Shown here one piece after another: positions 1 to 64,000 of a stretch of DNA of 64,000 bases. Origin of the DNA: Paraglaciecola sp. MB-3u-78 (GTDB lineage: Bacteria; Pseudomonadota; Gammaproteobacteria; Enterobacterales; Alteromonadaceae); contig NZ_PJCF01000012.1 in NCBI RefSeq assembly GCF_002835935.1, forward strand, positions 186,001-250,000. Reading direction: 5' to 3'. The position numbers were made by a program, and so were the translations under genes. Position 1 is the first letter of the stretch; each line of letters starts with the position of its first letter. The notes below the pieces were generated by a model, which ran no database searches, was not told the DNA's origin, and saw only the letters and a program-made list of their open reading frames with translations.

Positions 1-2648
1 ACTGCTTTTTTTGTTGCCTTTAATTCCGCAAGTTTTAGGAGTTGTTCAACAAGGGATAATAGTCGTATTGACTGGTTATGCACAACACCGACTCGTTTGT
101 TATGCTCACCTTTTAAAAGCGCTTCGGTATTGCCGATAATAACGGTGAGGGGGGTTCTAAATTCATGAGAGATATTTTCAAACATACGTTGTTTGTCTTG
201 CAGGGATATATTGAGTTCTTTTGTTCGTTGACCAACAAGACTTTCTAAGCGCCGATTGTCACGTTTAATGGCTTTAACTCTTAGGGAATAAATGACAAAC
301 ATCGTTAATAACAAGCTAAACACATAAAGAGCATAAGCAAGTGGTGTGCGCCAATAAGGCGGTTTCACTTCAATGTTAAAATCTAAACTGTTGATTATTT
401 TATCGTCTTTACTACTGAAAACTTTTATCTGGTGAGCACCTTCAGTGGCGGTAGGAATAGCGAAACCATTAAGTCTATCAAGCACCAGTGGTGTATCAAT
501 AATGCTAGGCATTTCAACTTGGTGAGTAATGTGTTGATTAAAAAAATCGACTTGTTCAAAGTCTAAAAAGGCCACCTTTTCATCATATGGGAAAACGAGA
601 GGGCTTTGTAAGCTTGATCCTACAATGGCTCTTGGCTTATTCATTACCATCAACTTTTTGATGAATAGTGGATTTTGCGATAATTCCTCTGGAATAGCTT
701 TAGTCAAATCAAGCCACAACAGCCCTTTAGATAATGCCACCACTAACTGATCGTCAATTAACGCCATCGCACCAAAGTTTTGCGTAGAGTCATCAATAAA
801 ATGCCCATTGGCTGCGGTAATGGTTTTAACTGAATTGTCTTTAGGATCATAAATGGCTATTTTGCCGTCTTGGCCAACAATACGTCCATCGGGTAAGGCA
901 ATAATAGCGGTCATCCCTGCAACAAATAAAGGGTGACTGGAAACCGACTTTACGATCCCTGTAGTAGGGTCATAGCTACATAACGCTTGGCTAACATACC
1001 AAATAACATTATTAGCATCTTGGGTTAAATCCATCATGCCGTCATCACAGCCAGGCGCATTTTTATCAGCTGGATTTAATAAGGTTTGTTTCAAGGACGT
1101 TTTATCAAGTTTAATCAAACCGTTTGATGTTGCCAGCAACATATTGCCGCTGTCCAACGTCATAACACCGTAGATATTACCTTGATTTATCAATTCACTT
1201 TTGGCTATGGTGCGAACAATTTCGCCGCTTTTGCTCAGCTCAAAAAGTTCACGAAGAGTCGCTACCCAGACACGCTCTGCTGCAAAAGCAAAATCCATAA
1301 CAATGGTCTGTTGCACTGCCTCATTGTTTGACAGAATAAAGGGTTTAAACGTTGTCTCATTAATAGTTTTGTGCCAAACACCGCCTCCAAAAGAGCCAGC
1401 AAAAGCAGTGCCTTGTGGGTCAAAGGCAAACGACAATAGATGATTAGCCCTATTGCCTTGCTCTGCTAAATTAATATGGCTAAGCTCGTTGGTTTCAGCA
1501 TAGATAATATCTATACCTTCCCCATTATAAGTAAGCCAAACATCCCCATTTTTTGCTTGGTTAACTGAGTAGATACTTTACCCTGTCAAGCTGTTAGCAC
1601 TTTTATCTGTCATTGAATAGCTAAACGGATTTTCTTTGGGAGAATGAATTCCTCTAACGCCGCCATTAATTGCACCTAACCATACTATTTCATTATTGGG
1701 GTCAAAAAAGACTGTTTGATAATCTGTAATCGGTAAGTTTTTTAGATGGTTACCGGATATTTTACTTATTTTCTCATCACAAATGGTTTGTGCCTGGGAC
1801 ATAGTTGCCAGCCAAAAGCAGCCGTTGTTATCAATGGCTAAGTTGTTTATGGCAGGGTAAGGTGCTGACGGGTAGTGCTGTGCAACAATCGTTTTAGTTA
1901 CAGGGTCAAATTCAAGAATGCCGTTATTTGCAGTGGATACAACAAAGTTATCCTTAAACACTGTTAGGTTAGCAATAATCATATCTTTTTGTTGTAAGTG
2001 GATAGCAACCACCTTGCCATTTTTTATCTCTAATAAGCCGCCCGTTCGCAAACCTTTTGAGCTATCGTTAGCCTGAACCGCCACCCATACTGTGCCTTGT
2101 TTATCTATCTCAATGGCTTTAATGTCATTACTAGTGACATAGTCACTGATGGCAATTTCTCGCACTTCATCATTCGCTAAATTGAGTGTATATAAGCCAT
2201 TATCAAATTGATTAAAAATAATTTCGTTATTGGCAATAGCAAAATCATAAACTTTGTACTTAGCTAACGTACTAACAGGCTCAGTTGCTAAAGAACGAGC
2301 ATTAAATTTAACCATGCCGAAAATACCACCAACATACATGTTGTCATTGTCGTTAGTAATAGAATAGGTATTGGCACTGCCTGTAACTGGCCATATTTTT
2401 GTCGCTTTTTTACCATTGTATATGAACAAACCTTCGGTGCTAGCGATCCATAATCGATTGAATTTATCTTGATTAATGTCGTAAATAACCGTGTTAGTGC
2501 CACCATTTTCAATGGTTACGCTTTGAATAACTTTAGGGGAAATATTTGCGTGACTCGGGTACCCAATAATACAGCCAATAAGAATAAGGCACACCGAAAA
2601 TAATCGTGAATGCATAACTAAGCCAATTTGTTGCAAGAGTCCATGCAT
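1..2648 (-). pseudogene. Sensor histidine kinase with beta-propeller sensor, split by an in-frame stop; 3' end outside the window
   Basis: The reading frame starts with a signal peptide (likely start at 2615, MHSRLFSV) followed by repeats of the Reg_prop type (for example LWIASTEGLFIYNGKKATKI). It meets TAA at 1578-1580. Beyond the stop the same frame stays open to position 1 and encodes more propeller repeats, a Y_Y_Y-like domain, one membrane segment near 290-355 (PLAYALYVFSLLLTMFVIYSL-like), a coiled linker and a HisKA box (FENISHEFRTPLTVIIGN) with the phospho-accepting His codon at 165-167. Family knowledge: such periplasmic-sensor kinases often sense glycans or nutrients. The stop lies where a Reg_prop repeat normally has a polar residue, which fits a single nonsense substitution. 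A receiver or regulator domain may follow outside the window. A sequencing error remains possible. Confidence 0.85.
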
Positions 2649-2892
2649 TTATCTACGCCTAAAATTCAAAACATTGAATGCTATTTAAACAGTTTATTTT
2701 GCGAAAGTGTAGTAATTACTTAGTAAGTATTTGATTTTAAATGGATATTAAAGTAAAGTCAAAATATTGATAACAAGCTCTAAAACTCATTTTGTCCAAG
2801 AATAGACACTAACTGTCCGAATTCTGATAACACTGTTTACTTCATATCGTTTACTTTTTACTAACTAATTATTCATAGGGTTAAGGGAAGTT

Positions 2893-3243
2893 ATGAATGA
2901 AGTAATCAACAACACGGCGTTAGTTCTCAAAGTCGATAGTGCAGAAGCAAGAGCGTTACTTAATACTTTCGAACTATTGCATGAAACCACATCAATTAGG
3001 GTTTTAGATTTAGCAAAAAATTTACAATACTCTGAAAGAACCCTAAGAAGAAAATCCCAACAACACTTCGATATTTCCCCTTCTGAATTATTACAAAAAG
3101 TAAGATTAAACCAGGCAACCTTACTGCTAAATACCGGCATTAAATGTAGCCAGGTATGGCATCAGGTTGGCTTTAGTTCCCATAGTTATTTCTCTGATTT
3201 GTTCAAGGCGCACTATGGGGTGATGCCATCGGAGTATGGGTAG
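2893..3243 (+). CDS. Small AraC-type DNA-binding protein (HTH_18 only)
   Basis: This 116-residue protein consists almost only of an AraC/XylS C-terminal domain with two helix-turn-helix units: VLDLAKNLQYSERTLRRK at about residues 38-55 and SQVWHQVGFSSHSYFSDLFK at about 86-105, ending in the typical PSEYG. No receiver or sugar-binding domain is present, although such domains are usual in this family. A Shine-Dalgarno-like AGGGAAG lies a few bases before the ATG. It is divergent from the broken sensor kinase and just upstream of the secreted-protein genes, so it may regulate either; this is inference from position. It could also be the surviving DNA-binding end of a larger regulator, but no upstream remnant is visible. 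Confidence 0.8.
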   Translation: MNEVINNTALVLKVDSAEARALLNTFELLHETTSIRVLDLAKNLQYSERTLRRKSQQHFDISPSELLQKVRLNQATLLLNTGIKCSQVWHQVGFSSHSYFSDLFKAHYGVMPSEYG

Positions 3244-3311
3244 TTGGTGATCCGTTGCACAACAAAATTTATAAAGAATAGTCGGTATAAAACAAAGTTA
3301 TTTCTATAGGA

Positions 3312-3419
3312 ATGAATATGAAAGTAGTGAATAAATTTCAAAAATTCAAAGTTGCTGTGAAAAGTTTGACACTGTTATTGACGATGTTTTTTCAGTTAAC
3401 GTATTCGCAGGTCAATTGA
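3312..3419 (+). CDS. Detached signal peptide of the following large secreted protein
   Basis: An ATG at 3312 opens a 35-codon frame giving a classical signal peptide: basic start, then SLTLLLTMFF as hydrophobic core. It terminates at TGA 3417-3419, overlapping the start of the next frame. The T tract at 3387-3392 has six T residues. With seven, the peptide would read LTMFFSVNVFAG and join in frame with QLIAEATVTF of the 1651-residue protein, giving a good VFA cleavage site. The short frame is therefore the amino end of the next gene, separated by a one-base deletion, by a read error, or by a slippage-prone switch. Confidence 0.75.
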   Translation: MNMKVVNKFQKFKVAVKSLTLLLTMFFQLTYSQVN

Positions 3420-6400
3420 TTGCAGAAGCGACGGTTACCTTTGACTCAGTTGAATACCAAATTCCTTATTACAAATACTTAGGAACCGATAATGTCGAAA
3501 AGCTATCAGTTCCTTTTAAAGATTTTTATATCAAAAAAAATGGCACTAATACTGTTGATTTAAGTCGTGAGTCGGCAGCAAAACTATATGAGGCATCGCA
3601 ATCGCTAACGTTAATCTCTTATCGGAAATCTCAATATGTAGAGGGCATTGATACCGACTCTAGGCAAGCATTAGAAAGCTATAAAACAGAAGTACTGGAA
3701 AGGGATGATGATGGTACTTGGGCAAAACGTATCGGTCTCATTGGGACTTTTGGTGGACTTGCAATTGCTGTTGGCGCAGCTGCTGTTTGTACTGCCACAG
3801 TTGTGTGTGCAATTGTAATTATAGGCGCCTTAATTACTGGAGGAACCGGTGTTGGAGGATATGTTAGTGCGACATATTCAAATGCAGAGGTGTTTGACAA
3901 GTCTGCACGAACAATAATTATTGTTGAAAGCTATCAGAATAATTTTGAAGTATTTAGAGAAACAAGTGAGTTTTCCAGTTTACTAGGTATTGGATTCGAA
4001 TTAGAGAATGAAATCGCTGTTAATTACTCTGAATTAGAAAATAGTATTGACTCAATAGAACTGGCCTTTGCTAAATTATTAGGTGCTCATTATGGTTTAA
4101 CACAGCTCCCTCACATCCCAGAGGTTGACCTTGTTGCGTCTTCGCTTTGGGCGGCAAGCAATGTGGTCGCTTCGCCTCTTAAATTGGATGTCGTAAATGC
4201 AGGTGTTAATTCACTGGCCTTTGCTGTTGGGTATGTCTTGGATCGGCAAGCAGAAGGGATGGAGGTAACTGATGAAATGTTCTTATCCAAAATGGAAGAT
4301 AGTTTCACTACTGCAAATGTTAAAGCTCCTGATTTTTTTCACGAAAACCGCCTAGCTATTTATTCACTAAACTTACTTCAGTTTCAAGCATCGATTGAGC
4401 CTAAGGAAACTGTTGATAGAGCCATTTCTGGAGCAATTACGACCTCCCAAGGAAGCCAACTGCGATTTAGGTTTGACAATTACCCTGTTGGAAAAACCTT
4501 GAAAGTACAAAATAACACCCAAACCTGGACTTATACCATACCTGACAGTGGTCAGGTATTTCCGGTTATCAATATGGGCAGTGATAATACCGGGATTGAC
4601 TATCAAGTAACCGATAGCGATGGTTTGGTAATCATAAATACCCAAACCTTTGACACTGTTTTGATTGAAAATACCGTTACAGGCGTACAAGCGACATCAC
4701 TTAATGATGGTGTCCGTATCACTTACAACAGTGGCTTACCCAGTGGCTATGATGGAGTGATCATCTGCCAAGGCTTGTCAGAACCATCATCGAATTTTAA
4801 TGGTGATACTGCATTGCCAAATGTTAATGACGGGTGTGGTACAGATTCAATAGTGGTTATGGCTGCTCACGATACTTCAAGTAATTACTTAAATTTAAAT
4901 CAAGGTGAAATTTATTATTACTCGGTTCAGCCTTATAACCTAGTGCCAGCGACAACCGACCCCGATAATGCCGCATATTATGAAATGGCTACACCAATAC
5001 AGGTAGCCGCACGACCAAATATTTCAGGAACATTAAAAGGCACGCCACAAAATCATCAAATACCCGATGGTGAATTTACCTCTGCGATTGTTTGGGAGGC
5101 TAGTGGTTTTAATCCTTATAGAATTTCAGGCACATTAAACATCCCCGCTAACGATGAGTTTACTTGGTTTGATGATGCTGCTAATAACACCTTAATAATT
5201 GAACCTAAAACATCAGTGCATATGCTCAGTCAAAGCAGTAAATTAATTGTTTATGGCTCAATGTATGCTGATGCACCAAGTAATGGTACTGATCCTATTA
5301 TTATCACTTCCGACAATTCTAACCCTGCAGCAGGAGACTGGGGAAGTATTCAATTTATTGAAGGCAGTTCTGGTACTCTCAATTCCTTAAAGGTGGAATA
5401 TGGTGGTGATGGCTCGGCAGGAGTGTACCTAGACGGTAACGCGACCTTTTCACAATTAAGCATGCGACACATCAAAGGTAATGGTGTTTGGTTTAGAAAA
5501 TCTACCCAAGGCAAGGTTTTCAATTCCCATATCACCAATGTTAGCAAGTATGCATTATATGCCACGAGTACTGGTGCTGAAGTACCAACAAATAAATATA
5601 CCGCACAGTTAAATTATTTAGAGGGCACCAATGGTGAAACCTCATTAGGGCATAATGGCATTGGCGCACCCCCAACGGTTTCAGGCAATCAAAGTAGTGA
5701 TTACAGCAAAACAATAAATGCACTACATATTTCAAATATTACGATTACCGGTGATGTGACTTGGAGCATAAGTGATAGAGTGGTTGATGGTACTGTTACC
5801 ATTGCACAAGGTGCTAAGTTAACCATTTTTCAGGGCGTTGATGTTTATATGAAAGACAGAGGCTCTCGACTTATTGTGAAAGGTGAGCTGAAGGTATTGG
5901 GTCATCCCAGTAATCAGGTCTATTTTACATCCATTAACGACACCCCAGCAGCGGGAGATTGGGGTTATATCCATTTTGCAGAGGGTAGTACAGGGACCCT
6001 AAATAATGTTGTTATTGAATATGGTGGTGATGATAATTACACGAGCACTGGTACAAACTCATTAGGAAAGGAAAGTGCCTACTCTGGCTTTGTCTCAGCG
6101 AGTTTGGTTATAGATTCTTCACCTGTTTTAGATAATATTACGATAAAAAACGCAGCTGATGTAACAACATCTGCCTCTTACCGTAACCCAGTAGCGGGTG
6201 GTATTTGGTTACGTGGAGCCGCCGCACCAGCGATTACTAATAGCACCATTGAAAATGCAGAGTCTTATGGTTTCTATGCGCCATCAACAACGGGTGACTT
6301 TTCGTTAACTAATAGCCAACTACAAAATAATGCTTATGCTGCTTATGTCAGTGGCACAGGAAATTTCGTATTCTCAAATAACCAAGTTGAAGATAACGGT

Positions 6401-8371
6401 GATAATGATGCCCTGCGTGTGCAAGGCAGTATTGCTCACGATACGATATTTGACCAAGACATTAAGCTGATTGGTCAGGTTGTCATTAATGCAGGGGTTA
6501 AGCTCACTATCAAACCTGGTGTGACCATTTATGGTGCCGACAGGGCAAGTCGTTTAATTGTAAAAGGAGATTTGCAGGCTGTAGGGAGGGCAGGTGAGCT
6601 TATTACCTTTACCTCAGATAACGCCACCCCAGCAGCGGGAGATTGGGGTTATATTCATTTTGCACCGGGCAGTACAGGTAGTTTGCAATACGTGACGGTG
6701 GAATACGGCGGTGATGATAACTGTACTAGCAGCGGATCGAACTCTTTCGGGGTGTCTTGCCGCGCGGGATTAGCGTCGACGTCACTGATGATCGAATCGT
6801 CTCCTACCCTTAACCATGTACTGGTTAAGGGCAGTGCCGATATCACTCATAATTACAGTTATAACTCACAGGCAGTGGGTCTCTGGATACGCGGAGAAGG
6901 CGCGCCGTCGATTCAGAACAGCGTAATTGATGGGGCTGAATACTATGGTATATATAGTTCAGCAACAAAAAGTGTGAGCTTGAATGCTTTAACTATAATT
7001 GACACAAAAACTAATTTAGGTGCCTACGCCACTAATGGATTTTTAAACCTGACCCAAACAGACTGGGGAACAAATACTGGCCCCTATCACTTAACAGAAA
7101 ATCCTGAAGGTTTAGGGGCAACAGTAAGTGGTAACGTTATCTTTAAATGGTGGAAAGGTGAGGACACCGACGGTGATGGTTTACCTGACTATTGGGAGAA
7201 TCTATATGGTTCTAATCCTAGCGTTGCAACCAATACCTCTTCAGACAATGACGGCGATGGTTTAACCCTATTACAAGAATTTCAACTCGGTACTGACTTT
7301 AACTCAGTGGATACCGATGACGATGGTTTGTCTGATGCTTGGGAAAGTGAGCATGGAATGCAGGCAACGGTAGCAAGTGACGCCTCACAAGATTTTGATG
7401 GTGATGGTTTGACTAACTTAGAGGAGTTTACACTAGGCACGGATATTAACTTGGCTGATACAGACAATGATGGTTTTGCTGATAACCTAGATGAACTACC
7501 ACTCATTGCTGGCGAGCATTTAGATTTTGATAAAGACGGTGTCGGTGATTTTGCTGATAACGATGATGATGATGATGGTATACCAGACGATTTTGAATTT
7601 TCTCATGGCTTAAATTCAAAAGATGCTAGCGATGCACTGCTTGATATGGATGGGGATGGTAGTTCTAATTTAGATGAGTTTTTGGCCTCAACCGACCTTA
7701 ATAATGCCTCGTCTAATGCAACAGTGCATCAACATATTATTCCGTTACAAGCAAACATAATGGTGCGAGCGGGTAATGAGTTTTATAGCTATTTGAACTA
7801 TACCACTACGGATGCTAATACCGCCCTACCTGGCTTGGCCTTTAGGCTGCATTTCAACTCTGCTGCGATTGAATATATAGAAACGAGTGCTATTTTTGCT
7901 ACCGATTTTATCGTTGATTCTGGCGTGCAAATAGACACTGATAATGCCGATAACGATCCGAATACGGATAGTTTTTTGTCGTTTACTTGGCAAGACAATA
8001 GTGTCGCTTGGCCGGGAGTTGAAAATATTCGACTGCTTAAGCTTAAATTCAAATTGTTAGATTCTGTTGCTGCTAATTCTCAGCATGTTATTAATTTATC
8101 GGCAATTAACACGCAAATATCCGCTGATAATACGGCTTATGGTTTTAATAGTACCCCAATTCTTATTACTGAGGGCTATGCTTTAGACTTGGATATTAAT
8201 GGTGATGGCATAATCGATGGTTTAACTGATGGCGCAATATTCACTCGTTTTATGATGGGCTACGCAGTTGAGTCAATCGCTACCGAAGCTGAAATGAACA
8301 ACAGTACACGTACCAAACAAGAAATGTATCAGCTGTTACAGGCGATCAACAATAAACAAACAGTATTGTAG
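3416..8371 (+). CDS. Very large secreted protein: beta-helix repeats, TSP3-like calcium repeats, cohesin-like and dockerin-like ends
   Basis: This 1651-residue frame opens with TTG and lacks its own signal peptide, which is encoded one frame over just upstream. Residues about 100-150 form a glycine-rich hydrophobic stretch. Three related parallel beta-helix-type blocks, each with a LIV(K/Y)G...PAAGDWG...VEYGGD pattern, lie near 5230-5410, 5860-6075 and 6544-6765. Residues about 1250-1420 carry Asp-rich repeats (DTDGDGLPDYWE, DFDGDGLTNLEEF) of the thrombospondin type-3 kind that bind calcium. Residues about 1445-1590 look cohesin-like and are followed by a dockerin-like EF loop (DINGDGIIDG). 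Only 8 bp separate it from the next gene, so the two are probably co-transcribed. A cell-surface or extracellular carbohydrate-related role is inferred; no catalytic domain was recognised. Confidence 0.75.
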   Translation: MIAEATVTFDSVEYQIPYYKYLGTDNVEKLSVPFKDFYIKKNGTNTVDLSRESAAKLYEASQSLTLISYRKSQYVEGIDTDSRQALESYKTEVLERDDDGTWAKRIGLIGTFGGLAIAVGAAAVCTATVVCAIVIIGALITGGTGVGGYVSATYSNAEVFDKSARTIIIVESYQNNFEVFRETSEFSSLLGIGFELENEIAVNYSELENSIDSIELAFAKLLGAHYGLTQLPHIPEVDLVASSLWAASNVVASPLKLDVVNAGVNSLAFAVGYVLDRQAEGMEVTDEMFLSKMEDSFTTANVKAPDFFHENRLAIYSLNLLQFQASIEPKETVDRAISGAITTSQGSQLRFRFDNYPVGKTLKVQNNTQTWTYTIPDSGQVFPVINMGSDNTGIDYQVTDSDGLVIINTQTFDTVLIENTVTGVQATSLNDGVRITYNSGLPSGYDGVIICQGLSEPSSNFNGDTALPNVNDGCGTDSIVVMAAHDTSSNYLNLNQGEIYYYSVQPYNLVPATTDPDNAAYYEMATPIQVAARPNISGTLKGTPQNHQIPDGEFTSAIVWEASGFNPYRISGTLNIPANDEFTWFDDAANNTLIIEPKTSVHMLSQSSKLIVYGSMYADAPSNGTDPIIITSDNSNPAAGDWGSIQFIEGSSGTLNSLKVEYGGDGSAGVYLDGNATFSQLSMRHIKGNGVWFRKSTQGKVFNSHITNVSKYALYATSTGAEVPTNKYTAQLNYLEGTNGETSLGHNGIGAPPTVSGNQSSDYSKTINALHISNITITGDVTWSISDRVVDGTVTIAQGAKLTIFQGVDVYMKDRGSRLIVKGELKVLGHPSNQVYFTSINDTPAAGDWGYIHFAEGSTGTLNNVVIEYGGDDNYTSTGTNSLGKESAYSGFVSASLVIDSSPVLDNITIKNAADVTTSASYRNPVAGGIWLRGAAAPAITNSTIENAESYGFYAPSTTGDFSLTNSQLQNNAYAAYVSGTGNFVFSNNQVEDNGDNDALRVQGSIAHDTIFDQDIKLIGQVVINAGVKLTIKPGVTIYGADRASRLIVKGDLQAVGRAGELITFTSDNATPAAGDWGYIHFAPGSTGSLQYVTVEYGGDDNCTSSGSNSFGVSCRAGLASTSLMIESSPTLNHVLVKGSADITHNYSYNSQAVGLWIRGEGAPSIQNSVIDGAEYYGIYSSATKSVSLNALTIIDTKTNLGAYATNGFLNLTQTDWGTNTGPYHLTENPEGLGATVSGNVIFKWWKGEDTDGDGLPDYWENLYGSNPSVATNTSSDNDGDGLTLLQEFQLGTDFNSVDTDDDGLSDAWESEHGMQATVASDASQDFDGDGLTNLEEFTLGTDINLADTDNDGFADNLDELPLIAGEHLDFDKDGVGDFADNDDDDDGIPDDFEFSHGLNSKDASDALLDMDGDGSSNLDEFLASTDLNNASSNATVHQHIIPLQANIMVRAGNEFYSYLNYTTTDANTALPGLAFRLHFNSAAIEYIETSAIFATDFIVDSGVQIDTDNADNDPNTDSFLSFTWQDNSVAWPGVENIRLLKLKFKLLDSVAANSQHVINLSAINTQISADNTAYGFNSTPILITEGYALDLDINGDGIIDGLTDGAIFTRFMMGYAVESIATEAEMNNSTRTKQEMYQLLQAINNKQTVL

Positions 8372-8379
8372 GTAACACC

Positions 8380-10134
8380 ATGAATAATTCTATAGGGTTA
8401 ATGATTGTTGTTCTAACTTTACTTATGGTCGGCAAGGTTAATGCGAATGAACAAAGTTTTGAGATTACTTCCGCAAATGTAAGTGCGGTATCTAATGGCA
8501 TAGTAGAAGCGAATGTGAGTTATCGTATAAATAAACTACAAGCAGTAAATGGTTTTGCCTTTCGTATTCATTATAAAGGGAGTGATATTGCGAGTTTTGA
8601 AACAATTAATCATTTTGAGCAAGGATCGTTAGGCATTAGTAGTGCTGTAAATGATATTGAGGATTTAGACGATAACCCCGAAACAGATATGTACATTATT
8701 GCAGGGTGGTTTGATCCCGTTAATTCATTGAATATTAATCAAGGCCAACAGCTGTTATATTTTAAGCTGGTTTTGGCTGATAATGAAACCAACTTTACCA
8801 ATCTAACTATTTCACCACTACCTTCCCCCAGTATTCAATCAAAACCCAGCGTTGTTATTATGGAGGGCGAATATTCGATTGGAAATTTAGCCACTGATGA
8901 TGATGGCTTAGATGATGTGTGGGAAATGTTATATTTTAATAACCTTGAATCAGGTCCAGAAGATGACAATGACCATGATGGTTTGACTAATTTAGAAGAA
9001 TATCAATTAGGCACTAACCCCACCAAAGCTGATACTGATGATGATAATTATACTGATACTGATGAAGTATTAGCTGGAAGTAACCCGCTTAACAGTGAAA
9101 ACTTACCTTTAGATACCGATGGCGATTTTATCTCAAACGTTACTGATGATGATGACGACAATGATGGCGTGCTGGATGTGGATGATGCGTTTCCCCTTGA
9201 CGCGACTCAATCGCAAAACTCAACTCAACTAAAAGTCAAAAACGACGTAGACGGCGACGGCAAATCAGATTTACTGTGGCGCAGTGAGGCCAAAGGCTGG
9301 AACTTTCTGTGGGCCATGGATGGGGTTCAAACCAAACAGGCGTCACCTATTAATGTAGTACAGGATGAAGGCTGGCTGATGGCCGGTCAGGGTGATTACG
9401 ACGCTGACGGTAAATCAGATATATTGTGGCGCAATACGTTCACCGGTTTGAACTTTATTTATCTAATGGATGGCCTTAACATTAAAACTCGTCAAGTGCT
9501 CAACTATGTAGACGCCCCCAAGTGGGAACTGCGTGGTAGTGGTGACTTTAATGACGATGGTAAAGGCGATGTGCTGTGGCGTAATGTAGACAGGGGCGAT
9601 ACCTGGTTTTACATGATGGATGGCCTCAATGTTGGTACCAGCCAACCTTCGTTATGGGTCACCGACCTGAACTACAAGATAGTGGCGATAGGGGATATCA
9701 ACGGCGATGGCACAGATGATGTGATCTGGCGTAATCAGGTCACGGGCGTGAATTACATCTGGATAATGGACAATGGCCAGATAGCTAACCGTTATGTGCT
9801 TAATGCTATCAATGGTGACTGGACCATTGCCGGGGCAGGGGATTTGGACTGGGATGGTACCGATGACATCATTCTGCGTAATCAGGTTGATGGTCGTAAC
9901 TGGGCGTATTTGATGGAAAACGGTCAAATCAAGACCAGCGAGTTCATGAGTACGGTCGGCAGTCTTGACTGGCAAATTGTTGACATGGGCGATTACGATG
10001 GCGATGGTAAAGCCGACCTGTTATGGCGCAATGAAACCACGACCAGAAACATCGTACACCTGATGGATGGCTTGACTATCAAAGATAAAGGGGTACTCAG
10101 ACCCACTGACAACACTTGGCAGTTGGCACAGTAA
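8380..10134 (+). CDS. Secreted cohesin-like / TSP3 / FG-GAP-type repeat protein
   Basis: The protein begins with a signal peptide (MNNSIGLMIVVLTLLMVGKVNA, cleavage after NA). Residues about 23-165 resemble the cohesin-like segment of the preceding protein (compare DDNPETDMYIIAGWFDP here with DPNTDSFLSFTWQD there). Residues about 170-285 are Asp-rich TSP3-like repeats. The remainder is six repeats of roughly 47 residues, each with a D-x-D-x-D-G-K-x-D-x-L-W-R calcium loop followed by a MDG motif, as in FG-GAP/VCBS propellers. Bases 9230-10130 look richer in G and C than the front half, suggesting a separately acquired domain. It directly follows the 1651-residue protein and ends at a strong terminator. 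Function unknown; an extracellular binding or scaffold protein is a reasonable guess. Confidence 0.8.
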   Translation: MNNSIGLMIVVLTLLMVGKVNANEQSFEITSANVSAVSNGIVEANVSYRINKLQAVNGFAFRIHYKGSDIASFETINHFEQGSLGISSAVNDIEDLDDNPETDMYIIAGWFDPVNSLNINQGQQLLYFKLVLADNETNFTNLTISPLPSPSIQSKPSVVIMEGEYSIGNLATDDDGLDDVWEMLYFNNLESGPEDDNDHDGLTNLEEYQLGTNPTKADTDDDNYTDTDEVLAGSNPLNSENLPLDTDGDFISNVTDDDDDNDGVLDVDDAFPLDATQSQNSTQLKVKNDVDGDGKSDLLWRSEAKGWNFLWAMDGVQTKQASPINVVQDEGWLMAGQGDYDADGKSDILWRNTFTGLNFIYLMDGLNIKTRQVLNYVDAPKWELRGSGDFNDDGKGDVLWRNVDRGDTWFYMMDGLNVGTSQPSLWVTDLNYKIVAIGDINGDGTDDVIWRNQVTGVNYIWIMDNGQIANRYVLNAINGDWTIAGAGDLDWDGTDDIILRNQVDGRNWAYLMENGQIKTSEFMSTVGSLDWQIVDMGDYDGDGKADLLWRNETTTRNIVHLMDGLTIKDKGVLRPTDNTWQLAQ

Positions 10135-10154
10135 AGGTCAGACTGTTAACCGAT

Positions 10155-10191
10155 AAAAAAGCGACAAGGTGATTCACCTTGTCGCTTTTTT
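10155..10191 (+). terminator. Rho-independent terminator after the secreted-protein pair
   Basis: An 11-bp perfect stem (GCGACAAGGTG with CACCTTGTCGC, loop ATT) is preceded by six A and followed by six T. It lies 20 bp after the stop codon of the FG-GAP-type gene. Confidence 0.92.
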
Positions 10192-10231
10192 GTTTGCCCA
10201 GCAGAGCTGGCAAACCCGACAGGCTGAAAGA

Positions 10232-10284
10232 GACCAAACTAGACACCCAAGAAAGGACCAAACTAGAAAAGAGACCAAACTAGA
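10232..10284. repeat. Three short direct repeats GACCAAACTAGA
   Basis: Exact 12-bp copies occur at 10232-10243, 10256-10267 and 10273-10284 with unequal spacers. Function unknown; they lie in the gene-free stretch between the terminator and the convergent oligopeptidase gene. Confidence 0.8.
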
Positions 10285-10394
10285 CATCCACGATAATTAA
10301 TAACGAAGCAATCAAAAATTATTTGTCGGCTAAGCCGATGTTTTTGACTGGTCCTCGACTCATCACTGCCCGATCAACGCAGACTATCACTGGT

Positions 10395-10448
10395 CAAATT
10401 GCCGGGGCGCAATTTGTGTGAGTCACGCGCTGGGGGACGCGTACTCAC
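10395..10448. repeat. Two adjacent inverted repeats in the gene-free stretch
   Basis: CAAATTGC (10395-10402) pairs with GCAATTTG (10409-10416). Immediately after it, GTGAGTCACGCG (10418-10429) pairs with CGCGTACTCAC (10438-10448) with one bulge. A smaller hairpin with a short T run lies at 10326-10345 (TCGGC-TAA-GCCGA). None has a clear terminator layout for the minus-strand gene; they could be mRNA 3'-end structures or a palindromic repeat unit. Confidence 0.55.
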
Positions 10449-10503
10449 GATCACTGTTTGGCAATACGGGGAGGATTAGGGGGAATGCCGGATAGCGGCT
10501 TCT

Positions 10504-12591
10504 TTACTTTGGGCTATCCATGCCCTGCGCCCTTTGGCCATCAGCTAAATCAAGCAAAAATGCGAACTCTCTGGCGGTGTCTTCGAGGTGTTTAAAACGA
10601 CCTGACTTGCCGCCGTGTCCGGCTTCCATATCCGTATGCAACAGTAATTGATTATCATCGGTTTTGAGGGCCCGTAATTTCGCCACCCATTTGGCTGGCT
10701 CCCAATATTGTACCTGGGAGTCATGCAAGCCCGTCACCACCAGCATGTTGGGATAATCCTGAACGCGGACTTGATCATAGGGACTGTAAGACAGCATATA
10801 GCGGTAGTATTGTTCGGCATTGGGATTGCCCCATTCATCATACTCACCGGTAGTTAAGGGAATAGACTCATCTAACATGGTGGAAACGATGTCAACAAAC
10901 GGCACAGCAGCCACGACGCCCTTATAAAGTTGCGGTGCCTGGTTAATGATCGCGCCCATTAATAAGCCCCCGGCACTGCCGCCCATGGCAAATACCTTGT
11001 CCTTCGCGCCGTAGCCCTTTTCCACTAAGGCCTTGCTCACATCAATAAAATCATTGAAGGTATTTTTTTTGTTGAGTAATTTGCCTTGTTCATACCAGTG
11101 CCGACCTAAGTCTTCACCCCCACGTACATGGGCCACTGCATAGACAAAACCCCGATCCAATAAGCTCAAATTTGCCGAGCTAAAGCCGATATCCATACTA
11201 TGGCCATAAGAGCCGTAGGCGTAAATAAGAATGGGGTTGTGGTGATTAAATAGGCTCTTTCGATACACCAGCGAAACCGGTACTTGCTCTCCGTCTCTTG
11301 CTGCTATCCATAGGCGTTCGCTTTGGTAGTCGTCACTGGAAAATGTGCCCATCACTTTGCTTTGTTTCAGTAAGACGGTTTCCCCGGTATTTAGATCTAA
11401 CTCATACACCGAGGATGGTGTGGTAAACGAGGTGTATTGATAACGAAACTTGCTGCTATTGGGCTCAGGGTTATGATGACTAAATACGGAATAAGTCGGG
11501 TCATTAAAGGTCAGTGTTTTGGACTCCCCGGTCGTCAGGCTAATTTGCCGCAGCAGGGGCAAACCGGCCTGGCGTTCCTCAACCATCAACCAGCCTTGCA
11601 TCAGCTCAAAGCTTTCCAATAACACATCGGGCCGCTCTGGAATTAGGGTTGTCCACCCGGTACAATCTTTATTCATTGGCTCTGTGGTGGTCAGCAAGGC
11701 GAAGTTTTTAGCATTTTTGTTACTGTTGACGTAAAACTGCCCATCAAAGTGCTCAATACTGTATTCATGGGCACGCTGGCGAGGTAAAAATGACACAAAA
11801 TTGTCAGTAGGGGAGTCTGCGGCTAAGACTAAACTCTCACAGGTAAGCGTACTTTCGATGCCAATAACCAGGTACTGTTCAGAGCGTGTTTTGTAAATGC
11901 TGAGATAAAAGGTATCGTCCAATTCTTCATATACCAGCACGTCATTGGCAACCAGATCGCCCAAGGTGTGCCGATAAACGCGATAAGGTAATAATGTTTC
12001 CGGATGTATCTTGACGTAAAAAAGGGTTTGATTGTCATTGGCCCACTCAACACTGGCTACATCTTCAATCACATCGACACAGTCTTCACCGGTGCTAAGG
12101 TTTTTGATCCGCAAAGTGTATTGCCGACGTCCGACGATATCTTCCGCATAGGCCATTAACATGGAGTCACTGGAAAGGGCCAGTCCACCCAACTGGTAAT
12201 AGGCCTGGCCACTGGCGCGATCATTGCAATCTAATAGCAGTTCCTGTGGTGCAGCCATTGAATCCGGGCTGCGGGTAAAAATAGGAAAATCTTTGTCTTC
12301 TTCAAAACGGGACAGGTACCAAAAACCCTTTTTAAAATACGGCACCGACTCTAGTTGCGGCTCCTGCCGGGCAACCATCTCAGCATACAAATCTCTTTGC
12401 AGTGTTGCCAATGGCGCCATTTGCTGTTCGGTGTAAGCATTTTCCTGCTCCAGGTATTCCAATACCTCAGGGGATCCCCGTGTGTCATCCCGCAACCAAA
12501 AATAATCATCACTTCGTTGATGATCATGAACGTCATGGATATGTGGTTTTTTTGGGGCAGTAGGGGCACAGAGAGTGGTTTTTGAGCTCAT
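10504..12591 (-). CDS. ptrB: Oligopeptidase B (S9A prolyl oligopeptidase family)
   Basis: The enzyme cleaves short peptides after Arg or Lys. The N-terminal part contains YFWLRDDTR, the usual S9A signature, followed by a seven-bladed propeller. The C-terminal alpha/beta hydrolase domain carries the nucleophile motif GGSAGGLLMG, an Asp in VVTGLHDSQVQYWEPAKW and the His in AGHGGKSGR. Length (about 695 residues from the chosen ATG at 12591) matches the family. The frame could extend to 12660, but the extra 23 residues are not family-like, so MSSKTTLC is preferred. No signal peptide is apparent with that start, which suggests a cytoplasmic enzyme. It is an isolated transcription unit, convergent with the secreted-protein genes. 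Confidence 0.9.
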   Translation of the reverse strand: MSSKTTLCAPTAPKKPHIHDVHDHQRSDDYFWLRDDTRGSPEVLEYLEQENAYTEQQMAPLATLQRDLYAEMVARQEPQLESVPYFKKGFWYLSRFEEDKDFPIFTRSPDSMAAPQELLLDCNDRASGQAYYQLGGLALSSDSMLMAYAEDIVGRRQYTLRIKNLSTGEDCVDVIEDVASVEWANDNQTLFYVKIHPETLLPYRVYRHTLGDLVANDVLVYEELDDTFYLSIYKTRSEQYLVIGIESTLTCESLVLAADSPTDNFVSFLPRQRAHEYSIEHFDGQFYVNSNKNAKNFALLTTTEPMNKDCTGWTTLIPERPDVLLESFELMQGWLMVEERQAGLPLLRQISLTTGESKTLTFNDPTYSVFSHHNPEPNSSKFRYQYTSFTTPSSVYELDLNTGETVLLKQSKVMGTFSSDDYQSERLWIAARDGEQVPVSLVYRKSLFNHHNPILIYAYGSYGHSMDIGFSSANLSLLDRGFVYAVAHVRGGEDLGRHWYEQGKLLNKKNTFNDFIDVSKALVEKGYGAKDKVFAMGGSAGGLLMGAIINQAPQLYKGVVAAVPFVDIVSTMLDESIPLTTGEYDEWGNPNAEQYYRYMLSYSPYDQVRVQDYPNMLVVTGLHDSQVQYWEPAKWVAKLRALKTDDNQLLLHTDMEAGHGGKSGRFKHLEDTAREFAFLLDLADGQRAQGMDSPK

Positions 12592-12955
12592 AATCAACTT
12601 TACATGATGGAAATACCCTAATGATAACACCGCAGTAAGTGTGCCACCAATAACACTCACGTGCTCACTGATGGCCCAGCAAATTGATCCTGGTTTATAT
12701 TTTTTCGGATATTGAGAGCGGGGGAGCCCTTAGTCATTGAAGCCATTTGATTTTGCCCTCAGGCAGAAGAATACCAGAATGACTTCTGTTATCCCATCAA
12801 AGCCGAATAGGCTGATGGAGAAAAAATTGCTCGGAGTAAAGAACTTTGTGGATACTTTGAGCTCTCTTCCATTACTATCTGGTTTCCACAGAAGCAGGAC
12901 AAAAATAAGCTGGATGCCTGTGGTCGAAGACCATCCCCTTGCACGGACCTAAAAC
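12592..12955. other. Gene-free stretch
   Basis: Short open frames exist on both strands here, but none has a recognisable product or a convincing ribosome-binding site. I see no RNA gene or strong repeat. Confidence 0.5.
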
Positions 12956-13106
12956 TCAATCCCCTCCGCCAATTCGTTTACCAGCGGTTTTTTCCGCCAT
13001 CAGCGCCTCCATATCCAAGGGCAGGTGCTGTTCGTTCTCAGATGCAAATATGGGGGCTTGATCGTCATAGAAAACCTCGGGTTCAAAAAGCCTGAGTTTA
13101 TGTAGA
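12956..13106 (-). pseudogene. 3' remnant of a penicillin/AHL acylase gene
   Basis: On the minus strand a frame ending at TGA 12956-12958 encodes FYDDQAPIFASENEQ, then LPLDMEALMAEKTAGKRIGG. This closely matches the last 40 residues of the intact acylase at 21423-23573 (HYDDQAPIFASEKERRLPLD and LMAEKTSDKRIGGG). Upstream of FYDDQ the similarity stops and the frame closes within about 60 bp. The rest of the gene is missing, so this is debris of a second, diverged acylase copy. Confidence 0.8.
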
Positions 13107-13272
13107 ACCGAATAGCTATATTGTGCAAGTACTGGCAGTCACATGTAGTCGCGATTGCGAATACAGTGCTGCCAGACAAAGTTAGTGTTTGTAGTATTAA
13201 GGCGCTTAACTTTTTAATTTGCTGAGGATGTTGACCAGTTCACCACTGGTGTCCATAACTTTATTAAAACGC

Positions 13273-13313
13273 CCATTGTAACAATGATCAAATGACGCAA
13301 CATTTTACAATGG
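13273..13313. repeat. Inverted repeat CCATTGTAA / TTACAATGG
   Basis: The 9-bp arms (13273-13281 and 13305-13313) are separated by 23 bp. The left part (CCCATTGTAA...TCAAATGAC) resembles the dispersed motif found before the acylase gene (21343) and before the riboflavin synthase gene (24381). Confidence 0.5.
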
Positions 13314-13340
13314 ATTACGACGGGCTCATTAATCTCGTCG

Positions 13341-14123
13341 TTAATTAATCAGCGTAGTGCCACCATCTACTGGAATAATTTGTCCAGTGATAAACGCGCC
13401 AGCTTGACTGGCCAACATAATAGCAACACCAGCGATATCGCTTGGTTCTCCCCAGCGTCTCATGGGAATCGTTTGTAGTTCTTCATCAAAAGCGGCTTGG
13501 TCTGTGCTTAGAAATTCGGTCATCTTTGAGTAAAAACGCCCTGGCGCAATGGCATTGACTCGAATGTGGGACGCTGCCAATTCAGTGGCTAATATTCTTG
13601 TTACCTGATGAATGGCTGATTTTGATACGGCGTAACTAAAGGTATCCAAGCCATTGCCCAAGATCCCAGCAATGGAACCTATATTTATCACAGTAGAAGT
13701 GTTTTTTGCATCGGCATTTTTAGCTAGAAGGGGGGTTAATGCTTGAGTTAAGAAAAATGGGCTCTTAACATTGATATCCATGACTTTGTCCCAGCCACTC
13801 TCAGGAAACTGACCAAAAGGTGCTCCCCAAGCTGTTCCAGCGTTGTTTACCAAGACATCAATATGATCTTCACGTTTATTAATTTCTTGGACTAATTGGC
13901 TTAACCCTTCACTAGTCGACGCATCGCCAGGCAGTGGAATACACTCACCAAATTTACTTAGCTCTTCGGCTGCAGCAATGCAGGCTTGTGCTTTACGACC
14001 TGTGATGTAAACACGTTTTGCCCCAGCTTCAAGAAAGCCTTGGGCCATAAAGGCACCTAAACCACGATAACCACCGGTAATAACACAGATTTTTTCTTGC
14101 ATAGAAAATAGATTTTCAAACAT
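13341..14123 (-). CDS. Short-chain dehydrogenase/reductase, RhlG/FabG-like
   Basis: A 260-residue classical SDR. The NAD(P)-binding motif TGGYRGLG is at about residues 17-24, NNAG near 92-95, the catalytic Ser in INIGSIAG near 147, and the YAVSK Tyr/Lys pair near 164-168; it ends PVDGGTTLIN. Such enzymes reduce or oxidise a ketone or alcohol on acyl or small substrates. AAGGAG stands six bases before ATG. It is divergent from a second SDR gene with about 415 bp between them, and with the crotonase downstream of that gene it may belong to an acyl-CoA or hydroxy-acid pathway (inference). The substrate cannot be told from sequence. Confidence 0.88.
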   Translation of the reverse strand: MFENLFSMQEKICVITGGYRGLGAFMAQGFLEAGAKRVYITGRKAQACIAAAEELSKFGECIPLPGDASTSEGLSQLVQEINKREDHIDVLVNNAGTAWGAPFGQFPESGWDKVMDINVKSPFFLTQALTPLLAKNADAKNTSTVINIGSIAGILGNGLDTFSYAVSKSAIHQVTRILATELAASHIRVNAIAPGRFYSKMTEFLSTDQAAFDEELQTIPMRRWGEPSDIAGVAIMLASQAGAFITGQIIPVDGGTTLIN

Positions 14124-14538
14124 TTAGTTCTCCTTTTAAAGTATTTGCTCAATTTACCAAAGAAATCCCTTTGAAGAATATTTTTTAGAGTGATGATCAA
14201 TAAATATGAGGTATGCACTTGGTTGATAAAAACAATGCACAAACCACCTATTGTCAATATTATAAAATAACTCTAAGTAATTGATTATATTTGAATAAAT
14301 ATCTAAGTTACGTGATGTCTTAGCTAGATTTGATGTGTTGTGACATCGCTTTGGTCAGTCTGAATTTGCTTGGGTGGCAGTAGGCAGCGCACTGCTATCC
14401 CGTCCTGAATGGGGTAATCTTTTATAAACCAAACCTTTGGACTATCTAAAATTGATTCCCAAAGAACATGTGGGTATTGATTTAAATGGGTACTCAATAA
14501 AGGTCCGAGATAAATAATTAAAATAAGGGAGAGACCTT
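14124..14538. other. Divergent intergenic region between two SDR genes
   Basis: A 415-bp AT-rich stretch that must contain the promoters of both SDR genes. I see no open frame of note and no convincing promoter hexamer pair. Confidence 0.5.
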
Positions 14539-15318
14539 TTGGAACTACAGGATAAAATTGTTGTAATCACTGGTGCCGGCAGCGGTATTGGTCGAGCTTT
14601 AGCCGTACGCTTTCACGCAGCAGGCGCTAAGAAGATTGTGGCTGTGGATATCAATCTAGGTAACGCCCAAGTTACGGCTGACATGGTGAATGGTGTTGCC
14701 ATGATGGCCGATGTTGCTAAGGAAGATGATATCTGTCGCGTGATCGAAGAAACGGAAGCCAAGGTTGGCGCCATCGACCTGTTTTGCTCCAATGCGGGTG
14801 TGGCTATAGGTGAAAGCATCGATTCCCCAAATAGTGAATGGCAGGCAAGCTGGGATATCAATGTCATGTCTCATGTTTATGCTGCGCGTCACTTAGTGCC
14901 GCTCATGGTCGCTAGGGGCGGTGGCTATTTTTTAAATACCTCATCGGCTGCAGGCTTGCTCAACCAGATTGGTGGCGCTGCTTATGGTGTCAGCAAACAC
15001 GCTGCAGTCGGTTTTGGTGAGTGGTTGGCTATTCATCATAAGCATGAGGGAATTAACGTTTCTATGCTGTGCCCCCAAGCGGTGCGCACACCCATGACCG
15101 CAGTGGATAACGATGCCATCGCCGCCGCTGCGAGCAATGGCATGATAGAGCCAGAAGAGCTTGCCAATTGTGTTGTCGAAGAACTACGCAAAGAGAGTTT
15201 TTTGATACTACCTCACGCCATTGTGCAGGAATATATGGGCAACAAAACAACTAACTACGATCGTTGGATTGGCGGCATGAATAAACTCATGCGTCACATT
15301 ATGGGGATCAGCAAATAA
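14539..15318 (+). CDS. Short-chain dehydrogenase/reductase
   Basis: A 259-residue classical SDR: TGAGSGIGRA at about residues 11-20, NAG in FCSNAGVAIG, a catalytic Ser in NTSSAAG and YGVSK as the Tyr-x-x-x-Lys pair. It starts at TTG with a strong AAGGGAGAG six bases upstream; no in-frame ATG fits the family start. The C-terminal part (after about 190) is unlike FabG and closer to broad-range alcohol or acyl dehydrogenases. It is followed after 136 bp by the crotonase gene in the same direction, so the two may work in one degradation pathway; this is inferred from position. The substrate is unknown. Confidence 0.88.
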   Translation: MELQDKIVVITGAGSGIGRALAVRFHAAGAKKIVAVDINLGNAQVTADMVNGVAMMADVAKEDDICRVIEETEAKVGAIDLFCSNAGVAIGESIDSPNSEWQASWDINVMSHVYAARHLVPLMVARGGGYFLNTSSAAGLLNQIGGAAYGVSKHAAVGFGEWLAIHHKHEGINVSMLCPQAVRTPMTAVDNDAIAAAASNGMIEPEELANCVVEELRKESFLILPHAIVQEYMGNKTTNYDRWIGGMNKLMRHIMGISK

Positions 15319-15454
15319 AATTGTTTGAAATGAGTTTTGTAGTGAGTGCTAGAACTGAAGACATTAACGATGGTTTAAAGGTGTTATGTACGAGTTTATC
15401 TATTTATGCATTCGATCAGTAAATTAAAGTCAGTTAAAGAATATAGGAATTAAT

Positions 15455-16282
15455 ATGAGTTTTTCATCCAAGGTATTAAGCATCGAAAAACAGGGGCAGG
15501 TCGGTATAGTTTGGTTAGACCGTGAAGCCAAATACAATGCACTTTCAACCGAATTGTGGTCCGCTATTCCTCACGCACTTGACGCACTGTGCGAAGACGG
15601 CGAGATAGGAGCAATAATCCTCGCCGGTCGTGGCAAACACTTCTGCGCCGGTATCGACCTAGTAGAAGACGGCCTAAGCGCACATAAAAATGCCAAGGCC
15701 CGCTCCAAAGCCGAAGCCAATATTCAACAGCTAGCCAATACTCAAAAGTTTCAGGGTGCGATTACGGCCATAGCCGACTGTGCGGTGCCAGTTGTAGCGG
15801 TTGTGCAGGGCTTTTGCCTGGGGGCGGGGGTTGATCTGATTACCGCCTGCGATATTCGCATAGCCAGTGCATGTTCAGTATTTAGCGTACGTGAAACACG
15901 ACTGGGGCTGGTTGCCGATGTGGGCACCTTGCAGCGCCTACCTAAAATACTTAATGCGGGTCATGTTGCAGAGCTAGCCTACACCGGTAAAGATATCAAG
16001 GCCGATCGCGCCGAAAAAATTGGTTTGGTTAACGATGTTTACGAATCGGCCGAAGCTACCATGGCAGCAGGTATGGCCCTCGCCAATGAAATCGCCGCTA
16101 ACTCGCCGATGGCAGTGCGTGGCACCAAGTTTATTTTGCGTAAGTCTGAAGACATGACCGACGAGCAGAGCTTATTGTTGAATGGTATGTTTACTATGAT
16201 GACCAGTTTGCAGTCTAATGATTTGCAAGAGGGGATAAAGGCATTTTCAGAGCGAAGAGCGCCGAAGTTTACAGGTAGCTAA
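15455..16282 (+). CDS. Crotonase-fold enzyme, dienoyl-CoA isomerase-like
   Basis: A 275-residue enoyl-CoA hydratase/isomerase family member. It has the CoA oxyanion-hole segments HFCAGIDL (residues 62-69) and GFCLGAGVDL (119-128). The segment GVDLITACDIR...GLVADVGTLQRLPK closely follows mitochondrial delta3,5-delta2,4-dienoyl-CoA isomerase (ECH1). All three acidic residues known in that enzyme are present here, as D127, E147 and D155. The likely role is to shift double bonds of dienoyl-CoA intermediates during breakdown of unsaturated acids. AGGAAT precedes the ATG. The neighbouring SDR and the downstream CoA-hydrolase gene support acyl-CoA metabolism. A plain enoyl-CoA hydratase is less likely because of the acidic triad. 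Confidence 0.88.
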   Translation: MSFSSKVLSIEKQGQVGIVWLDREAKYNALSTELWSAIPHALDALCEDGEIGAIILAGRGKHFCAGIDLVEDGLSAHKNAKARSKAEANIQQLANTQKFQGAITAIADCAVPVVAVVQGFCLGAGVDLITACDIRIASACSVFSVRETRLGLVADVGTLQRLPKILNAGHVAELAYTGKDIKADRAEKIGLVNDVYESAEATMAAGMALANEIAANSPMAVRGTKFILRKSEDMTDEQSLLLNGMFTMMTSLQSNDLQEGIKAFSERRAPKFTGS

Positions 16283-16324
16283 ACAGCTAACAGAGTGACA
16301 TATGTGTTGTCTGGGAGACTTTGC

Positions 16325-16466
16325 TTTTCTCTGTGCTCTCTGTGCGCGGCACCCGGTGTTCTCGGTGGTTCAAATATCTTGTTCTTTGGCCTTTCAACTA
16401 CAAAAATTTTCACCACAGAGAACAAAGAGCGTCGGGCGCCGAGCGCTGCGCTACACAGAGGAAAGA
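16325..16466. repeat. Imperfect inverted repeat element (about 140 bp)
   Basis: The left arm begins TTTCTCTGTGCTCTCTGTGC and ends CTCGGTGG. The reverse complement of the right arm begins TTTCCTCTGTGTAGCGCAGC and ends TTCTCTGTGGTG. GGC-rich blocks (GCGCGGCACCCGG, GGCGCCCGA) face each other, with an AT-rich centre containing TTTCAACTACAAAAATTTTC. It looks like an intergenic palindromic repeat or miniature element. No convincing gene lies within it. Confidence 0.55.
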
Positions 16467-16645
16467 AATATTAAATGACAAGATCTTTGTAGTTCGTACA
16501 TCTGCCTGGAAAGATTATATTAACGACCCACTAAGGATACTAAATACAGATCCAAGGGATTGGGTAAAGGTGGGCAGTAATTAAGATGGAATGGTATAAA
16601 AGCGATGCTAAATGGTAACTCTAAGGATCTAGATCAAGTTCATAA

Positions 16646-18586
16646 ATGAGAAATGGTGATAAGGTAAAGGAAATTCCTTTTCTTAGTAGACTGTTTTGTA
16701 TGCAACTCGTAAAGTCTCAATTCGGTAATAAAATTGATTGGCATAGTCTTTTAGATTCAGGTAATCGGGTTTTTATTGGCTCAAATGCAGCGGTACCTAA
16801 TGCGCTAATCGATAGCCTTATTGAAGATGGGAAAGGCTTAAACGATATCGAAGTGACCCATATAAGCACATTATCAGACGACAAATGGGCTTTGCCTGAG
16901 TACGCTTCAAGGTTCAAAGTTAATACTTTCTTTATTCACGGCAAGCTTATTCGAAAAGCTGTGGAAGAAGGACGCGCAGACTACACGCCTTGTTTCTTAT
17001 CAGAAGTCTCTGGTTTGTTCACTGACGATATATTACCCCTCGATGCCGCCTTAATTATGGTCTCGCCACCTGACGAATTAGGATTTTGTTCATTAGGGGT
17101 ATCTGTAGATGTGGTGATGTCGGCAGCGCGAGCAGCAAAACATATTATTGCACAAGTGAATCCACATATGCCGCGAACGTGTGGACATTCATTTCTGCAT
17201 ATAAGTGAGTTTAGTGCGTGTATTGAACATCAACAAATCTTGCCTGAAGTCGCTATACCTGAAGCGACAAAAATAATCGACCGAATTGGTCAATATGTCG
17301 CCATGTTAGTTGAAGACGGCGCTACCTTACAATTAGGCATTGGTAAAATTCCCGATGCAGTGACACGGTATCTGCATAATCATAAAAATCTAGGTGTTCA
17401 TTCGGAAATGATTAGTGACGGAGTGGTTGATTTAATTCAGCGTGGCATTGTGAATAATAGGTACAAAACCTTTCACCCAGGTAAAACAGTGGTCAGTTTT
17501 TGCTTCGGTACTCAAAAGCTATATGATTTTGTTGATATGAATCCGCATATCGAGTTTTATCCTTCTTCTTATGTCAATAAACCCGCTAATATTGCGAAAA
17601 ATGACAATATGGTGGCAATTAATAGCGCACTAGAAGTCGACTTGAGCGGACAAGTGGTATCTGACTCAATTGGGGATCATTTTTATAGTGGGATCGGAGG
17701 CCAAGTAGATTTTGTAACCGGGGCCTCGAAAAGTAAAAACGGAAAACCTATTATTGCACTGCCTTCAACTGCAAGAAACGGCGAAGTATCGCGGATAGTG
17801 GCGACGCTAACTGAAGGTTCTGGCGTAGTGACATCCCGGGGTAATGTGCACTATGTTGTAACCGAGTTTGGTATAGCAAGTCTTCAGGGCAAAAGTGTGC
17901 GCGAGCGAGCTCTTGAATTAATTCGTGTTGCCCATCCCAAATTCAGAGATGAATTACTCGAGCAAATTAGAAAGAAATATTGGGTTCCCGATTATCAAAA
18001 AAACACTCCAACCGATATTCCTGAATTAGGTGATATGCAGCTTTTACGTTTAGACATGAATAAGCTGTTTTATTTACGGCCACTCAATCCTTCTGACGAG
18101 CGACGTTTGCAAGAGTTTTTTTATTCACATACCAAAGAAACGCTTGCAATGCGCTATAACTATACACCTGGTCCAATGACGCGGGAAAAATCCTGTGATT
18201 TGGTTAGCGTTGATCAAACTAAGGATGTGGCGTTAACTATTGTGCGACAAGAAGGGTCGAAAGTGCGTATCGAGGCGGTAGGACGTTATTATTTCATTTC
18301 ACAACAAAATTCCTGTGAAGTGGCGTTTGTTACACGAGAAACTAATCAGGGCCAAGGCATGGCTACACGGCTATTGCAAACCATGATAGATATTGCCGAA
18401 AAGCGAGGCCTTGAAACCATGTTCGCGTTAGTAAAAAGCAATAATAAAGCGATGATTTCAGTGTTTGAACAGTTCGGTTTTGTGCGTTCTTGTCATTCTG
18501 ACTTTCAAGAAATTGAACTAACAAAATACTTAAATACTGATGGAAAATCGATTAAAACCGACACCACTCAAGGAGAATCGAAATGA
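16646..18586 (+). CDS. Acetyl-CoA hydrolase/CoA-transferase fused to a GNAT acetyltransferase
   Basis: The first ~470 of 646 residues form an acetyl-CoA hydrolase / 4-hydroxybutyrate CoA-transferase fold: GIGKIPDAV (231-239), then VHSEMISDGVVDL with the presumed catalytic Glu at 254, a glycine-rich GIGGQVDFVTGAS, and SRGNVHYVVTEFGIASLQGK. Residues about 480-635 are a GNAT domain with the acetyl-CoA loop NQGQGMATRLL. The family either hydrolyses acyl-CoA or moves CoA between acids; the GNAT part would acetylate a protein Lys or a small amine. The start is uncertain: no good ribosome-binding site precedes the ATG at 16646, and ATG 16700 is an alternative. The stop overlaps the deacetylase start by 4 bp (ATGA), showing translational coupling with the next gene. 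Confidence 0.87.
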   Translation: MRNGDKVKEIPFLSRLFCMQLVKSQFGNKIDWHSLLDSGNRVFIGSNAAVPNALIDSLIEDGKGLNDIEVTHISTLSDDKWALPEYASRFKVNTFFIHGKLIRKAVEEGRADYTPCFLSEVSGLFTDDILPLDAALIMVSPPDELGFCSLGVSVDVVMSAARAAKHIIAQVNPHMPRTCGHSFLHISEFSACIEHQQILPEVAIPEATKIIDRIGQYVAMLVEDGATLQLGIGKIPDAVTRYLHNHKNLGVHSEMISDGVVDLIQRGIVNNRYKTFHPGKTVVSFCFGTQKLYDFVDMNPHIEFYPSSYVNKPANIAKNDNMVAINSALEVDLSGQVVSDSIGDHFYSGIGGQVDFVTGASKSKNGKPIIALPSTARNGEVSRIVATLTEGSGVVTSRGNVHYVVTEFGIASLQGKSVRERALELIRVAHPKFRDELLEQIRKKYWVPDYQKNTPTDIPELGDMQLLRLDMNKLFYLRPLNPSDERRLQEFFYSHTKETLAMRYNYTPGPMTREKSCDLVSVDQTKDVALTIVRQEGSKVRIEAVGRYYFISQQNSCEVAFVTRETNQGQGMATRLLQTMIDIAEKRGLETMFALVKSNNKAMISVFEQFGFVRSCHSDFQEIELTKYLNTDGKSIKTDTTQGESK

Positions 18587-19506
18587 CAGTGACTATTATA
18601 GGTAGCCCTTATTGCAACTTACACAACATGGGCGACGAGCACCCTGAACAACCTGCGCGCATGCACAAAATCAATGACCAAATTATAGCCTCTGGCCTTG
18701 AATATGTACTGCACTTTGCCGACGCTAAACCTGCTAAATTGTCGTCATTAACGCGCGCTCATGACAAAGCTTTTGTACAAAGTGTATTTGATCGAGCACC
18801 TAAAAAAGGTGAGGACAGGGTCTGGTTAGACGATGATACCATTATGATGGACAAAAGCTTAAACGCTGCCTTGCACGCAGCAGGTGCCGTCACTGATGCT
18901 GTGGATTTGGTCATTGCAGATAAATCAACAAGTGCGTTTTGTTCAGTGCGACCACCCGGTCATCACGCTGGGCGTGCAAGCTCATCTGGCTTTTGCATTT
19001 TTAATAATATTGCTGTAGGTGCCATGCATGCTCTCGAAGTGCATGGTTTAGAGCGTATTGCTATTATCGATTTTGATGTTCATCACGGTAACGGTACCCA
19101 AGACATTGTCAAAGACGATGATCGCGTGCTGTTTTGTTCATCCTTCCAACACCCGTTTTACCCCTTCACAGGCGATGAACCTTGTAGACAAGGCATTGTT
19201 AACGTACCCATTCCTGCTGGCACAACGGGCAGCGAGTATCGTGAAATGGTAAAGCATTGGTTTAAATCGGTAGACGAATTTAAACCTCAACTTATTTTTA
19301 TATCTGCTGGTTTTGACGCCCACGCTGAAGATGAACTCGGCCAACTGCGTTTAGTAGAAAAGGACTACGCATGGATAACAGAGCAAATTAAGGCGCTAGC
19401 TGAAAAACACTGCGAAGGAAAAATAATCTCTGTGTTAGAAGGCGGCTATGCCTTAAGTGCCCTTGCGCGCAGTGTAGTAGCACATGTCAAGGTGCTTGCT
19501 AACTAA
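18583..19506 (+). CDS. Histone-deacetylase-family protein (AcuC/class II-like)
   Basis: A zinc-dependent deacetylase of 307 residues. The active-site His pair is in RPPGHHAG (H127, H128). Zinc ligands D165 and H167 are in DFDVHHGNG and D245 in SAGFDAH; the catalytic-loop GGY is near residue 288. Bacterial relatives remove acetyl groups from lysines (AcuC on acetyl-CoA synthetase) or from acetylpolyamines. The gene overlaps the upstream CoA-hydrolase-GNAT gene by ATGA, so writer and eraser activities may be co-translated (inference). Its TAA stop coincides with the first bases of an inverted-repeat element that starts at 19504, so the native C-terminus may have been set by that insertion. Confidence 0.9.
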   Translation: MTVTIIGSPYCNLHNMGDEHPEQPARMHKINDQIIASGLEYVLHFADAKPAKLSSLTRAHDKAFVQSVFDRAPKKGEDRVWLDDDTIMMDKSLNAALHAAGAVTDAVDLVIADKSTSAFCSVRPPGHHAGRASSSGFCIFNNIAVGAMHALEVHGLERIAIIDFDVHHGNGTQDIVKDDDRVLFCSSFQHPFYPFTGDEPCRQGIVNVPIPAGTTGSEYREMVKHWFKSVDEFKPQLIFISAGFDAHAEDELGQLRLVEKDYAWITEQIKALAEKHCEGKIISVLEGGYALSALARSVVAHVKVLAN

Positions 19507-19680
19507 CCTGAGCTCGATGTATGGATAAGCCGTTCCGTCCAGCACCGCTATTATCGCGCCTATATTCGTTGAACTTGCTCACAATAGCGCGCTATTGCTT
19601 CACAAGCTCGCCTCGATAAACGCAATAATCTCAGCACTGGATGCATTCAATGCCCTAGTTAATCAATTATAAAATTCCAA
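19504..19680 (+). repeat. Miniature inverted-repeat element, copy 1
   Basis: Begins TAACCTGAGCTC, then has a 6-bp insertion (GATGTA), then TGGATAAGC. It runs closely parallel to the copy at 31065-31297 through ...CTCGCCTCGATAAACGCAAT... to CAATTATAAA. The right terminal repeat is not clearly preserved; TTATTCAGA at 19723 may be its remainder. It overlaps the deacetylase stop codon. Confidence 0.75.
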
Positions 19681-19722
19681 AGACAGACAGGCTTTTTGCC
19701 TGCTTACGTTGCTCCATACTCG

Positions 19723-20199
19723 TTATTCAGAAACATGCATTTTCATGTTGCCTTGATATGCGGTATCAGGATCGCCTCCGTATCTATGGTTACGATTGAG
19801 TTGGTTGATTGCTATTATGTCCTCAGCTCTGAGATCAAAAGAATTTAGGTCGAGATTGGCTTTCATGTTTTTTTCGCTCTCTGCTTTAGGAATGGCGATA
19901 CGACCTTGTTGTAGATCCCATTTCAAAATCACTTGCCCAGCACTCACTCCATATTTTTCAGCAATGTTAATAATCATAGGATCAGCGACGGGCTTTGCAC
20001 TGGTTGGCACACCACTCCAGGTGCCGGAGCCAAGAGGGGACCAGCAATACACATAAATTTCGTGTTTGTCACACACCGCTCACAAAGATTTTTGGGTCAG
20101 ATAAGGATGTAATTCTAGTTGATTATATACGGGTTTAACCTTTGCAAAAGTCATGAGTTGCTCTATGTCGGATTGACGAAAATTGGAATTAAAGATAAG
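19723..20199 (-). pseudogene. Aldo-keto reductase, 5'-truncated and interrupted by a stop
   Basis: The frame from 20199 downward reads FNSNFRQSDIEQLM..VKPVYNQLELHPYLTQKSL, then meets TGA at 20080-20082 (probably a former Arg CGA). It continues as AVCDKHEIYVYCWSPLGSGTW...GQVILKWDLQQGRIAIPKAE to a TAA at 19723. These are the C-terminal half motifs of aldo-keto reductases (NQxELHPYL, YSPLG-like, IPK). The catalytic Asp/Tyr/Lys half is absent because TAA precedes the frame at 20200-20202. The 117-codon part after the stop could be read from a GTG but would not be a working enzyme. Confidence 0.88.
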
Positions 20200-20418
20200 T
20201 TACCAGCTTATTCAGCACTTATCCTCGAACGTTAACAAAACCTGCGGGTCATGCTGACTCTTATATTCTGCCCCTTTTATTCCTGATTGAATTATAATGG
20301 TGAGTATGTGATTTTTATCTTTAGAGTTTTTACTTGAATTAGCATCATCACCAAGTAACTTTTCGCAGTCAAAAAAACATTCGTAACCTAAAATGAAAAA
20401 TTAACTAAGGAATAATTA

Positions 20419-21291
20419 GTGTCAAAATCATTGATAATTTACACCCTCATCGCCTTTACTTTTTATGTTGGTGCTCAAGACAATATGATGCTGCAAAAAG
20501 AATACAAAGATCGAATTGCAAAGCAAGCAAAGAATTATCCAATAAAGATAGATGAGAATAATATCCTTCGTAAGTCATTTATTGACGGCAATACTCATGT
20601 GATAGAGATCCAAGTCCATCACCGCTCTAAAGAAGAAATAAGTAAAGAACAGGTATTGCAAATAGAAGACCAATTAATCGGCACTTTAGGAGTTAACTTC
20701 TGTCAGGACGGAACAAGTGAAAGTGCCGCCAGAACTATTGGATTAAGCGTAGAGTATAGGTACTTTGATAAGAACGCTGAACCATTTCATTCCGTGCTTT
20801 TTAGCCAACAAAAGTGTGACCAATTGGCTATAGCCAATTCACCAGATAGTATTTCTGAAAAAATAAGAATAATAGAAATGCAAATAAGAGCATTGGAAAA
20901 AGCTGGTACAGGCCGTGTAAAAGTGTGTGAGCTTAGCCCTGTAAATGGCGTGATAAAGATAGGTTATTCAAATGAGGCAGGCAAGTTCGCTTCTTTTTAT
21001 GTTGCCGATGAATATATGGTGAATAGCGTCATGATGAATTTAAACAAAAACAAACTAAAAGAACTACGAAAGCTGCTGCTGAATGCGGATGCAAGAGCAA
21101 AAAACAATGTGATGCTAGATAATTTGAATTTAGGGGCGTTCCAGTCACATTTTGGAAGGTTATCCTTAAATAGCCACAAAGGAATACTAAAGGGATACTT
21201 TAGATCCAGAAATGGCAGTGGTTCAGTGATGTTGTCGTTAAATGCAACAGAAATAGTCCGTTGCTTAAGTCAAGTAGAGCCTCACCTGTAA
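20419..21291 (+). CDS. Unknown exported protein
   Basis: I do not recognise this 290-residue protein. It starts at GTG after AAGGAATAATTA and has a signal peptide (SLIIYTLIAFTFYVGA, cleavage before QDN). The mature part is charged, with two Cys pairs' worth of isolated cysteines (near residues 95, 133, 177 and 284), which could form disulfides in the periplasm. There are no repeats or membrane segments after the signal. It stands alone between the aldo-keto reductase pseudogene and the acylase gene, in a stretch full of degraded genes, and its codon usage is as AT-rich as the surroundings. A periplasmic location is likely; the function is unknown. Confidence 0.75.
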   Translation: MSKSLIIYTLIAFTFYVGAQDNMMLQKEYKDRIAKQAKNYPIKIDENNILRKSFIDGNTHVIEIQVHHRSKEEISKEQVLQIEDQLIGTLGVNFCQDGTSESAARTIGLSVEYRYFDKNAEPFHSVLFSQQKCDQLAIANSPDSISEKIRIIEMQIRALEKAGTGRVKVCELSPVNGVIKIGYSNEAGKFASFYVADEYMVNSVMMNLNKNKLKELRKLLLNADARAKNNVMLDNLNLGAFQSHFGRLSLNSHKGILKGYFRSRNGSGSVMLSLNATEIVRCLSQVEPHL

Positions 21292-21342
21292 AGTAATAGT
21301 CAGCATTATGTTGTTAAATAATACCTGATGTTTTAACAAGAT

Positions 21343-21389
21343 TCCCATTGTAAATAGCGTTAGATGACTCTAAATATTTGATTGAATTT
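21343..21389 (+). repeat. Dispersed motif copy before the acylase gene
   Basis: CCCATTGTAAATAGCGTTAG followed by ATGACTCTAAATATTTGATT. A close match lies at 24381-24426 upstream of the riboflavin synthase gene, and a partial match (GACTCTACATATTTGATTGA) at 23621-23640. Function unknown. Confidence 0.7.
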
Positions 21390-21422
21390 CGATAGGTGTT
21401 TACGCGATTTATGAGAGGCATT

Positions 21423-23573
21423 ATGAGTAAAAAAATACTGATTGCTGGCATAGCATTATCAGCGTCAATTTATGTTGGCTTTTGGGCAACGGCTCCTAGC
21501 TATGTTGATCCCACTCAATATCACACTCTTGCTGATAAATATGCGGTGCATATTATACGCGACAAATATGGTGTGCCGCATATCTTTGGATCTCGGGATG
21601 TAGATGCTGCCTTTGGGCTTGCTTATGCTCATGCGGAAGATGATTTTGTGACAATGCAGGATGTATTACTTGTCACACGGGGCAAATTGGCGACCCTACA
21701 TGGCGTTGACGCCGCTAAAACCGATTATCTGGTTCAGTTTATGGGCGTGTGGGATGTGGTAGACGCTGGTTATGAGAGCCGCATTGACCAGCAAACTCGT
21801 GATCATGCTCAGGCCTATGCTGATGGTGTTAACTTTTATGCCTCTGAAAACCCAGGCAATATCGCAGCGGGTTTACTCCCCGTCACAGGTAAAGATATTA
21901 TCGCGGGTTTCACTTTTAAAACACCTCTATTTTATGGTTTTGATCAGGCGGTTGCGGCAGTCGTCGAGGGGCGATACGGAACAGGACTCGACAAACTTGC
22001 ATATTTGCAAGTCACTGATTCACCTCAGCCTGATCTCGGTAGTCAAGGCATTGCCGTTGCGCCGTCTCGTTCTGACGATGGTTATACCCGCCTGCTGGTG
22101 AATTCTCATCAACCCCTTACTGGGCCAGTTGCCTGGTATGAGGCGCGGATAAAAACAGACGAAGGTTGGGATATGGCTGGCAGTACTTTTCCAGGTTCAC
22201 CGGTTATTCTCCATGGCCACGGCCCCACACTCGGATGGGCGAGCACAGTAAATAAGCCTGATCTGGTGGATGTGTATCAATTAACGATTAACCCCAACAA
22301 CGAGGACCAATATTTATTAGACGGTGTATGGCGGGATTTTGAGGTAAAAGACGCTGCAATTGACGTGACGTTTTGGGGCCCAATCCGCTGGACGTTTCAC
22401 GAAGCGATTTATCGCTCTGCTCACGGCCCTGTTTTCAAAACAGAAAAAGGCGCTTTTGCGCTACGTTGGGCTGGTATGGATGAAATGCGCACCCTTGAAG
22501 AGATGTTAGCGATGAACAAAGCGCGCACCCAAGCTGAGTTTGAAGCGGCACTGTCGATGACCGCCTCGCCGAGCATCAATTATGTGTACGCTGACAAAGA
22601 CGGTAATATTGCCCACTACTATAATGCCATGATGCCCAAGCGACCAGAAGGCAATAGGTTTTCGGCCATAGATTGGCTTGGTTTAATACCCGGAGACCAA
22701 TCTGACCTTATTTGGCAGGGATACTACCCCTTTGAACGCATGCCGCGCACGGTCAATCCTCCATCCGGCTTTGTCTACAATGCCAACAACACCCCTTACC
22801 GCTCTTCGGTCGGTGAGGGCCAACCTAAGCCCAAAGACTATGAGTCGTCGATGGGCATACAGACTAATATGACTAATCGTGCCCTGCGTATCGAAGCATT
22901 GTTCGGGTCAGATAAGGCTATCAGTCGTGAAGATTTGCACCGCTACAAGTATGATAATCGTTATGCTAAAGGGTCAGTGGTCGACCATGTGATAAATGAT
23001 TTGTTAGCCATGTCTTTTGAACCCGATAGTGAGCTGCAAGCAGGGCAACAACTACTTCAACGTTGGAATTTAGGCACCGACGCTGAAAATAGAATAGCGG
23101 CACTGGGTGTGATGACGAGCAGTCCCTTTGTCATGGCGGCGATGCGAGAAGAGCCAATGCCTGACTTAACTGAGGTTTTCCAAAATGCGCTGACTGTGCT
23201 GCAAAACCATTTTGGTCGAATCGACCCCAAATGGGGCGATGTGAACCGGCTGGTTCGCGGTGACAAGAGTTGGGCTCTGTCAGGTGCACCCGATGTGTTG
23301 CGAGCCGTATATGGTGTATTTGATGAAGAAGCGGGTCAGCAACAGGCAACGGCCGGAGACAGCTACATTATGTTTGTTGAATGGGCACCGGATGGTGACC
23401 TTTCATCACACACTATACATAATTTTGGCAGCGCAACCCTTGATGCAACATCAAAGCACTATGACGATCAGGCTCCCATATTTGCATCTGAGAAAGAGCG
23501 ACGCCTACCTTTAGATATGGTCACACTTATGGCTGAAAAAACCAGTGACAAAAGAATTGGCGGGGGGTCTTAG
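21423..23573 (+). CDS. Penicillin acylase family (N-terminal-nucleophile) amidase, AHL/aculeacin acylase-like
   Basis: About 716 residues from ATG 21423, chosen because GAGAGG lies four bases upstream; an upstream GTG at 21396 adds nine residues. An amino-terminal hydrophobic segment (ILIAGIALSASIYVGFWA) acts as signal or anchor, so the enzyme works in the periplasm. Family motifs are RDKYGVPHIFG, GLAYAHAEDDF and RGKLA in the alpha part, then the presumed self-cleavage site DLGS/QGIAVAPSR with the nucleophile Ser at about residue 207, then NSHQPLTGPVAWYEA and STFPGSPVILHGHG. Relatives remove acyl chains from penicillins, lipopeptides or N-acyl-homoserine lactones. The substrate cannot be decided here. 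A degraded 3' end of a related gene lies at 12956-13106. Confidence 0.9.
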   Translation: MSKKILIAGIALSASIYVGFWATAPSYVDPTQYHTLADKYAVHIIRDKYGVPHIFGSRDVDAAFGLAYAHAEDDFVTMQDVLLVTRGKLATLHGVDAAKTDYLVQFMGVWDVVDAGYESRIDQQTRDHAQAYADGVNFYASENPGNIAAGLLPVTGKDIIAGFTFKTPLFYGFDQAVAAVVEGRYGTGLDKLAYLQVTDSPQPDLGSQGIAVAPSRSDDGYTRLLVNSHQPLTGPVAWYEARIKTDEGWDMAGSTFPGSPVILHGHGPTLGWASTVNKPDLVDVYQLTINPNNEDQYLLDGVWRDFEVKDAAIDVTFWGPIRWTFHEAIYRSAHGPVFKTEKGAFALRWAGMDEMRTLEEMLAMNKARTQAEFEAALSMTASPSINYVYADKDGNIAHYYNAMMPKRPEGNRFSAIDWLGLIPGDQSDLIWQGYYPFERMPRTVNPPSGFVYNANNTPYRSSVGEGQPKPKDYESSMGIQTNMTNRALRIEALFGSDKAISREDLHRYKYDNRYAKGSVVDHVINDLLAMSFEPDSELQAGQQLLQRWNLGTDAENRIAALGVMTSSPFVMAAMREEPMPDLTEVFQNALTVLQNHFGRIDPKWGDVNRLVRGDKSWALSGAPDVLRAVYGVFDEEAGQQQATAGDSYIMFVEWAPDGDLSSHTIHNFGSATLDATSKHYDDQAPIFASEKERRLPLDMVTLMAEKTSDKRIGGGS

Positions 23574-23620
23574 TTTAGAATATTTAATAAGAAGCAATTA
23601 ACAAGAAACTGTTATAAAAG

Positions 23621-23640
23621 GACTCTACATATTTGATTGA
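23621..23640 (+). repeat. Partial copy of the dispersed motif
   Basis: GACTCTACATATTTGATTGA differs by one base from the core of the copies at 21363 and 24402. It lies just after the acylase gene. Confidence 0.55.
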
Positions 23641-23736
23641 ATGGTAATGGGGTCTAGGTTCTTTGGGTAAAACGCGCTCAAAAATCTTCATATGTTAAGG
23701 GTTAGGAAGCAATATAAATTTTAAGACTAGGCGTAG

Positions 23737-23943
23737 CATGATAAAAAACTTGATAACTCGAATGAAGAAGCAGCACATCACATTTTTACTATTGTTCAAA
23801 ATGCTTATAAAATTGATGCTCAACTTATAGGCTCTCTTGATTTTTCTCCATTGTTGCGAAGCGCTAAAGATATACAAAATTCAAAAACATTATTTTATGA
23901 CTTCAGTGAAAATACATGTCTCGCTGTTTCGTTAAGCTTTTAG
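23737..23943 (+). pseudogene. N-terminal remnant of a GNAT acetyltransferase
   Basis: One frame encodes SNEEAAHHIFTIVQNAYKID, AQLIGSLDFSPLLRSAKDIQ and LFYDFSENTCLAVSLSF before TAG at 23941-23943. The pattern (a helix, then L..S..DI..S...FY.F.E....A) matches the first 70 residues of GNAT-family proteins. No start codon precedes it in frame and the acetyl-CoA-binding part is missing. It is a decayed fragment. Confidence 0.6.
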
Positions 23944-24000
23944 TCAGGTGCAGACCCTTGTATTATGGCGTTAGAGCGTCCACTAAATATTAAGGAGAGA

Positions 24001-24318
24001 ATGGTGAGTCTATCTAAAATAACTTTTTTTGAACGCTTTGAAGCAAATATTCTTTCTGGTAAAAAGACGATTACAATTCGAGATGAATCGGAAAAAGACT
24101 ATTATCCAAATAGTCTTGTGCAAGTCTCTACTTATGAAAATGATCGTTGGTTTTGTGCCTTAAAAATAAAAGATGTACAAGCCATCGCATTTAGTCAGCT
24201 TATAGATTTTCATGCAAAACAAGAAAATATGCCACTTTCAGAGCTCAAAGCGGTGATCCAAAATATTTACCCAAATGTAGAAAACTTGTATGTAATTTCA
24301 TACGAATTGGTTGATTAG
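24001..24318 (+). CDS. yqfB: N4-acetylcytidine amidohydrolase, ASCH domain (YqfB family)
   Basis: A protein of about 105 residues strongly similar to E. coli YqfB: ITFFERF, then LSGKKTITIRDESE, then AKQENMPLSELK and NIYP near the end. The residues reported as catalytic in YqfB (Lys21, Thr24, Glu74) are matched by K22, T25 and the Glu of KQENM. The enzyme removes acetyl from N4-acetylcytidine and related acylated cytosines. AAGGAG stands three bases before ATG 24001 and six before GTG 24004, so either could be used; the frame open from 23965 adds residues unlike the family. It stands alone between the GNAT remnant and the dispersed repeat. Confidence 0.88.
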   Translation: MVSLSKITFFERFEANILSGKKTITIRDESEKDYYPNSLVQVSTYENDRWFCALKIKDVQAIAFSQLIDFHAKQENMPLSELKAVIQNIYPNVENLYVISYELVD

Positions 24319-24380
24319 AAGGTATAGCATCTGCATCATCTATATATTACAAGCTACTGCGTCACCAATATTAACCAAAC

Positions 24381-24426
24381 ACTCATTGTAAATATGCTCA
24401 AATGACTCTAAATATTTGATTGAATT
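24381..24426 (+). repeat. Dispersed motif copy before the riboflavin synthase gene
   Basis: ACTCATTGTAAATATGCTCA followed by AATGACTCTAAATATTTGAT and TGAATT; matches the copy at 21343-21389. The two full copies bracket the acylase-to-yqfB segment in the same orientation. Confidence 0.7.
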
Positions 24427-24493
24427 ACATTGGGTGCCAGTTTAAAAGAGTGTTGACAAAATTTATTTGTTTACCCATCGAAAAAGAGAATTT

Positions 24494-25210
24494 ATGTTTA
24501 CAGGAATAGTTCAATCTATAGCTAAGATAGCTGATGTCACGGATAAAAATGGTATTAGAACATTTGTTATGGATTTCAAAGCAGGGTTTTGCACTGATTT
24601 AGACATCGGGGCCAGTGTGGCTGTGGATGGAGTGTGCTTGACTGTGACACAGTTAGTGTCTGATATTAGAGTGAAATTTGATGTAATGCTGCAAAGTCTT
24701 CTGATTACTACATTAAGTGAGTATGAAAAAGGTACTCTAGTCAATGTAGAAAGAGCAGCCAAAGATGGTGCTGAAATTGGTGGTCACCCTTTATCTGGCC
24801 ACGTTGACTTTAAAGTTTCAATTATCAATATTAATCACATTGAAGACAATTATTGTATTCGTTTAGGGTTATCAAAAGAATGGAAACGTTATGTTTTTCC
24901 TAAAGGTTATATCGCTTTAAATGGCGCAAGTTTGACTATTTCAGAGGTAAACAAACAAGAGGAGTGGTTTGAAGTTTGGCTGATCCCAGAGACGCGAAGA
25001 ATGACAGTATTTGAAGCTAAGGTTGTAGGCGATCGCATTAATGTTGAAATTGAGCGTGGTACTCAAGTGATTGTGGATACGGTGCGAGATACTCTGCAAG
25101 AAAGTTTAGGCCCTTTGTTACCCCTTTTTGAAAAGCTACTTGTAGAGCAGGGGGTGGATATCGATTCCTTGGGGCATAATACAACGGACCTTATAAACCA
25201 GAAAAATTAA
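24494..25210 (+). CDS. ribC: Riboflavin synthase (alpha-chain type), possibly a divergent paralogue
   Basis: From ATG 24494 the protein begins MFTGIVQSIAKI, the invariant start of riboflavin synthase, and shows the two lumazine-binding repeats: VAVDGVCLTVT, then NVERAAKDGAEIGGHPLSGH, and KGYIALNGASLTIS, then LIPETRR. It would make riboflavin from two 6,7-dimethyl-8-ribityllumazine molecules and is closest to E. coli RibC among the sequences I know. Oddities: the usual KETLRITNL is MLQSLLITTL here (Glu-Thr to Gln-Ser at residues 67-68), and there is a C-terminal tail of about 25 extra residues. No other rib gene and no FMN riboswitch is seen nearby. A lumazine- or flavin-binding paralogue is an alternative. 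Confidence 0.82.
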   Translation: MFTGIVQSIAKIADVTDKNGIRTFVMDFKAGFCTDLDIGASVAVDGVCLTVTQLVSDIRVKFDVMLQSLLITTLSEYEKGTLVNVERAAKDGAEIGGHPLSGHVDFKVSIININHIEDNYCIRLGLSKEWKRYVFPKGYIALNGASLTISEVNKQEEWFEVWLIPETRRMTVFEAKVVGDRINVEIERGTQVIVDTVRDTLQESLGPLLPLFEKLLVEQGVDIDSLGHNTTDLINQKN

Positions 25211-25511
25211 CAGGCCATAAAAATTAACAAAAGACGGCTACGTCTTGATGACTTTTCTTGAATACTAAGCAGCAGTTCCGGAAAAGTTGTTAGAATAGCG
25301 GAACCTAGACCACGTCGCGTTTACATTCTTTGGTGTAGGTTTTATAAGTTGTCTATTAGCTGTCATATTGGATACTCCTAAACGACAATTAAGGGAATAT
25401 TGTCAGTAAATTGTCGCTTATTAATAGTGTCCGTTAGATTACGGCAGCTTCAAACTGCACCCCAACAGACATCATATCGAACATATTAATCAATCCAAGG
25501 AACGTTTATCT
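25211..25511 (+). other. Long structured leader candidate upstream of the RNA helicase gene
   Basis: This 301-bp gene-free stretch contains AAGACG-GCTA-CGTCTT (25231-25246), a GTTCCG/CGGAAC pair near 25275-25305, and GACAAT/ATTGTC (25384-25404). A long structured 5' leader would fit a cold-regulated DEAD-box helicase mRNA; that link is inference. Confidence 0.4.
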
Positions 25512-26789
25512 ATGTCATTTGGCTCATTAGGCTTAAGTGATGAACTGTTGAAAACCGTTGAAGAACAAGGTTATTCAACGCCATCACCAATACAAATTAA
25601 AGCTATCCCAGCGGTGCTTAGTCAGCGTGATGTTATGGCAGTGGCGCAAACGGGTACCGGAAAAACAGCTAGTTTTACATTGCCTATGCTGCAGCTATTG
25701 TCTGGTGACGCTATTCCCAGTGGGGCTATGCAGAGAGGCCCAAGTCTCCAAGCTAAACATGTGCGTGCCTTAGTTATTACACCAACCCGTGAGCTTGCGG
25801 CTCAGGTTGCTTCGAGTGTTAAAAACTATAGCCGCCATCTGAATATTCGCTCTGGGGTCGTGTTTGGTGGGGTGAGGATTGAGCCGCAGATATCCGAACT
25901 GCAAGGTGGTTTACATATGCTGGTTGCAACGCCTGGTCGTTTGATTGATCTCTATAATCAACAGGCCATTAACTTTGATGAGCTTGAGATCTTGGTATTG
26001 GATGAGGCTGATCGGATGTTGGATTTGGGATTTATCGACGATATCCGTCACATCCAAATGTTGTTGCCGCCCAAACGTCAAACCTTGATGTTTTCTGCGA
26101 CCTTTTCTAGCGAAATCAAGTTGCTTGCTAAAGGAATGTTAAATAATCCACTTTTGATTGACGTGGCTACTGCGAACAGCACTGTCGATAAGGTGCAACA
26201 AAAAATACACCCAATAGACAAAGAGCGTAAGGGTGAGGTGTTAATTCACCTGATTAAAAAGAATAAATGGCATCAAGTTTTGGTTTTTAGTCGCACCAAA
26301 CATGGTGCGGATAGTTTGGTATTGCAGCTGGAAAAAGCAGGTATTAATGCCGCATCAATCCATGCCAACAGAAGCCAGCATGCACGCACACTTGCCTTAG
26401 ATGGTTTTAGGAATGGGAAGGTTGTGGTTTTGGTTGCCACTGATATTGCCTCCAGGGGCATCGATGTCAGTCAATTGCCCTGTGTGGTTAACTTTGATCT
26501 CCCTTATGTACCAGAAGACTATGTGCATCGCATTGGTCGTACTGGTCGTGCTGGCCACTCTGGTCTCGCTATTTCATTGTTCAGTGAGGATGAGTCTAAG
26601 CAGTTACAATCTATTGAACGTCTCATCGGCCATAAGTTTAAACTTGAGATCATTCCAGGATTTGCCCCCAGTAAAAAAGCGCCTGTAGTTTCATCGGATG
26701 ATGATGACGAGTATGGTAACTTTGAGGCAGATACTAAGCCCCAACGTCGAGGCCAATCACAAGGTCGCGGAAGGCGAGGCCGTAAATAG
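25512..26789 (+). CDS. rhlE: DEAD-box ATP-dependent RNA helicase, RhlE-like
   Basis: A 425-residue helicase with a complete motif set: Q motif ([10 protein letters not shown]), motif I AQTGTGKT (45-52), [16 protein letters not shown], motif [12 protein letters not shown], motif III MFSATFS, and the second-domain motifs [13 protein letters not shown] and [13 protein letters not shown]. It ends in a basic Arg/Gly-rich tail ([14 protein letters not shown]) after an acidic stretch DDDDEYG. Such proteins remodel RNA structures in ribosome assembly, mRNA decay or cold growth. An AAGGAA lies 10 bases before ATG. RhlE is favoured by the start ([19 protein letters not shown]) and short tail; a cold-shock paralogue is equally compatible. 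Confidence 0.9.
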
Positions 26790-26860
26790 TCTAATCGAAA
26801 TAATCAAATGTTAAAGTAGGTTAAGGTACCGTTTTTCTTCTCATTTTTTTTTCTACTAGT

Positions 26861-26879
26861 TATTCAGAGTTCAGGTTAG
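26861..26879. repeat. Isolated right end of the miniature inverted-repeat element
   Basis: TATTCAGAGTTCAGGTTAG differs by one base from the right terminal repeat of the element at 31065-31297. No matching left end was seen nearby. Confidence 0.55.
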
Positions 26880-26888
26880 TTATTCAAA

Positions 26889-26926
26889 TTAACGCTAGAG
26901 TGATGTGCACATCAGTCTAGCGTTAA
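26889..26926. repeat. 38-bp near-perfect palindrome upstream of speD
   Basis: TTAACGCTAGA (26889-26899) pairs with TCTAGCGTTAA (26916-26926), and the centre TGATGTGCACATCA is itself a perfect palindrome. Only the G/G at 26900 and 26915 do not pair. No T run follows on the plus strand, so a simple terminator for the helicase gene is unlikely. It may be an operator, a dimeric protein site, or an RNA hairpin 115 bp before speD. Confidence 0.7.
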
Positions 26927-27041
26927 AAAGGTATTGATTAATTTGCCCTTTAAATTTGCTACTGTGGCAACGAAATTAGACAATAGGGGAATAACAAAAC
27001 AACGTACCCTAAAATAATGTCAGAATTAACCAAACGTTTTT

Positions 27042-27425
27042 ATGGAAAATAGTTATACACCCGGAACACATCTGCTTGTCGATCTATACCAAGCAAACCA
27101 CTTAAGTGATAAGCGTGTCATTGAAAAAGCGTTACTGGAAGCCGCAGACGCTTGTAACGCTAAAGTATTGCAAAAGCACTTTCACAGTTTTGGAGGAGAA
27201 CAAGGCATTACCGGCATGTTGTTACTGGCCGAATCCCACATAAGCATTCATACCTGGCCTGAAAGCCACTTTGCCGCCATAGATATATTTATGTGTGGCA
27301 ACTGCGATCCGGCTCTAGCCATAGCGCCCATTAAGAAATATTTATGTCCCAAAAGTGTTGACGTGCGTGAGTTTGACAGAGGCACTTCATTAAACCAATT
27401 ATCCTCAACAGATGGGGTTATTTGA
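27042..27425 (+). CDS. speD: S-adenosylmethionine decarboxylase proenzyme (class 1B)
   Basis: A 127-residue proenzyme of the Bacillus/Thermotoga type. The self-cleavage site is AESHISIHTWPE, where Ser65 becomes the pyruvoyl cofactor; His70 and Cys85 (in FMCGNCDP) match the processing and catalytic residues of the family. The product, decarboxylated SAM, is the aminopropyl donor for spermidine. The stop codon is followed directly by the spermidine-synthase-like gene, so the two form an operon that makes spermidine or a related polyamine. A large palindrome lies about 115 bp upstream. The start matches the family (SYTPGTHLLVDLY). Confidence 0.93.
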   Translation: MENSYTPGTHLLVDLYQANHLSDKRVIEKALLEAADACNAKVLQKHFHSFGGEQGITGMLLLAESHISIHTWPESHFAAIDIFMCGNCDPALAIAPIKKYLCPKSVDVREFDRGTSLNQLSSTDGVI

Positions 27426-27426
27426 G

Positions 27427-28983
27427 ATGTCGGATGCGCAAACTGCTTTGCCACAACAACAATCTAAACAGAGACAATACGCTACTTTGATCTATGCCGC
27501 ATTTATCGCCGGCTTATGTTCGATTATTTATGAACTACTGATTGCCACCACTGTGTCTTATTTTATGGGCGACAGTGTGAAATTTTTCTCACTCACCATA
27601 GGGTTATATATGGCCGCAATGGGTTTTGGTTCTTATATATCCAAATTCATTACGGATAAACTATTACAACGATTTGTCATCGCCGAGATCCTGCTCGGGC
27701 TCATCGGTGGTATCAGTATCCCACTGTTATATTTTACCTATACTACCACCGCATTATTTTACCCAACGTATGTTGTACTCACCTTATGTATTGGTTTCCT
27801 CATTGGGTTGGAAATCCCTTTTCTAACCAGGTTAATGGAGAATTATCAGGTACTTAAATCCAATATTGCTAATATTTTATCCTTAGATTATTTGGGTGCA
27901 TTAATTGCTACCATTGCATTTCCGTTCTTTCTTTTACCTGTTATGGGTATTTACCAATCATCTTTGTTGTTTGGGCTTATCAATATGTCCATTGCAGCAG
28001 TCGTTTTGTATGCTTACAGAAAAACACTCGGCAAAACCGGCAAAAAACTTCAATTCTTAGCCGCGGCTATGAGTGTCGTTATTGTGGTTATGTTAGTGTT
28101 TTCCAGTCAGACTCTAAAGGAATGGGATCAAATGCTCTATAACGGGCGTATCGTGCATAGTGAACAAACCCCGTACCAAAAAATAACCCTGACCAAAAGC
28201 AAAGATGATCTACGACTGTACTTAAATGGTGTTTTACAGTTTTCATCTGTGGATGAGTACCGATACCATGAGTCATTAGTAATGATGCCTATGACCTACG
28301 CCGATAAACCAATTAAACGGGTATTGGTGTTAGGCGCAGGCGACGGATTAGCGGTAAGAGAACTTCTCAAGTATCCAGAAATCGCACAAATTGTTTTAGT
28401 CGATTTAGATGCCCGAATGACGGCATTAGCCAAGAATAATCCCCATTTACTAGACATTAATTTAGGAAGTTTAGGGAACCCAAAAGTACAGGTTGTGATT
28501 GCGGATGCTTTTGTTTTTCTTGAGCAAAACAAGCAAGCTTTTGACCTTATCATTAACGATTTACCCGATCCCAATACCATTGCACTTTCTCGATTGTACA
28601 GTAAGCAATATTACCGATTAGCCAGAGCAAACTTAACGTCTGATGGACTAATGGTGACCCAGGCTACCAGCCCATTTTTTGTTAAACCTGCATTTTGGAG
28701 TATTGCAAAAACCATAGAAGCCGCAGGTTTTGATTACACCTATCCTTATCACACAAATGTGCCCTCTTTTGGCGATTGGGGGTTTGTACTCAGCGCCTTA
28801 CAACCCATAAATTTCATACCTAAACGCCCCGTAGAAAACAGCCTGTTTTTAACCCACGAAACTATGCCGTCTCTGTTTGTCTTTGAAAAAGATATACAAG
28901 AAATCGACGTTGAAATTAATCAAATTGATAAACCTGTTGTATTAGATTATTACCTCAATAGTTGGCGTTATTTTAGTGATTAA
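27427..28983 (+). CDS. speE: Membrane-anchored spermidine synthase-like aminopropyltransferase
   Basis: About 518 residues. ATG 27427 is chosen because it starts one base after the speD stop; an ATG at 27412 would overlap speD. The N-terminal ~220 residues hold about seven membrane segments (for example ATLIYAAFIAGLCSIIYELL and LGLIGGISIPLLYF). The C-terminal half is a spermidine-synthase Rossmann domain with VLVLGAGDGLAVRELL (SAM-type binding), VLVDLDARM and the INDLPDPNT loop. The reaction expected is transfer of aminopropyl from decarboxylated SAM to putrescine or another diamine. This membrane-fused form differs from cytosolic SpeE. GAGDG replaces the common GGGDG. No other polyamine genes are nearby. 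Confidence 0.9.
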   Translation: MSDAQTALPQQQSKQRQYATLIYAAFIAGLCSIIYELLIATTVSYFMGDSVKFFSLTIGLYMAAMGFGSYISKFITDKLLQRFVIAEILLGLIGGISIPLLYFTYTTTALFYPTYVVLTLCIGFLIGLEIPFLTRLMENYQVLKSNIANILSLDYLGALIATIAFPFFLLPVMGIYQSSLLFGLINMSIAAVVLYAYRKTLGKTGKKLQFLAAAMSVVIVVMLVFSSQTLKEWDQMLYNGRIVHSEQTPYQKITLTKSKDDLRLYLNGVLQFSSVDEYRYHESLVMMPMTYADKPIKRVLVLGAGDGLAVRELLKYPEIAQIVLVDLDARMTALAKNNPHLLDINLGSLGNPKVQVVIADAFVFLEQNKQAFDLIINDLPDPNTIALSRLYSKQYYRLARANLTSDGLMVTQATSPFFVKPAFWSIAKTIEAAGFDYTYPYHTNVPSFGDWGFVLSALQPINFIPKRPVENSLFLTHETMPSLFVFEKDIQEIDVEINQIDKPVVLDYYLNSWRYFSD

Positions 28984-29568
28984 AATATCCATATTCATTT
29001 TTATCCATTAAAAAGGATAATCAGATGGTCGCTCCAAAATTCGGCGTCAATGGGGCAAAAGGGTTCGTAAACTGTAAGAGAGTAATAATGTTTCATACTG
29101 GTTTGAACTGAATTCAATAGCTGGAACAGAACTCAAGTAATAAAGTGTCATATTAAACAGCTCAAATGTTCCCAGGCTGTGTTAAAACTATTAGAAGTTA
29201 GAACTTGATGAATTAATTCTCCAAAAAGCCTAATATTTTGAAGTAAAATTTTATCCTAAAGCCCACATGCACCGCTAAATCGACAACTTAATAAATGTAA
29301 TTACCCACCGCTCATCAAGAATTCGACTTTTCACACAGCCATCGCTCATTGCCGCTCGTCAGGTTTAACAGGTAGCGCGGTATAAATGGAAGAAGAGGGG
29401 GGCAGCGGATTGCACTAAAGTAACAGTTAGAATTGGTCGCGATTAGTGCTCGGGATAGGTAAGATTGAGGGCTGACTAATCCAACTTAGCTCGCTGGTTT
29501 TTGTTACTATTGCTGTCAGATGAATTATTGACAGTAGCTAACCTGTTCGTTCTACCGAGAGAAAAATT
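28984..29568. other. 585-bp stretch without genes
   Basis: A small TTATCC/GGATAA hairpin follows speE near 29001-29021. The middle holds an inverted-repeat bounded remnant (29175-29340). Otherwise I see no open frame with coding character and no RNA gene. Confidence 0.5.
29175..29340. mobile_element. Insertion-element remnant or MITE with GGCTGTGTxAAAA ends
   Basis: GGCTGTGTTAAAA (29175-29187) faces TTTTCACACAGCC (29328-29340), a 12/13 inverted repeat. Both ends continue inward to a CTTGATGA block (AGAACTTGATGAATT on the left, GAATTCTTGATGAG on the right strand). The 166 bp between hold no transposase frame. Ends of this kind are common in bacterial insertion sequences, but I cannot assign the family. 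No clear target duplication was seen. Confidence 0.55.
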
Positions 29569-29943
29569 GTGATTAAAATTGTATTAAGTTGCGCGGCATT
29601 CAGTGCCATGTTGTCGGTGGTATTGGGCGCATTTGCGGCCCATGGTCTTAAAAGCAAGTTATCTGAAACATTGTTAAACACCTTTCAAACTGGTGTGCAG
29701 TATCAGATGTATCATAGCCTTGCCCTCATTTTATTAGTAATTTTGTATCGTCAAATGCCTCAAGCATTGCTGGTATACAGCGCAGGTTTTATGTTCGCGG
29801 GTATTCTTTTGTTTAGCGGCAGTTTGTATATGTTGGCGCTCACCCAAATAAAATGGTTTGGCCCTGTGACCCCCCTAGGAGGCGTCTGTTTCATTATTGG
29901 TTGGGCACTGCTGATAGCAGCGACCTTAAAAGGAGCGAATTAA
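29569..29943 (+). CDS. DUF423 small inner-membrane protein (YgdD-like)
   Basis: A 124-residue protein with four predicted membrane segments and the family motif LGAFAAHGLK near the start, then QYQMYHSLALI and GGVCFIIGWALL. Its biochemical role is unknown. It starts at GTG after GAGAGAAAAATT. It is followed after three bases by rlmM, the same order as in E. coli (ygdD-rlmM), which supports the assignment and co-transcription. Length is normal for the family. Confidence 0.88.
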   Translation: MIKIVLSCAAFSAMLSVVLGAFAAHGLKSKLSETLLNTFQTGVQYQMYHSLALILLVILYRQMPQALLVYSAGFMFAGILLFSGSLYMLALTQIKWFGPVTPLGGVCFIIGWALLIAATLKGAN

Positions 29944-29946
29944 ACA

Positions 29947-31026
29947 ATGGCCGGATTATTATTGTATTGCCGTAGTGGATTTGAGAACGATGTGGCGAAT
30001 GAAGTTCAGGAGAAAGCCAGTCAATTGGATGTGTTTGGTTATTCAAAAAGCCAAGCTAACAGTGGTTTTGTTTTATTTACTTGTTATCAAGAAGAGCATG
30101 CGGAGCTATTAGCTAACAAATTAGCGTTTAATAAACTGATTTTTGCCCGCCAACAGTTTGCTTGTAAACAAGTGATTGAGGATATGGACGTGGCGGATCG
30201 TATTGGGCCACTTTTAGCTGCATGTGAAGGATTTCCGTTATGTGGTGAGTTACGGGTTGAATATGCCGACACAACCGTTGGCAGAGAGCTATCGAAGTTT
30301 TGTAGAAAGATAAGTGTGCCCTTTAGGCAAGCATTGCGGAAAAAGAACAAGCTAACGACTAAAGACAATATTAAAAAACCTGTATTACATGTGTTTTTCA
30401 CAAAAACTGATAAGGCCTATATTGGTTATTCATTTACACACAATAATTCATCTTTGCCGTTAGGTATTTTACGTTTGAAGTTCCCCCATGATGCGCCAAG
30501 TCGTTCCACCTTAAAACTTGATGAAGCCTTTCAGACTTTTATTCCTAAAGAAGAACATGACGTTCGCCTGCAGGGTGGACTCTATGCCGTTGACTTGGGT
30601 GCTTGCCCTGGAGGCTGGACCTATCAACTTGTGCAGCGAGGTATGTTTGTGCAAGCTGTTGATAATGGTGCTATGGATGCAGCGCTAATGGAAACTGGGC
30701 AGGTGACCTATTGCCCTGAAGATGGGTTTAAATTTCAGCCTAAGAAGAAAAATGTTTACTGGTTAGTCTGTGACATGATTGAGCAACCGCAAAAGGTAGC
30801 AAAACTCATGGCTAATTGGGTGGCAGATGGCCGTTGTAAAGAGGCTATGTTTAATCTTAAATTGCCCATGAAGAAACGTTATGAGTCGGTTCAGGGCGCG
30901 TTAGGGATTATTGAAGAGGTCATGCAAGCTAACCAAGTAGGAAAATATTTATTACAAGCCAAGCACCTGTATCACAACCGAGAGGAAGTGACAGTGCATT
31001 TGAGGCTAAAATCAAAAAGTGTATAA
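29947..31026 (+). CDS. rlmM: 23S rRNA (C2498-2'-O) methyltransferase RlmM
   Basis: A 359-residue protein with the RlmM layout: THUMP-like N-terminal half starting LLLYCRSGFENDVANE, then a Rossmann methyltransferase domain with VDLGACPGGWTYQLVQRG (SAM-binding motif I), VDNGAMD, and the catalytic FNLKLPMKKRY Lys. It methylates the ribose of C2498 in 23S rRNA. Length and gene neighbour (DUF423) match the family. A hairpin follows the stop codon and then a miniature repeat element. Confidence 0.95.
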   Translation: MAGLLLYCRSGFENDVANEVQEKASQLDVFGYSKSQANSGFVLFTCYQEEHAELLANKLAFNKLIFARQQFACKQVIEDMDVADRIGPLLAACEGFPLCGELRVEYADTTVGRELSKFCRKISVPFRQALRKKNKLTTKDNIKKPVLHVFFTKTDKAYIGYSFTHNNSSLPLGILRLKFPHDAPSRSTLKLDEAFQTFIPKEEHDVRLQGGLYAVDLGACPGGWTYQLVQRGMFVQAVDNGAMDAALMETGQVTYCPEDGFKFQPKKKNVYWLVCDMIEQPQKVAKLMANWVADGRCKEAMFNLKLPMKKRYESVQGALGIIEEVMQANQVGKYLLQAKHLYHNREEVTVHLRLKSKSV

Positions 31027-31031
31027 GAGAC

Positions 31032-31058
31032 ATCTTCCGATGAAACTCATCGGAAGAT
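31032..31058 (+). terminator. Hairpin after rlmM
   Basis: ATCTTCCGATG pairs perfectly with CATCGGAAGAT over an AAACT loop, directly after the rlmM stop. No T run follows, so it is either a weak terminator or an mRNA-end stabilising hairpin. Confidence 0.55.
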
Positions 31059-31064
31059 AGTAGA

Positions 31065-31297
31065 TAACCTGAGCTCTGGATAAGCCATACCGTCCAGCAC
31101 CGCTATTATCACGCCTATCTTTGTTGAACTTGCTCTCAATAGCTCGCTATTCCTTCACAAGCTCGCCTCGATAAACGCAATAATAGCAGCACTGGATATA
31201 TTTATTGGCCTTGTAAAACAATTATAAATACCTAACATACTGTTTTAGTTATAATTACTTTTAGGGTCGCGGCACATCTTATCCAGAGTTCAGGTTA
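31065..31297 (+). mobile_element. Miniature inverted-repeat element (MITE), copy 2, intact
   Basis: It is bounded by TAACCTGAGCTCTGGATAAG (31065-31084) and CTTATCCAGAGTTCAGGTTA (31278-31297), which are inverse copies with one mismatch. The 233 bp hold no open frame. The left ~165 bp match the copy at 19504 closely. The terminal TA may be the target duplication. The interior contains facing blocks (CCAGCACCGCTATTATC and ATAATAGCAGCACTGG), so the transcript would fold. It lies between the convergent rlmM and bamE genes. Confidence 0.82.
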
Positions 31298-31310
31298 GCT
31301 AGGAAACGAC

Positions 31311-31667
31311 CTATTGATCTAAGGGGATATTAAATTCTTCTGACAATTCAAAATCGCCTGTGACTTCAGTCACCTTATCACCAACAAACGTAATGGTGAG
31401 ATCTTTGCGAAAGTCTTCACCACGCTGTTTCATGCCGCGTTTCATTTGATAAAGGTAGTACCAAGTATCGTGATCGAATGCATCTTCTAAAACAGGTTTA
31501 CCCAGTACAAATACAACCTGTTCTTTGGTCATATCAATTCTAAGCTTTTTAACGTCTTTTTCATCCAAAAAGTTACCCTGGGGTACATCAATTCGGAAAA
31601 TCCAATCAGCACAGGCTGATAACATCATAGTGGCGGTTAATATAACCAGTAAATTCTTAAACTTCAT
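31311..31667 (-). CDS. bamE: Outer-membrane assembly lipoprotein BamE
   Basis: A 118-residue lipoprotein: signal peptide with lipobox LSAC (Cys19), then the SmpA/OmlA fold with GNFLDEKDVKKLRIDMTKEQ, FVLGKPVLED and DTWYYLYQ. It is part of the BAM complex that inserts beta-barrel proteins in the outer membrane. It is read in the same direction as recN and nadK upstream, a widely conserved order. Length is normal. The intact miniature element ends 14 bp past its stop codon. Confidence 0.93.
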   Translation of the reverse strand: MKFKNLLVILTATMMLSACADWIFRIDVPQGNFLDEKDVKKLRIDMTKEQVVFVLGKPVLEDAFDHDTWYYLYQMKRGMKQRGEDFRKDLTITFVGDKVTEVTGDFELSEEFNIPLDQ

Positions 31668-31782
31668 TGTTACTCAATATCTCAGCATGTGAAAAAGCGA
31701 AAACGGTAAATGTGAGAGTAACTCACACTTATTTGGCGAAGCATCCTAACCCAGCCGCGTTAGCGCAATCAATGCTTAATTG

Positions 31783-33456
31783 CTATGAATTACTGATTTG
31801 TAGCAATTCTCTGGCATTCGCTATCGCTGATTCGGTAAGAGTATCTCCTGCTAGTAGACGTGCCAACTCTTCAATTCGTTCATTTTCTTGTAAACAAATC
31901 ATATGCGTTTCTGTGGTTTTTTTGTCACTGAACTTTGTAACAAACATTTGATTGTGCGCTCGAGCAGCTACTTGAGGTAGATGAGTCACACAAATCACTT
32001 GTGCACTTTCACCTAACTTACGTAATAACTGGCCTACCACTGATGCGGTTGAACCACTGATGCCGCTGTCAACTTCATCAAAAATCATGGTGGCAATATC
32101 GTTATTTCTAGAGCTAATCACTTGAATCGCCAATCCAATCCGTGACAATTCTCCGCCCGACACTACTTTCTCAAGGTTGTCCAAGGCTTGGCCTCTGTTA
32201 GTTGAGACGACAAACTGCACCGTATCTAAGCCAAGTTTGTTAGGTGTGCCTTGAGTCTGATGTTCAACATTTATTTTAAACACTGTTTCAGCCATGTTCA
32301 TTTGGTGAATATGTTGTTCGACTTGCTTAGCAAATGATTTGGCGGATTTTTGTCTGGATAGGCTGAGTTTGTTGGCGATCTGATAATATTGTTGTTCTAG
32401 CTCGAATAGTTGAGTTTTTAATTCTTCTAACAATGAGTCGTCTTTAACTAATTCACTAAATTCAGTGGTGAGTTGTTGATGAAACTCATATAACGCCTCC
32501 GGTTGAACATTATGCTTTCTGGATAAATCTAATGCTTGAGAGTAACGAGCTTCGACATTTTGCATACGCATAGGGTCGATTTCAAGCTGTTCGCTATAAG
32601 CTCTTAATTCGTTAGCCGCTTCGTCTATTTGAATGCAGGCCTCAGCTAACATAGTCACAATAGGTGCAAGGCTAGGATCATGCTGTTGTAACTCAGTTAA
32701 GCGGTCAACACTGTTTTGCACCGCCGACAAGGCATTAAACTCTTCTGCTTCGTAAAGTTGGTGAAAGCTAATTTGACTTTGTTCTAGCAATGTTTGGCTA
32801 TGGCTGAGTTTTTTATGTTCTGTTTCTAGTGCAACAAATTCGTTTTCTGCTAAGGCATATTCGTCAAGTTCCTGGATTTGATACGACAATAACTGACTGC
32901 GATCTTCGCGTTGCTGCTGACCTTCCACTAAATTTTGATAGTCTTGTCGTTGGGTTCGCAGTGTGTGATAAGCATCTGCAACTTTATTCAATAAGGTGTC
33001 ATGCTCTGCGTACTGATCAAGTAAGTTGCGTTGATTGTCACTTTTTAAAATCTGTTGATGGGCATGTTGCCCATGAATACTCAATAAAAATTGACCAAGA
33101 TGTTTTAATTGTTGCAAGGGTACTGGTGTGCCATTCACAAAGGCTTTAGAACGCCCCTCAGAGGATATAACACGCCTTATCAATACTTCATCATCGTCTG
33201 TCAATTCATGCTCTTCAAGCCATTTCAGAGCGCCAGGTAGCTGCTTGACATTAAAACCAGCACATACTTCTGCTTTATCGGCGCCGGTACGCACCATGCT
33301 ACTGTCTGCTCTGTCTCCCAAACATAAGCCTAATGCGTCAACCGAAATCGACTTACCCGCACCAGTTTCACCGGTAATGGCAGTCATGCCTTGGCTAAAA
33401 TCAACGTCGAGTGTTTTAACAATGGCGAAATTACGAATGGATAAATGGGTAAGCAT
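31783..33456 (-). CDS. recN: DNA repair ATPase RecN
   Basis: An SMC-like protein of 557 residues. Walker A GETGAGKS is at residues 29-36; long coiled coils lie near 150-360; the signature VVSGGELSRIGLAIQ and Walker B TMIFDEVDSGISG are in the C-terminal part, followed by VICVTHLPQVAA. RecN acts in recombinational repair of double-strand breaks and is a classic SOS gene. Two LexA-like boxes lie 34-68 bp upstream, which supports SOS control here. It sits between nadK and bamE, all in the same direction. Confidence 0.95.
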   Translation of the reverse strand: MLTHLSIRNFAIVKTLDVDFSQGMTAITGETGAGKSISVDALGLCLGDRADSSMVRTGADKAEVCAGFNVKQLPGALKWLEEHELTDDDEVLIRRVISSEGRSKAFVNGTPVPLQQLKHLGQFLLSIHGQHAHQQILKSDNQRNLLDQYAEHDTLLNKVADAYHTLRTQRQDYQNLVEGQQQREDRSQLLSYQIQELDEYALAENEFVALETEHKKLSHSQTLLEQSQISFHQLYEAEEFNALSAVQNSVDRLTELQQHDPSLAPIVTMLAEACIQIDEAANELRAYSEQLEIDPMRMQNVEARYSQALDLSRKHNVQPEALYEFHQQLTTEFSELVKDDSLLEELKTQLFELEQQYYQIANKLSLSRQKSAKSFAKQVEQHIHQMNMAETVFKINVEHQTQGTPNKLGLDTVQFVVSTNRGQALDNLEKVVSGGELSRIGLAIQVISSRNNDIATMIFDEVDSGISGSTASVVGQLLRKLGESAQVICVTHLPQVAARAHNQMFVTKFSDKKTTETHMICLQENERIEELARLLAGDTLTESAIANARELLQISNS

Positions 33457-33483
33457 TTTTAATTCTCAATAAAAAAGACATAC

Positions 33484-33532
33484 AAAAGCATGTTTAAATA
33501 TACAGTAACTGTAAATATAAACATGCTTTTGC
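33484..33532 (-). promoter_or_regulatory. Palindromic recN control region with two LexA-like boxes
   Basis: Two inverted near-consensus boxes flank a central CAGTAACTG: ATGTTTAAATATACAG (33490-33505) and CTGTAAATATAAACAT (33509-33524). Each has one deviation from CTG-N10-CAG. The whole region is an imperfect palindrome of about 47 bp with AAAAGCATG and CATGCTTTT ends, so it may also act as a terminator for nadK. LexA binding is inferred from sequence and from the known SOS control of recN. Confidence 0.6.
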
Positions 33533-33572
33533 TCAGTGTCTAGTTATCTCTTAAAAAAAATACTCGAAGTGA

Positions 33573-34448
33573 CTAATAAAGTTTACTGCCCCAGCCAAGT
33601 TTTGTGCGTAACACATTGAAATAGTTATAGTCTTTTGGGTGTATCAGAGACAACTTCGCAGGGTTTTTACATATAACAATTTCGTCACCGGGTAAGACTG
33701 TTAGCACAATATGGCTATCACAACTGACTTGCATATTATCTGTGTTTTCAGGGGACACTTTTAATTTTACTGTGCTTTTGGCATCGACTACTATGGGGCG
33801 ACTACTTAATGTGTGTGGAAACATGGGTACTAAGGTTAACGCATCCAAGTTAGGAGTAAGAATTGGACCTCCACCGGATAACGAATAAGCCGTAGAGCCA
33901 GTTGGTGTCGCCACAATTAAGCCATCAGAGCGCTGACTGAACACAAAGTTATCATCCAGATACACTTCAAATTCCATCATATGTGCTACTTTGCCATGGT
34001 GAATTACCACTTCGTTTACCGCGGAGTCTTTGCTTTGTACTTTACCATCTCGATAGACTTCCACTTCTAACAAAAAACGTTGCTCTATTTGGCAATCGCC
34101 GTCAAAAATACTATCAAGTTGCGGTTCAAAGTCATCGGGGTTGATGTCGGTTAAAAAACCTAAGTTACCACGGTTAACACCTACTACAGCTACATTGAAT
34201 TCCGCCAGTACTCTAGCTGCGCCAAGCATATTACCATCGCCACCGACCACTATGGCTAAGTCAGCTTGTTTACCAATTTCAGTTATATCTGCAGATTCAA
34301 AACCATTAGTATCTAATTTTTGTGCAGTGTTTGTTTCGACTAGTACCCGACAACCACGTTTAGTCAAATAGACTATTAATGCCTTGAGACTTAAATTTGC
34401 ACCTTGATGTGCTTGTTTGCCAATTAAACCTACAGTTTTAAACTTCAT
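33573..34448 (-). CDS. nadK: NAD kinase
   Basis: About 291 residues from ATG 34448 ([12 protein letters not shown]); an upstream in-frame ATG at 34460 adds four residues. The NAD kinase signature GGDGN is at 69-73, followed by [11 protein letters not shown] and the NE/D region [10 protein letters not shown], then [19 protein letters not shown]. It phosphorylates NAD to NADP in the cytosol. It is first in the nadK-recN-bamE series and divergent from nagZ. Confidence 0.95.
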
Positions 34449-34619
34449 TGAAAACAACATAAATAACGATTTGCCAGAGTATAACCATGAGAGAGTTTGA
34501 AAGTCATATTTTTAGTTTGGAATAATACTAATCAGTATAAATGATTGACTGGGAGATTTGATCCTCCATATAGTATGCTTAATAAATTAGTATACAACAT
34601 ATAAGAAGAGCACTAATAA

Positions 34620-35645
34620 ATGGGGCCATTGATGTTAGATGTGTCAGGCTTTGAACTGACACACGAAGAGATAGATATCCTCGATCATCCTTTAGTTGGC
34701 GGGCTTATTTTATTCAGCCGTAACTACCACGACCAAAAACAACTATCTGACTTGGTTCGGCATATAAGAAGCGTTACGCGTAATGATATTGTCATTGCTA
34801 CAGACCACGAAGGGGGTAGGGTACAGCGCTTTCGTCAAGGATTTAGTGATATTCCTGCAATGGGGAGTATTAACCTTAAAACGAATGAGAATATTCAACA
34901 ATCAGGCTATCTATGTGAGCAATTCGGTTGGCTGATGGCAGCTGAATTATTGGCTTTTGATATCGATATAAGTTTTGCTCCAGTACTGGATATTCATGGT
35001 GTGTCAGCAGTGATTGGTGATCGTAGTTTTCACCAGCAACCCGATGTGATTGTGCAATTAGCCAGCGATTTTATTAAAGGTATGCACCGAGCTGGCATGT
35101 CTGCCACCGGTAAACATTTCCCTGGACACGGTAATGTTCTTGAGGATTCCCATGTTGCTATGCCAGTTGATAAACGCAGTCGTGAGGAAATATTTGCCCT
35201 CGATATGGCAATATTTAAGTCTATTCATCAACAAGGGTTATTGGATGCGGTGATGCCAGCCCATGTTATTTATCCAGATGTAGACGATTTACCCGCAGGT
35301 TTTTCACAACAGTGGATTAAACAGATCTTGCGCCAAGAACTGGATTTTAATGGGGTAGTATTTTCTGATGACTTGTCAATGCAAGGTGCGGTACAAATGG
35401 GGAATATTGTAGAGCGTGCCGAGTTGGCTATAGAAGCCGGTTGTGACATGGTGTTGGTATGCAATGATCCAAAGGGGGCAGTTAAGGTGATTGATGGTTT
35501 ACCCTCAGGTATGAGCCTGCATAAAAATAGTCTAGAAAGAATTAAACGCCTCAGGAAAAAGACTAGTGTTGATTTTTCTAATCTGAAAAAGACTACTGAG
35601 CATCAAGTCGCTAGCAAAGTATTAGACCAATTTTATGCAAACTAA
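34620..35645 (+). CDS. nagZ: Beta-N-acetylhexosaminidase NagZ (GH3)
   Basis: A 341-residue cytoplasmic GH3 enzyme: TDHEGGRVQRF, the family signature KHFPGHG (165-171), a DSH loop (176-178) that supplies the His/Asp acid-base pair, and VVFSDDLSMQGA with the nucleophile Asp near 250. It removes GlcNAc from anhydro-muropeptides in cell-wall recycling. Length matches single-domain NagZ. The next gene (DASS transporter) overlaps its end by 11 bp, which implies co-transcription although the roles are unrelated. Confidence 0.95.
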   Translation: MGPLMLDVSGFELTHEEIDILDHPLVGGLILFSRNYHDQKQLSDLVRHIRSVTRNDIVIATDHEGGRVQRFRQGFSDIPAMGSINLKTNENIQQSGYLCEQFGWLMAAELLAFDIDISFAPVLDIHGVSAVIGDRSFHQQPDVIVQLASDFIKGMHRAGMSATGKHFPGHGNVLEDSHVAMPVDKRSREEIFALDMAIFKSIHQQGLLDAVMPAHVIYPDVDDLPAGFSQQWIKQILRQELDFNGVVFSDDLSMQGAVQMGNIVERAELAIEAGCDMVLVCNDPKGAVKVIDGLPSGMSLHKNSLERIKRLRKKTSVDFSNLKKTTEHQVASKVLDQFYAN

Positions 35646-37062
35646 TAACAAGCTAATTTTACTCTCGGCTATTAGTTCATCTGTGCTGTATTTTGGACTA
35701 ATAGCTGTTGGTCAGCCACACCTGATTGCCTCTACAGCGTCTATCACGCTGTTTACTGCCATGTTATGGGTCACTGAAGCGTTACCTATTCCTGTGACCT
35801 CGCTTATCCCCTTTTTTGGTTTTCCTATGGCGGGGGTGTTGACCCATAAAGAGTCTGCATCGGCGCTGGGCAGCCACGTTATTTTATTGTTGATGGGCGC
35901 GTTTATGCTTTCAAAGGCATTGGAAAAGTCCAATGTGCATAGTCGATTGGCTTTTTACTTAGTTAATCTCACGGGCGGTAAAAGTGCTAAACGTTTGGTG
36001 TTCGGCTTTATGTTGACCGCCGCCATTTTAAGTATGTGGATTTCTAATTCAGCCACTACCTTAATGTTATTACCTATCACCCTGGCAGTACTACAACATG
36101 TAAAAGATCCTAAGCTAACTATTGCTATGCTCCTAGGCATCGCCTATGCGGCAAGCCTAGGGGGCGTAGGCACGCCTGTAGGTACTCCACCGAACATTAT
36201 TTTTATGAGTGTTTACCTTGAAACCCAAGGCAAAGAAATCAGCTTTCTAGAGTGGATGAAAACGGGTGTACCTATAGTTGTTATTGGTATACCCGTTATT
36301 GCTTGGTGGTTAACTCGCAACTTAACAGATACTCAAGAGTATGTTTTACCCAAATCAGGGGCTTGGCAACCGGCTGAAAAGCGGGTGTTGATCACCTTTG
36401 TGATGGTAGCACTGGCTTGGATGTTTAGACCTTATTGGACAGTATGGTTAAATATGCCGAGTATTGGCGACAGTAGTATTGCTCTGGCCGGCGTTGTTTT
36501 GATGTTTTTGATTCCTAATGGGAATAAGATTGAAGAATCAGCCACTGCAGTAAAGGATAGTCAATTTGGTGAAGTGGCCGAAAAAGCCAAATCAGACAAA
36601 TTACTCGACTGGGAGACGGCCGTCGCCATTCCATGGGGCATGTTGTTATTATTCGCAGGTGGCATTTGTATCGCAAAAGCATTTTCTGCTTCAGGGTTAA
36701 GTGCCTTAATGGGGGATGGTTTGACAGGTTTATCTGACTTACCCGTACCTTTGTTAATTTTATGTATTTGTTTGTTTGTGACTTTCTTAACTGAAATCAC
36801 TTCAAATACGGCGACTGCCACCTTATTGATGCCGATTCTCGCCGCCGCAGGTGTTGCCGCTGGGATTGATCCCGCGTTAATGATGATGCCAGCCGCCATC
36901 AGTGCTAGTTGCGCTTTTATGTTGCCGGTGGCCACTGCACCTAATGCCATAGTATATGGGATGGATAAATTCAGTATTAAAACCATGGCCAGAGAAGGCT
37001 TAATGCTTAATATTTTCTTGGCGTTTATTATTACTGGGGTGAGTTACCTGACTTTGTCTTAA
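35635..37062 (+). CDS. DASS-family sodium/dicarboxylate (SLC13-type) symporter
   Basis: A 475-residue inner-membrane protein with about 12 hydrophobic segments. Both family substrate loops are present: WISNSATTLMLLP (SNT motif, residues about 133-145) and TEITSNTATATLLMP (about 385-400), along with GTPPNIIFM. Members import succinate, malate or other dicarboxylates with sodium. The start overlaps nagZ by 11 bp. A second, truncated copy of its last ~125 codons lies at 39754-40140, so the gene was once one of a pair. The substrate is inferred from family only. Confidence 0.9.
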   Translation: MQTNNKLILLSAISSSVLYFGLIAVGQPHLIASTASITLFTAMLWVTEALPIPVTSLIPFFGFPMAGVLTHKESASALGSHVILLLMGAFMLSKALEKSNVHSRLAFYLVNLTGGKSAKRLVFGFMLTAAILSMWISNSATTLMLLPITLAVLQHVKDPKLTIAMLLGIAYAASLGGVGTPVGTPPNIIFMSVYLETQGKEISFLEWMKTGVPIVVIGIPVIAWWLTRNLTDTQEYVLPKSGAWQPAEKRVLITFVMVALAWMFRPYWTVWLNMPSIGDSSIALAGVVLMFLIPNGNKIEESATAVKDSQFGEVAEKAKSDKLLDWETAVAIPWGMLLLFAGGICIAKAFSASGLSALMGDGLTGLSDLPVPLLILCICLFVTFLTEITSNTATATLLMPILAAAGVAAGIDPALMMMPAAISASCAFMLPVATAPNAIVYGMDKFSIKTMAREGLMLNIFLAFIITGVSYLTLS

Positions 37063-37212
37063 TGTAATACTGCTAGTTTTGAACCAATATTATCTTGTGG
37101 TTGAATTAGCTATCTAATACCAAACTACAATCTCATGATGTCGAATGGCAGATTCGTGCTGCTGATGTAAAACAGTACCGCGTGAACGGTAAATATGGCG
37201 TTAGGGAACAAA

Positions 37213-37246
37213 AAAGGTTGGACTTATTTAAATAAATCCAACCTTT
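37213..37246. terminator. Long palindrome between the DASS gene and the convergent small gene
   Basis: AAAGGTTGGA (37213-37222) pairs with TCCAACCTTT (37237-37246). The inner TTATTTAAATAA is also palindromic, giving one long stem with a single C/A mismatch. It lies between convergent genes, so it may terminate from both sides; the T runs are short. Confidence 0.6.
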
Positions 37247-37296
37247 AACACCATAGTTATTTTAATACAGATACTGATATTCAGAATTTTATGTAG

Positions 37297-37605
37297 CTAC
37301 TCACAGTCAGGTAAAACTTTATTATCAATTTTTAGCTCTTTGCCAATTTTAACAAGCTCAACTGTTTCACTGTCACAAAACAAATATGGTTTATCCACCA
37401 AGATTTTCATTATTTCAAATAAATAATATACGCTCAATTTCTGTCCTTCAACTGTGGGCATTTGACCAACTTGCATCATTTGAAGAACCCCAATATTAAC
37501 TTTCGTTTGCCCTTGGTAAAATATGAACTGTTGATAAGCTAACAGGTAAAATGAAAGTAACCCTGTTACCAATACACCAAGCAAAAAATACTTAACTTTT
37601 ATCAT
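37297..37605 (-). CDS. Unknown small membrane-anchored protein
   Basis: I do not recognise this 102-residue protein. It has one N-terminal membrane segment (YFLLGVLVTGLLSFYLLAY) followed by a charged ~75-residue part with two Cys (near 78 and 101) that would face the periplasm. It is downstream of the exported 268-residue gene in the same direction with 33 bp between them, so the two are probably co-transcribed. It lies in the accessory stretch between the intact and truncated DASS genes. Confidence 0.65.
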   Translation of the reverse strand: MIKVKYFLLGVLVTGLLSFYLLAYQQFIFYQGQTKVNIGVLQMMQVGQMPTVEGQKLSVYYLFEIMKILVDKPYLFCDSETVELVKIGKELKIDNKVLPDCE

Positions 37606-37638
37606 AACTTACTGTTCCTCATCTAAGTCAAATTGTCA

Positions 37639-38445
37639 CTAAATATAGGAAAAAGTGATACTAGAAATTTCTCCGTTAACTCTTGTGACCCACATCCACA
37701 TTTCGCAAGATGTACCCCCACTAACAGTACTTGAGGTTGCATAATATGACCCACCCGTTGGAGCAGAAGCATAAACGCTATTATTACTGATAGCTCCATC
37801 AGCGCCTACAATCGAGTCAGGAACAGGGGTAAAAGACTTTGGTGGCGTAAAAGCCCCTTCTAGCAAGGATTCGTAAAGGATTGAAGTACCATCAGGAAAG
37901 TGAACCAAAAACCTTATGGTTTTGGTAATACCAAATATTTTATAAAACAAGATTGAGGTAGTGTTTGTCGCAAAGAAAGCTTGTCCTTCTGGAGTTCCTC
38001 TTAAAAAGGTTGATAATATCCCACATAATCCATATGTTGCAGAACCACATTCTTCTAGCAAAACATGGTTTTCAGGTATATGCACACTAATGGGTTTCTT
38101 CAAGGATTGAATAAGCTCAGAAACATTCGATTCCATTACAGCCGTTTCTCTCACTGAGCTTATTAAATATGCGGTTCCGGCACCGAAGTTATTGGCATCT
38201 TGAACAACGTCCAATTCTATATACCAGATTTTGGTATTTATTGAGGTGTTTATAACAATTGTATTCCAATGGCCTTCTGGGGCTGTCGACATATAGGATA
38301 TTGCCGTATTTTCAAAATCCGTTTGAGTGCTGCAGGAATTGCATTCAATTGTTATTTCTTGGGTGGCGTAAGCACTATGGGAATATACGGCGGAAATAAT
38401 ATAGAGTAACGCGGATAGGGTGATTAACTTGAACTTATACAACAT
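37639..38445 (-). CDS. Unknown exported protein
   Basis: I do not recognise this 268-residue protein. A signal peptide (LITLSALLYIISAVYSHSAYA, cleavage before TQE) is clear. The mature part begins with CNSCST, a CxxC pair, and has two more Cys pairs (CGSATYGLCG near 132-141, and one near 250). It contains many Ser/Thr and ends in a beta-like GEISSITFSYI. Disulfide bonds in the periplasm are likely. It sits next to the small membrane protein and just before an IS1595-type element, in the stretch separating two copies of a transporter gene. Confidence 0.65.
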   Translation of the reverse strand: MLYKFKLITLSALLYIISAVYSHSAYATQEITIECNSCSTQTDFENTAISYMSTAPEGHWNTIVINTSINTKIWYIELDVVQDANNFGAGTAYLISSVRETAVMESNVSELIQSLKKPISVHIPENHVLLEECGSATYGLCGILSTFLRGTPEGQAFFATNTTSILFYKIFGITKTIRFLVHFPDGTSILYESLLEGAFTPPKSFTPVPDSIVGADGAISNNSVYASAPTGGSYYATSSTVSGGTSCEMWMWVTRVNGEISSITFSYI

Positions 38446-38541
38446 GATTATTTCCTTAAATAACTAAATTTTGAAAGTTTAATCTACAGCTTCAAAACCA
38501 TCTGATTTTAGACCTGAACTTAAAACTAAGTTATAGGCATT

Positions 38542-38550
38542 TAAAATTTA
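38542..38550. repeat. Target-site duplication, left
   Basis: TAAAATTTA stands directly outside the left end of the IS1595-type element and is repeated at 39525-39533. The true duplication is probably 8 bp (AAAATTTA), as is usual for this family. Confidence 0.85.
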
Positions 38551-39524
38551 CATGCTTCTCCATTTAACTCAGGTTGATTTTAAAGGAGTATGAATAATTG
38601 CCAAGTTTAACAATCGATTAGGTATTTGTTTTTCCACAAAACGGCGATTATACCGATAACAAAACTCATTCAAGTATTCTTGTAAGTAATTACCCGTAAC
38701 GCCATGAAACGTGCCCAACAAAAACGTTTTCAAATTACCTATCGCGATATGAACCCAAGGCAACCATTCGTCTACCTTTTCACTTGGCGTGACTCTTGGC
38801 TCATGTTGCTGTGTTTTATCTATAATATTTAACGCAGGATAAGCATCCGTTCTGACATGCTGATTAGCTAAAAGGTGATGTGATACAAATTCTTTTACTG
38901 TTTTAAAATTCACATTTTTAACCGCTTTCATTGCGATAAACCCTGCCTTTTTATGCTTGTTTTCACATGCTATGATAATGGGGGTTTTCCCTTCTGCTCC
39001 ACGACCACGCTTGCCTTTGTGCTTACCGCCAACAAAGGCATCATCTAACTCTATTGTGCCCGACAATCGGTAGAGGCTATCCCTGTGTCCCATAGCCGCT
39101 CTCACTTTCGTTAACATAAGCCGAGCAGTCTTCCAATTCACTTCAATAAGCTTGCTTAGCCTTAACGCTGAAATACTGCCTTTGTCTGAGCCTATAAAAT
39201 ACAGTGCCCAAAACCATTTGAGTAACGGTAGATGACTACCATGAAATAAAGTACCTGACATCACCGATGTTTGCTTATGACAATGGCTGCATTCGGTTAA
39301 TTCTCGGCAGTGAAGGTCAATCCCATTGTCGTGACCACATTGAGGACACATAAACCCATTAGGCCACTTCATTTCCTTCAGATACTGGAGACAATCTTTA
39401 TTCGTTCTGAATTGCTGTTGCCACGTTAAAAAACTGGCTTCTGGCGTGTTCATGTTCGAACTCCCTTAAACTGTTTATTTTCATATACAGTTTAGTTCAT
39501 GCCTGAGCAAAGTGGAGAAGCATG
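38551..39524 (-). mobile_element. IS1595-family insertion sequence, complete (974 bp)
   Basis: The ends are inverse copies: CATGCTTCTCCATTTAACTC at the left, and CATGCTTCTCCACTTTGCTC as the reverse complement of the right. A matching target duplication flanks them and the transposase frame is intact. The element lies in a gene-free gap rather than in a gene. A different IS1595-type element occurs at 58329-59368. Confidence 0.92.
38569..39453 (-). CDS. IS1595-family transposase (ISXO2-like)
   Basis: A 294-residue transposase. An N-terminal zinc ribbon is seen (CPQCGHDNG at 37-45, then CSHCHK), followed by a DDE-type ISXO2 domain: IELDDAFVGGKHKGKRG with the first Asp near 140, RTDAYPALN with the second near 203, and YLQEYLNEFCYRYNRR near the end (Asn/Glu position as in the family). 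The length is normal and no frameshift is seen, so it may be active. It is only distantly related to the transposase at 58371-59330. Confidence 0.93.
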   Translation of the reverse strand: MNTPEASFLTWQQQFRTNKDCLQYLKEMKWPNGFMCPQCGHDNGIDLHCRELTECSHCHKQTSVMSGTLFHGSHLPLLKWFWALYFIGSDKGSISALRLSKLIEVNWKTARLMLTKVRAAMGHRDSLYRLSGTIELDDAFVGGKHKGKRGRGAEGKTPIIIACENKHKKAGFIAMKAVKNVNFKTVKEFVSHHLLANQHVRTDAYPALNIIDKTQQHEPRVTPSEKVDEWLPWVHIAIGNLKTFLLGTFHGVTGNYLQEYLNEFCYRYNRRFVEKQIPNRLLNLAIIHTPLKST

Positions 39525-39533
39525 TAAAATTTA
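39525..39533. repeat. Target-site duplication, right
   Basis: TAAAATTTA, identical to 38542-38550, immediately outside the right end of the element. Confidence 0.85.
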
Positions 39534-39753
39534 TTAAGCCGCAAATGAATTGAAGTCTAGTATCCAATTTAAAACAGTACTGGGTAAATTATTTTACGCA
39601 AACTTTATTTACCATTCAGCTAAATATGTAATTGAAAAAGCCACTGTTTTGACCAACTCATAGAGAAATTTGCAAAAGCTATATATTGATGAGGGATGTC
39701 GCTTTGTATGCTATTTAAGGTCAATATGGACTCCTTAGGGTTATTTATGCTCC

Positions 39754-40140
39754 ATGATTGCAAAGGCCTTTTCTGCCTCAGGGTTAAGTGCCTTAATGGG
39801 AGAAGGCTTATCAGCCTTGCCAGTTCCCTTGCTTATTCTATCTATCTGTTTGTTTGTGACTTTTTTAACTGAAATCACTTCAAATACTGCTACCGCCACC
39901 TTATTGATGCCAATACTCGCCGCCGCAGGTGTTGCCGCTGGGATTGATCCCGCGTTAATGATGATGCCAGCGGCCATCAGTGCTAGTTGTGCTTTTATGT
40001 TACCTGTAGCCACTGCACCTAATGCCATCGTCTACGGTATGGATAAATTCAGTATTAAAACTATGGCCAGAGAAGGTTTGATGTTGAATATATTTTTGGC
40101 ATTTATCATTACGGCTGTGAGTTACGTGACCTTATCCTAA
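39754..40140 (+). pseudogene. Truncated second copy of the DASS transporter (C-terminal third)
   Basis: The 128 codons repeat the end of the intact transporter (35635-37062) almost residue for residue: IAKAFSASGLSALMG, TEITSNTATATLLMP, then GIDPALMMMPAAISASCAF and a matching end VSYVTLS. A two-residue gap lies after LSALMGEG. Most base differences are at third codon positions, so the copy diverged under selection before it lost its front. Similarity stops at about 39750. The fragment retains an ATG but only a few membrane segments, so it cannot transport alone. Confidence 0.88.
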
Positions 40141-40407
40141 CTTAATACTTCTTTTTCTAAGCTGCTCTTACCTTGGTCATAATTGATATATTTAATCAAT
40201 TTGTCGTTTGTTACTAAAGATATAACATATTTCCTTTTGCATCATATTTGCGCAATAAACCTCCAGATTAGTGCATCTTTATCTGAGACTTCAACCTAGA
40301 TCCTTATAAATAAAGGCTTAACAAGGCTGGCATTAATTCTGCTATATGCTTTGTGTACAGCACTTTCTTCTGTATTCCCAATTATTACGATATTGCTAAG
40401 GGGCGTC

Positions 40408-41226
40408 ATGGAAGTTGAACTGTTGTTGTTTGTAGGCACGTTATGTGTAGCGGGTGCAATTGCGGGAATTACGGCTGGATTGTTTGGAAATGGCGGTGGA
40501 TTTGTGGTGGTACCTGCGTTGTTGGCGGTTTTTCCTTTTTTTAGTGAATCATCGGGGGAACTCATTAAGGTCGCTATCGGTACCTCATTAGCATCAATTG
40601 TTGTGTCTAGTGCGCGTTCTGTGCAAGCACATAAAAAAATGAACGCTGTTGATTTTGCAATATTGAAAGACTGGTCAGTCTGGTTGGTTATTGGGGTGTT
40701 GATTGGCTTATATATCGCCTCGAAGACAAGTCCAGAAAGTTTGATCCTGGTGTTTGCAACGGGGGTTTTATTTTATTCAATATACTTTTTGTTTCCTGGG
40801 CTTTTTAAAAGTTCATCAAGCACCTTAAGTATGCCCCAAGGACCATTTAAAGTCGGGTTAGCCTCTTTTTTAGGAGGGTTTTCAGCGTTACTTGGTATAG
40901 GCGGCGGAACGATTACTGTTATGACAATGGTGATCTGTAATCGCAGTGTTCACCAAGCAGTAGCAACGGCTGCAGGTGTCGGTTTTATTATTGGTTTACC
41001 AGGAGCAATTGGATTCTTGCTGATGGGGCACAACGTCAATAATCTTCCATACGGTACCTTTGGCTACATCAATCTACCTGCACTTGTTGCCATTAGTGCG
41101 GGGTCAATCTTAACAGCACCTATAGGTGCTAAATGGGCGCATAGTTTGGACGAGGTCAGTCTGAAGAGAATGTTTGGACTTTACTTAGTCGTGGTGTCCA
41201 TTTCTATGTATTACAAAGCATTTTAA
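40408..41226 (+). CDS. TauE/SafE-family membrane permease
   Basis: About 272 residues from ATG 40408, chosen for the AAGGGG just upstream; the frame is open from 40351. Seven to eight membrane segments form two similar halves. Each half holds the family's glycine-rich motif: GLFGNGGGFVVVPAL near 25-40 and LLGIGGGTITVMTM near 170-185. Members export or import sulfite, sulfonates or other small organic anions. It is followed after 31 bp by the Tat-exported aminotransferase, so the two are likely co-transcribed and the substrate may relate to that enzyme. The actual substrate is unknown. Confidence 0.87.
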   Translation: MEVELLLFVGTLCVAGAIAGITAGLFGNGGGFVVVPALLAVFPFFSESSGELIKVAIGTSLASIVVSSARSVQAHKKMNAVDFAILKDWSVWLVIGVLIGLYIASKTSPESLILVFATGVLFYSIYFLFPGLFKSSSSTLSMPQGPFKVGLASFLGGFSALLGIGGGTITVMTMVICNRSVHQAVATAAGVGFIIGLPGAIGFLLMGHNVNNLPYGTFGYINLPALVAISAGSILTAPIGAKWAHSLDEVSLKRMFGLYLVVVSISMYYKAF

Positions 41227-41257
41227 AATTAATGAGAGACAACTAAAGGGTGACCAC

Positions 41258-42424
41258 ATGACAGACAATTTAAGTAGACGATTATTTTTACGAGGGACTA
41301 TAGCAACAGCTTCTGCAGTTGCCGCAGGTGGATTGGTTTCTTTGTCGGGTAATGCACTAGCGGGCCAACATCTCGCACCAGTTATTAACTATGGTCCAGG
41401 TGCGGGCATTGCCAAACTTAACGCTAATGAAAATCCTTATGGGCCAAGCCCAGGTGCAATGAAAGCGATCATGCAAGCTAGTACTAAGGGAGCATACTAT
41501 GCTTCTGAGCCCTACAAAGTACTGGTTGATATGATAGCCGAGAAAAATGGCTTAAGTAACAGCCAAATTTCATTGAGTGCGGGTTCCAGTGGCGTATTGT
41601 CTTATGCTGCTAACGCAGCCTCTACAAAAGGTTTAATACTTGGACCCGATTTATTTTGGGATACCACTGCTAAGGCGCCACAAAAAACCGGTGGTGCAAA
41701 AATCAAACGCATAGCTAAAACCACTGATCTAAGTATTGATCTAGACGCCATGTATGCCGCCATTGATGCTGATGTCGCTATGGTACATATCACCAATCCA
41801 AATAATCCTACTGGGCGTTTATTGGATGCTGGAAAGTTAAGAGATTTTTGTATTAAGGCTTCTAAGAAAACTTTAGTCTTAGTAGATGAAGCTTATAATG
41901 AAGTAACCGATATGCCTGAAAAAAACTCAATGGTGTCCTTGGTCAGAGAAGGGCATAACGTCATAGTGGCTAAAACTTTCTCTAAAATATATGGCTTAGC
42001 AGGTATGCGTGTCGGTTATATGATGGCATCTGAAGAAAATACCGCCAGTATTAATCGTTTTAGTTTAGGTGGGTATGCCATGAACCAAGCTGGATTAGCT
42101 GCGGCTATTGCGAGTTATAACGATGAAGCCTTTTTAAACATGTCCAAGTCAAAAATTGTTGAGGGACGGGAAATGGTGTTGGATGCCGTTAAGGCAAATG
42201 AATTAACGGCACTGCCTTCTTCGACTAATTTTGTATTTGTTGATTTGGCCCAAGGCAATGCAGAAATCTTTCGACAAAAAATGGCGGAACAAAATGTGTT
42301 AATTCGAGGTATTTATCAAGATTATAATCATTGGTCTCGTGTGAGTATGGGCATGATCCCTGACGTGCAAAAGTATGTAAATGCATTGCCCAGGGCTCTA
42401 GAACAAACCTTAGCCTTGTCTTAA
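41258..42424 (+). CDS. Tat-exported HisC-like class I/II aminotransferase
   Basis: A 388-residue PLP enzyme of the histidinol-phosphate aminotransferase type: KLNANENPYGPSP, ITNPNNPTGRLL, VDEAYNEV, and the PLP lysine in VAKTFSKIYGLAGMRVGY (near residue 245). Unlike ordinary HisC it begins with a twin-arginine signal (LSRRLFLRGTIATASAVAAG, cleavage about residue 36 after NALA), so a folded, cofactor-loaded enzyme would be exported to the periplasm. No his operon is present. Neighbours are a TauE-type permease, a convergent LysR regulator and a TonB-dependent receptor. This suggests a periplasmic step in the use of an amino compound or amino acid derivative (inference). Confidence 0.9.
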   Translation: MTDNLSRRLFLRGTIATASAVAAGGLVSLSGNALAGQHLAPVINYGPGAGIAKLNANENPYGPSPGAMKAIMQASTKGAYYASEPYKVLVDMIAEKNGLSNSQISLSAGSSGVLSYAANAASTKGLILGPDLFWDTTAKAPQKTGGAKIKRIAKTTDLSIDLDAMYAAIDADVAMVHITNPNNPTGRLLDAGKLRDFCIKASKKTLVLVDEAYNEVTDMPEKNSMVSLVREGHNVIVAKTFSKIYGLAGMRVGYMMASEENTASINRFSLGGYAMNQAGLAAAIASYNDEAFLNMSKSKIVEGREMVLDAVKANELTALPSSTNFVFVDLAQGNAEIFRQKMAEQNVLIRGIYQDYNHWSRVSMGMIPDVQKYVNALPRALEQTLALS

Positions 42425-42434
42425 GGCTCATACC

Positions 42435-43382
42435 TCAAAAGAGTATTTTTCCTCTCCAATTGCCCAAGGAATGGGCTTCTTTTGTTAGTCCTAATATTGT
42501 TTTACTGACAACTTGCATGGCAATACTGGCCACTCGTTTTGAATTATTCACTAACAGTACATCTCGGCTAAGCTCAGGTTGAGTAATAGTAATCGTTTTG
42601 ACTTGTCTAGATTTCTCTAAATGAAATACTGCAGAAGACGGCAGGATCATCAGGCCTAGTCCATCGGTCACATAACGTAAATTGGTCATCAGTAATCCAA
42701 AATTTTGTTTATTCCAAATTCTAACCCCTGTCTGCGTTTCATAACGATTGAGCATTTGAACTAAGGGATCATTTTGGTTGGGCAAGATGATTTCAAATTC
42801 AGCGAGCTGTTTAAACTCAATAATGTCTTGTTTGGCAAGTTTCTCATATGATTTTGTATTTGGTTCAGTACCAACAACCAGATAAATATTCTCTTTAATC
42901 AGAGGTGTGCTGGAAAAATTCTTATCCAAGATGGTGTTTTCATAGGTAATGGCTAAATCAATTTGCCCATTGCTAAGACATTGGTTTAGAAAATCAGTGG
43001 TGCCGTAATGTAATGTGAGTTCAACATTTGGGTAGTTTTTCTGAATGGCTTGCGTGAGTGGTATCGCTAACACATTACATACTGCCTGAGCCATGCCAAT
43101 GGATATTCGACCAGTGGGATTTGATTCAGCATCGACAATTTCGCTTTTAGCTATCCCCATTTGATGGACAATAGATTTAGCTCTTAGATAGAATTTTTCT
43201 CCACTTGTTGTGAGTCTAACGCCCCTAAAATCCCGTTCAAATAATTGCACTGATAATTCGTGCTCCAAACTAGAAATTTGCTGACTAATAGCCGGTTGAG
43301 CGATATCCAGTTCTTTTGCTGCACCTGTAATACTGCCTTTATCAGCCGTTTTGAGAAAGTACTTTAATTGTTTGCTATTCAT
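42435..43382 (-). CDS. LysR-family transcriptional regulator
   Basis: About 315 residues from ATG 43382 (MNSKQLKYFLKTADKGS); the frame extends to 43418 but the added residues are not family-like. The N-terminal winged helix is typical (SITGAAKELDIAQPAISQQI, LEHELSVQLFERDFRGVRLT), followed by a LysR substrate-binding domain. LysR proteins usually control a divergent gene; here that is the TonB-dependent receptor 407 bp away. The gene ends 10 bp from the convergent aminotransferase. Control of the receptor and permease-aminotransferase genes is plausible but unproven. Confidence 0.9.
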   Translation of the reverse strand: MNSKQLKYFLKTADKGSITGAAKELDIAQPAISQQISSLEHELSVQLFERDFRGVRLTTSGEKFYLRAKSIVHQMGIAKSEIVDAESNPTGRISIGMAQAVCNVLAIPLTQAIQKNYPNVELTLHYGTTDFLNQCLSNGQIDLAITYENTILDKNFSSTPLIKENIYLVVGTEPNTKSYEKLAKQDIIEFKQLAEFEIILPNQNDPLVQMLNRYETQTGVRIWNKQNFGLLMTNLRYVTDGLGLMILPSSAVFHLEKSRQVKTITITQPELSRDVLLVNNSKRVASIAMQVVSKTILGLTKEAHSLGNWRGKILF

Positions 43383-43788
43383 ATGGACTTCATACCTGCC
43401 AATCGAACTTTGCAACATAATTGTGCAATCGAGCCATTAATGCGCATTTAAATATTTTTCCCCATCCATTTAGCCGGTATTGGTAATACATTTAATTTAA
43501 GTAATTCAAGTACCGTGCCATTAAGCCGATCATAAGCCAGTGGTACGGCGGACTTCAGTGGGTATAAGCAAATTAGGGGGGGGCTATACAAAATTCGCAT
43601 TATTGATTGGCATTTGTGTTGCTTTTTATCAGTAAGAAGCGGGGTTTATTGCTGTGCTTGTTACCTAAAAAGGTGCATTGCACTTGCGTAGTCCACATCG
43701 TTTCCAAATTGTGTATGAATCGCCGATTTAGAGCGTTGAAGCACTCAGGTTTAGGAATAAAACTATTGTTCACTATAAGAGGTTAAAT
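43383..43788. other. Divergent regulatory region between lysR and the TonB-receptor gene
   Basis: A 406-bp region holding both promoters. LysR sites (T-N11-A type) are expected, but none could be singled out by eye. AAGAGG precedes the receptor ATG. No open frame of note. Confidence 0.45.
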
Positions 43789-46410
43789 ATGCTCAAACTA
43801 CATAAACTTAGTCTATCCATTCGTAGGACGCTGCCAGTTTTAGCTGCCACGTCTGGATTAGTCATGATGTCACCGAGCATTTATGCACAAGACTCAGAAC
43901 AAACAGATGAAGTCAATTTTGAACAAATTGTTATCACAGGTTCAAGGGGGGTACCAAGGTCGGTAGCTGACTCTGCTGTGCCTGTGGACGTATTTAGTGA
44001 AGATGACCTAGTGTCTGTTTCTTTTACTGATACTAATGACATTTTAAAAACTTTGGTGCCGTCCTATTCTTTGTCCCGTCAGCCTATTTCTGATGGTGGA
44101 TCTTTTATACGACCCGCAAGTTTACGTGGTATGCCAACAGATAAAACTTTGGTTTTGATTAATTCAAAAAGGCGTCACCGTTCTGCATTGGTTCAAATTG
44201 GTGGGTCGGGTACTCAAGGGCCAGATATCGCGACTATTCCATCATCTGCATTAAAAGGCGTGGAAGTGCTTCGTGACGGTGCTGCCGCTCAGTATGGTTC
44301 AGATGCTATCGCAGGTGTAATAAACTTTCAGTTGAAAGACAACGATGAAGGGGGGTCATTGTCAGTAGATTTGGGCCAATATTATGAGGGAGACGGTGAG
44401 CAATTCACAGTTACCGGTAACATTGGTTTTGCCCTTGGTGATAAAGGCTTCTTTAGCCTGTCAGGTGAAATTTCAGATTCAGCCTCAACGTCTCGTTCAG
44501 AACAGTATTGTGAAAGTTGGGCGTGTATGGATGTCAATGATGTTAATTTTTTAACCGGTGTCGACACCACATTATCGGGTTATTCTGAGGAAACATTTAT
44601 CGCTGGTTTAGCTGACGCTAATTTAGGTGGTGAAAATGTAGTGCAACCCTGGGGACAACCCAACGCTTCAGCTACCCGATTGTTCTTCAACTCGGGGTAT
44701 AATCTTAGCGATACCATGAAATTATATGCCTTTGGTAATTATTCCGACAGTGAAGGTGATGGTAGTTTTTATTATCGTTATCCGGGTAACGGAACCATTG
44801 AAGATATTCGCTTAGAAGACGGTTCACTGTATTCACCCCTTGTGAAGTTTCCTGGTGGTTTCACACCCAGATTTACGGGTGAAATAACCGATTTCTCATT
44901 ATTAGCGGGGTTAGAAGGTGAATTGACTAATGGCATGACCTATGACTTTAGTGGTCGCTATGGTTCAAATGAAATTCAATATACCTTAGAAAATACAATC
45001 AACCCTTCTATGGGGCCTGATTCGCCTACTTCATTTCGCCCAGGTGATTTGATTAACGAAGAACTTCAATTTTCTGCTGACTTTACGCAATTTATTGATG
45101 TGGGATTTGCATCGGAATTAGTTTTTGCCTTTGGTCTGACTTATATGGAAGAAAGTTATGAGTTAGTGGAAGGGGATGAGGATTCGTATAGTGTAGGAGC
45201 ATATTCAAGTCCTGACCCACATGGTTTCTGTAATGATGGTTCAGCTACCAATAATGGTTTGGCAGTGATTTTAGGTGGTTCTACCTTAGACTGTTCAGAT
45301 CCTTCTGACGCGGTGTACCGAGCTGTAGGAGTAGGGTCTAACGGTTTCCCAGGATATTCACCGGAATATTCAGGCTCTTACGAACGGGATATGGCTGGAA
45401 TTTATGTAGATCTCAGCTCCGATATTACTGATGCGTTTTTTATACAAGGTGCCTTACGATACGAAGACTATTCAGATTTTGGTTCTGAATTAGTTGGAAA
45501 GATCGCCTTCAAATACAGTTTGACTGACGATATGAACTTACGTGGGTCTTTAGGAACTGGCTTTAGAGCTCCTACCCCAGGGCAGCAAGGTACTACAAAC
45601 GTTTCTACTCGATTACCAAATGGTCTTCCTGTGGCTACAGGTCTTTTCCCTGCATTGAGTGATGTGGGTCAGGCTCTTGGGGCAGAAGCATTGAAACCTG
45701 AAACTTCTTTGAACTATAGCTTAGGTGTTTCTGGTAGTTTCGATGCATTAAGTCTTACTGTAGATTTTTATCGTATAGCACTAGATGACCGTTTTTATGC
45801 GGTATCGACAATCGATGTTTCTACTGATCCAGACTCAGGGGATGCGTATGACAAATATTTGGCTTTGGTCGCTGCCGGTGTTGATGGGGCAAATACTATA
45901 GGTGGCGTGAATTATTTCCAAAATGCTTTTGATACTGTCACAAATGGTATGGACATTGTGGCTACCTATACTATAGATGATACCGTTCTGACGGGATCAT
46001 TAAACTACAACTCAACAGAAATTGATTCAGATGCATCAGCGTATTTAAATGGCGAAGATGAGTTTGATTTGGAAAATGCGCTCCCTTCGTGGCGTGGTGT
46101 ATTATCAGCTAAGCATAGCTTTGACATGTTAAGTCTATTGATACGTGCAAATTTTTACGGCGCATATGAAAATGCTATTGATTCGGCAGCGACGTCAACA
46201 CAAGAGTACGATGCTGGGGTGATGTTTGATTTAGAAATGAAATATCAACTTAATGATAGTGTGTCTCTGGCAGCTGGTGCGCGTAATCTGTTTGATACTT
46301 ATCCAGATAAAGATGATGGGGACACCTGTTGTGGTGCCGTGTACTGGTCAGGTAATAATGTAGATTGGCAAGGTGGTTATTACTATGCACGATTGAACTA
46401 TGTCTTTTAA
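43789..46410 (+). CDS. TonB-dependent outer-membrane receptor
   Basis: An 873-residue outer-membrane transporter. After the signal peptide (cleavage after SIYA, about residue 33) comes a TonB-box-like FEQIVITGSR and a plug domain (DTNDILKTLVPSYSLSR, then LRGMPTDKTLVLINSKRRHR and GAAAQYGSDAIAGVINF). A 22-strand barrel follows, ending in aromatic YYARLNYVF. No CarboxypepD-like N-terminal extension is present. These receptors import large or scarce substrates using TonB energy. Its divergence from a LysR gene next to an exported aminotransferase suggests an organic nitrogenous substrate, which is inference only. It ends at a strong terminator. Confidence 0.93.
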   Translation: MLKLHKLSLSIRRTLPVLAATSGLVMMSPSIYAQDSEQTDEVNFEQIVITGSRGVPRSVADSAVPVDVFSEDDLVSVSFTDTNDILKTLVPSYSLSRQPISDGGSFIRPASLRGMPTDKTLVLINSKRRHRSALVQIGGSGTQGPDIATIPSSALKGVEVLRDGAAAQYGSDAIAGVINFQLKDNDEGGSLSVDLGQYYEGDGEQFTVTGNIGFALGDKGFFSLSGEISDSASTSRSEQYCESWACMDVNDVNFLTGVDTTLSGYSEETFIAGLADANLGGENVVQPWGQPNASATRLFFNSGYNLSDTMKLYAFGNYSDSEGDGSFYYRYPGNGTIEDIRLEDGSLYSPLVKFPGGFTPRFTGEITDFSLLAGLEGELTNGMTYDFSGRYGSNEIQYTLENTINPSMGPDSPTSFRPGDLINEELQFSADFTQFIDVGFASELVFAFGLTYMEESYELVEGDEDSYSVGAYSSPDPHGFCNDGSATNNGLAVILGGSTLDCSDPSDAVYRAVGVGSNGFPGYSPEYSGSYERDMAGIYVDLSSDITDAFFIQGALRYEDYSDFGSELVGKIAFKYSLTDDMNLRGSLGTGFRAPTPGQQGTTNVSTRLPNGLPVATGLFPALSDVGQALGAEALKPETSLNYSLGVSGSFDALSLTVDFYRIALDDRFYAVSTIDVSTDPDSGDAYDKYLALVAAGVDGANTIGGVNYFQNAFDTVTNGMDIVATYTIDDTVLTGSLNYNSTEIDSDASAYLNGEDEFDLENALPSWRGVLSAKHSFDMLSLLIRANFYGAYENAIDSAATSTQEYDAGVMFDLEMKYQLNDSVSLAAGARNLFDTYPDKDDGDTCCGAVYWSGNNVDWQGGYYYARLNYVF

Positions 46411-46432
46411 TATATCCATTGTTTGTTAGATT

Positions 46433-46461
46433 AAAAAGCCGTCATAAATGACGGCTTTTTT
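46433..46461. terminator. Rho-independent terminator after the TonB-receptor gene
   Basis: AAAAAGCCGTCA-TAAA-TGACGGCTTTTTT: a perfect 12-bp stem with a 4-base loop. It is symmetric enough to serve the convergent CsiV-like gene as well. Confidence 0.93.
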
Positions 46462-46491
46462 GTGCTCTATTATTAATTTGTACTCTGTTAT

Positions 46492-48108
46492 TCAGAGATC
46501 ACTGGTGTTTATGTCGGTTTCTTGTTCGGCTTCTGGCCAACGAAAACGGTTAATACGCACTATCATGCCAAACAGCGGATGGTCAAAATAATGCACTTGT
46601 TTACTGATCACTCGCCTCAACTGATTAAAATTAACACTTTGTAAAAAATTTGCTTGTTGAGAGTTTGCTTGTTGCAATGGGTTGAGCACTATTGCACCTT
46701 GCCCAGATAAACCAGTCGATAAGCCATCATTTATCTGGGCTTCCTTTGGGTCGAATATTGGTTGTCTGATATCTAAATCACTATCGATGTGCAAGTAAGG
46801 GATACGCCCTACGTTACGCAGATAGACGGTAATTTCACCGTCTAATCGCCATAATTCTTTAAGGATTTGGGGATCAGTCTTGGTTGTTTGGTGCTCTGTT
46901 AGCCCCTCGGCTTGGTCAATGTTGATAGGCGTGTCATCTGCTAATGCAGCAGCGATTCTTGCAAATAAGTCTTCAGTAACCACTTCTGGGGCAGTGCCAT
47001 TAATACTCACTAAAAGTGCTTGTTGCTGTTCTGGCGTTAAACCCGCTAGCTCTTGTTCAGGTATATAAAAATCGTCTGTTGATTGATTCAAACTAGCAAA
47101 TAAAGAATCGGTATCCTTAACTACAGCTAAACCGTTGGCATCAAATTGGTCTGCAAAGTTTTCACCAGCAAATAATCTGAATGTTTGTGCCTCTTCTCGG
47201 CCGAACTTAACTTCTTGCCTCCAATTTACATGTAAGATTGGCGTGATATCTCGCTGCCTTTTAATCTTCTCGTATAGTTCATTCATATACATGGTGGATG
47301 TTGGTAACAGAAAAGCCCCACGTTTTTGTTGCCACTCAATACCATTAATAATCTCTGGAACCCGTTGTATTTGATTACTGGGCGCGGCGCCAGACTCATC
47401 ATTTTGGAGGGCGAGCATAGACTCAAAAGAGGGGTCAACCTGTTCGGCGTAAGCACAGAGGAATTCACTAGGCATTTGCCATTCGATAAATTCGACCGGA
47501 ATAGAAGGTCTAGTTAAAGTCGCCTTTGGAGCTAATTTTATGTTGCCTGGATTAACATCTTCGGCGTCAGTTGTTTGAACTGAAGACTCTGTGTCATCGG
47601 ATTTTGTAAATATATCTGTTGTCGCGACTTGATATTGAAAATTTTCTGCAGTGACCTTCTCGGAGTTAACAGATAAACCTTGTTTGGTTTGTGGTTTTTG
47701 TTGTTTATCAGTCTGGGACGACGATGTCTCAACTGTTGTGGCCACGGGTAAAGGAAAGGCAAAATCTTGCTCATATTGTGTTTTTACTTTGAGTCGGTTC
47801 GATGCTCGGCAATATGGCAGCCCGGCCCTTAAATAGCTTAAATCAGGCTTCAGATAGGGCGTAACTAAATCAAGCACGTTGCTGGCAGGTTGTTCAAGCC
47901 GAGACTGTTTGAATTTCTCAGATAAGTTGACCTCCTCTAAATTACGTTCAAATAAAATCACTTCAACATCAAACCACCACTGTTGCTCAACCGCATTCGC
48001 AGGTTGCGCTAAAATACTGGTAGTAAGCAAGGCTGCAAAGATAACCTTTTTAGAAAATATACCCATAACCATCTGTTTTAGAGGATGAGTCGTCATTTTA
48101 TCTGTCAT
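46492..48108 (-). CDS. CsiV-like exported protein
   Basis: A 538-residue protein with a signal peptide (VIFAALLTTSILAQPANA, cleavage before VEQQ) and a start WWFDVEVILFERNL that matches the CsiV family, named for a Vibrio cholerae protein that affects SecA/envelope stress. The C-terminal part (VYLRNVGRIPYLHIDSDLDI and HYFDHPLFGMIVRINRF) is the conserved CsiV region. The middle ~200 residues are Gln/Thr-rich and look variable. The ATG overlaps the mfd stop as TAATG, so the gene is translationally coupled to mfd, an order seen in related gammaproteobacteria. Periplasmic location; exact function unknown. Confidence 0.82.
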   Translation of the reverse strand: MTDKMTTHPLKQMVMGIFSKKVIFAALLTTSILAQPANAVEQQWWFDVEVILFERNLEEVNLSEKFKQSRLEQPASNVLDLVTPYLKPDLSYLRAGLPYCRASNRLKVKTQYEQDFAFPLPVATTVETSSSQTDKQQKPQTKQGLSVNSEKVTAENFQYQVATTDIFTKSDDTESSVQTTDAEDVNPGNIKLAPKATLTRPSIPVEFIEWQMPSEFLCAYAEQVDPSFESMLALQNDESGAAPSNQIQRVPEIINGIEWQQKRGAFLLPTSTMYMNELYEKIKRQRDITPILHVNWRQEVKFGREEAQTFRLFAGENFADQFDANGLAVVKDTDSLFASLNQSTDDFYIPEQELAGLTPEQQQALLVSINGTAPEVVTEDLFARIAAALADDTPINIDQAEGLTEHQTTKTDPQILKELWRLDGEITVYLRNVGRIPYLHIDSDLDIRQPIFDPKEAQINDGLSTGLSGQGAIVLNPLQQANSQQANFLQSVNFNQLRRVISKQVHYFDHPLFGMIVRINRFRWPEAEQETDINTSDL

Positions 48109-51100
48109 TAAGCCGCTCGTAATTGTTGGCTAAACTCGGTTAGCATATTATTAAACAGTTCAAGTCTATCTTTGGCGGATTCAGTAGGCACGTTAATTTT
48201 AAGTTTTTGTGGCCCATCCAATTTGTAAATTCTCGGTTGCGACTGAATTAGCTTGATAATAAAGTTTGGATCAATCTGTGTTTTTTGCGAAAACTCTACA
48301 AATCCACCTTTATTGGTACCTTCTATCTTAGATATACCGATTAATTTGGCTTTTAATTTGAGCATGGCCATATCTAACAGGTTTTTAGCGCTTTGAGGTA
48401 ACAAACCAAATCTGTCAATGAGTTCTATTTGTAACTCATTGACTGCTCTTTCATCTTTGCAACTAACCAATTTTTTATACAAGGATAGGCGCATGTTCAC
48501 ATCTGGAATATAATCATCTGGGAACAGAGCAGGTAACCGTAAATCGATATCAGTTTGCTCAGCAAGTGCCGCTTCCAAAGAGGGCTCTTTACCCTCTTTT
48601 AGTGCTGCAACAGCTTGGTCTAGCATATCCATGTATAGGGTAAAACCAATACTAGAAATCTGTCCCGATTGTCCATCACCCAATAATTCCCCCGCACCAC
48701 GAATTTCTAAATCATGAGTTGCAAGGGCAAAACCTGCACCTAATTCTTCTAAGGATGAAATAGCATCTAGGCGTTTGGCGGCATCTTTACTTAATCGTCT
48801 TGGATGCGGCGTTAGCAAGTAGGCATAGGCCTGATGATGTGAGCGCCCAACACGTCCGCGCAATTGATGAAGTTGGGCCAGACCAAGGTGATCCGCTCGG
48901 TCCATCACTATGGTATTAGCTGATGGCACATCGATACCTGTTTCAATAATAGTGGTACACAACAACACATTAAAACGCTGGTGATAAAAATCAGCCATGA
49001 CTTTTTCAAGTTCACGCTCTCGCATTTGGCCATGGCCTATAGCGATCCGTGCTTCTGGCACAATCTCTGCAATTTCTTGCGCTGTACGCTCAATGGTGTC
49101 TACTTCGTTATGTAAGAAGTAAACCTGACCACCGCGCAAAATTTCACGCATGATGGCTTCACGTATTAATCCTTTGTTTCGTTGCTGCACAAAGGTTTTG
49201 ATTGGCAGACGTTTAGCCGGCGGTGTCGCAATGATCGATAAGTCGCGCATACCACTTAATGCCATATTCAGCGTTCTTGGAATAGGCGTAGCGGTCAAGG
49301 TTAAAATATCTACATCTGAGCGCAGCGCTTTAAATTTTTCTTTCTGGCGCACCCCAAATCGGTGTTCTTCGTCGATAATGACTAAACCTAAATCGTTAAA
49401 TTTAAGACTATCTTGTAACAAAGTATGGGTGCCAACCACTATATCTACTTTTCCTTCAGCAATGGCCTTAACCGTTTCTTTTGCATCTTTGGCACTGACA
49501 AATCGAGATAACACCTCAATTCTAAAAGGGCAGTTGACAAAACGTTCTTTAAAATTTCCAAAATGTTGACTGGCAAGTAAGGTAGTCGGCACTAATATTG
49601 CGACTTGTTTACCTTGATTCGCAGCGATAAAAGCTGCACGCATCGCCACTTCAGTCTTACCAAAACCTACATCACCACACACAAGTCTGTCCATTGCATT
49701 GCCTGAGCCCATATCTTGGATCACTGCGTTGATAGCTTTTTGCTGATCTATGGTTTCTTCAAAGGGGAAACTGTCACTGAAAGATTGATATTCATCCCAT
49801 GCAATTTTGAACGCATAGCCGGGTTTAGCTGCACGTCTGGCGTACACATCCAATAATTGTGCAGCTACATCACGGACTTTTTCAGCGGCTTTTTTCTTGG
49901 CTTTTGACCAAGTGTCAGTGCCGAGGTGATGCAGAGGTGCATGGTCAATATCTCCGCCGCTATAACGGCTAATTAAATGCAGAGACGCAACAGGTACATA
50001 TAACTTAGCTTGTTTGGCATATTCTATGGTCAGGTATTCAGTGGTAATTCCGCCAGCATCTAAGGTTTGTAAACCTAAATAACGGCCAACGCCGTGTTCA
50101 AAATGCACCATCGGCTGGCCTATCTGTAATTCTGCCAAATTGCGAATAATGGCATTTTCGTCTGTGCCTTGGCGTTTATCACGCTTGCGCCTATGGCTGA
50201 TTTTATGCCCGAGTAATTCGGTTTCGGTAATAAAAGCAATGGCGCGTTTGGGCTCATCAAGTAAAAAACTAAACTCGGCGGCACCCACGGATATGCCAAT
50301 AGGTTCGGCACTTTCCATGAAGTCATTAAAATCTTTAAAAACCTTAGGTTTGATCTCGGCTTTTGAGAGTATTTCTAAAAGACCTTCACGACGACCTGCA
50401 GACTCAGCGCTAAATAACACTTTCACTTTTTGTTTTTGCCACTGGTCTACTTGTTGTTTAAGTGACGCCCATGGCACTTTATTTTGCGGTTTTAGTGCTA
50501 CGTCACCTACAGGCGCAGTGGCAAAGTTAACACTGCCACTTTTCTCATCCACTATTTTGTTTTGTATTTGAACCCTAGGCCATTCTTTTAAGGCACCAAA
50601 TAGCTCTTCATAACGCATAAAAATGTCAGAGGGATGTAATAAGGGCCTCGCCAGGTTATATCGCAGTTGTTCGTATCTGTGGTTGACATCTTTCCAATGA
50701 TTTTCATGGGCGCCTTGCAAATCGCCATGCATTAATACTGTGGTGTCTTCGTTGAGGTAATCGAATAAGGTAGCGGTTTTTTCGAAAAACAGTGGTAAAT
50801 AATATTCGATGCCACCTGGCATCAGGCCTTTACCTACTTGGTAATAAATGGATTCTTTGCTGTTATTTGCAGCAAACTTACCGAGATATTGCTGCCTAAA
50901 CAACAAACTTGCTTCTTTATCTGTGGGGAATTCTCTGGCAGGTAGCAGTTTAATTTCATCTACTTTGTCACCGGAGCGCTGAGTTTCTGGATCAAAATGC
51001 CTAATGGTATCCACTTCATCATCAAATAAATCTATGCGATAAGGATGCTGACTGCCCATAGGGAATAAATCGATAATACTGCCACGAATAGAGAACTCAC

Positions 51101-51602
51101 TGTGACCCATCACTTGGTTTACATGTAAATATCCTGCGCGCTCTAAACCTGAGCGAAAACTATTTATATCTAACGTTTGATTTATCTTCAATATCAGTAA
51201 ATATTTACTAATATAATCCACCGGTGCCATGCGCATCATTAGAGTGTTAATGGGTACAATAAACACTCTGCAAACGTTTTGGGTGAGTTGGTAGAGCGTT
51301 TCTAGGCGTTGGGAAACTATATCCTGATGAGGAGAAAAATTATCGTAGGGTAGGGTTTCCCAATCAGGAAATAGTTGTACATCAACAGATTGATCCTGCA
51401 AAAAATAATCCAGCTCTTTTTCAAGTTTGATAGCACTGGGTGTATCTGCGGTGACTAATAATACTGGGCCGGTGGCCAGTTTTGTTGCATTGGCTAAAAC
51501 AAGAGCCGTACTGCTGCCTTGAAGATTACCCCAATGACGAATATCATTTTTAGTTTTAAGGGTATTGTTTGGTAAAGGCGGTGAAAAAATACTGTGAGTC
51601 AT
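48108..51602 (-). CDS. mfd: Transcription-repair coupling factor Mfd
   Basis: A 1164-residue ATP-dependent translocase with the full set of domains: UvrB-homologous front (residues about 1-350), RNA-polymerase-interacting CarD-like domain (IGQPMVHFEHGVGRYLGLQTL, about 495-560), RecG-like motor with VCGDVGFGKTEVAMRAAF and IIDEEHRFGV, TATPIPRTL, LRGRVGRSHHQAY, and the C-terminal TRCF domain. It removes stalled RNA polymerase at lesions and recruits UvrA. It is preceded after 14 bp by the PilZ gene and coupled downstream to the CsiV-like gene; all three run in one direction. Confidence 0.96.
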   Translation of the reverse strand: MTHSIFSPPLPNNTLKTKNDIRHWGNLQGSSTALVLANATKLATGPVLLVTADTPSAIKLEKELDYFLQDQSVDVQLFPDWETLPYDNFSPHQDIVSQRLETLYQLTQNVCRVFIVPINTLMMRMAPVDYISKYLLILKINQTLDINSFRSGLERAGYLHVNQVMGHSEFSIRGSIIDLFPMGSQHPYRIDLFDDEVDTIRHFDPETQRSGDKVDEIKLLPAREFPTDKEASLLFRQQYLGKFAANNSKESIYYQVGKGLMPGGIEYYLPLFFEKTATLFDYLNEDTTVLMHGDLQGAHENHWKDVNHRYEQLRYNLARPLLHPSDIFMRYEELFGALKEWPRVQIQNKIVDEKSGSVNFATAPVGDVALKPQNKVPWASLKQQVDQWQKQKVKVLFSAESAGRREGLLEILSKAEIKPKVFKDFNDFMESAEPIGISVGAAEFSFLLDEPKRAIAFITETELLGHKISHRRKRDKRQGTDENAIIRNLAELQIGQPMVHFEHGVGRYLGLQTLDAGGITTEYLTIEYAKQAKLYVPVASLHLISRYSGGDIDHAPLHHLGTDTWSKAKKKAAEKVRDVAAQLLDVYARRAAKPGYAFKIAWDEYQSFSDSFPFEETIDQQKAINAVIQDMGSGNAMDRLVCGDVGFGKTEVAMRAAFIAANQGKQVAILVPTTLLASQHFGNFKERFVNCPFRIEVLSRFVSAKDAKETVKAIAEGKVDIVVGTHTLLQDSLKFNDLGLVIIDEEHRFGVRQKEKFKALRSDVDILTLTATPIPRTLNMALSGMRDLSIIATPPAKRLPIKTFVQQRNKGLIREAIMREILRGGQVYFLHNEVDTIERTAQEIAEIVPEARIAIGHGQMRERELEKVMADFYHQRFNVLLCTTIIETGIDVPSANTIVMDRADHLGLAQLHQLRGRVGRSHHQAYAYLLTPHPRRLSKDAAKRLDAISSLEELGAGFALATHDLEIRGAGELLGDGQSGQISSIGFTLYMDMLDQAVAALKEGKEPSLEAALAEQTDIDLRLPALFPDDYIPDVNMRLSLYKKLVSCKDERAVNELQIELIDRFGLLPQSAKNLLDMAMLKLKAKLIGISKIEGTNKGGFVEFSQKTQIDPNFIIKLIQSQPRIYKLDGPQKLKINVPTESAKDRLELFNNMLTEFSQQLRAA

Positions 51603-51616
51603 TGATCGCTTTCGTT

Positions 51617-52219
51617 TTAGTTCTTTAAGGTTTTGTCTTGGTTCTTGCGTTTGCGTAAATTAGCCGCTTGCAAATGTAAACTGGCTTTGACTAATAAGTC
51701 TTGGTCTTCTTCACGGATACGAGTAAAAATCAAGGATACATGGTACGTATCATCCACAGGCTTACAAGCAATAACTTCACCAAAACAAAAAATGGCTGAG
51801 GCTTCTTCTCTTAGGAATAATTTAAGTTCGATTGCGGCGCCTATTAATAATTCGCTTTCACTACCAAGGACCATGCCGCCGCCACCGAATTGTATCGATT
51901 GATAGGTTTGTTCATGGTTTGCGTGTTGTTGCAAAATCAGCGACATCATTAAATCAATTTTTCGTGATTGATGATTCAGAAATTCTGCTAACTCAACAGC
52001 GTGCTCACCTAAACGGCGTAGAGGTCTTAAGGCTTTTGTATCAATGGCGGATAGTTCACTGGCTATTTGAAACTCGTAAGGCATATGCTGATGTAGATCA
52101 TCAATTTCGGGTAAAACAAAATCATCTTCTAATACAAGTATATTGACTGGAATATTGTGCTTGATCATGAAAAACTCATCGAATTGTTGATGCTTTTGTT
52201 CAAGCGTTAGGTTTTGCAT
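51617..52219 (-). CDS. PilZ-domain-like protein
   Basis: A 200-residue protein of the type commonly found just before mfd in Alteromonadales. The C-terminal ~100 residues look like a PilZ beta-barrel (SIQFGGGGMVLGSESELLIG, then ELKLFLREEASAIFCFGEVI), while the N-terminal ~90 residues are helical. Classical c-di-GMP-binding residues (RxxxR and D/NxSxxG) are not clear, so ligand binding is doubtful. GGGAGAG precedes ATG. It is probably co-transcribed with mfd (14 bp apart) and is divergent from the lolC-like gene. Confidence 0.7.
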   Translation of the reverse strand: MQNLTLEQKHQQFDEFFMIKHNIPVNILVLEDDFVLPEIDDLHQHMPYEFQIASELSAIDTKALRPLRRLGEHAVELAEFLNHQSRKIDLMMSLILQQHANHEQTYQSIQFGGGGMVLGSESELLIGAAIELKLFLREEASAIFCFGEVIACKPVDDTYHVSLIFTRIREEDQDLLVKASLHLQAANLRKRKNQDKTLKN

Positions 52220-52349
52220 ATGCTCTCCCAGTTTTTGCGGTGCTTGTGAGATTTACTTCAGGCACGTATTATTCAACATCATTCATCACTATACCAACAG
52301 TTAAACCTTTATTTTTTAACTGTTTTGTTGTTATAAGAGTTTCTTTTTT

Positions 52350-53561
52350 ATGTTTTACCCACTCTCTGCCTTTATTGGCTTACGTTATGCCAAAGCATCT
52401 AAAGGCAGTCACTTTATAGCATTTATCAACTTTTTTTCGGTTGCAGGCATTGCCCTAGGCTTGATGGCCTTAATCACTGTTTTGTCAGTGATGAATGGTT
52501 TTGAAGGTGAACTTAAATTGCGTAATTTAGGGATCACCCCTCACGTGTTAGTTCAAAAAAAGCCTGATGTAGACATCACCCCGAATATGTTTAACCACAT
52601 TGAAGGTGTTGTTGCCAGTGCCCAACAAATAGATTCTGAAGGAATAATACAATCCTCTCAAGGGCTAAAAGGTGTCATGTTCCAAGGTATTCAACCTGAT
52701 GTGATGCAGCGCTCGTCGATTATTGCCGATAATATGTTGGTTGGTCGACTCACAGATTTAGTCAAAGGCGAATACGGTATTATTATTGGCCGCGCATTGT
52801 CTATCAAATTAAATGTACGGATGGGTGAACAAGCCCGTCTGATCGCTTCTGAAAATAGTTATTTTGGACCCTTTGGGCGTATCTACAGCCAAAGAGTGTT
52901 CCGGGTGGTTGGTATTTTTGATATGGGCTCCGCCCTAGATGATAAAGCAGTGTTAATGCATATTGATGATACTGCTAGGTTGTTAAGAAGTAAAAAAACG
53001 AAGTTAGCCCAAACCCGTTTATTTTTAGCTGATGCCTTTGATTATAAGAGTGTGGTTCAGGCACTAGAAGCACAAGGTTATAGCTCCACAAACTGGCGAG
53101 ACCAGCAAGGTGTGTTATTTGACGCAGTGAAGATGGAAAAGAACATGATGTCGCTGATGTTGTTACTGATTATATCTGTGGCAGCTTTTAATATAGTGTC
53201 GGCTCTGGTCATGGTGGTGACCGAGAAACAAGGTGATATTGCCATACTCTTAACCCAAGGCATGACCCGCAATAATATTATGGGTATTTTCCTGTTTAAT
53301 GGCATCTACAATGGCATAAAAGGCACGGCGATTGGTGTTGTGACTGGCGTATTGTTGGTGACGCAAATCAATCATTTGATCAGGTTATTTGATTTTCCAA
53401 TATTTTTAAGTCCTCAGGGCCAAGGTGTACCTACTGATTTGCAATGGCAACAAGTGATATTTCTTATCGTTACGTCACTTATTTTGTGTTTTCTGGCCAG
53501 CCTTTATCCTGCTTATCGCGCAGTAAGAGTGAATCCGGCAGATGCTTTAAAATATGAATAA
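52350..53561 (+). CDS. lolC: LolC/LolE-type lipoprotein-releasing permease
   Basis: A 403-residue MacB/FtsX-type permease with four membrane segments (one near 25-45 and three near 265-390) around a large periplasmic domain. The start FIGLRYAKAS..FINFFSVAGIALGLMALITVLSVMNGFEGEL is typical of LolC. It should extract lipoproteins from the inner membrane together with LolD ATPase and LolE. Neither lolD nor lolE follows; the next gene is a phosphoribosyltransferase. The partners may be elsewhere, or this may be a LolF-like single permease that acts as a homodimer; I cannot decide. Confidence 0.88.
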   Translation: MFYPLSAFIGLRYAKASKGSHFIAFINFFSVAGIALGLMALITVLSVMNGFEGELKLRNLGITPHVLVQKKPDVDITPNMFNHIEGVVASAQQIDSEGIIQSSQGLKGVMFQGIQPDVMQRSSIIADNMLVGRLTDLVKGEYGIIIGRALSIKLNVRMGEQARLIASENSYFGPFGRIYSQRVFRVVGIFDMGSALDDKAVLMHIDDTARLLRSKKTKLAQTRLFLADAFDYKSVVQALEAQGYSSTNWRDQQGVLFDAVKMEKNMMSLMLLLIISVAAFNIVSALVMVVTEKQGDIAILLTQGMTRNNIMGIFLFNGIYNGIKGTAIGVVTGVLLVTQINHLIRLFDFPIFLSPQGQGVPTDLQWQQVIFLIVTSLILCFLASLYPAYRAVRVNPADALKYE

Positions 53562-53631
53562 GTTGCGCTTGGGTATACAATAGCAGGCTAGTAGTTTTAT
53601 TTTGCGGTACCCACGTTAGCAACCGCGCTTT

Positions 53632-53665
53632 CACCCGCACTTGCACCCGCACTTGCACCCGCACT
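53632..53665. repeat. Tandem 12-bp repeat CACCCGCACTTG
   Basis: Two full units (53632-53643, 53644-53655) and one partial unit (53656-53665). They lie in the short gap between the lolC-like gene and the phosphoribosyltransferase gene, just before its ribosome-binding region. Copy number may vary among strains. Confidence 0.8.
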
Positions 53666-53686
53666 CTAAATTTTAAGGTTTATCTA

Positions 53687-54250
53687 ATGGAAAAAACGTT
53701 TATCACTGCACAACAGTTACTTGAAGATTCATTTCGAGTGGCCGCGCAAGTTTATGAAAGTGGCTTTCGCCCGCATTTCATAATCGGTATTTGGCGTGGC
53801 GGCGCACCTATAGGCATAGCAGTGCAAGAATACTTCGATTTTAAAAAAGTAGAAACTGACCATATTGCGGTACGCACCTCTTCTTATTATGGAATTGATC
53901 AACAATCAAAAACCATCAAAGTGCACGGTTTACATTATCTGATTGAAAACGCCAATGCCGAAGACAGCCTATTAATTGTGGATGACGTATTTGATTCAGG
54001 CCGCAGTGTTGAAGCCTTAATGAAACAAATTAAAAAATTGTCTCGGGCGAATATGCCAAAAGAGGTACGTATAGCTTGTCCATATTACAAACCACAAAAT
54101 AACAAAACTGACATAGTGCCTGATTATTATGTGCACGAAAGTGACGAATGGTTAGTGTTTCCCCATGAGATATCTGGTCTAACACCCGATGAAATCATGA
54201 AAGGCAAAACAGATTTAAAAAATGTCATGCATTTGTTAGAACAAGATTAA
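53687..54250 (+). CDS. Phosphoribosyltransferase, hypoxanthine/xanthine type
   Basis: A 187-residue type I PRTase. The PRPP-binding loop LLIVDDVFDSGRSVEALM (about 100-117) is canonical. FIIGIWRGGAPIG near 31-43 forms the PPi loop, and WLVFPHEI near the end is the purine-clamp region. Salvage of hypoxanthine, xanthine or guanine to nucleotides is likely, but the base cannot be told from sequence. The start lies just after a tandem repeat. It is followed by the YjbR gene in the same direction after 70 bp. Confidence 0.87.
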   Translation: MEKTFITAQQLLEDSFRVAAQVYESGFRPHFIIGIWRGGAPIGIAVQEYFDFKKVETDHIAVRTSSYYGIDQQSKTIKVHGLHYLIENANAEDSLLIVDDVFDSGRSVEALMKQIKKLSRANMPKEVRIACPYYKPQNNKTDIVPDYYVHESDEWLVFPHEISGLTPDEIMKGKTDLKNVMHLLEQD

Positions 54251-54320
54251 TTCTCAGCTAAAATTAGTTTATAGGTTAGGTTAGGGTAGGTGACTACCCT
54301 TATTATTTAAGGAAAAGTAG

Positions 54321-54719
54321 ATGGATCAACAACAAGCCAGAGAATATTTATTAAACAAACCTTTTACGGTGGAAACTTTTCCTTTTGGAGAGGGGGTATC
54401 TGTGTTTAAAGTCAAACATAAAATGTTCGCGACTTTGACCTTAGGCAAAATGAGTCCGGGTGATAATGAGTCCGTTGACACAGGTAATGGGATTTGCTGG
54501 GTAAACCTTAAATGTGATCCTCAAGAAGCCATTATTCTTCGAGACATATTCCCATCCGTTATTCCCGGTTACCATATGAGTAAAGTCCACTGGAATACGG
54601 TCAAGCTTGATGGATCAGTCCCTGCAGGGGAGATACAGAGGATGATGGATAACTCTTTTAATCTAGTGGTAAGTAATATGATTGTGAAAGATCAACAATC
54701 GATTTTGCTGCATCTTTAA
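54321..54719 (+). CDS. MmcQ/YjbR-family protein
   Basis: A 132-residue protein of the YjbR fold: the start REYLLNKPFTVETFPFGEGV and the middle FKVKHKMFATLTLG, then WVNLKCDPQEAIILRDIFPSVIPGYHMSKVHWNTVKLDG match the family well. The fold resembles a double-wing DNA-binding domain, but the function is unproven. GGAAAAG precedes the ATG. A weak inverted repeat follows the stop. Length is normal. Confidence 0.88.
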   Translation: MDQQQAREYLLNKPFTVETFPFGEGVSVFKVKHKMFATLTLGKMSPGDNESVDTGNGICWVNLKCDPQEAIILRDIFPSVIPGYHMSKVHWNTVKLDGSVPAGEIQRMMDNSFNLVVSNMIVKDQQSILLHL

Positions 54720-54736
54720 CGAACTTTTTTAGCAAA

Positions 54737-54780
54737 AACCTAACTTTTTAGCATTTGTTTAATCATACTGAAGTTAGGTT
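54737..54780. terminator. Possible bidirectional terminator
   Basis: AACCTAACTT (54737-54746) pairs with AAGTTAGGTT (54771-54780) across a 24-base loop, between the convergent YjbR and PNPOx-like genes. The loop is long and the T runs are short. Confidence 0.4.
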
Positions 54781-54788
54781 ATTAGCAC

Positions 54789-55490
54789 TTATGGGTTTAC
54801 GGTTCGCTCTTTCCAGTCATCCTGAATATCGTAAAGACATCTTTGCTGCGGTTTAGATTTTAGGTTTAAATAATCCACTGCGTGTGGAATAAAAACAACG
54901 ACACAAAAATTATCACTGATATCGGTGTAATGACCAGCAATATTCCTTGGTGCACTGTTGTTGTTGCTTCTGCTGTCAAACTCATCGTTAATATCATTGC
55001 CTTGATTAACAAGTCCATCTTGTGGAAACGACTGTATTGCATCTTCGTCAAATGGTGCTTTAGGACTGTTTGAGTAAAAAGGCTGCTTAGCGTTGGTTGA
55101 TAAGTTTGACCATTGTTGTTTCAAAAGATTGTGCTTGGTGTGTTCCCCCAAGACCCAATTCCCATAGTTTGAATCTATTGAGTGAGATATCAATGCTACT
55201 TCCCCTGCCAATCGGAATTGTTCTCTGGATCCTGCAAAATACCAGCAAATTTCAAACCGCGACTTATTATCACCTTGCCATTGTTCTATCTTCTCGCTCC
55301 TAGAGTCAGTCACAGATAAAAGACTTTGGGTGCCTGACAAGAAACCTCTAAATACCATGGTTCTGTTTTTCGGATCTCCATTTGAGCTCACACTCGCCAC
55401 TTGATAATACTTTGATTGCACTTGACTATTATTTACGTGCAAACTCTTCGCTAATCGCTGGTGCCATACTGGATATACTATTTCAGTCAT
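54789..55490 (-). CDS. Pyridoxamine 5'-phosphate oxidase-like flavoprotein (Alr4036 type)
   Basis: A 233-residue protein starting YPVWHQRLAKSLHVNN; the split-barrel FMN domain shows PKNRTMVFRGFL, VTDSRSEKIEQW and RFEICWYFAGSREQFRLAGE, the usual PNPOx-like flavin-binding pattern. The C-terminal ~25 residues (VDYLNLKSKPQQR) are typical of the Alr4036 subgroup. A role in B6 salvage or another FMN redox reaction is possible; the real substrate is unknown. It stands alone on its strand. Confidence 0.82.
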   Translation of the reverse strand: MTEIVYPVWHQRLAKSLHVNNSQVQSKYYQVASVSSNGDPKNRTMVFRGFLSGTQSLLSVTDSRSEKIEQWQGDNKSRFEICWYFAGSREQFRLAGEVALISHSIDSNYGNWVLGEHTKHNLLKQQWSNLSTNAKQPFYSNSPKAPFDEDAIQSFPQDGLVNQGNDINDEFDSRSNNNSAPRNIAGHYTDISDNFCVVVFIPHAVDYLNLKSKPQQRCLYDIQDDWKERTVNP

Positions 55491-55683
55491 TTTACTTCTT
55501 AGTGATCAATACAAATAAACCACCAGAATCATCAGTCGTTGCTCTGGTTGGTTGAGTAACAGAAATACCGCATATTGGCGTATAGCTGTCATAAAATAAG
55601 CCACACTCACTGGCATCTTTTCTGAGTAGTGTAAGGATAAACACTATCCCTAGGCTATACAACAAAGCTGAATTGCGTTGACG

Positions 55684-55872
55684 TTAGACACCTGTCAACG
55701 AGTAGGTGTGGGTAATCCCACATTTTGCAACAAAGTCTTGATCATGACTCACTAAAATGAAGCTGCTGTTATAGCGAAGTAGCGCATCCGACAATATATG
55801 TTTACTGCTAATATCAAGATGATTATCAGGCTCATCAAGCAGTCATAAACTGTCTTGAGATTTAAATATTGT
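55684..55872 (-). pseudogene. 3' remnant of an ABC-F ATPase gene
   Basis: The frame reads KSQDSL, then TGA at 55843-55845 (likely a former Trp), then LLDEPDNHLDISSKHILSDALLRYNSSFILVSHDQDFVAKCG to TAA at 55684. LLDEPxNHLD is the ABC-F Walker B and D-loop and SHDQDF the H-loop. The Walker A and the first ATPase domain are absent. No intact copy is in the window. Confidence 0.8.
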
Positions 55873-55968
55873 TCATTTATTAATCAGGTGATAATGTAAT
55901 GTTGCTTTGCTCTTTGAGTGGCGCTATTGGGGCGCTAAGCAAAGTTAAAACGGAAAGGAGATTGTGCA

Positions 55969-56415
55969 GTGAAAGCACTTACAACAAAATATAGTATGTT
56001 AATTTGTTTTTTAAGCTTGCTGTCTTTTAACGCATTAGCTGAAGACGAGCGTGTGTTTAAAAATGGAGATTACTGGGAGGTATCATCAATTACCATTGTT
56101 GATGGTCAATGGTTAAATTATGCAAAACATCTATCGACCAAATGGCGTGACTCTCAGGAGTTTGCTAAATCTAAAGGCTGGATTAATGGCTACAAAGTTA
56201 TAATCAACCAGTATCCTAGAAACGGCGAGCCAGACATGTATTTAATCACCATGTTTGAAGCAATGGCCACCAAAACTCAAGAGGATGAGCGCTACAAAGC
56301 CTATATGGAATGGTCTAAGAGCACTATTGCTAAATTGGAAGAAGGCAGTGGAGAACGTGTTGTGATGCGTCATTTAAGCGGTGATTCTCTATTACGAGAA
56401 GTCACATTTAGATAA
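55969..56415 (+). CDS. Unknown small exported protein
   Basis: A 148-residue protein with a signal peptide (MLICFLSLLSFNALA, cleavage before EDER). The mature part has repeated aromatic residues (YWEVSSITIVDGQWLNYAKHL, WINGYKVI, MYLITMFEAM), which suggests a ferredoxin-like or dimeric alpha/beta barrel fold. I do not recognise a named family. GTG start with GGAAAGGAG eight bases upstream is a convincing ribosome-binding site. It is alone between the ABC-F remnant and umuC. Periplasmic; function unknown. Confidence 0.72.
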   Translation: MKALTTKYSMLICFLSLLSFNALAEDERVFKNGDYWEVSSITIVDGQWLNYAKHLSTKWRDSQEFAKSKGWINGYKVIINQYPRNGEPDMYLITMFEAMATKTQEDERYKAYMEWSKSTIAKLEEGSGERVVMRHLSGDSLLREVTFR

Positions 56416-56629
56416 TTCATTGCCATTTATTCAACGGTCAATCTTCACTCGCAGCGGGCTGTTGCATATCATTTTTAAGTCGTATTCCAAGTTGTACTTG
56501 CCCTTCACATTATATTGATACCATCAAACTTCCCAGTAGAATGCTTCAAATTTTGATTTGACTCCCATTGCTCCGCAGCTCAATAGCTTGATACCTATCC
56601 GTTTCTTTCATTAGTTGTGGGGACCGATT

Positions 56630-57901
56630 TCATTTTGTAGTGATATTGCTACAGTGTATTCTCACCATATCTGACCATGATGATGTGTAATTAGGTGACT
56701 TCATTTCTCTGCGCATTTGCCACTTTCCTTGAATACCTTTTGCGGCCACTGATAAAGAGTCAGGACCAAAACGTTGATTAATGGTGTCTAGTGCAGCCAT
56801 AACACGGGGGTCACGCCCTTGCGCTGCAAACATATCTCGTTGGTACATAGTATTATCTACCAGCTCTATAGCCCCGACACCTGATTTATGAAATAACACA
56901 CCAGGACGATATATTTGTTTTGCCGCATCGCTAGCAGCAATGGCCAAGTCGCGGCTATCTGCGGTAGCATCAAAAAAACCGTGATGTATATTGCGCCGGT
57001 AAATTTGACCGTCTGAGAATGGACTGGAATGAGCAAATGCTACCATCATCTTGATCAAGCTCCCTTGTTTACGTGCTTTTTTGGCTACCTTTTCACCGTG
57101 CATCACTAAACTTTGTTCTAGTGATGCATAATCAGTGACTTTTTCACCAAATGCCCGTGTAGAGAATATCTGTTGTTTTGGGCTTCTTACTTCATCCCAT
57201 GTTAGGCATGACTCGCCTTGTAATTCCCTAACCGTGCGCTCAATATTGACGGAAAATTGCTGGCGCATTATTTTTGCGGGTTGTTGGGAAAGTGTCCACG
57301 CATTATCAATGGCCATAAACCTTAGTTTTTTACCTAAGCGGCCACCGATGCCCCACACATCCTCAACTGTCATTTCTTGCAGTACGGTCATGATGTTTTG
57401 TTTATCAACAACACTAACGCCACCTGTATTTCTGTTCTTCTTTGCGTAATGGTTAGCCGCCTTAGCCAGTGTGGCGGTTGGCCCCATACCCACACAGACT
57501 GGTAGCCTAACTTCTTGCCATATTACCCGTCTTATCTCCTTTCCTAGATGCCACCAACTTTCTTTTGGCTGGGTTTGAAAACGCAGAAACGATTCATCAA
57601 TTGAGTAAATATGTTGCTCGGGTGAATATCGACTTAGGATATCCATTATCGATGCAGACAAGTCTGCATATAACTCATAGTTCGAGCTGCGAACTGTGAC
57701 ACCAGATGCTTCGACTTGTTTGCTAATTTTAAAAAATGGCTGAAATTTCACATTACCTAGTTTGGCTTTAGCTAACTTACACATAGCAACGACACAACCA
57801 TCATTGTTACTTAACACAATCACGCCAGTTCGACGGGCAAGTGGATCGAAAATTTTTTCGCATGAGGCATACATGCTATTCACATCGACTAACCCAAACA
57901 T
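56630..57901 (-). CDS. umuC: DNA polymerase V catalytic subunit UmuC
   Basis: A 423-residue Y-family polymerase. FGLVDVNSMYASCEKIFDP supplies the first catalytic Asp, and SIDESFLRF near 99-107 the second acidic pair. The thumb/little-finger part follows (VWGIGGRLGKKL). The DUF4113-like end (GKWQMRREMKSPNYTSSWSDMVRI) is typical of UmuC. It overlaps umuD by 13 bp, as in many umuDC operons. It performs translesion synthesis with processed UmuD. SOS control of this copy may be altered by the insertion upstream of umuD. Confidence 0.95.
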   Translation of the reverse strand: MFGLVDVNSMYASCEKIFDPLARRTGVIVLSNNDGCVVAMCKLAKAKLGNVKFQPFFKISKQVEASGVTVRSSNYELYADLSASIMDILSRYSPEQHIYSIDESFLRFQTQPKESWWHLGKEIRRVIWQEVRLPVCVGMGPTATLAKAANHYAKKNRNTGGVSVVDKQNIMTVLQEMTVEDVWGIGGRLGKKLRFMAIDNAWTLSQQPAKIMRQQFSVNIERTVRELQGESCLTWDEVRSPKQQIFSTRAFGEKVTDYASLEQSLVMHGEKVAKKARKQGSLIKMMVAFAHSSPFSDGQIYRRNIHHGFFDATADSRDLAIAASDAAKQIYRPGVLFHKSGVGAIELVDNTMYQRDMFAAQGRDPRVMAALDTINQRFGPDSLSVAAKGIQGKWQMRREMKSPNYTSSWSDMVRIHCSNITTK

Positions 57902-58302
57902 CTTGTCAGCTTTGTGGATTGACGGTGATTCCTAACCGAGCGAATGACAATCCCTTCTTCTAAAAATTCATCCCCATCTTTTAGTTGGTAGGTCGTGTCA
58001 GTATCGCTTCCTGACAATAGACACTGCTTTTTACGGTCATAGAGTTTACACATGAACACACCATTTAATGTCGCCACTATGATGTCCATGTTGGCTTGCC
58101 TGGCTGCTCGGTCAACGATTAATACATCACCATCAAAGATGCCGTGGCTTGTCATACTGTCTCCTACTGCAAGGCCTACAAACGTCGCAGTTGGGTGGTC
58201 AATAAGTATTTCATCAAGAGACATCGGTAGTGTTTGGTACTCTGATGCGGGCGACTCGAAACCGGTTATGCCAGCCTGAGCTTTGATCGGTATAATATTC
58301 AT
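57889..58302 (-). CDS. umuD: UmuD, self-cleaving subunit of DNA polymerase V
   Basis: A 137-residue S24-family protein. The RecA-induced cleavage site is AG at residues 10-11; the catalytic pair is Ser49 (GDSM) and Lys86 (MCKLYD), spaced 37 residues as in E. coli UmuD (S60/K97). Cleaved UmuD joins UmuC to form polymerase V. ATG at 58302 is followed by a normal start MNIIPIKAQAG. Only half of its LexA box (58317-58328) remains beside the gene because an IS1595-type element begins at 58329; the promoter lies on the far side of the element. Confidence 0.95.
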   Translation of the reverse strand: MNIIPIKAQAGITGFESPASEYQTLPMSLDEILIDHPTATFVGLAVGDSMTSHGIFDGDVLIVDRAARQANMDIIVATLNGVFMCKLYDRKKQCLLSGSDTDTTYQLKDGDEFLEEGIVIRSVRNHRQSTKLTRCLG

Positions 58303-58316
58303 TACATCTCATAATA

Positions 58317-58328
58317 CTGTATTTGCAT
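58317..58328 (-). promoter_or_regulatory. Gene-proximal part of the umuDC LexA operator
   Basis: CTGTATTTGCAT, the left 12 of the 16 bases of CTGTATTTGCATACAG. The final ACAG was displaced to the other side of the insertion element. The box lies 15 bp before the umuD ATG. Confidence 0.85.
58321..58328. repeat. Target-site duplication, left (ATTTGCAT)
   Basis: Identical 8 bases occur at 59369-59376 on the other side of the element; they are the central 8 bases of the original LexA operator. Confidence 0.93.
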
Positions 58329-59368
58329 AAGGGGTATCCTGTTAGCTCCACTACCCACTACATGTTGTGTTTAGCGCTTTTTGATATTTTCATAACTAAC
58401 GGGCGGTGTAACCACCGCTTGTTCAAGCAATCTATAAAATAGTAAACCACGTGAATTAGATGCTCGACGATTAAAACGAAAGGCATATTCGTCGAGATAA
58501 CTATCTAAATGTTCATGCCCTACTGAGCCTTGATGAGTTCCTAATATCCATCTTTTCAATAGTGAAGCGACTCTATGCACACCGACTAGCGTCTCATGAG
58601 CAGGCTCTTTAGACCCAAGTTGAACCAACTTATTACGCTCATAACCAAGCTCATAAATTCTATGATAGGCACTTGAACCATCTGTTTGGACGACTGAACC
58701 GGGCTCTATCGTTTCTTGTATAAACGAATGCAATTGAACTTGCGTTGCCGCTTCAATACGTTTTAACCTTATTCTGCCAAATCCCTTGGGCTTTTTAATT
58801 TCAACCGCTATCGCCACAATTGATTTCTTACTTTGGGCACAAGGAGCACGGGTTTTGGCTTTATCAGCGCCACCCACGTAGGTTTCATCTACTTCGACAA
58901 TACCTGATAATTTTCCGCGACTGGGGTTGACCATCGCCCGCCGGTAACGATGTAACATTGTCCATGCAGTTTGATAACTACCTAACCCAAGTAACCTTTG
59001 CAGACCTAACGCACTCACTCCGTGCTTTTCATTAGTGATATACCAAGCTGCGGCAAACCAATTAGTTAAGGGAGTTCGGCTTTTTTCAAATAGTGTTCCT
59101 GCTGTCACCGTGCCTTGATATCGACATATAGAACACATCATTCGACCGCGAGTTAAGTGATAAGGTTTGGATAATTTGAGACAACGTGGGCATACAAAAC
59201 CAGAGGGCCAACGTAAGTGCTCCAGAAACTGAAGGCATGCATTATCATCCGGAAACCATTGTAAAAACTGAGTCCAATTTCCGGGATAATCTCTACCTGA
59301 TTTTAGTGAATTTGATGAAATAGCCACCACTACATATTGACATAGGTGGAGCTAAGTGGATACCCCTT
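58329..59368 (-). mobile_element. IS1595-family insertion sequence in the umuDC operator, complete (1,040 bp)
   Basis: The ends are inverse copies: AAGGGGTATCCTGTTAGCTC on the left and AAGGGGTATCCACTTAGCTC as the reverse complement of the right end. An 8-bp target duplication (ATTTGCAT) flanks it. The transposase reads towards umuD, so transcription from inside the element could run into umuDC. The element differs from the one at 38551-39524. Confidence 0.95.
58371..59330 (-). CDS. IS1595-family transposase
   Basis: A 319-residue transposase: zinc ribbon CPRCLKLSKPYH...CSICR (about residues 47-70), then the ISXO2-type DDE domain with VEVDETYVGGADKAK (first Asp near 147), VVQTDGSSAY (second near 216) and HLDSYLDEYAFRFNRRAS near the end. 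The frame is full length without interruption, so the element may be mobile. It is distinct from the first IS1595-type transposase here. It faces the same way as umuDC. Confidence 0.94.
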   Translation of the reverse strand: MVAISSNSLKSGRDYPGNWTQFLQWFPDDNACLQFLEHLRWPSGFVCPRCLKLSKPYHLTRGRMMCSICRYQGTVTAGTLFEKSRTPLTNWFAAAWYITNEKHGVSALGLQRLLGLGSYQTAWTMLHRYRRAMVNPSRGKLSGIVEVDETYVGGADKAKTRAPCAQSKKSIVAIAVEIKKPKGFGRIRLKRIEAATQVQLHSFIQETIEPGSVVQTDGSSAYHRIYELGYERNKLVQLGSKEPAHETLVGVHRVASLLKRWILGTHQGSVGHEHLDSYLDEYAFRFNRRASNSRGLLFYRLLEQAVVTPPVSYENIKKR

Positions 59369-59376
59369 ATTTGCAT
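59369..59376. repeat. Target-site duplication, right (ATTTGCAT)
   Basis: Identical to 58321-58328. Confidence 0.93.
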
Positions 59377-59380
59377 ACAG
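59369..59380 (-). promoter_or_regulatory. Promoter-proximal part of the umuDC LexA operator
   Basis: ATTTGCATACAG, the other 12 of the 16 operator bases; the first 8 are the duplicated target. On the minus strand TATAAT (59382-59387) lies next to it as a likely -10, with a weak TTGCTA 19 bases further upstream. Confidence 0.8.
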
Positions 59381-59691
59381 TATTATAGCGCGAATTATAG
59401 GATAGATAGCAAGAATATTAATTGATAGTGGGGGTGATATTGAATTCATACCTGCCAGACAACACTTCTTTTAATATTGCAATTTGCCTAGGCATCGCTG
59501 AGAATAAGGCCCATATGAGGTTGACTCAATTTGGTAGCTGAAATAGTCGAACAAGTGGCAAGAAACTACAGGTCAATTATCTTCAGTATTTTAACAGCAT
59601 CACAATATGCGTATTTTACACATTATTAATGGATCTAATTTCTTGGTGCGCAAGTACTAAGAGGTGCATTAATCATATCGTTAGCCTTAAT
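59381..59691. other. Gene-free stretch with the orphaned umuDC promoter
   Basis: Apart from the TATAAT at 59382-59387 (minus strand) I see no gene or strong repeat in these 311 bases. Confidence 0.5.
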
Positions 59692-59715
59692 AACTCGCCG
59701 TAATAGCGAGTTTTT
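59692..59715 (+). terminator. Hairpin with T run before the HiPIP gene
   Basis: AACTCGC-CGTAATA-GCGAGTT followed by TTT. No gene precedes it on the plus strand, so it may end an unseen transcript or attenuate the HiPIP mRNA. Confidence 0.5.
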
Positions 59716-59779
59716 GCATTTTAGGAGTAACGTAAAAGAGAATCATTATTATTTTCGTCTACCAATTAGGATATCAACA

Positions 59780-60073
59780 ATGAACAATGTTAATCGTCGT
59801 GACTTTTTAAAATTATCAGGTTCATCTATTATCGGATTGACCCTGGGTGGCGTGGCATTACGCGCTAACGCACAAGAGCAAGTGACTCTTGAAGATCCAA
59901 CCGCTATTGCCCTTAAATATGTGCATGAATCAGAGGTTGAAGGCCATTACTGCGACAATTGCCAATATATTCAAGGTGAAGATGGGGAAGAGTGGCGCCC
60001 ATGCGGAATTTTCCCAGGTAAAGTGGTGAATGCTAAAGGCTGGTGTTCAGCTTGGATGAAAAAAGCGGGATAA
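59780..60073 (+). CDS. High-potential iron-sulfur protein (HiPIP), Tat-exported
   Basis: From ATG 59780 a 97-residue precursor: twin-arginine signal (NRRDFLKLSGSSIIG, cleavage after ANA at about residue 31), then a small mature protein with four Cys (58, 61, 75, 89) in the HiPIP spacing C-x2-C-x13-C-x13-C (HYCDNCQY, WRPCGIF, KGWCSAW). It carries a 4Fe-4S cluster at high potential and transfers electrons in the periplasm. The frame extends upstream to 59714, but those residues lack a signal-peptide pattern. It ends at a strong terminator. Confidence 0.92.
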   Translation: MNNVNRRDFLKLSGSSIIGLTLGGVALRANAQEQVTLEDPTAIALKYVHESEVEGHYCDNCQYIQGEDGEEWRPCGIFPGKVVNAKGWCSAWMKKAG

Positions 60074-60081
60074 ATTATCTT

Positions 60082-60108
60082 GGGTAGATTAACGCAGTTA
60101 ATCTACCC
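60082..60108 (+). repeat. Inverted repeat after the HiPIP gene
   Basis: GGGTAGATTAAC pairs perfectly with GTTAATCTACCC around GCA. It lies between the HiPIP stop and the strong terminator and may form the first of two hairpins. Confidence 0.7.
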
Positions 60109-60117
60109 TTGCATATA

Positions 60118-60157
60118 AACAATAAGGCTGCTTAAACAAGCAGCCTTATTGTTTTTT
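60118..60157. terminator. Strong terminator between HiPIP and the convergent U32 gene
   Basis: AACAATAAGGCTGCTT-AAAC-AAGCAGCCTTATTGTT followed by TTTT: a 16-bp perfect stem, usable in both directions. Confidence 0.92.
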
Positions 60158-60215
60158 ATAAAAGACATTATGGTGTATAGGATTACAAGTCGTTATGGAT
60201 AATCGTCTAGGTGAA

Positions 60216-62558
60216 TTACAAACCTGTATGGTATTGACTGACTGTTGACTCGGTGACCATAGCGTTTAAGGTCATTTCTACCTTTTGATCACCAGCCAAT
60301 AACTGTTCGAATTGACTAATTAATGCCACTTTGTCAGGTGAGAGATTATCACCGGCTCCAATGTTGGTTAAATCAATTAAGAAACCGTCAAATAAGTCAG
60401 CCAAATCATGAATCACCTGCGTATTTAAAAACTGATCCTGATTATAGATACTTGGGTAACCCGCCTTTTGTTTATCGATCGCAAATGACACACCTTTAAG
60501 ATTAGTAATAGTGGTTGATTTGTCACATGACAACATACAACCATTATCTATTCTGGGTTTTTCACAGCCCACACTTTGCTGGAAGAAACACTGTCTGCTG
60601 GTCATCAGTAAGATGGGGTGATAGATACTGTAAAACAATTTGAAGTTGGCAGGGCGGGCAATGTTCTTCATTTGTTGTTGATTAAGCTCGTTAGAAATAA
60701 ACGCGCCGCTACAATCAAATTCTTCTTTCATGGCCATTAAGGCATAAGAATTGGTGGTATTCAAAAAGGGGCCTGCTATCCATTGGATCCCTAATTGATT
60801 CGCTCTGTAAGCGATACCTGTATTGTTCGTCACAATTAATGGTGGTGCCACCTGCTCTAAAATATTAATCGCCACATCATAATCTTTACCTATTAATACC
60901 GCAGGAAACCAAGGGATTAAACGCGGATTTGCTGTTAAGAAATCAATGTACTTAGTGCAATCACGTTTATAGGCGTCGGGTAACTTAAAGTAAATATCGG
61001 CAGTAGTGACTTCGGTTAAATAAATATCTGCCTCGTCACTGATTAATATAGACAGTTTGGCCTGAGTCTCGGTTTGGCCCTCAGCGCCCTTGGCATGTCT
61101 TTCAAGTGCCGGCAATGTCACTGCAGGCAACAACGCCTTATTGTCATTTAGTAAACGGGCGGCTTCATTCTTTAGAGATGTAAGCTCGCTAAAGGGTACA
61201 CTGAGATCTGCGGCCAAATGCTGTAAATCGATTACTTTAAGCACATATTCAGCATTGCCCAAACTTCTGAAACGTTTATCAAGTGTGGCTTGATCAATTC
61301 CGTTGTGTTCACTTTTGGTTAATAGGCTAGTGGATTGTAATACAAAACTTTTCGCAGCAGTTTTGGGCATATTAACCGCTGGGGTCTGCTGGGTAGACAA
61401 TGCTTCTGTGCTATTTTCGTTTTCAGTACTCAGGGTTAGGCTTAATTGACTGCCAGCTTCACCGGAAAAGCTAAGGGTTAAAGGTACTTTATCAATACTT
61501 AAATATTGAATTTTATTTTTTACCGCATCGTTGATTTCGTTTTTCTCTTGGTAAAGCGTTTGTTCGACTTCTTGGATTTGCACCACTGAAATAAGATTGT
61601 TATCTGTCACGCCGCTGGACTTTGCTATGGCATGGTTTTTTGAGTTGTCTCGTGGATTATCAATAAACATCGATTGATTCAAGTCGCCCCGCAAAAAAGC
61701 ATTTGAAAAGTCTCGGTTAAATACTTTGTAAAGACGCTCGCCGTCTTCAAGTAATTGACCTGTTCTAATAAAGCCATCTATTTGTTTACGAAAGCTATCC
61801 ACCACTGTGTGTACATAACTTGCGCCTTTTATTCGCCCCTCTATTTTAAAAGAAGTCACGCCAGCTTCTATCAATGCAGGCAAGTCAAAAAATGCTGAAT
61901 TGTCTTTTATGTTCAGTGGGAAATTATGACCTGTTGCTGTGGTTTCATATTCTTCACGGCAAGCTTGACTGCAACGGCCTCGGTTACCTGAATTACCTAC
62001 ACTTGCAGAGGTTGAATAACATAACCCCGAGAAAGCCACACAAAGTGAACCGTGTACAAACACTTCAGTTAAAATCTCGTGTTCGCGGCTTACTGCGGTT
62101 AATTCAGTTATTTCCCTGAGGTTTAGCTCTCTAGATAAATTCACTCTTGAAGCGCCGAGTTTTTTAAGAAAACCAATTTGGCCTGCATTGTGTGTGGTGA
62201 GCTGGGTTGATGCATGAATATCTAGGGTCGGGAAGTGTTTTTTGATCAGGTTAAACATACCAATATCTTGAACAATCACGCCATCTAGTGTGGTATTCAC
62301 CAGTTTACTTAATAACTTAGCTAGGGAGGTAAATTCCCGCTCTAAAATCACAATGTTTAAAGTCAGGAAAATTTCGCATGTATACTGGTGAGCAAGTCGA
62401 ATCACCCCTACAAGTTCATCAAAAGAAATATTAGACGCACGATTACGGGCATTAAAGGTATCTAAACCGCAATAGACGGCATCGGCACCGGCAATAATGG
62501 CCGCTTTAATGGCATCAACATCACCGCCTGGGGCTAACAATTCAATTTTATGATTCAT
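60216..62558 (-). CDS. rlhA: U32-family protein, RlhA-like (23S rRNA C2501 hydroxylation)
   Basis: About 780 residues from ATG 62558 (MNHKIELLAPGGDVDAIKAA); an upstream TTG adds three. The U32 signature EVFVHGSLCVAFSGLCYSTS is near residues 165-185, with further Cys (GRCSQACREEY) likely binding iron-sulfur or metal. E. coli RlhA (formerly YdcP, 653 aa) hydroxylates C2501 of 23S rRNA. This protein is about 130 residues longer, with a variable Thr/Gln-rich insert near 370-400 and a second TIM-barrel-like half with CxxC-type cysteines (QSVGCEKPRIDNGCMLSC). A U32 peptidase role is less likely. Convergent with HiPIP. Confidence 0.85.
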   Translation of the reverse strand: MNHKIELLAPGGDVDAIKAAIIAGADAVYCGLDTFNARNRASNISFDELVGVIRLAHQYTCEIFLTLNIVILEREFTSLAKLLSKLVNTTLDGVIVQDIGMFNLIKKHFPTLDIHASTQLTTHNAGQIGFLKKLGASRVNLSRELNLREITELTAVSREHEILTEVFVHGSLCVAFSGLCYSTSASVGNSGNRGRCSQACREEYETTATGHNFPLNIKDNSAFFDLPALIEAGVTSFKIEGRIKGASYVHTVVDSFRKQIDGFIRTGQLLEDGERLYKVFNRDFSNAFLRGDLNQSMFIDNPRDNSKNHAIAKSSGVTDNNLISVVQIQEVEQTLYQEKNEINDAVKNKIQYLSIDKVPLTLSFSGEAGSQLSLTLSTENENSTEALSTQQTPAVNMPKTAAKSFVLQSTSLLTKSEHNGIDQATLDKRFRSLGNAEYVLKVIDLQHLAADLSVPFSELTSLKNEAARLLNDNKALLPAVTLPALERHAKGAEGQTETQAKLSILISDEADIYLTEVTTADIYFKLPDAYKRDCTKYIDFLTANPRLIPWFPAVLIGKDYDVAINILEQVAPPLIVTNNTGIAYRANQLGIQWIAGPFLNTTNSYALMAMKEEFDCSGAFISNELNQQQMKNIARPANFKLFYSIYHPILLMTSRQCFFQQSVGCEKPRIDNGCMLSCDKSTTITNLKGVSFAIDKQKAGYPSIYNQDQFLNTQVIHDLADLFDGFLIDLTNIGAGDNLSPDKVALISQFEQLLAGDQKVEMTLNAMVTESTVSQYHTGL

Positions 62559-62710
62559 GTAGGTCAATTTGGGCCGGTTAATTTTAAAGCGCGGATTTTA
62601 CCCGTATATTTCGCTTATGAATATCGCTACAGTAGATTAATCTTTGTAAACACTGCAAAGTCGCTGATTTAGCAGCCCAGTAGCGAAAAAAATAGCGATA
62701 AATACAAAAT

Positions 62711-63352
62711 ATGCCATTGCCGATACTTTATTCTTTAAGAAATTGCCCCTACGCGATGCGAGCGAGGATAGGCATACATAAAGCCCAGCTTCAGATTGAT
62801 TTAAGAGAGGTTAATCTCAAGCAAAAAACTGTTGAAATGCTCGCGGCTTCGGCCAAAGGCACAGTACCTATTTTAGTGTTAGCTAATGAACAACAGACAC
62901 CGACAGTAATTGACGAAAGTCTAGATGTTATGTTGTGGGCGCTAACAAATAACGACCCTGATAATTTGTTGCACTCCCATGATCAAATCGCGTTACCAAA
63001 CATGCTGAAATTGATTGCACAATTTGATAATGAATTTAAAACCTGTTTGAACGCTTATAAGGCTGCTAAACGATATCGTGAAGATAACGTTATCGAGTGC
63101 AGGCATGTCTGCGAGGTGTTCATTAAAGAGCTAGAAAATCGCTTAATGCAAAGTGCTTTCTTAATGTCAGAACAAGAGAGCTTGGCAGATATTGCATTGG
63201 TGCCGTTTATTCGGCAGTTTGCCAAGGTAGAACGTCAATGGTACCTGCAGTCGCCGTATCCAAAGGTAAGGCAGTGGCTCAATCATTACCTGCAAAGTAC
63301 CATGTTTACAAAAGTGATGGCTAAGCATGATTTGTGGGTAAACAATGGGTGA
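62711..63352 (+). CDS. Glutathione S-transferase-like protein
   Basis: A 213-residue GST-fold protein. The thioredoxin-like N-terminal part starts LPILYSLRNCPYAMRARIGI, with Cys in CPYAMRAR as in omega or beta-type GSTs, then KGTVPILVL with the cis-Pro and a DES motif (VIDESLDVM) for glutathione binding. The C-terminal ~120 residues are helical. Reduction or thiol transfer with glutathione is likely; the substrate is unknown. It is divergent from the RlhA-like gene with about 150 bp between. Confidence 0.88.
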   Translation: MPLPILYSLRNCPYAMRARIGIHKAQLQIDLREVNLKQKTVEMLAASAKGTVPILVLANEQQTPTVIDESLDVMLWALTNNDPDNLLHSHDQIALPNMLKLIAQFDNEFKTCLNAYKAAKRYREDNVIECRHVCEVFIKELENRLMQSAFLMSEQESLADIALVPFIRQFAKVERQWYLQSPYPKVRQWLNHYLQSTMFTKVMAKHDLWVNNG

Positions 63353-63513
63353 ATGAAACGTAATAGGATGTCGGTGGTAAATGCTTTTAAATGCAATAAT
63401 GTCATGAGCAAACCTGACACCCAAAACATGTCACAAACGGGCGAAATATTTATGTTGTCCACCACAGTCAAAACTCAGTAATAAGTAGATAGTGAATAGA
63501 TGTAAACACGAGT

Positions 63514-64000
63514 TCACACACCGCTAAAACACTGACCCAACGCTTTTTGTAAGGTTGCGATCACTTCAAATGCTGAGCGCAATTGGTCGCGCATTAGCGG
63601 CGAGAGGTCTTGGGGAGAAATATAATTATCGGGTTTAATGCCCTGACTTAACTGGCGTTCCTGATGTTGAATGCGTAGGTATGAGATAAACTCAAAAGCA
63701 TCTAATAAGTTGTCTGCACTTTTTTGGGTTATTGCCTCCACACTGGCTGCAAGTTTCAGACGTTTCAACGTATATTCTTCACTGTGTCCACTCGACAGCA
63801 TATAGATTCTGGCCAAATCAACAATTGGTACTAAACCGTTATGTTTGAGATCCAGAGTGTCTTTATGCTCTCCTTTATTATTGAGTACAAACTTCCTGAA
63901 AAATCCTATGGGCGGTTGAAACTCAAGTGAAATCTTGTACAACAAACTAAGAAATATCTGCTGGCTTTTAGCGTGAGATGCCACCTCATCCTGTAATTCA
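63514..64000 (-). CDS. C-terminal part of a DUF294-type nucleotidyltransferase/CBS protein (runs off the window)
   Basis: The frame is open to the window edge; only the last ~162 residues are seen. The segment FFRKFVLNNKGEHKDTLDLKHNGLVPIVDLARIYML matches the DUF294 C-terminal domain. That domain follows a cNMP-binding or CBS domain and a GlnD-type nucleotidyltransferase domain in the full protein. Full-length members are predicted signal-transduction proteins. The frame could also be opened from a GTG at 63984, but homology continues beyond it, so the true start lies outside. Confidence 0.85.
   Translation of the reverse strand, partial: ELQDEVASHAKSQQIFLSLLYKISLEFQPPIGFFRKFVLNNKGEHKDTLDLKHNGLVPIVDLARIYMLSSGHSEEYTLKRLKLAASVEAITQKSADNLLDAFEFISYLRIQHQERQLSQGIKPDNYISPQDLSPLMRDQLRSAFEVIATLQKALGQCFSGV

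Follow-up and report, generated by a model that had tools for sequence, protein, structure and literature searches.

Several mobile elements are known to choose their insertion sites. Tn7 inserts at glmS, IS1397 is found in REP sequences, and other elements seek attC or res sites. Host proteins may take part in such a choice: in the accessible part of PMC11335895, H-NS is described as a transposon capture protein steering the landing of IS elements. A link between mobile elements and the SOS response was reported in PMC13393415 (2026), whose available sections describe ISCR transposase promoters as LexA-controlled through CTGT-N8-ACAG boxes and give this motif as the LexA box of beta- and gammaproteobacteria. 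ISCsp2, a relative of the element described here, is named in PMC8406286, the accessible portion of which is silent on its target. The open-licence literature of PubMed Central, as far as its texts were accessible, yielded no description of an IS that targets LexA boxes. The window, i.e. the whole stretch of DNA analysed here, comprises 64,000 nucleotides of Paraglaciecola sp. MB-3u-78 and contains an IS1595-family element in front of umuDC.

The element and the umuDC operator

The element spans 1,040 bp (58329-59368, minus strand according to its transposase gene). Its inverted ends, AAGGGGTATCC and GGATACCCCTT, are complementary at 21 of 24 bases, and flank comparison revealed a target duplication, ATTTGCAT, with one copy on the umuD side (58321-58328) and one on the promoter side (59369-59376), which agree at 8/8 positions. 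Target duplications of 8 bp are of IS1595-family length. The transposase gene (58371-59330, minus strand; GTG start, 319 aa) is the only frame of at least 80 aa within the element, and its start codon is located 38 bp inside. The models NF033547 (186.8 bits, cut-off 75), PF12762 (108, cut-off 27) and PF12760 (52.6, cut-off 25.4) all exceeded their cut-offs. By these models, the inverted ends and the 8-bp duplication, the element belongs to the IS1595 family, the type proposed in an earlier sequence-only reading. Transposases labelled ISCsp2 family in plasmid records are about 60% identical. In structure comparisons the AlphaFold2 model (mean pLDDT 83) matched transposases and integrases of the RNase H type, all with low TM-scores, and no match accounted for the choice of target.

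The genes toward which the transposase gene is oriented, as noted before, are umuD (58302-57889, minus strand, 137 aa) and umuC (57901-56630, minus strand, 423 aa), both with open frames. For umuD, the S24 peptidase model was above its cut-off and the Pol V subunit model reached 85.6 bits, below the cut-off of 110; for umuC, the IMS domains were at or above cut-off and the UmuC model reached 357.9 bits, below the cut-off of 431. The two copies of ATTTGCAT are bracketed by CTGT (58317-58320) and ACAG (59377-59380). If the element is excised and the flanks are joined, CTGTATTTGCATACAG is obtained upstream of umuD, which bears out the earlier claim of an insertion precisely into the umuDC LexA operator. 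The duplication corresponds exactly to the central 8 bases of the 16-bp box, also as proposed, the insertion points being 4 bp from the dyad on each side. The parts of the split box, CTGTATTTGCAT on the umuD side (58317-58328) and ATTTGCATACAG on the promoter side (59369-59380), were defined by reading of the flanks and by a matrix derived from insertion sites. The distance from the box to the ATG at 58302 is 14 bases and not 15, as had been stated. A TATAAT on the far side of the element (59382-59387, minus strand), likely the -10 region of the umuDC promoter, now faces the transposase gene, so that umuDC is indeed separated from it; another TATAAT is present at 59394-59399. The number of promoter-like matches around it did not exceed chance level (three found, 3.4 expected).

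Among 22 genomes of the genus, UmuD matches were detected in 10. The closest proteins, 93% identical and encoded in two sister genomes (G019 and G012), are preceded at the same place by the intact boxes CTGTACGTACATACAG and CTGTACACCCATACAG. Immediately upstream of each box is the same TATAAT, and neither site has an insertion; the empty site called for by the earlier reading therefore exists. CTG-N10-CAG lies just before the gene in all 15 other umuD hits of the 22 genomes, including the second umuD of this strain (L211, G000:C6:146387-146788), which retains an intact box, CTGTATATAATTACAG. An alternative intact LexA box for the interrupted umuD was also sought, and no CTG-N10-CAG was detected within 300 bp upstream, nearly all of which is inside the element. 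Judged by its bases, the joined box matches the Beta/Gammaproteobacterial LexA operator, and relatives have kept it in front of the same gene.

Each junction retains 12 box bases and lacks one conserved CTG/CAG triplet, which agrees with the earlier description of both box copies as incomplete. The matrix score drops from 20.9 for the intact box to 5.7 at the junction, while the lowest of 48 insertion sites analysed below scored 9.8. According to the available sections of PMC13393415, in tests of ISCR promoters a LexA box was no longer shifted with LexA when one terminal triplet was changed, and expression rose 10.6- to 48.5-fold. Since a conserved triplet is gone from each half-box and the promoter reads into transposase and umuDC, LexA control at umuDC is probably lost. 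We consider derepression, not silencing, moderately likely. LexA, with one conserved triplet missing per box copy, would no longer hold the umuDC promoter, and the former SOS promoter would transcribe the transposase gene and umuDC as one unit. Read-through into umuDC is plausible, as only a single terminator-like hairpin, at chance level and near the end of the transposase gene, is in the way. Silencing, constitutive expression and an IS promoter had been put forward before; among these, release from LexA combined with transcription that starts at the former umuDC promoter and crosses the element appears to fit best.

Target sites of related elements

Four identical copies of the element are present in the genome, which suggests recent movement. 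All four are located inside LexA boxes with the duplication equal to the box core, their targets being umuDC, dinB (Pol IV), a partial integron integrase gene and an ISCR/IS91-type transposase gene. The copy at dinB (L003, G000:C12:748198-752235) splits the LexA box of that gene, and umuDC and dinB are thus struck in one strain. Both error-prone polymerases may therefore have left SOS control. For a related subfamily with AAGGGCTATCC ends, eight of nine ends matching the end pattern adjoin CTG/CAG half-boxes in register, a similar end without a match (L012, G000) being left out of this count. The exception is the right end of L219 (= L007), which has no half-box. Three related-element ends lie within about 8 kb in L215 (G000:C8:24000-41000), each at a CTGT/ACAG half-box; an integron-integrase-like frame and a group II intron-like frame, both recognized by eye, are found nearby.

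For a wider survey, the best 80 of 133 relatives from a transposase search of genome contigs and 14 of 361 plasmid records were taken, and further copies were sought in 12 genomes or records. Element ends were located via inverted repeats and duplications. The resulting 130 end records were condensed to 64 distinct two-ended and 19 one-ended ones (in L016, one of the 19 is a spurious second match); loci assigned by the transposase tree to outgroups or to an actinobacterial clade were excluded. Of the two-ended sites, 48 had at least seven of eight duplication bases. In this set, drawn from the best 80 of 133 relatives, the plasmids and the further copies, CTG-N10-CAG was present in a single register in 46 of 48 distinct sites and CTGT-N8-ACAG in 38, while about 0.01 of 48 sites with CTG-N10-CAG would be expected by chance. 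The remaining two sites deviate from CTG-N10-CAG by one base each. Nearly all hosts are Beta/Gammaproteobacteria, but the 48 sites do not represent 48 independent species, as some hosts contribute more than one site (G315 has nine copies) and a few of the sites are found repeatedly in front of similar mobile genes. Chance is excluded for the placement in the box by the common register of 46/48 sites together with the intact box in two sisters. The insertion at umuDC, treated before as a single event, belongs to a lineage that repeatedly enters LexA boxes.

The symmetrised consensus from the 48 sites alone is AAAATACTGTATATATATACAGTATTTT, with C, T and G of the left triplet each at 100%. Compared with the E. 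coli LexA consensus, it is the LexA operator. Operators of this type were found before lexA in three proteobacterial hosts. Less complete members gave a more mixed picture. Among the 16 two-ended sites without a clean duplication, nine have both half-boxes in register and three the one half that is visible; one half is off register in L017, L063 and L076, and the right half is absent in L022. One-ended members show a half-box in register in 11 of 18 cases. It is lacking in L007, L023, L069, L078, L079 and L094, the last being a long branch without a box inside the proteobacterial clade, and off register in L080 (Duganella). The ISCsp2-type copy L107 and a new element from a later search of 399 genomes (L229) also fit a LexA-box target. 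In 295 genomes of the order, matches at E 1e-70 were confined to this genome, and close copies by DNA were found in two more genomes of the genus (G003 and G012). A search of 385 genomes from the class of an alphaproteobacterial MAG, in which a third LexA box type was sought, returned the starting genome alone at E 1e-75, and a phage search yielded two records with about 31% identity.

Neighbouring genes were analysed with profile searches at 43 of the 64 sites, chosen by a plausible reading frame and not blindly. At 32 of these 43, the element adjoins a gene classed as SOS or DNA-damage type, some matches being partial or below model cut-off and five radical SAM neighbours being probable members of this class. 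The types comprise lexA, recA, umuD-type, imuA, imuB-like, dnaE2, dinG, Rad3-like helicase, uvrA, UvrD-like helicase, FAN1-like nuclease, radical SAM, SRAP and integron integrases. The struck gene is recA in Thiomonas (L028), and in an uncultured Chromatiaceae (L075) a member interrupts the operator of the lexA gene, whereby autoregulation of LexA would be lost. Three of the 43 sites adjoin IS91/ISCR transposase genes: boxes in this genome (L002, G000:C23), on a Diaphorobacter plasmid (L107) and in Polaromonas (L155) precede such genes, with start codons 17-50 bp from the element. The accessible part of PMC13393415 presents ISCR promoters as proven LexA targets, which gives independent support for these three sites; they in turn extend that finding to other hosts. 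No SOS, DNA-damage or IS91/ISCR neighbour was recognized at eight of the 43 profiled sites (L025, L033, L039, L057, L074, L105, L148 and L152).

Promoter capture was considered as a strict rule and rejected. Among 35 sites with assigned neighbours, L001 included, the transposase gene points toward the neighbour in 22 and away in 13 (p 0.18), L017 with integrase pieces on both sides being scored as away. Orientation thus fails to track the promoter, and promoter capture is not required. In the 48 clean copies, the element's own space upstream of the transposase gene measures 23-58 bp.

A midpoint-rooted transposase tree (FastTree, without support values) places an actinobacterial clade as sister group of the proteobacterial one. 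Apart from L087 and L112, its members were found when 396 and 394 genomes were searched. Their left flanks read, for example, TCGA-ACACATGT, TCGA-ACACATCT, TCGA-ACATTCGT and TCGA-ACTGATGT, and T[CA]GA-A is in register at 13 of 14 left ends, L184-L186 being near-identical and several ends placed by similarity. Sites with a full duplication are TCGA-ATCTGTAT-TCGA (L087) and TAGA-ACATAGCT-ACGA (L182). The register is that of the proteobacterial clade, the duplication forming the central 8 of 16 bases. In the accessible text of PMC9380542, the LexA motif determined by ChIP-seq in Streptomyces is tCGAAC-N4-GNNCGa; on this comparison the target, TCGA-ACN4GT, is the actinobacterial LexA box. GAAY-N4-RTTC was found before lexA in five of seven actinobacterial hosts. 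Of three new left ends, L224 and L226 agree with a prediction set before the last searches, and L223 agrees only partly. The actinobacterial set weighs less than the proteobacterial one, because several elements are without a right end and only three of the five right ends seen are TCGA (L087, L181 and L223, not L178 and L182). Flanking genes include imuA' (L178), an Rv2578c-type radical SAM fragment (L179) and genes for DUF222 proteins (L087 and L183). The inverted end begins with TC in L178, L180, L181 and L087, and nearly so in L179. In the first four the left junction thereby restores GAAY-N4-RTTC, and LexA may still regulate these copies. Likewise, CTG-N10-CAG lies across the left end of L080.

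Thirteen distant IS1595 elements with duplications (L002b, L089, L092, L095, L096, L110, L111, L159, L164, L167, L173, L176 and L177) are at neither full box. A clean site was lacking in L081, L083-L086, L088, L090, L091, L097-L099 and L160-L163, among them the nearest outgroups L081, L084 and L091. The simplest reading of the tree and the sites would be a single origin of the LexA-box habit, before the split between the proteobacterial and the actinobacterial clade. Two actinobacterial outgroup elements, L167 and L096, are inserted in other palindromes, GGATA-N8-TATCC and GCATA-N8-TATGC, which may be operators of other repressors.

How the sites are found

From the sites it appears almost certain that this IS1595 lineage, with its relatives including ISCsp2, targets LexA operators. 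As to how an operator is recognized, we lean slightly toward guidance by LexA over direct reading of the DNA by the transposase. The transposase would locate its site through the LexA-operator complex, the landing pad being LexA or the DNA shape that LexA imposes. Guidance by this complex would account for a target that varies along with LexA's own site in an unchanging register, and the parallel shift of target and host phylum favours it. That a host stress-response repressor serves as landing pad, with the target shifting when the lineage enters hosts with a different LexA site, is in our estimate evenly balanced. As LexA leaves its boxes after DNA damage, transposition would then depend on the SOS state. 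The habit may benefit the element, which would gain a host promoter in some orientations, mostly avoid coding sequence and find a target in most hosts. The explanation as a whole seems to us highly probable.

The strongest alternative is that the transposase itself reads CTGTA-N6-TACAG or TCGAAC-N4-GTTCGA without LexA, its DNA-reading surface having co-evolved with the LexA boxes of the hosts. We hold it to be possible, though we incline somewhat against it. A helical region of the model at about residues 107-133 could read DNA, and the information in the sites peaks in CTG/CAG. An Enterobacter plasmid copy (L105) lies at CTG-N10-CAG with four GC in the core; the site immediately precedes the region of an ISL3 transposase gene that encodes the catalytic part and is apparently inside that gene, which favours direct reading. 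In Polaromonas (G320), the core has 4-5 GC at three of five sites, and an AT-rich core is thus not required. On the other hand, direct reading would have to match LexA's site in two phyla in identical register, and most unhit sites in Acidovorax temperans (G315) are GC-rich in the core. In this strain, the core contains on average 1.3 GC of 8 at seven hit CTGT-N8-ACAG sites and 4.7 at 42 unhit ones (p 1e-4). The seven are those of nine with the exact outer pattern, which L038 and L045 lack, and the 42 include repeats. The hit sites also outscore the unhit ones overall (p 3e-5) with a matrix trained without these sites, although one hit site (15.9) is below the best unhit ones (16.9). AT-rich hit cores and higher scores indicate that the core matters there, as it does for LexA.

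A mere preference for AT-rich palindromes, of which LexA boxes would be common examples, is very improbable. The loosely palindromic sites of the outgroups L096 and L167 would agree with it, but the consensus is specific in its left triplet, 46/48 sites are of one operator type, the 48 sites already point to other palindromic operators going unhit, and the actinobacterial TCGAAC-N4-GT is not AT-rich. Near-random insertion, with only copies in LexA boxes kept through SOS gene deregulation, is scarcely credible: deregulation could matter for most assigned neighbours, but selection on expression could not hold the cut to a single base pair at 46/48 box centres or across two phyla, and orientations vary among sites.

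Comparison with known systems

Guidance by LexA, if it applies, would provide a simple and testable bacterial case of transcription-factor-guided integration. Movement of these elements is tied to the SOS network and would change the control of error-prone polymerases, recA, integron integrases and even lexA in natural populations, and the insertion sites form a natural catalogue of the LexA operators of little-studied bacteria.

With ISCsp2 and other IS1595 elements, the element shares family models above cut-off and the 8-bp duplication, and the ISCsp2-type copy L107 shares the LexA-box target; the difference from IS1595 at large is that the thirteen distant elements are found outside such boxes. 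As with Tn7, IS1397 and elements seeking attC or res, a fixed target sequence and register are combined with little harm to genes. Here, however, the element goes to the operator of a global repressor, a target found at many loci and varying with the host phylum. Unlike Tn7, the element has one long gene and is without a separate target-selection protein. The likeness to capture by H-NS, as presented in the accessible part of PMC11335895, is a host DNA-binding protein that steers IS elements, a role that LexA may play here. H-NS is described there as acting over bound regions via DNA bridging, whereas the choice in the present case is exact to the base within a 16-bp box. The SOS-controlled ISCR elements of PMC13393415, as far as its available sections go, are likewise mobile elements linked to LexA through CTGT-N8-ACAG. 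They carry the box in their own promoter, whereas for the IS1595 lineage the box is the place of insertion, also in front of ISCR/IS91 genes (L002, L107 and L155).
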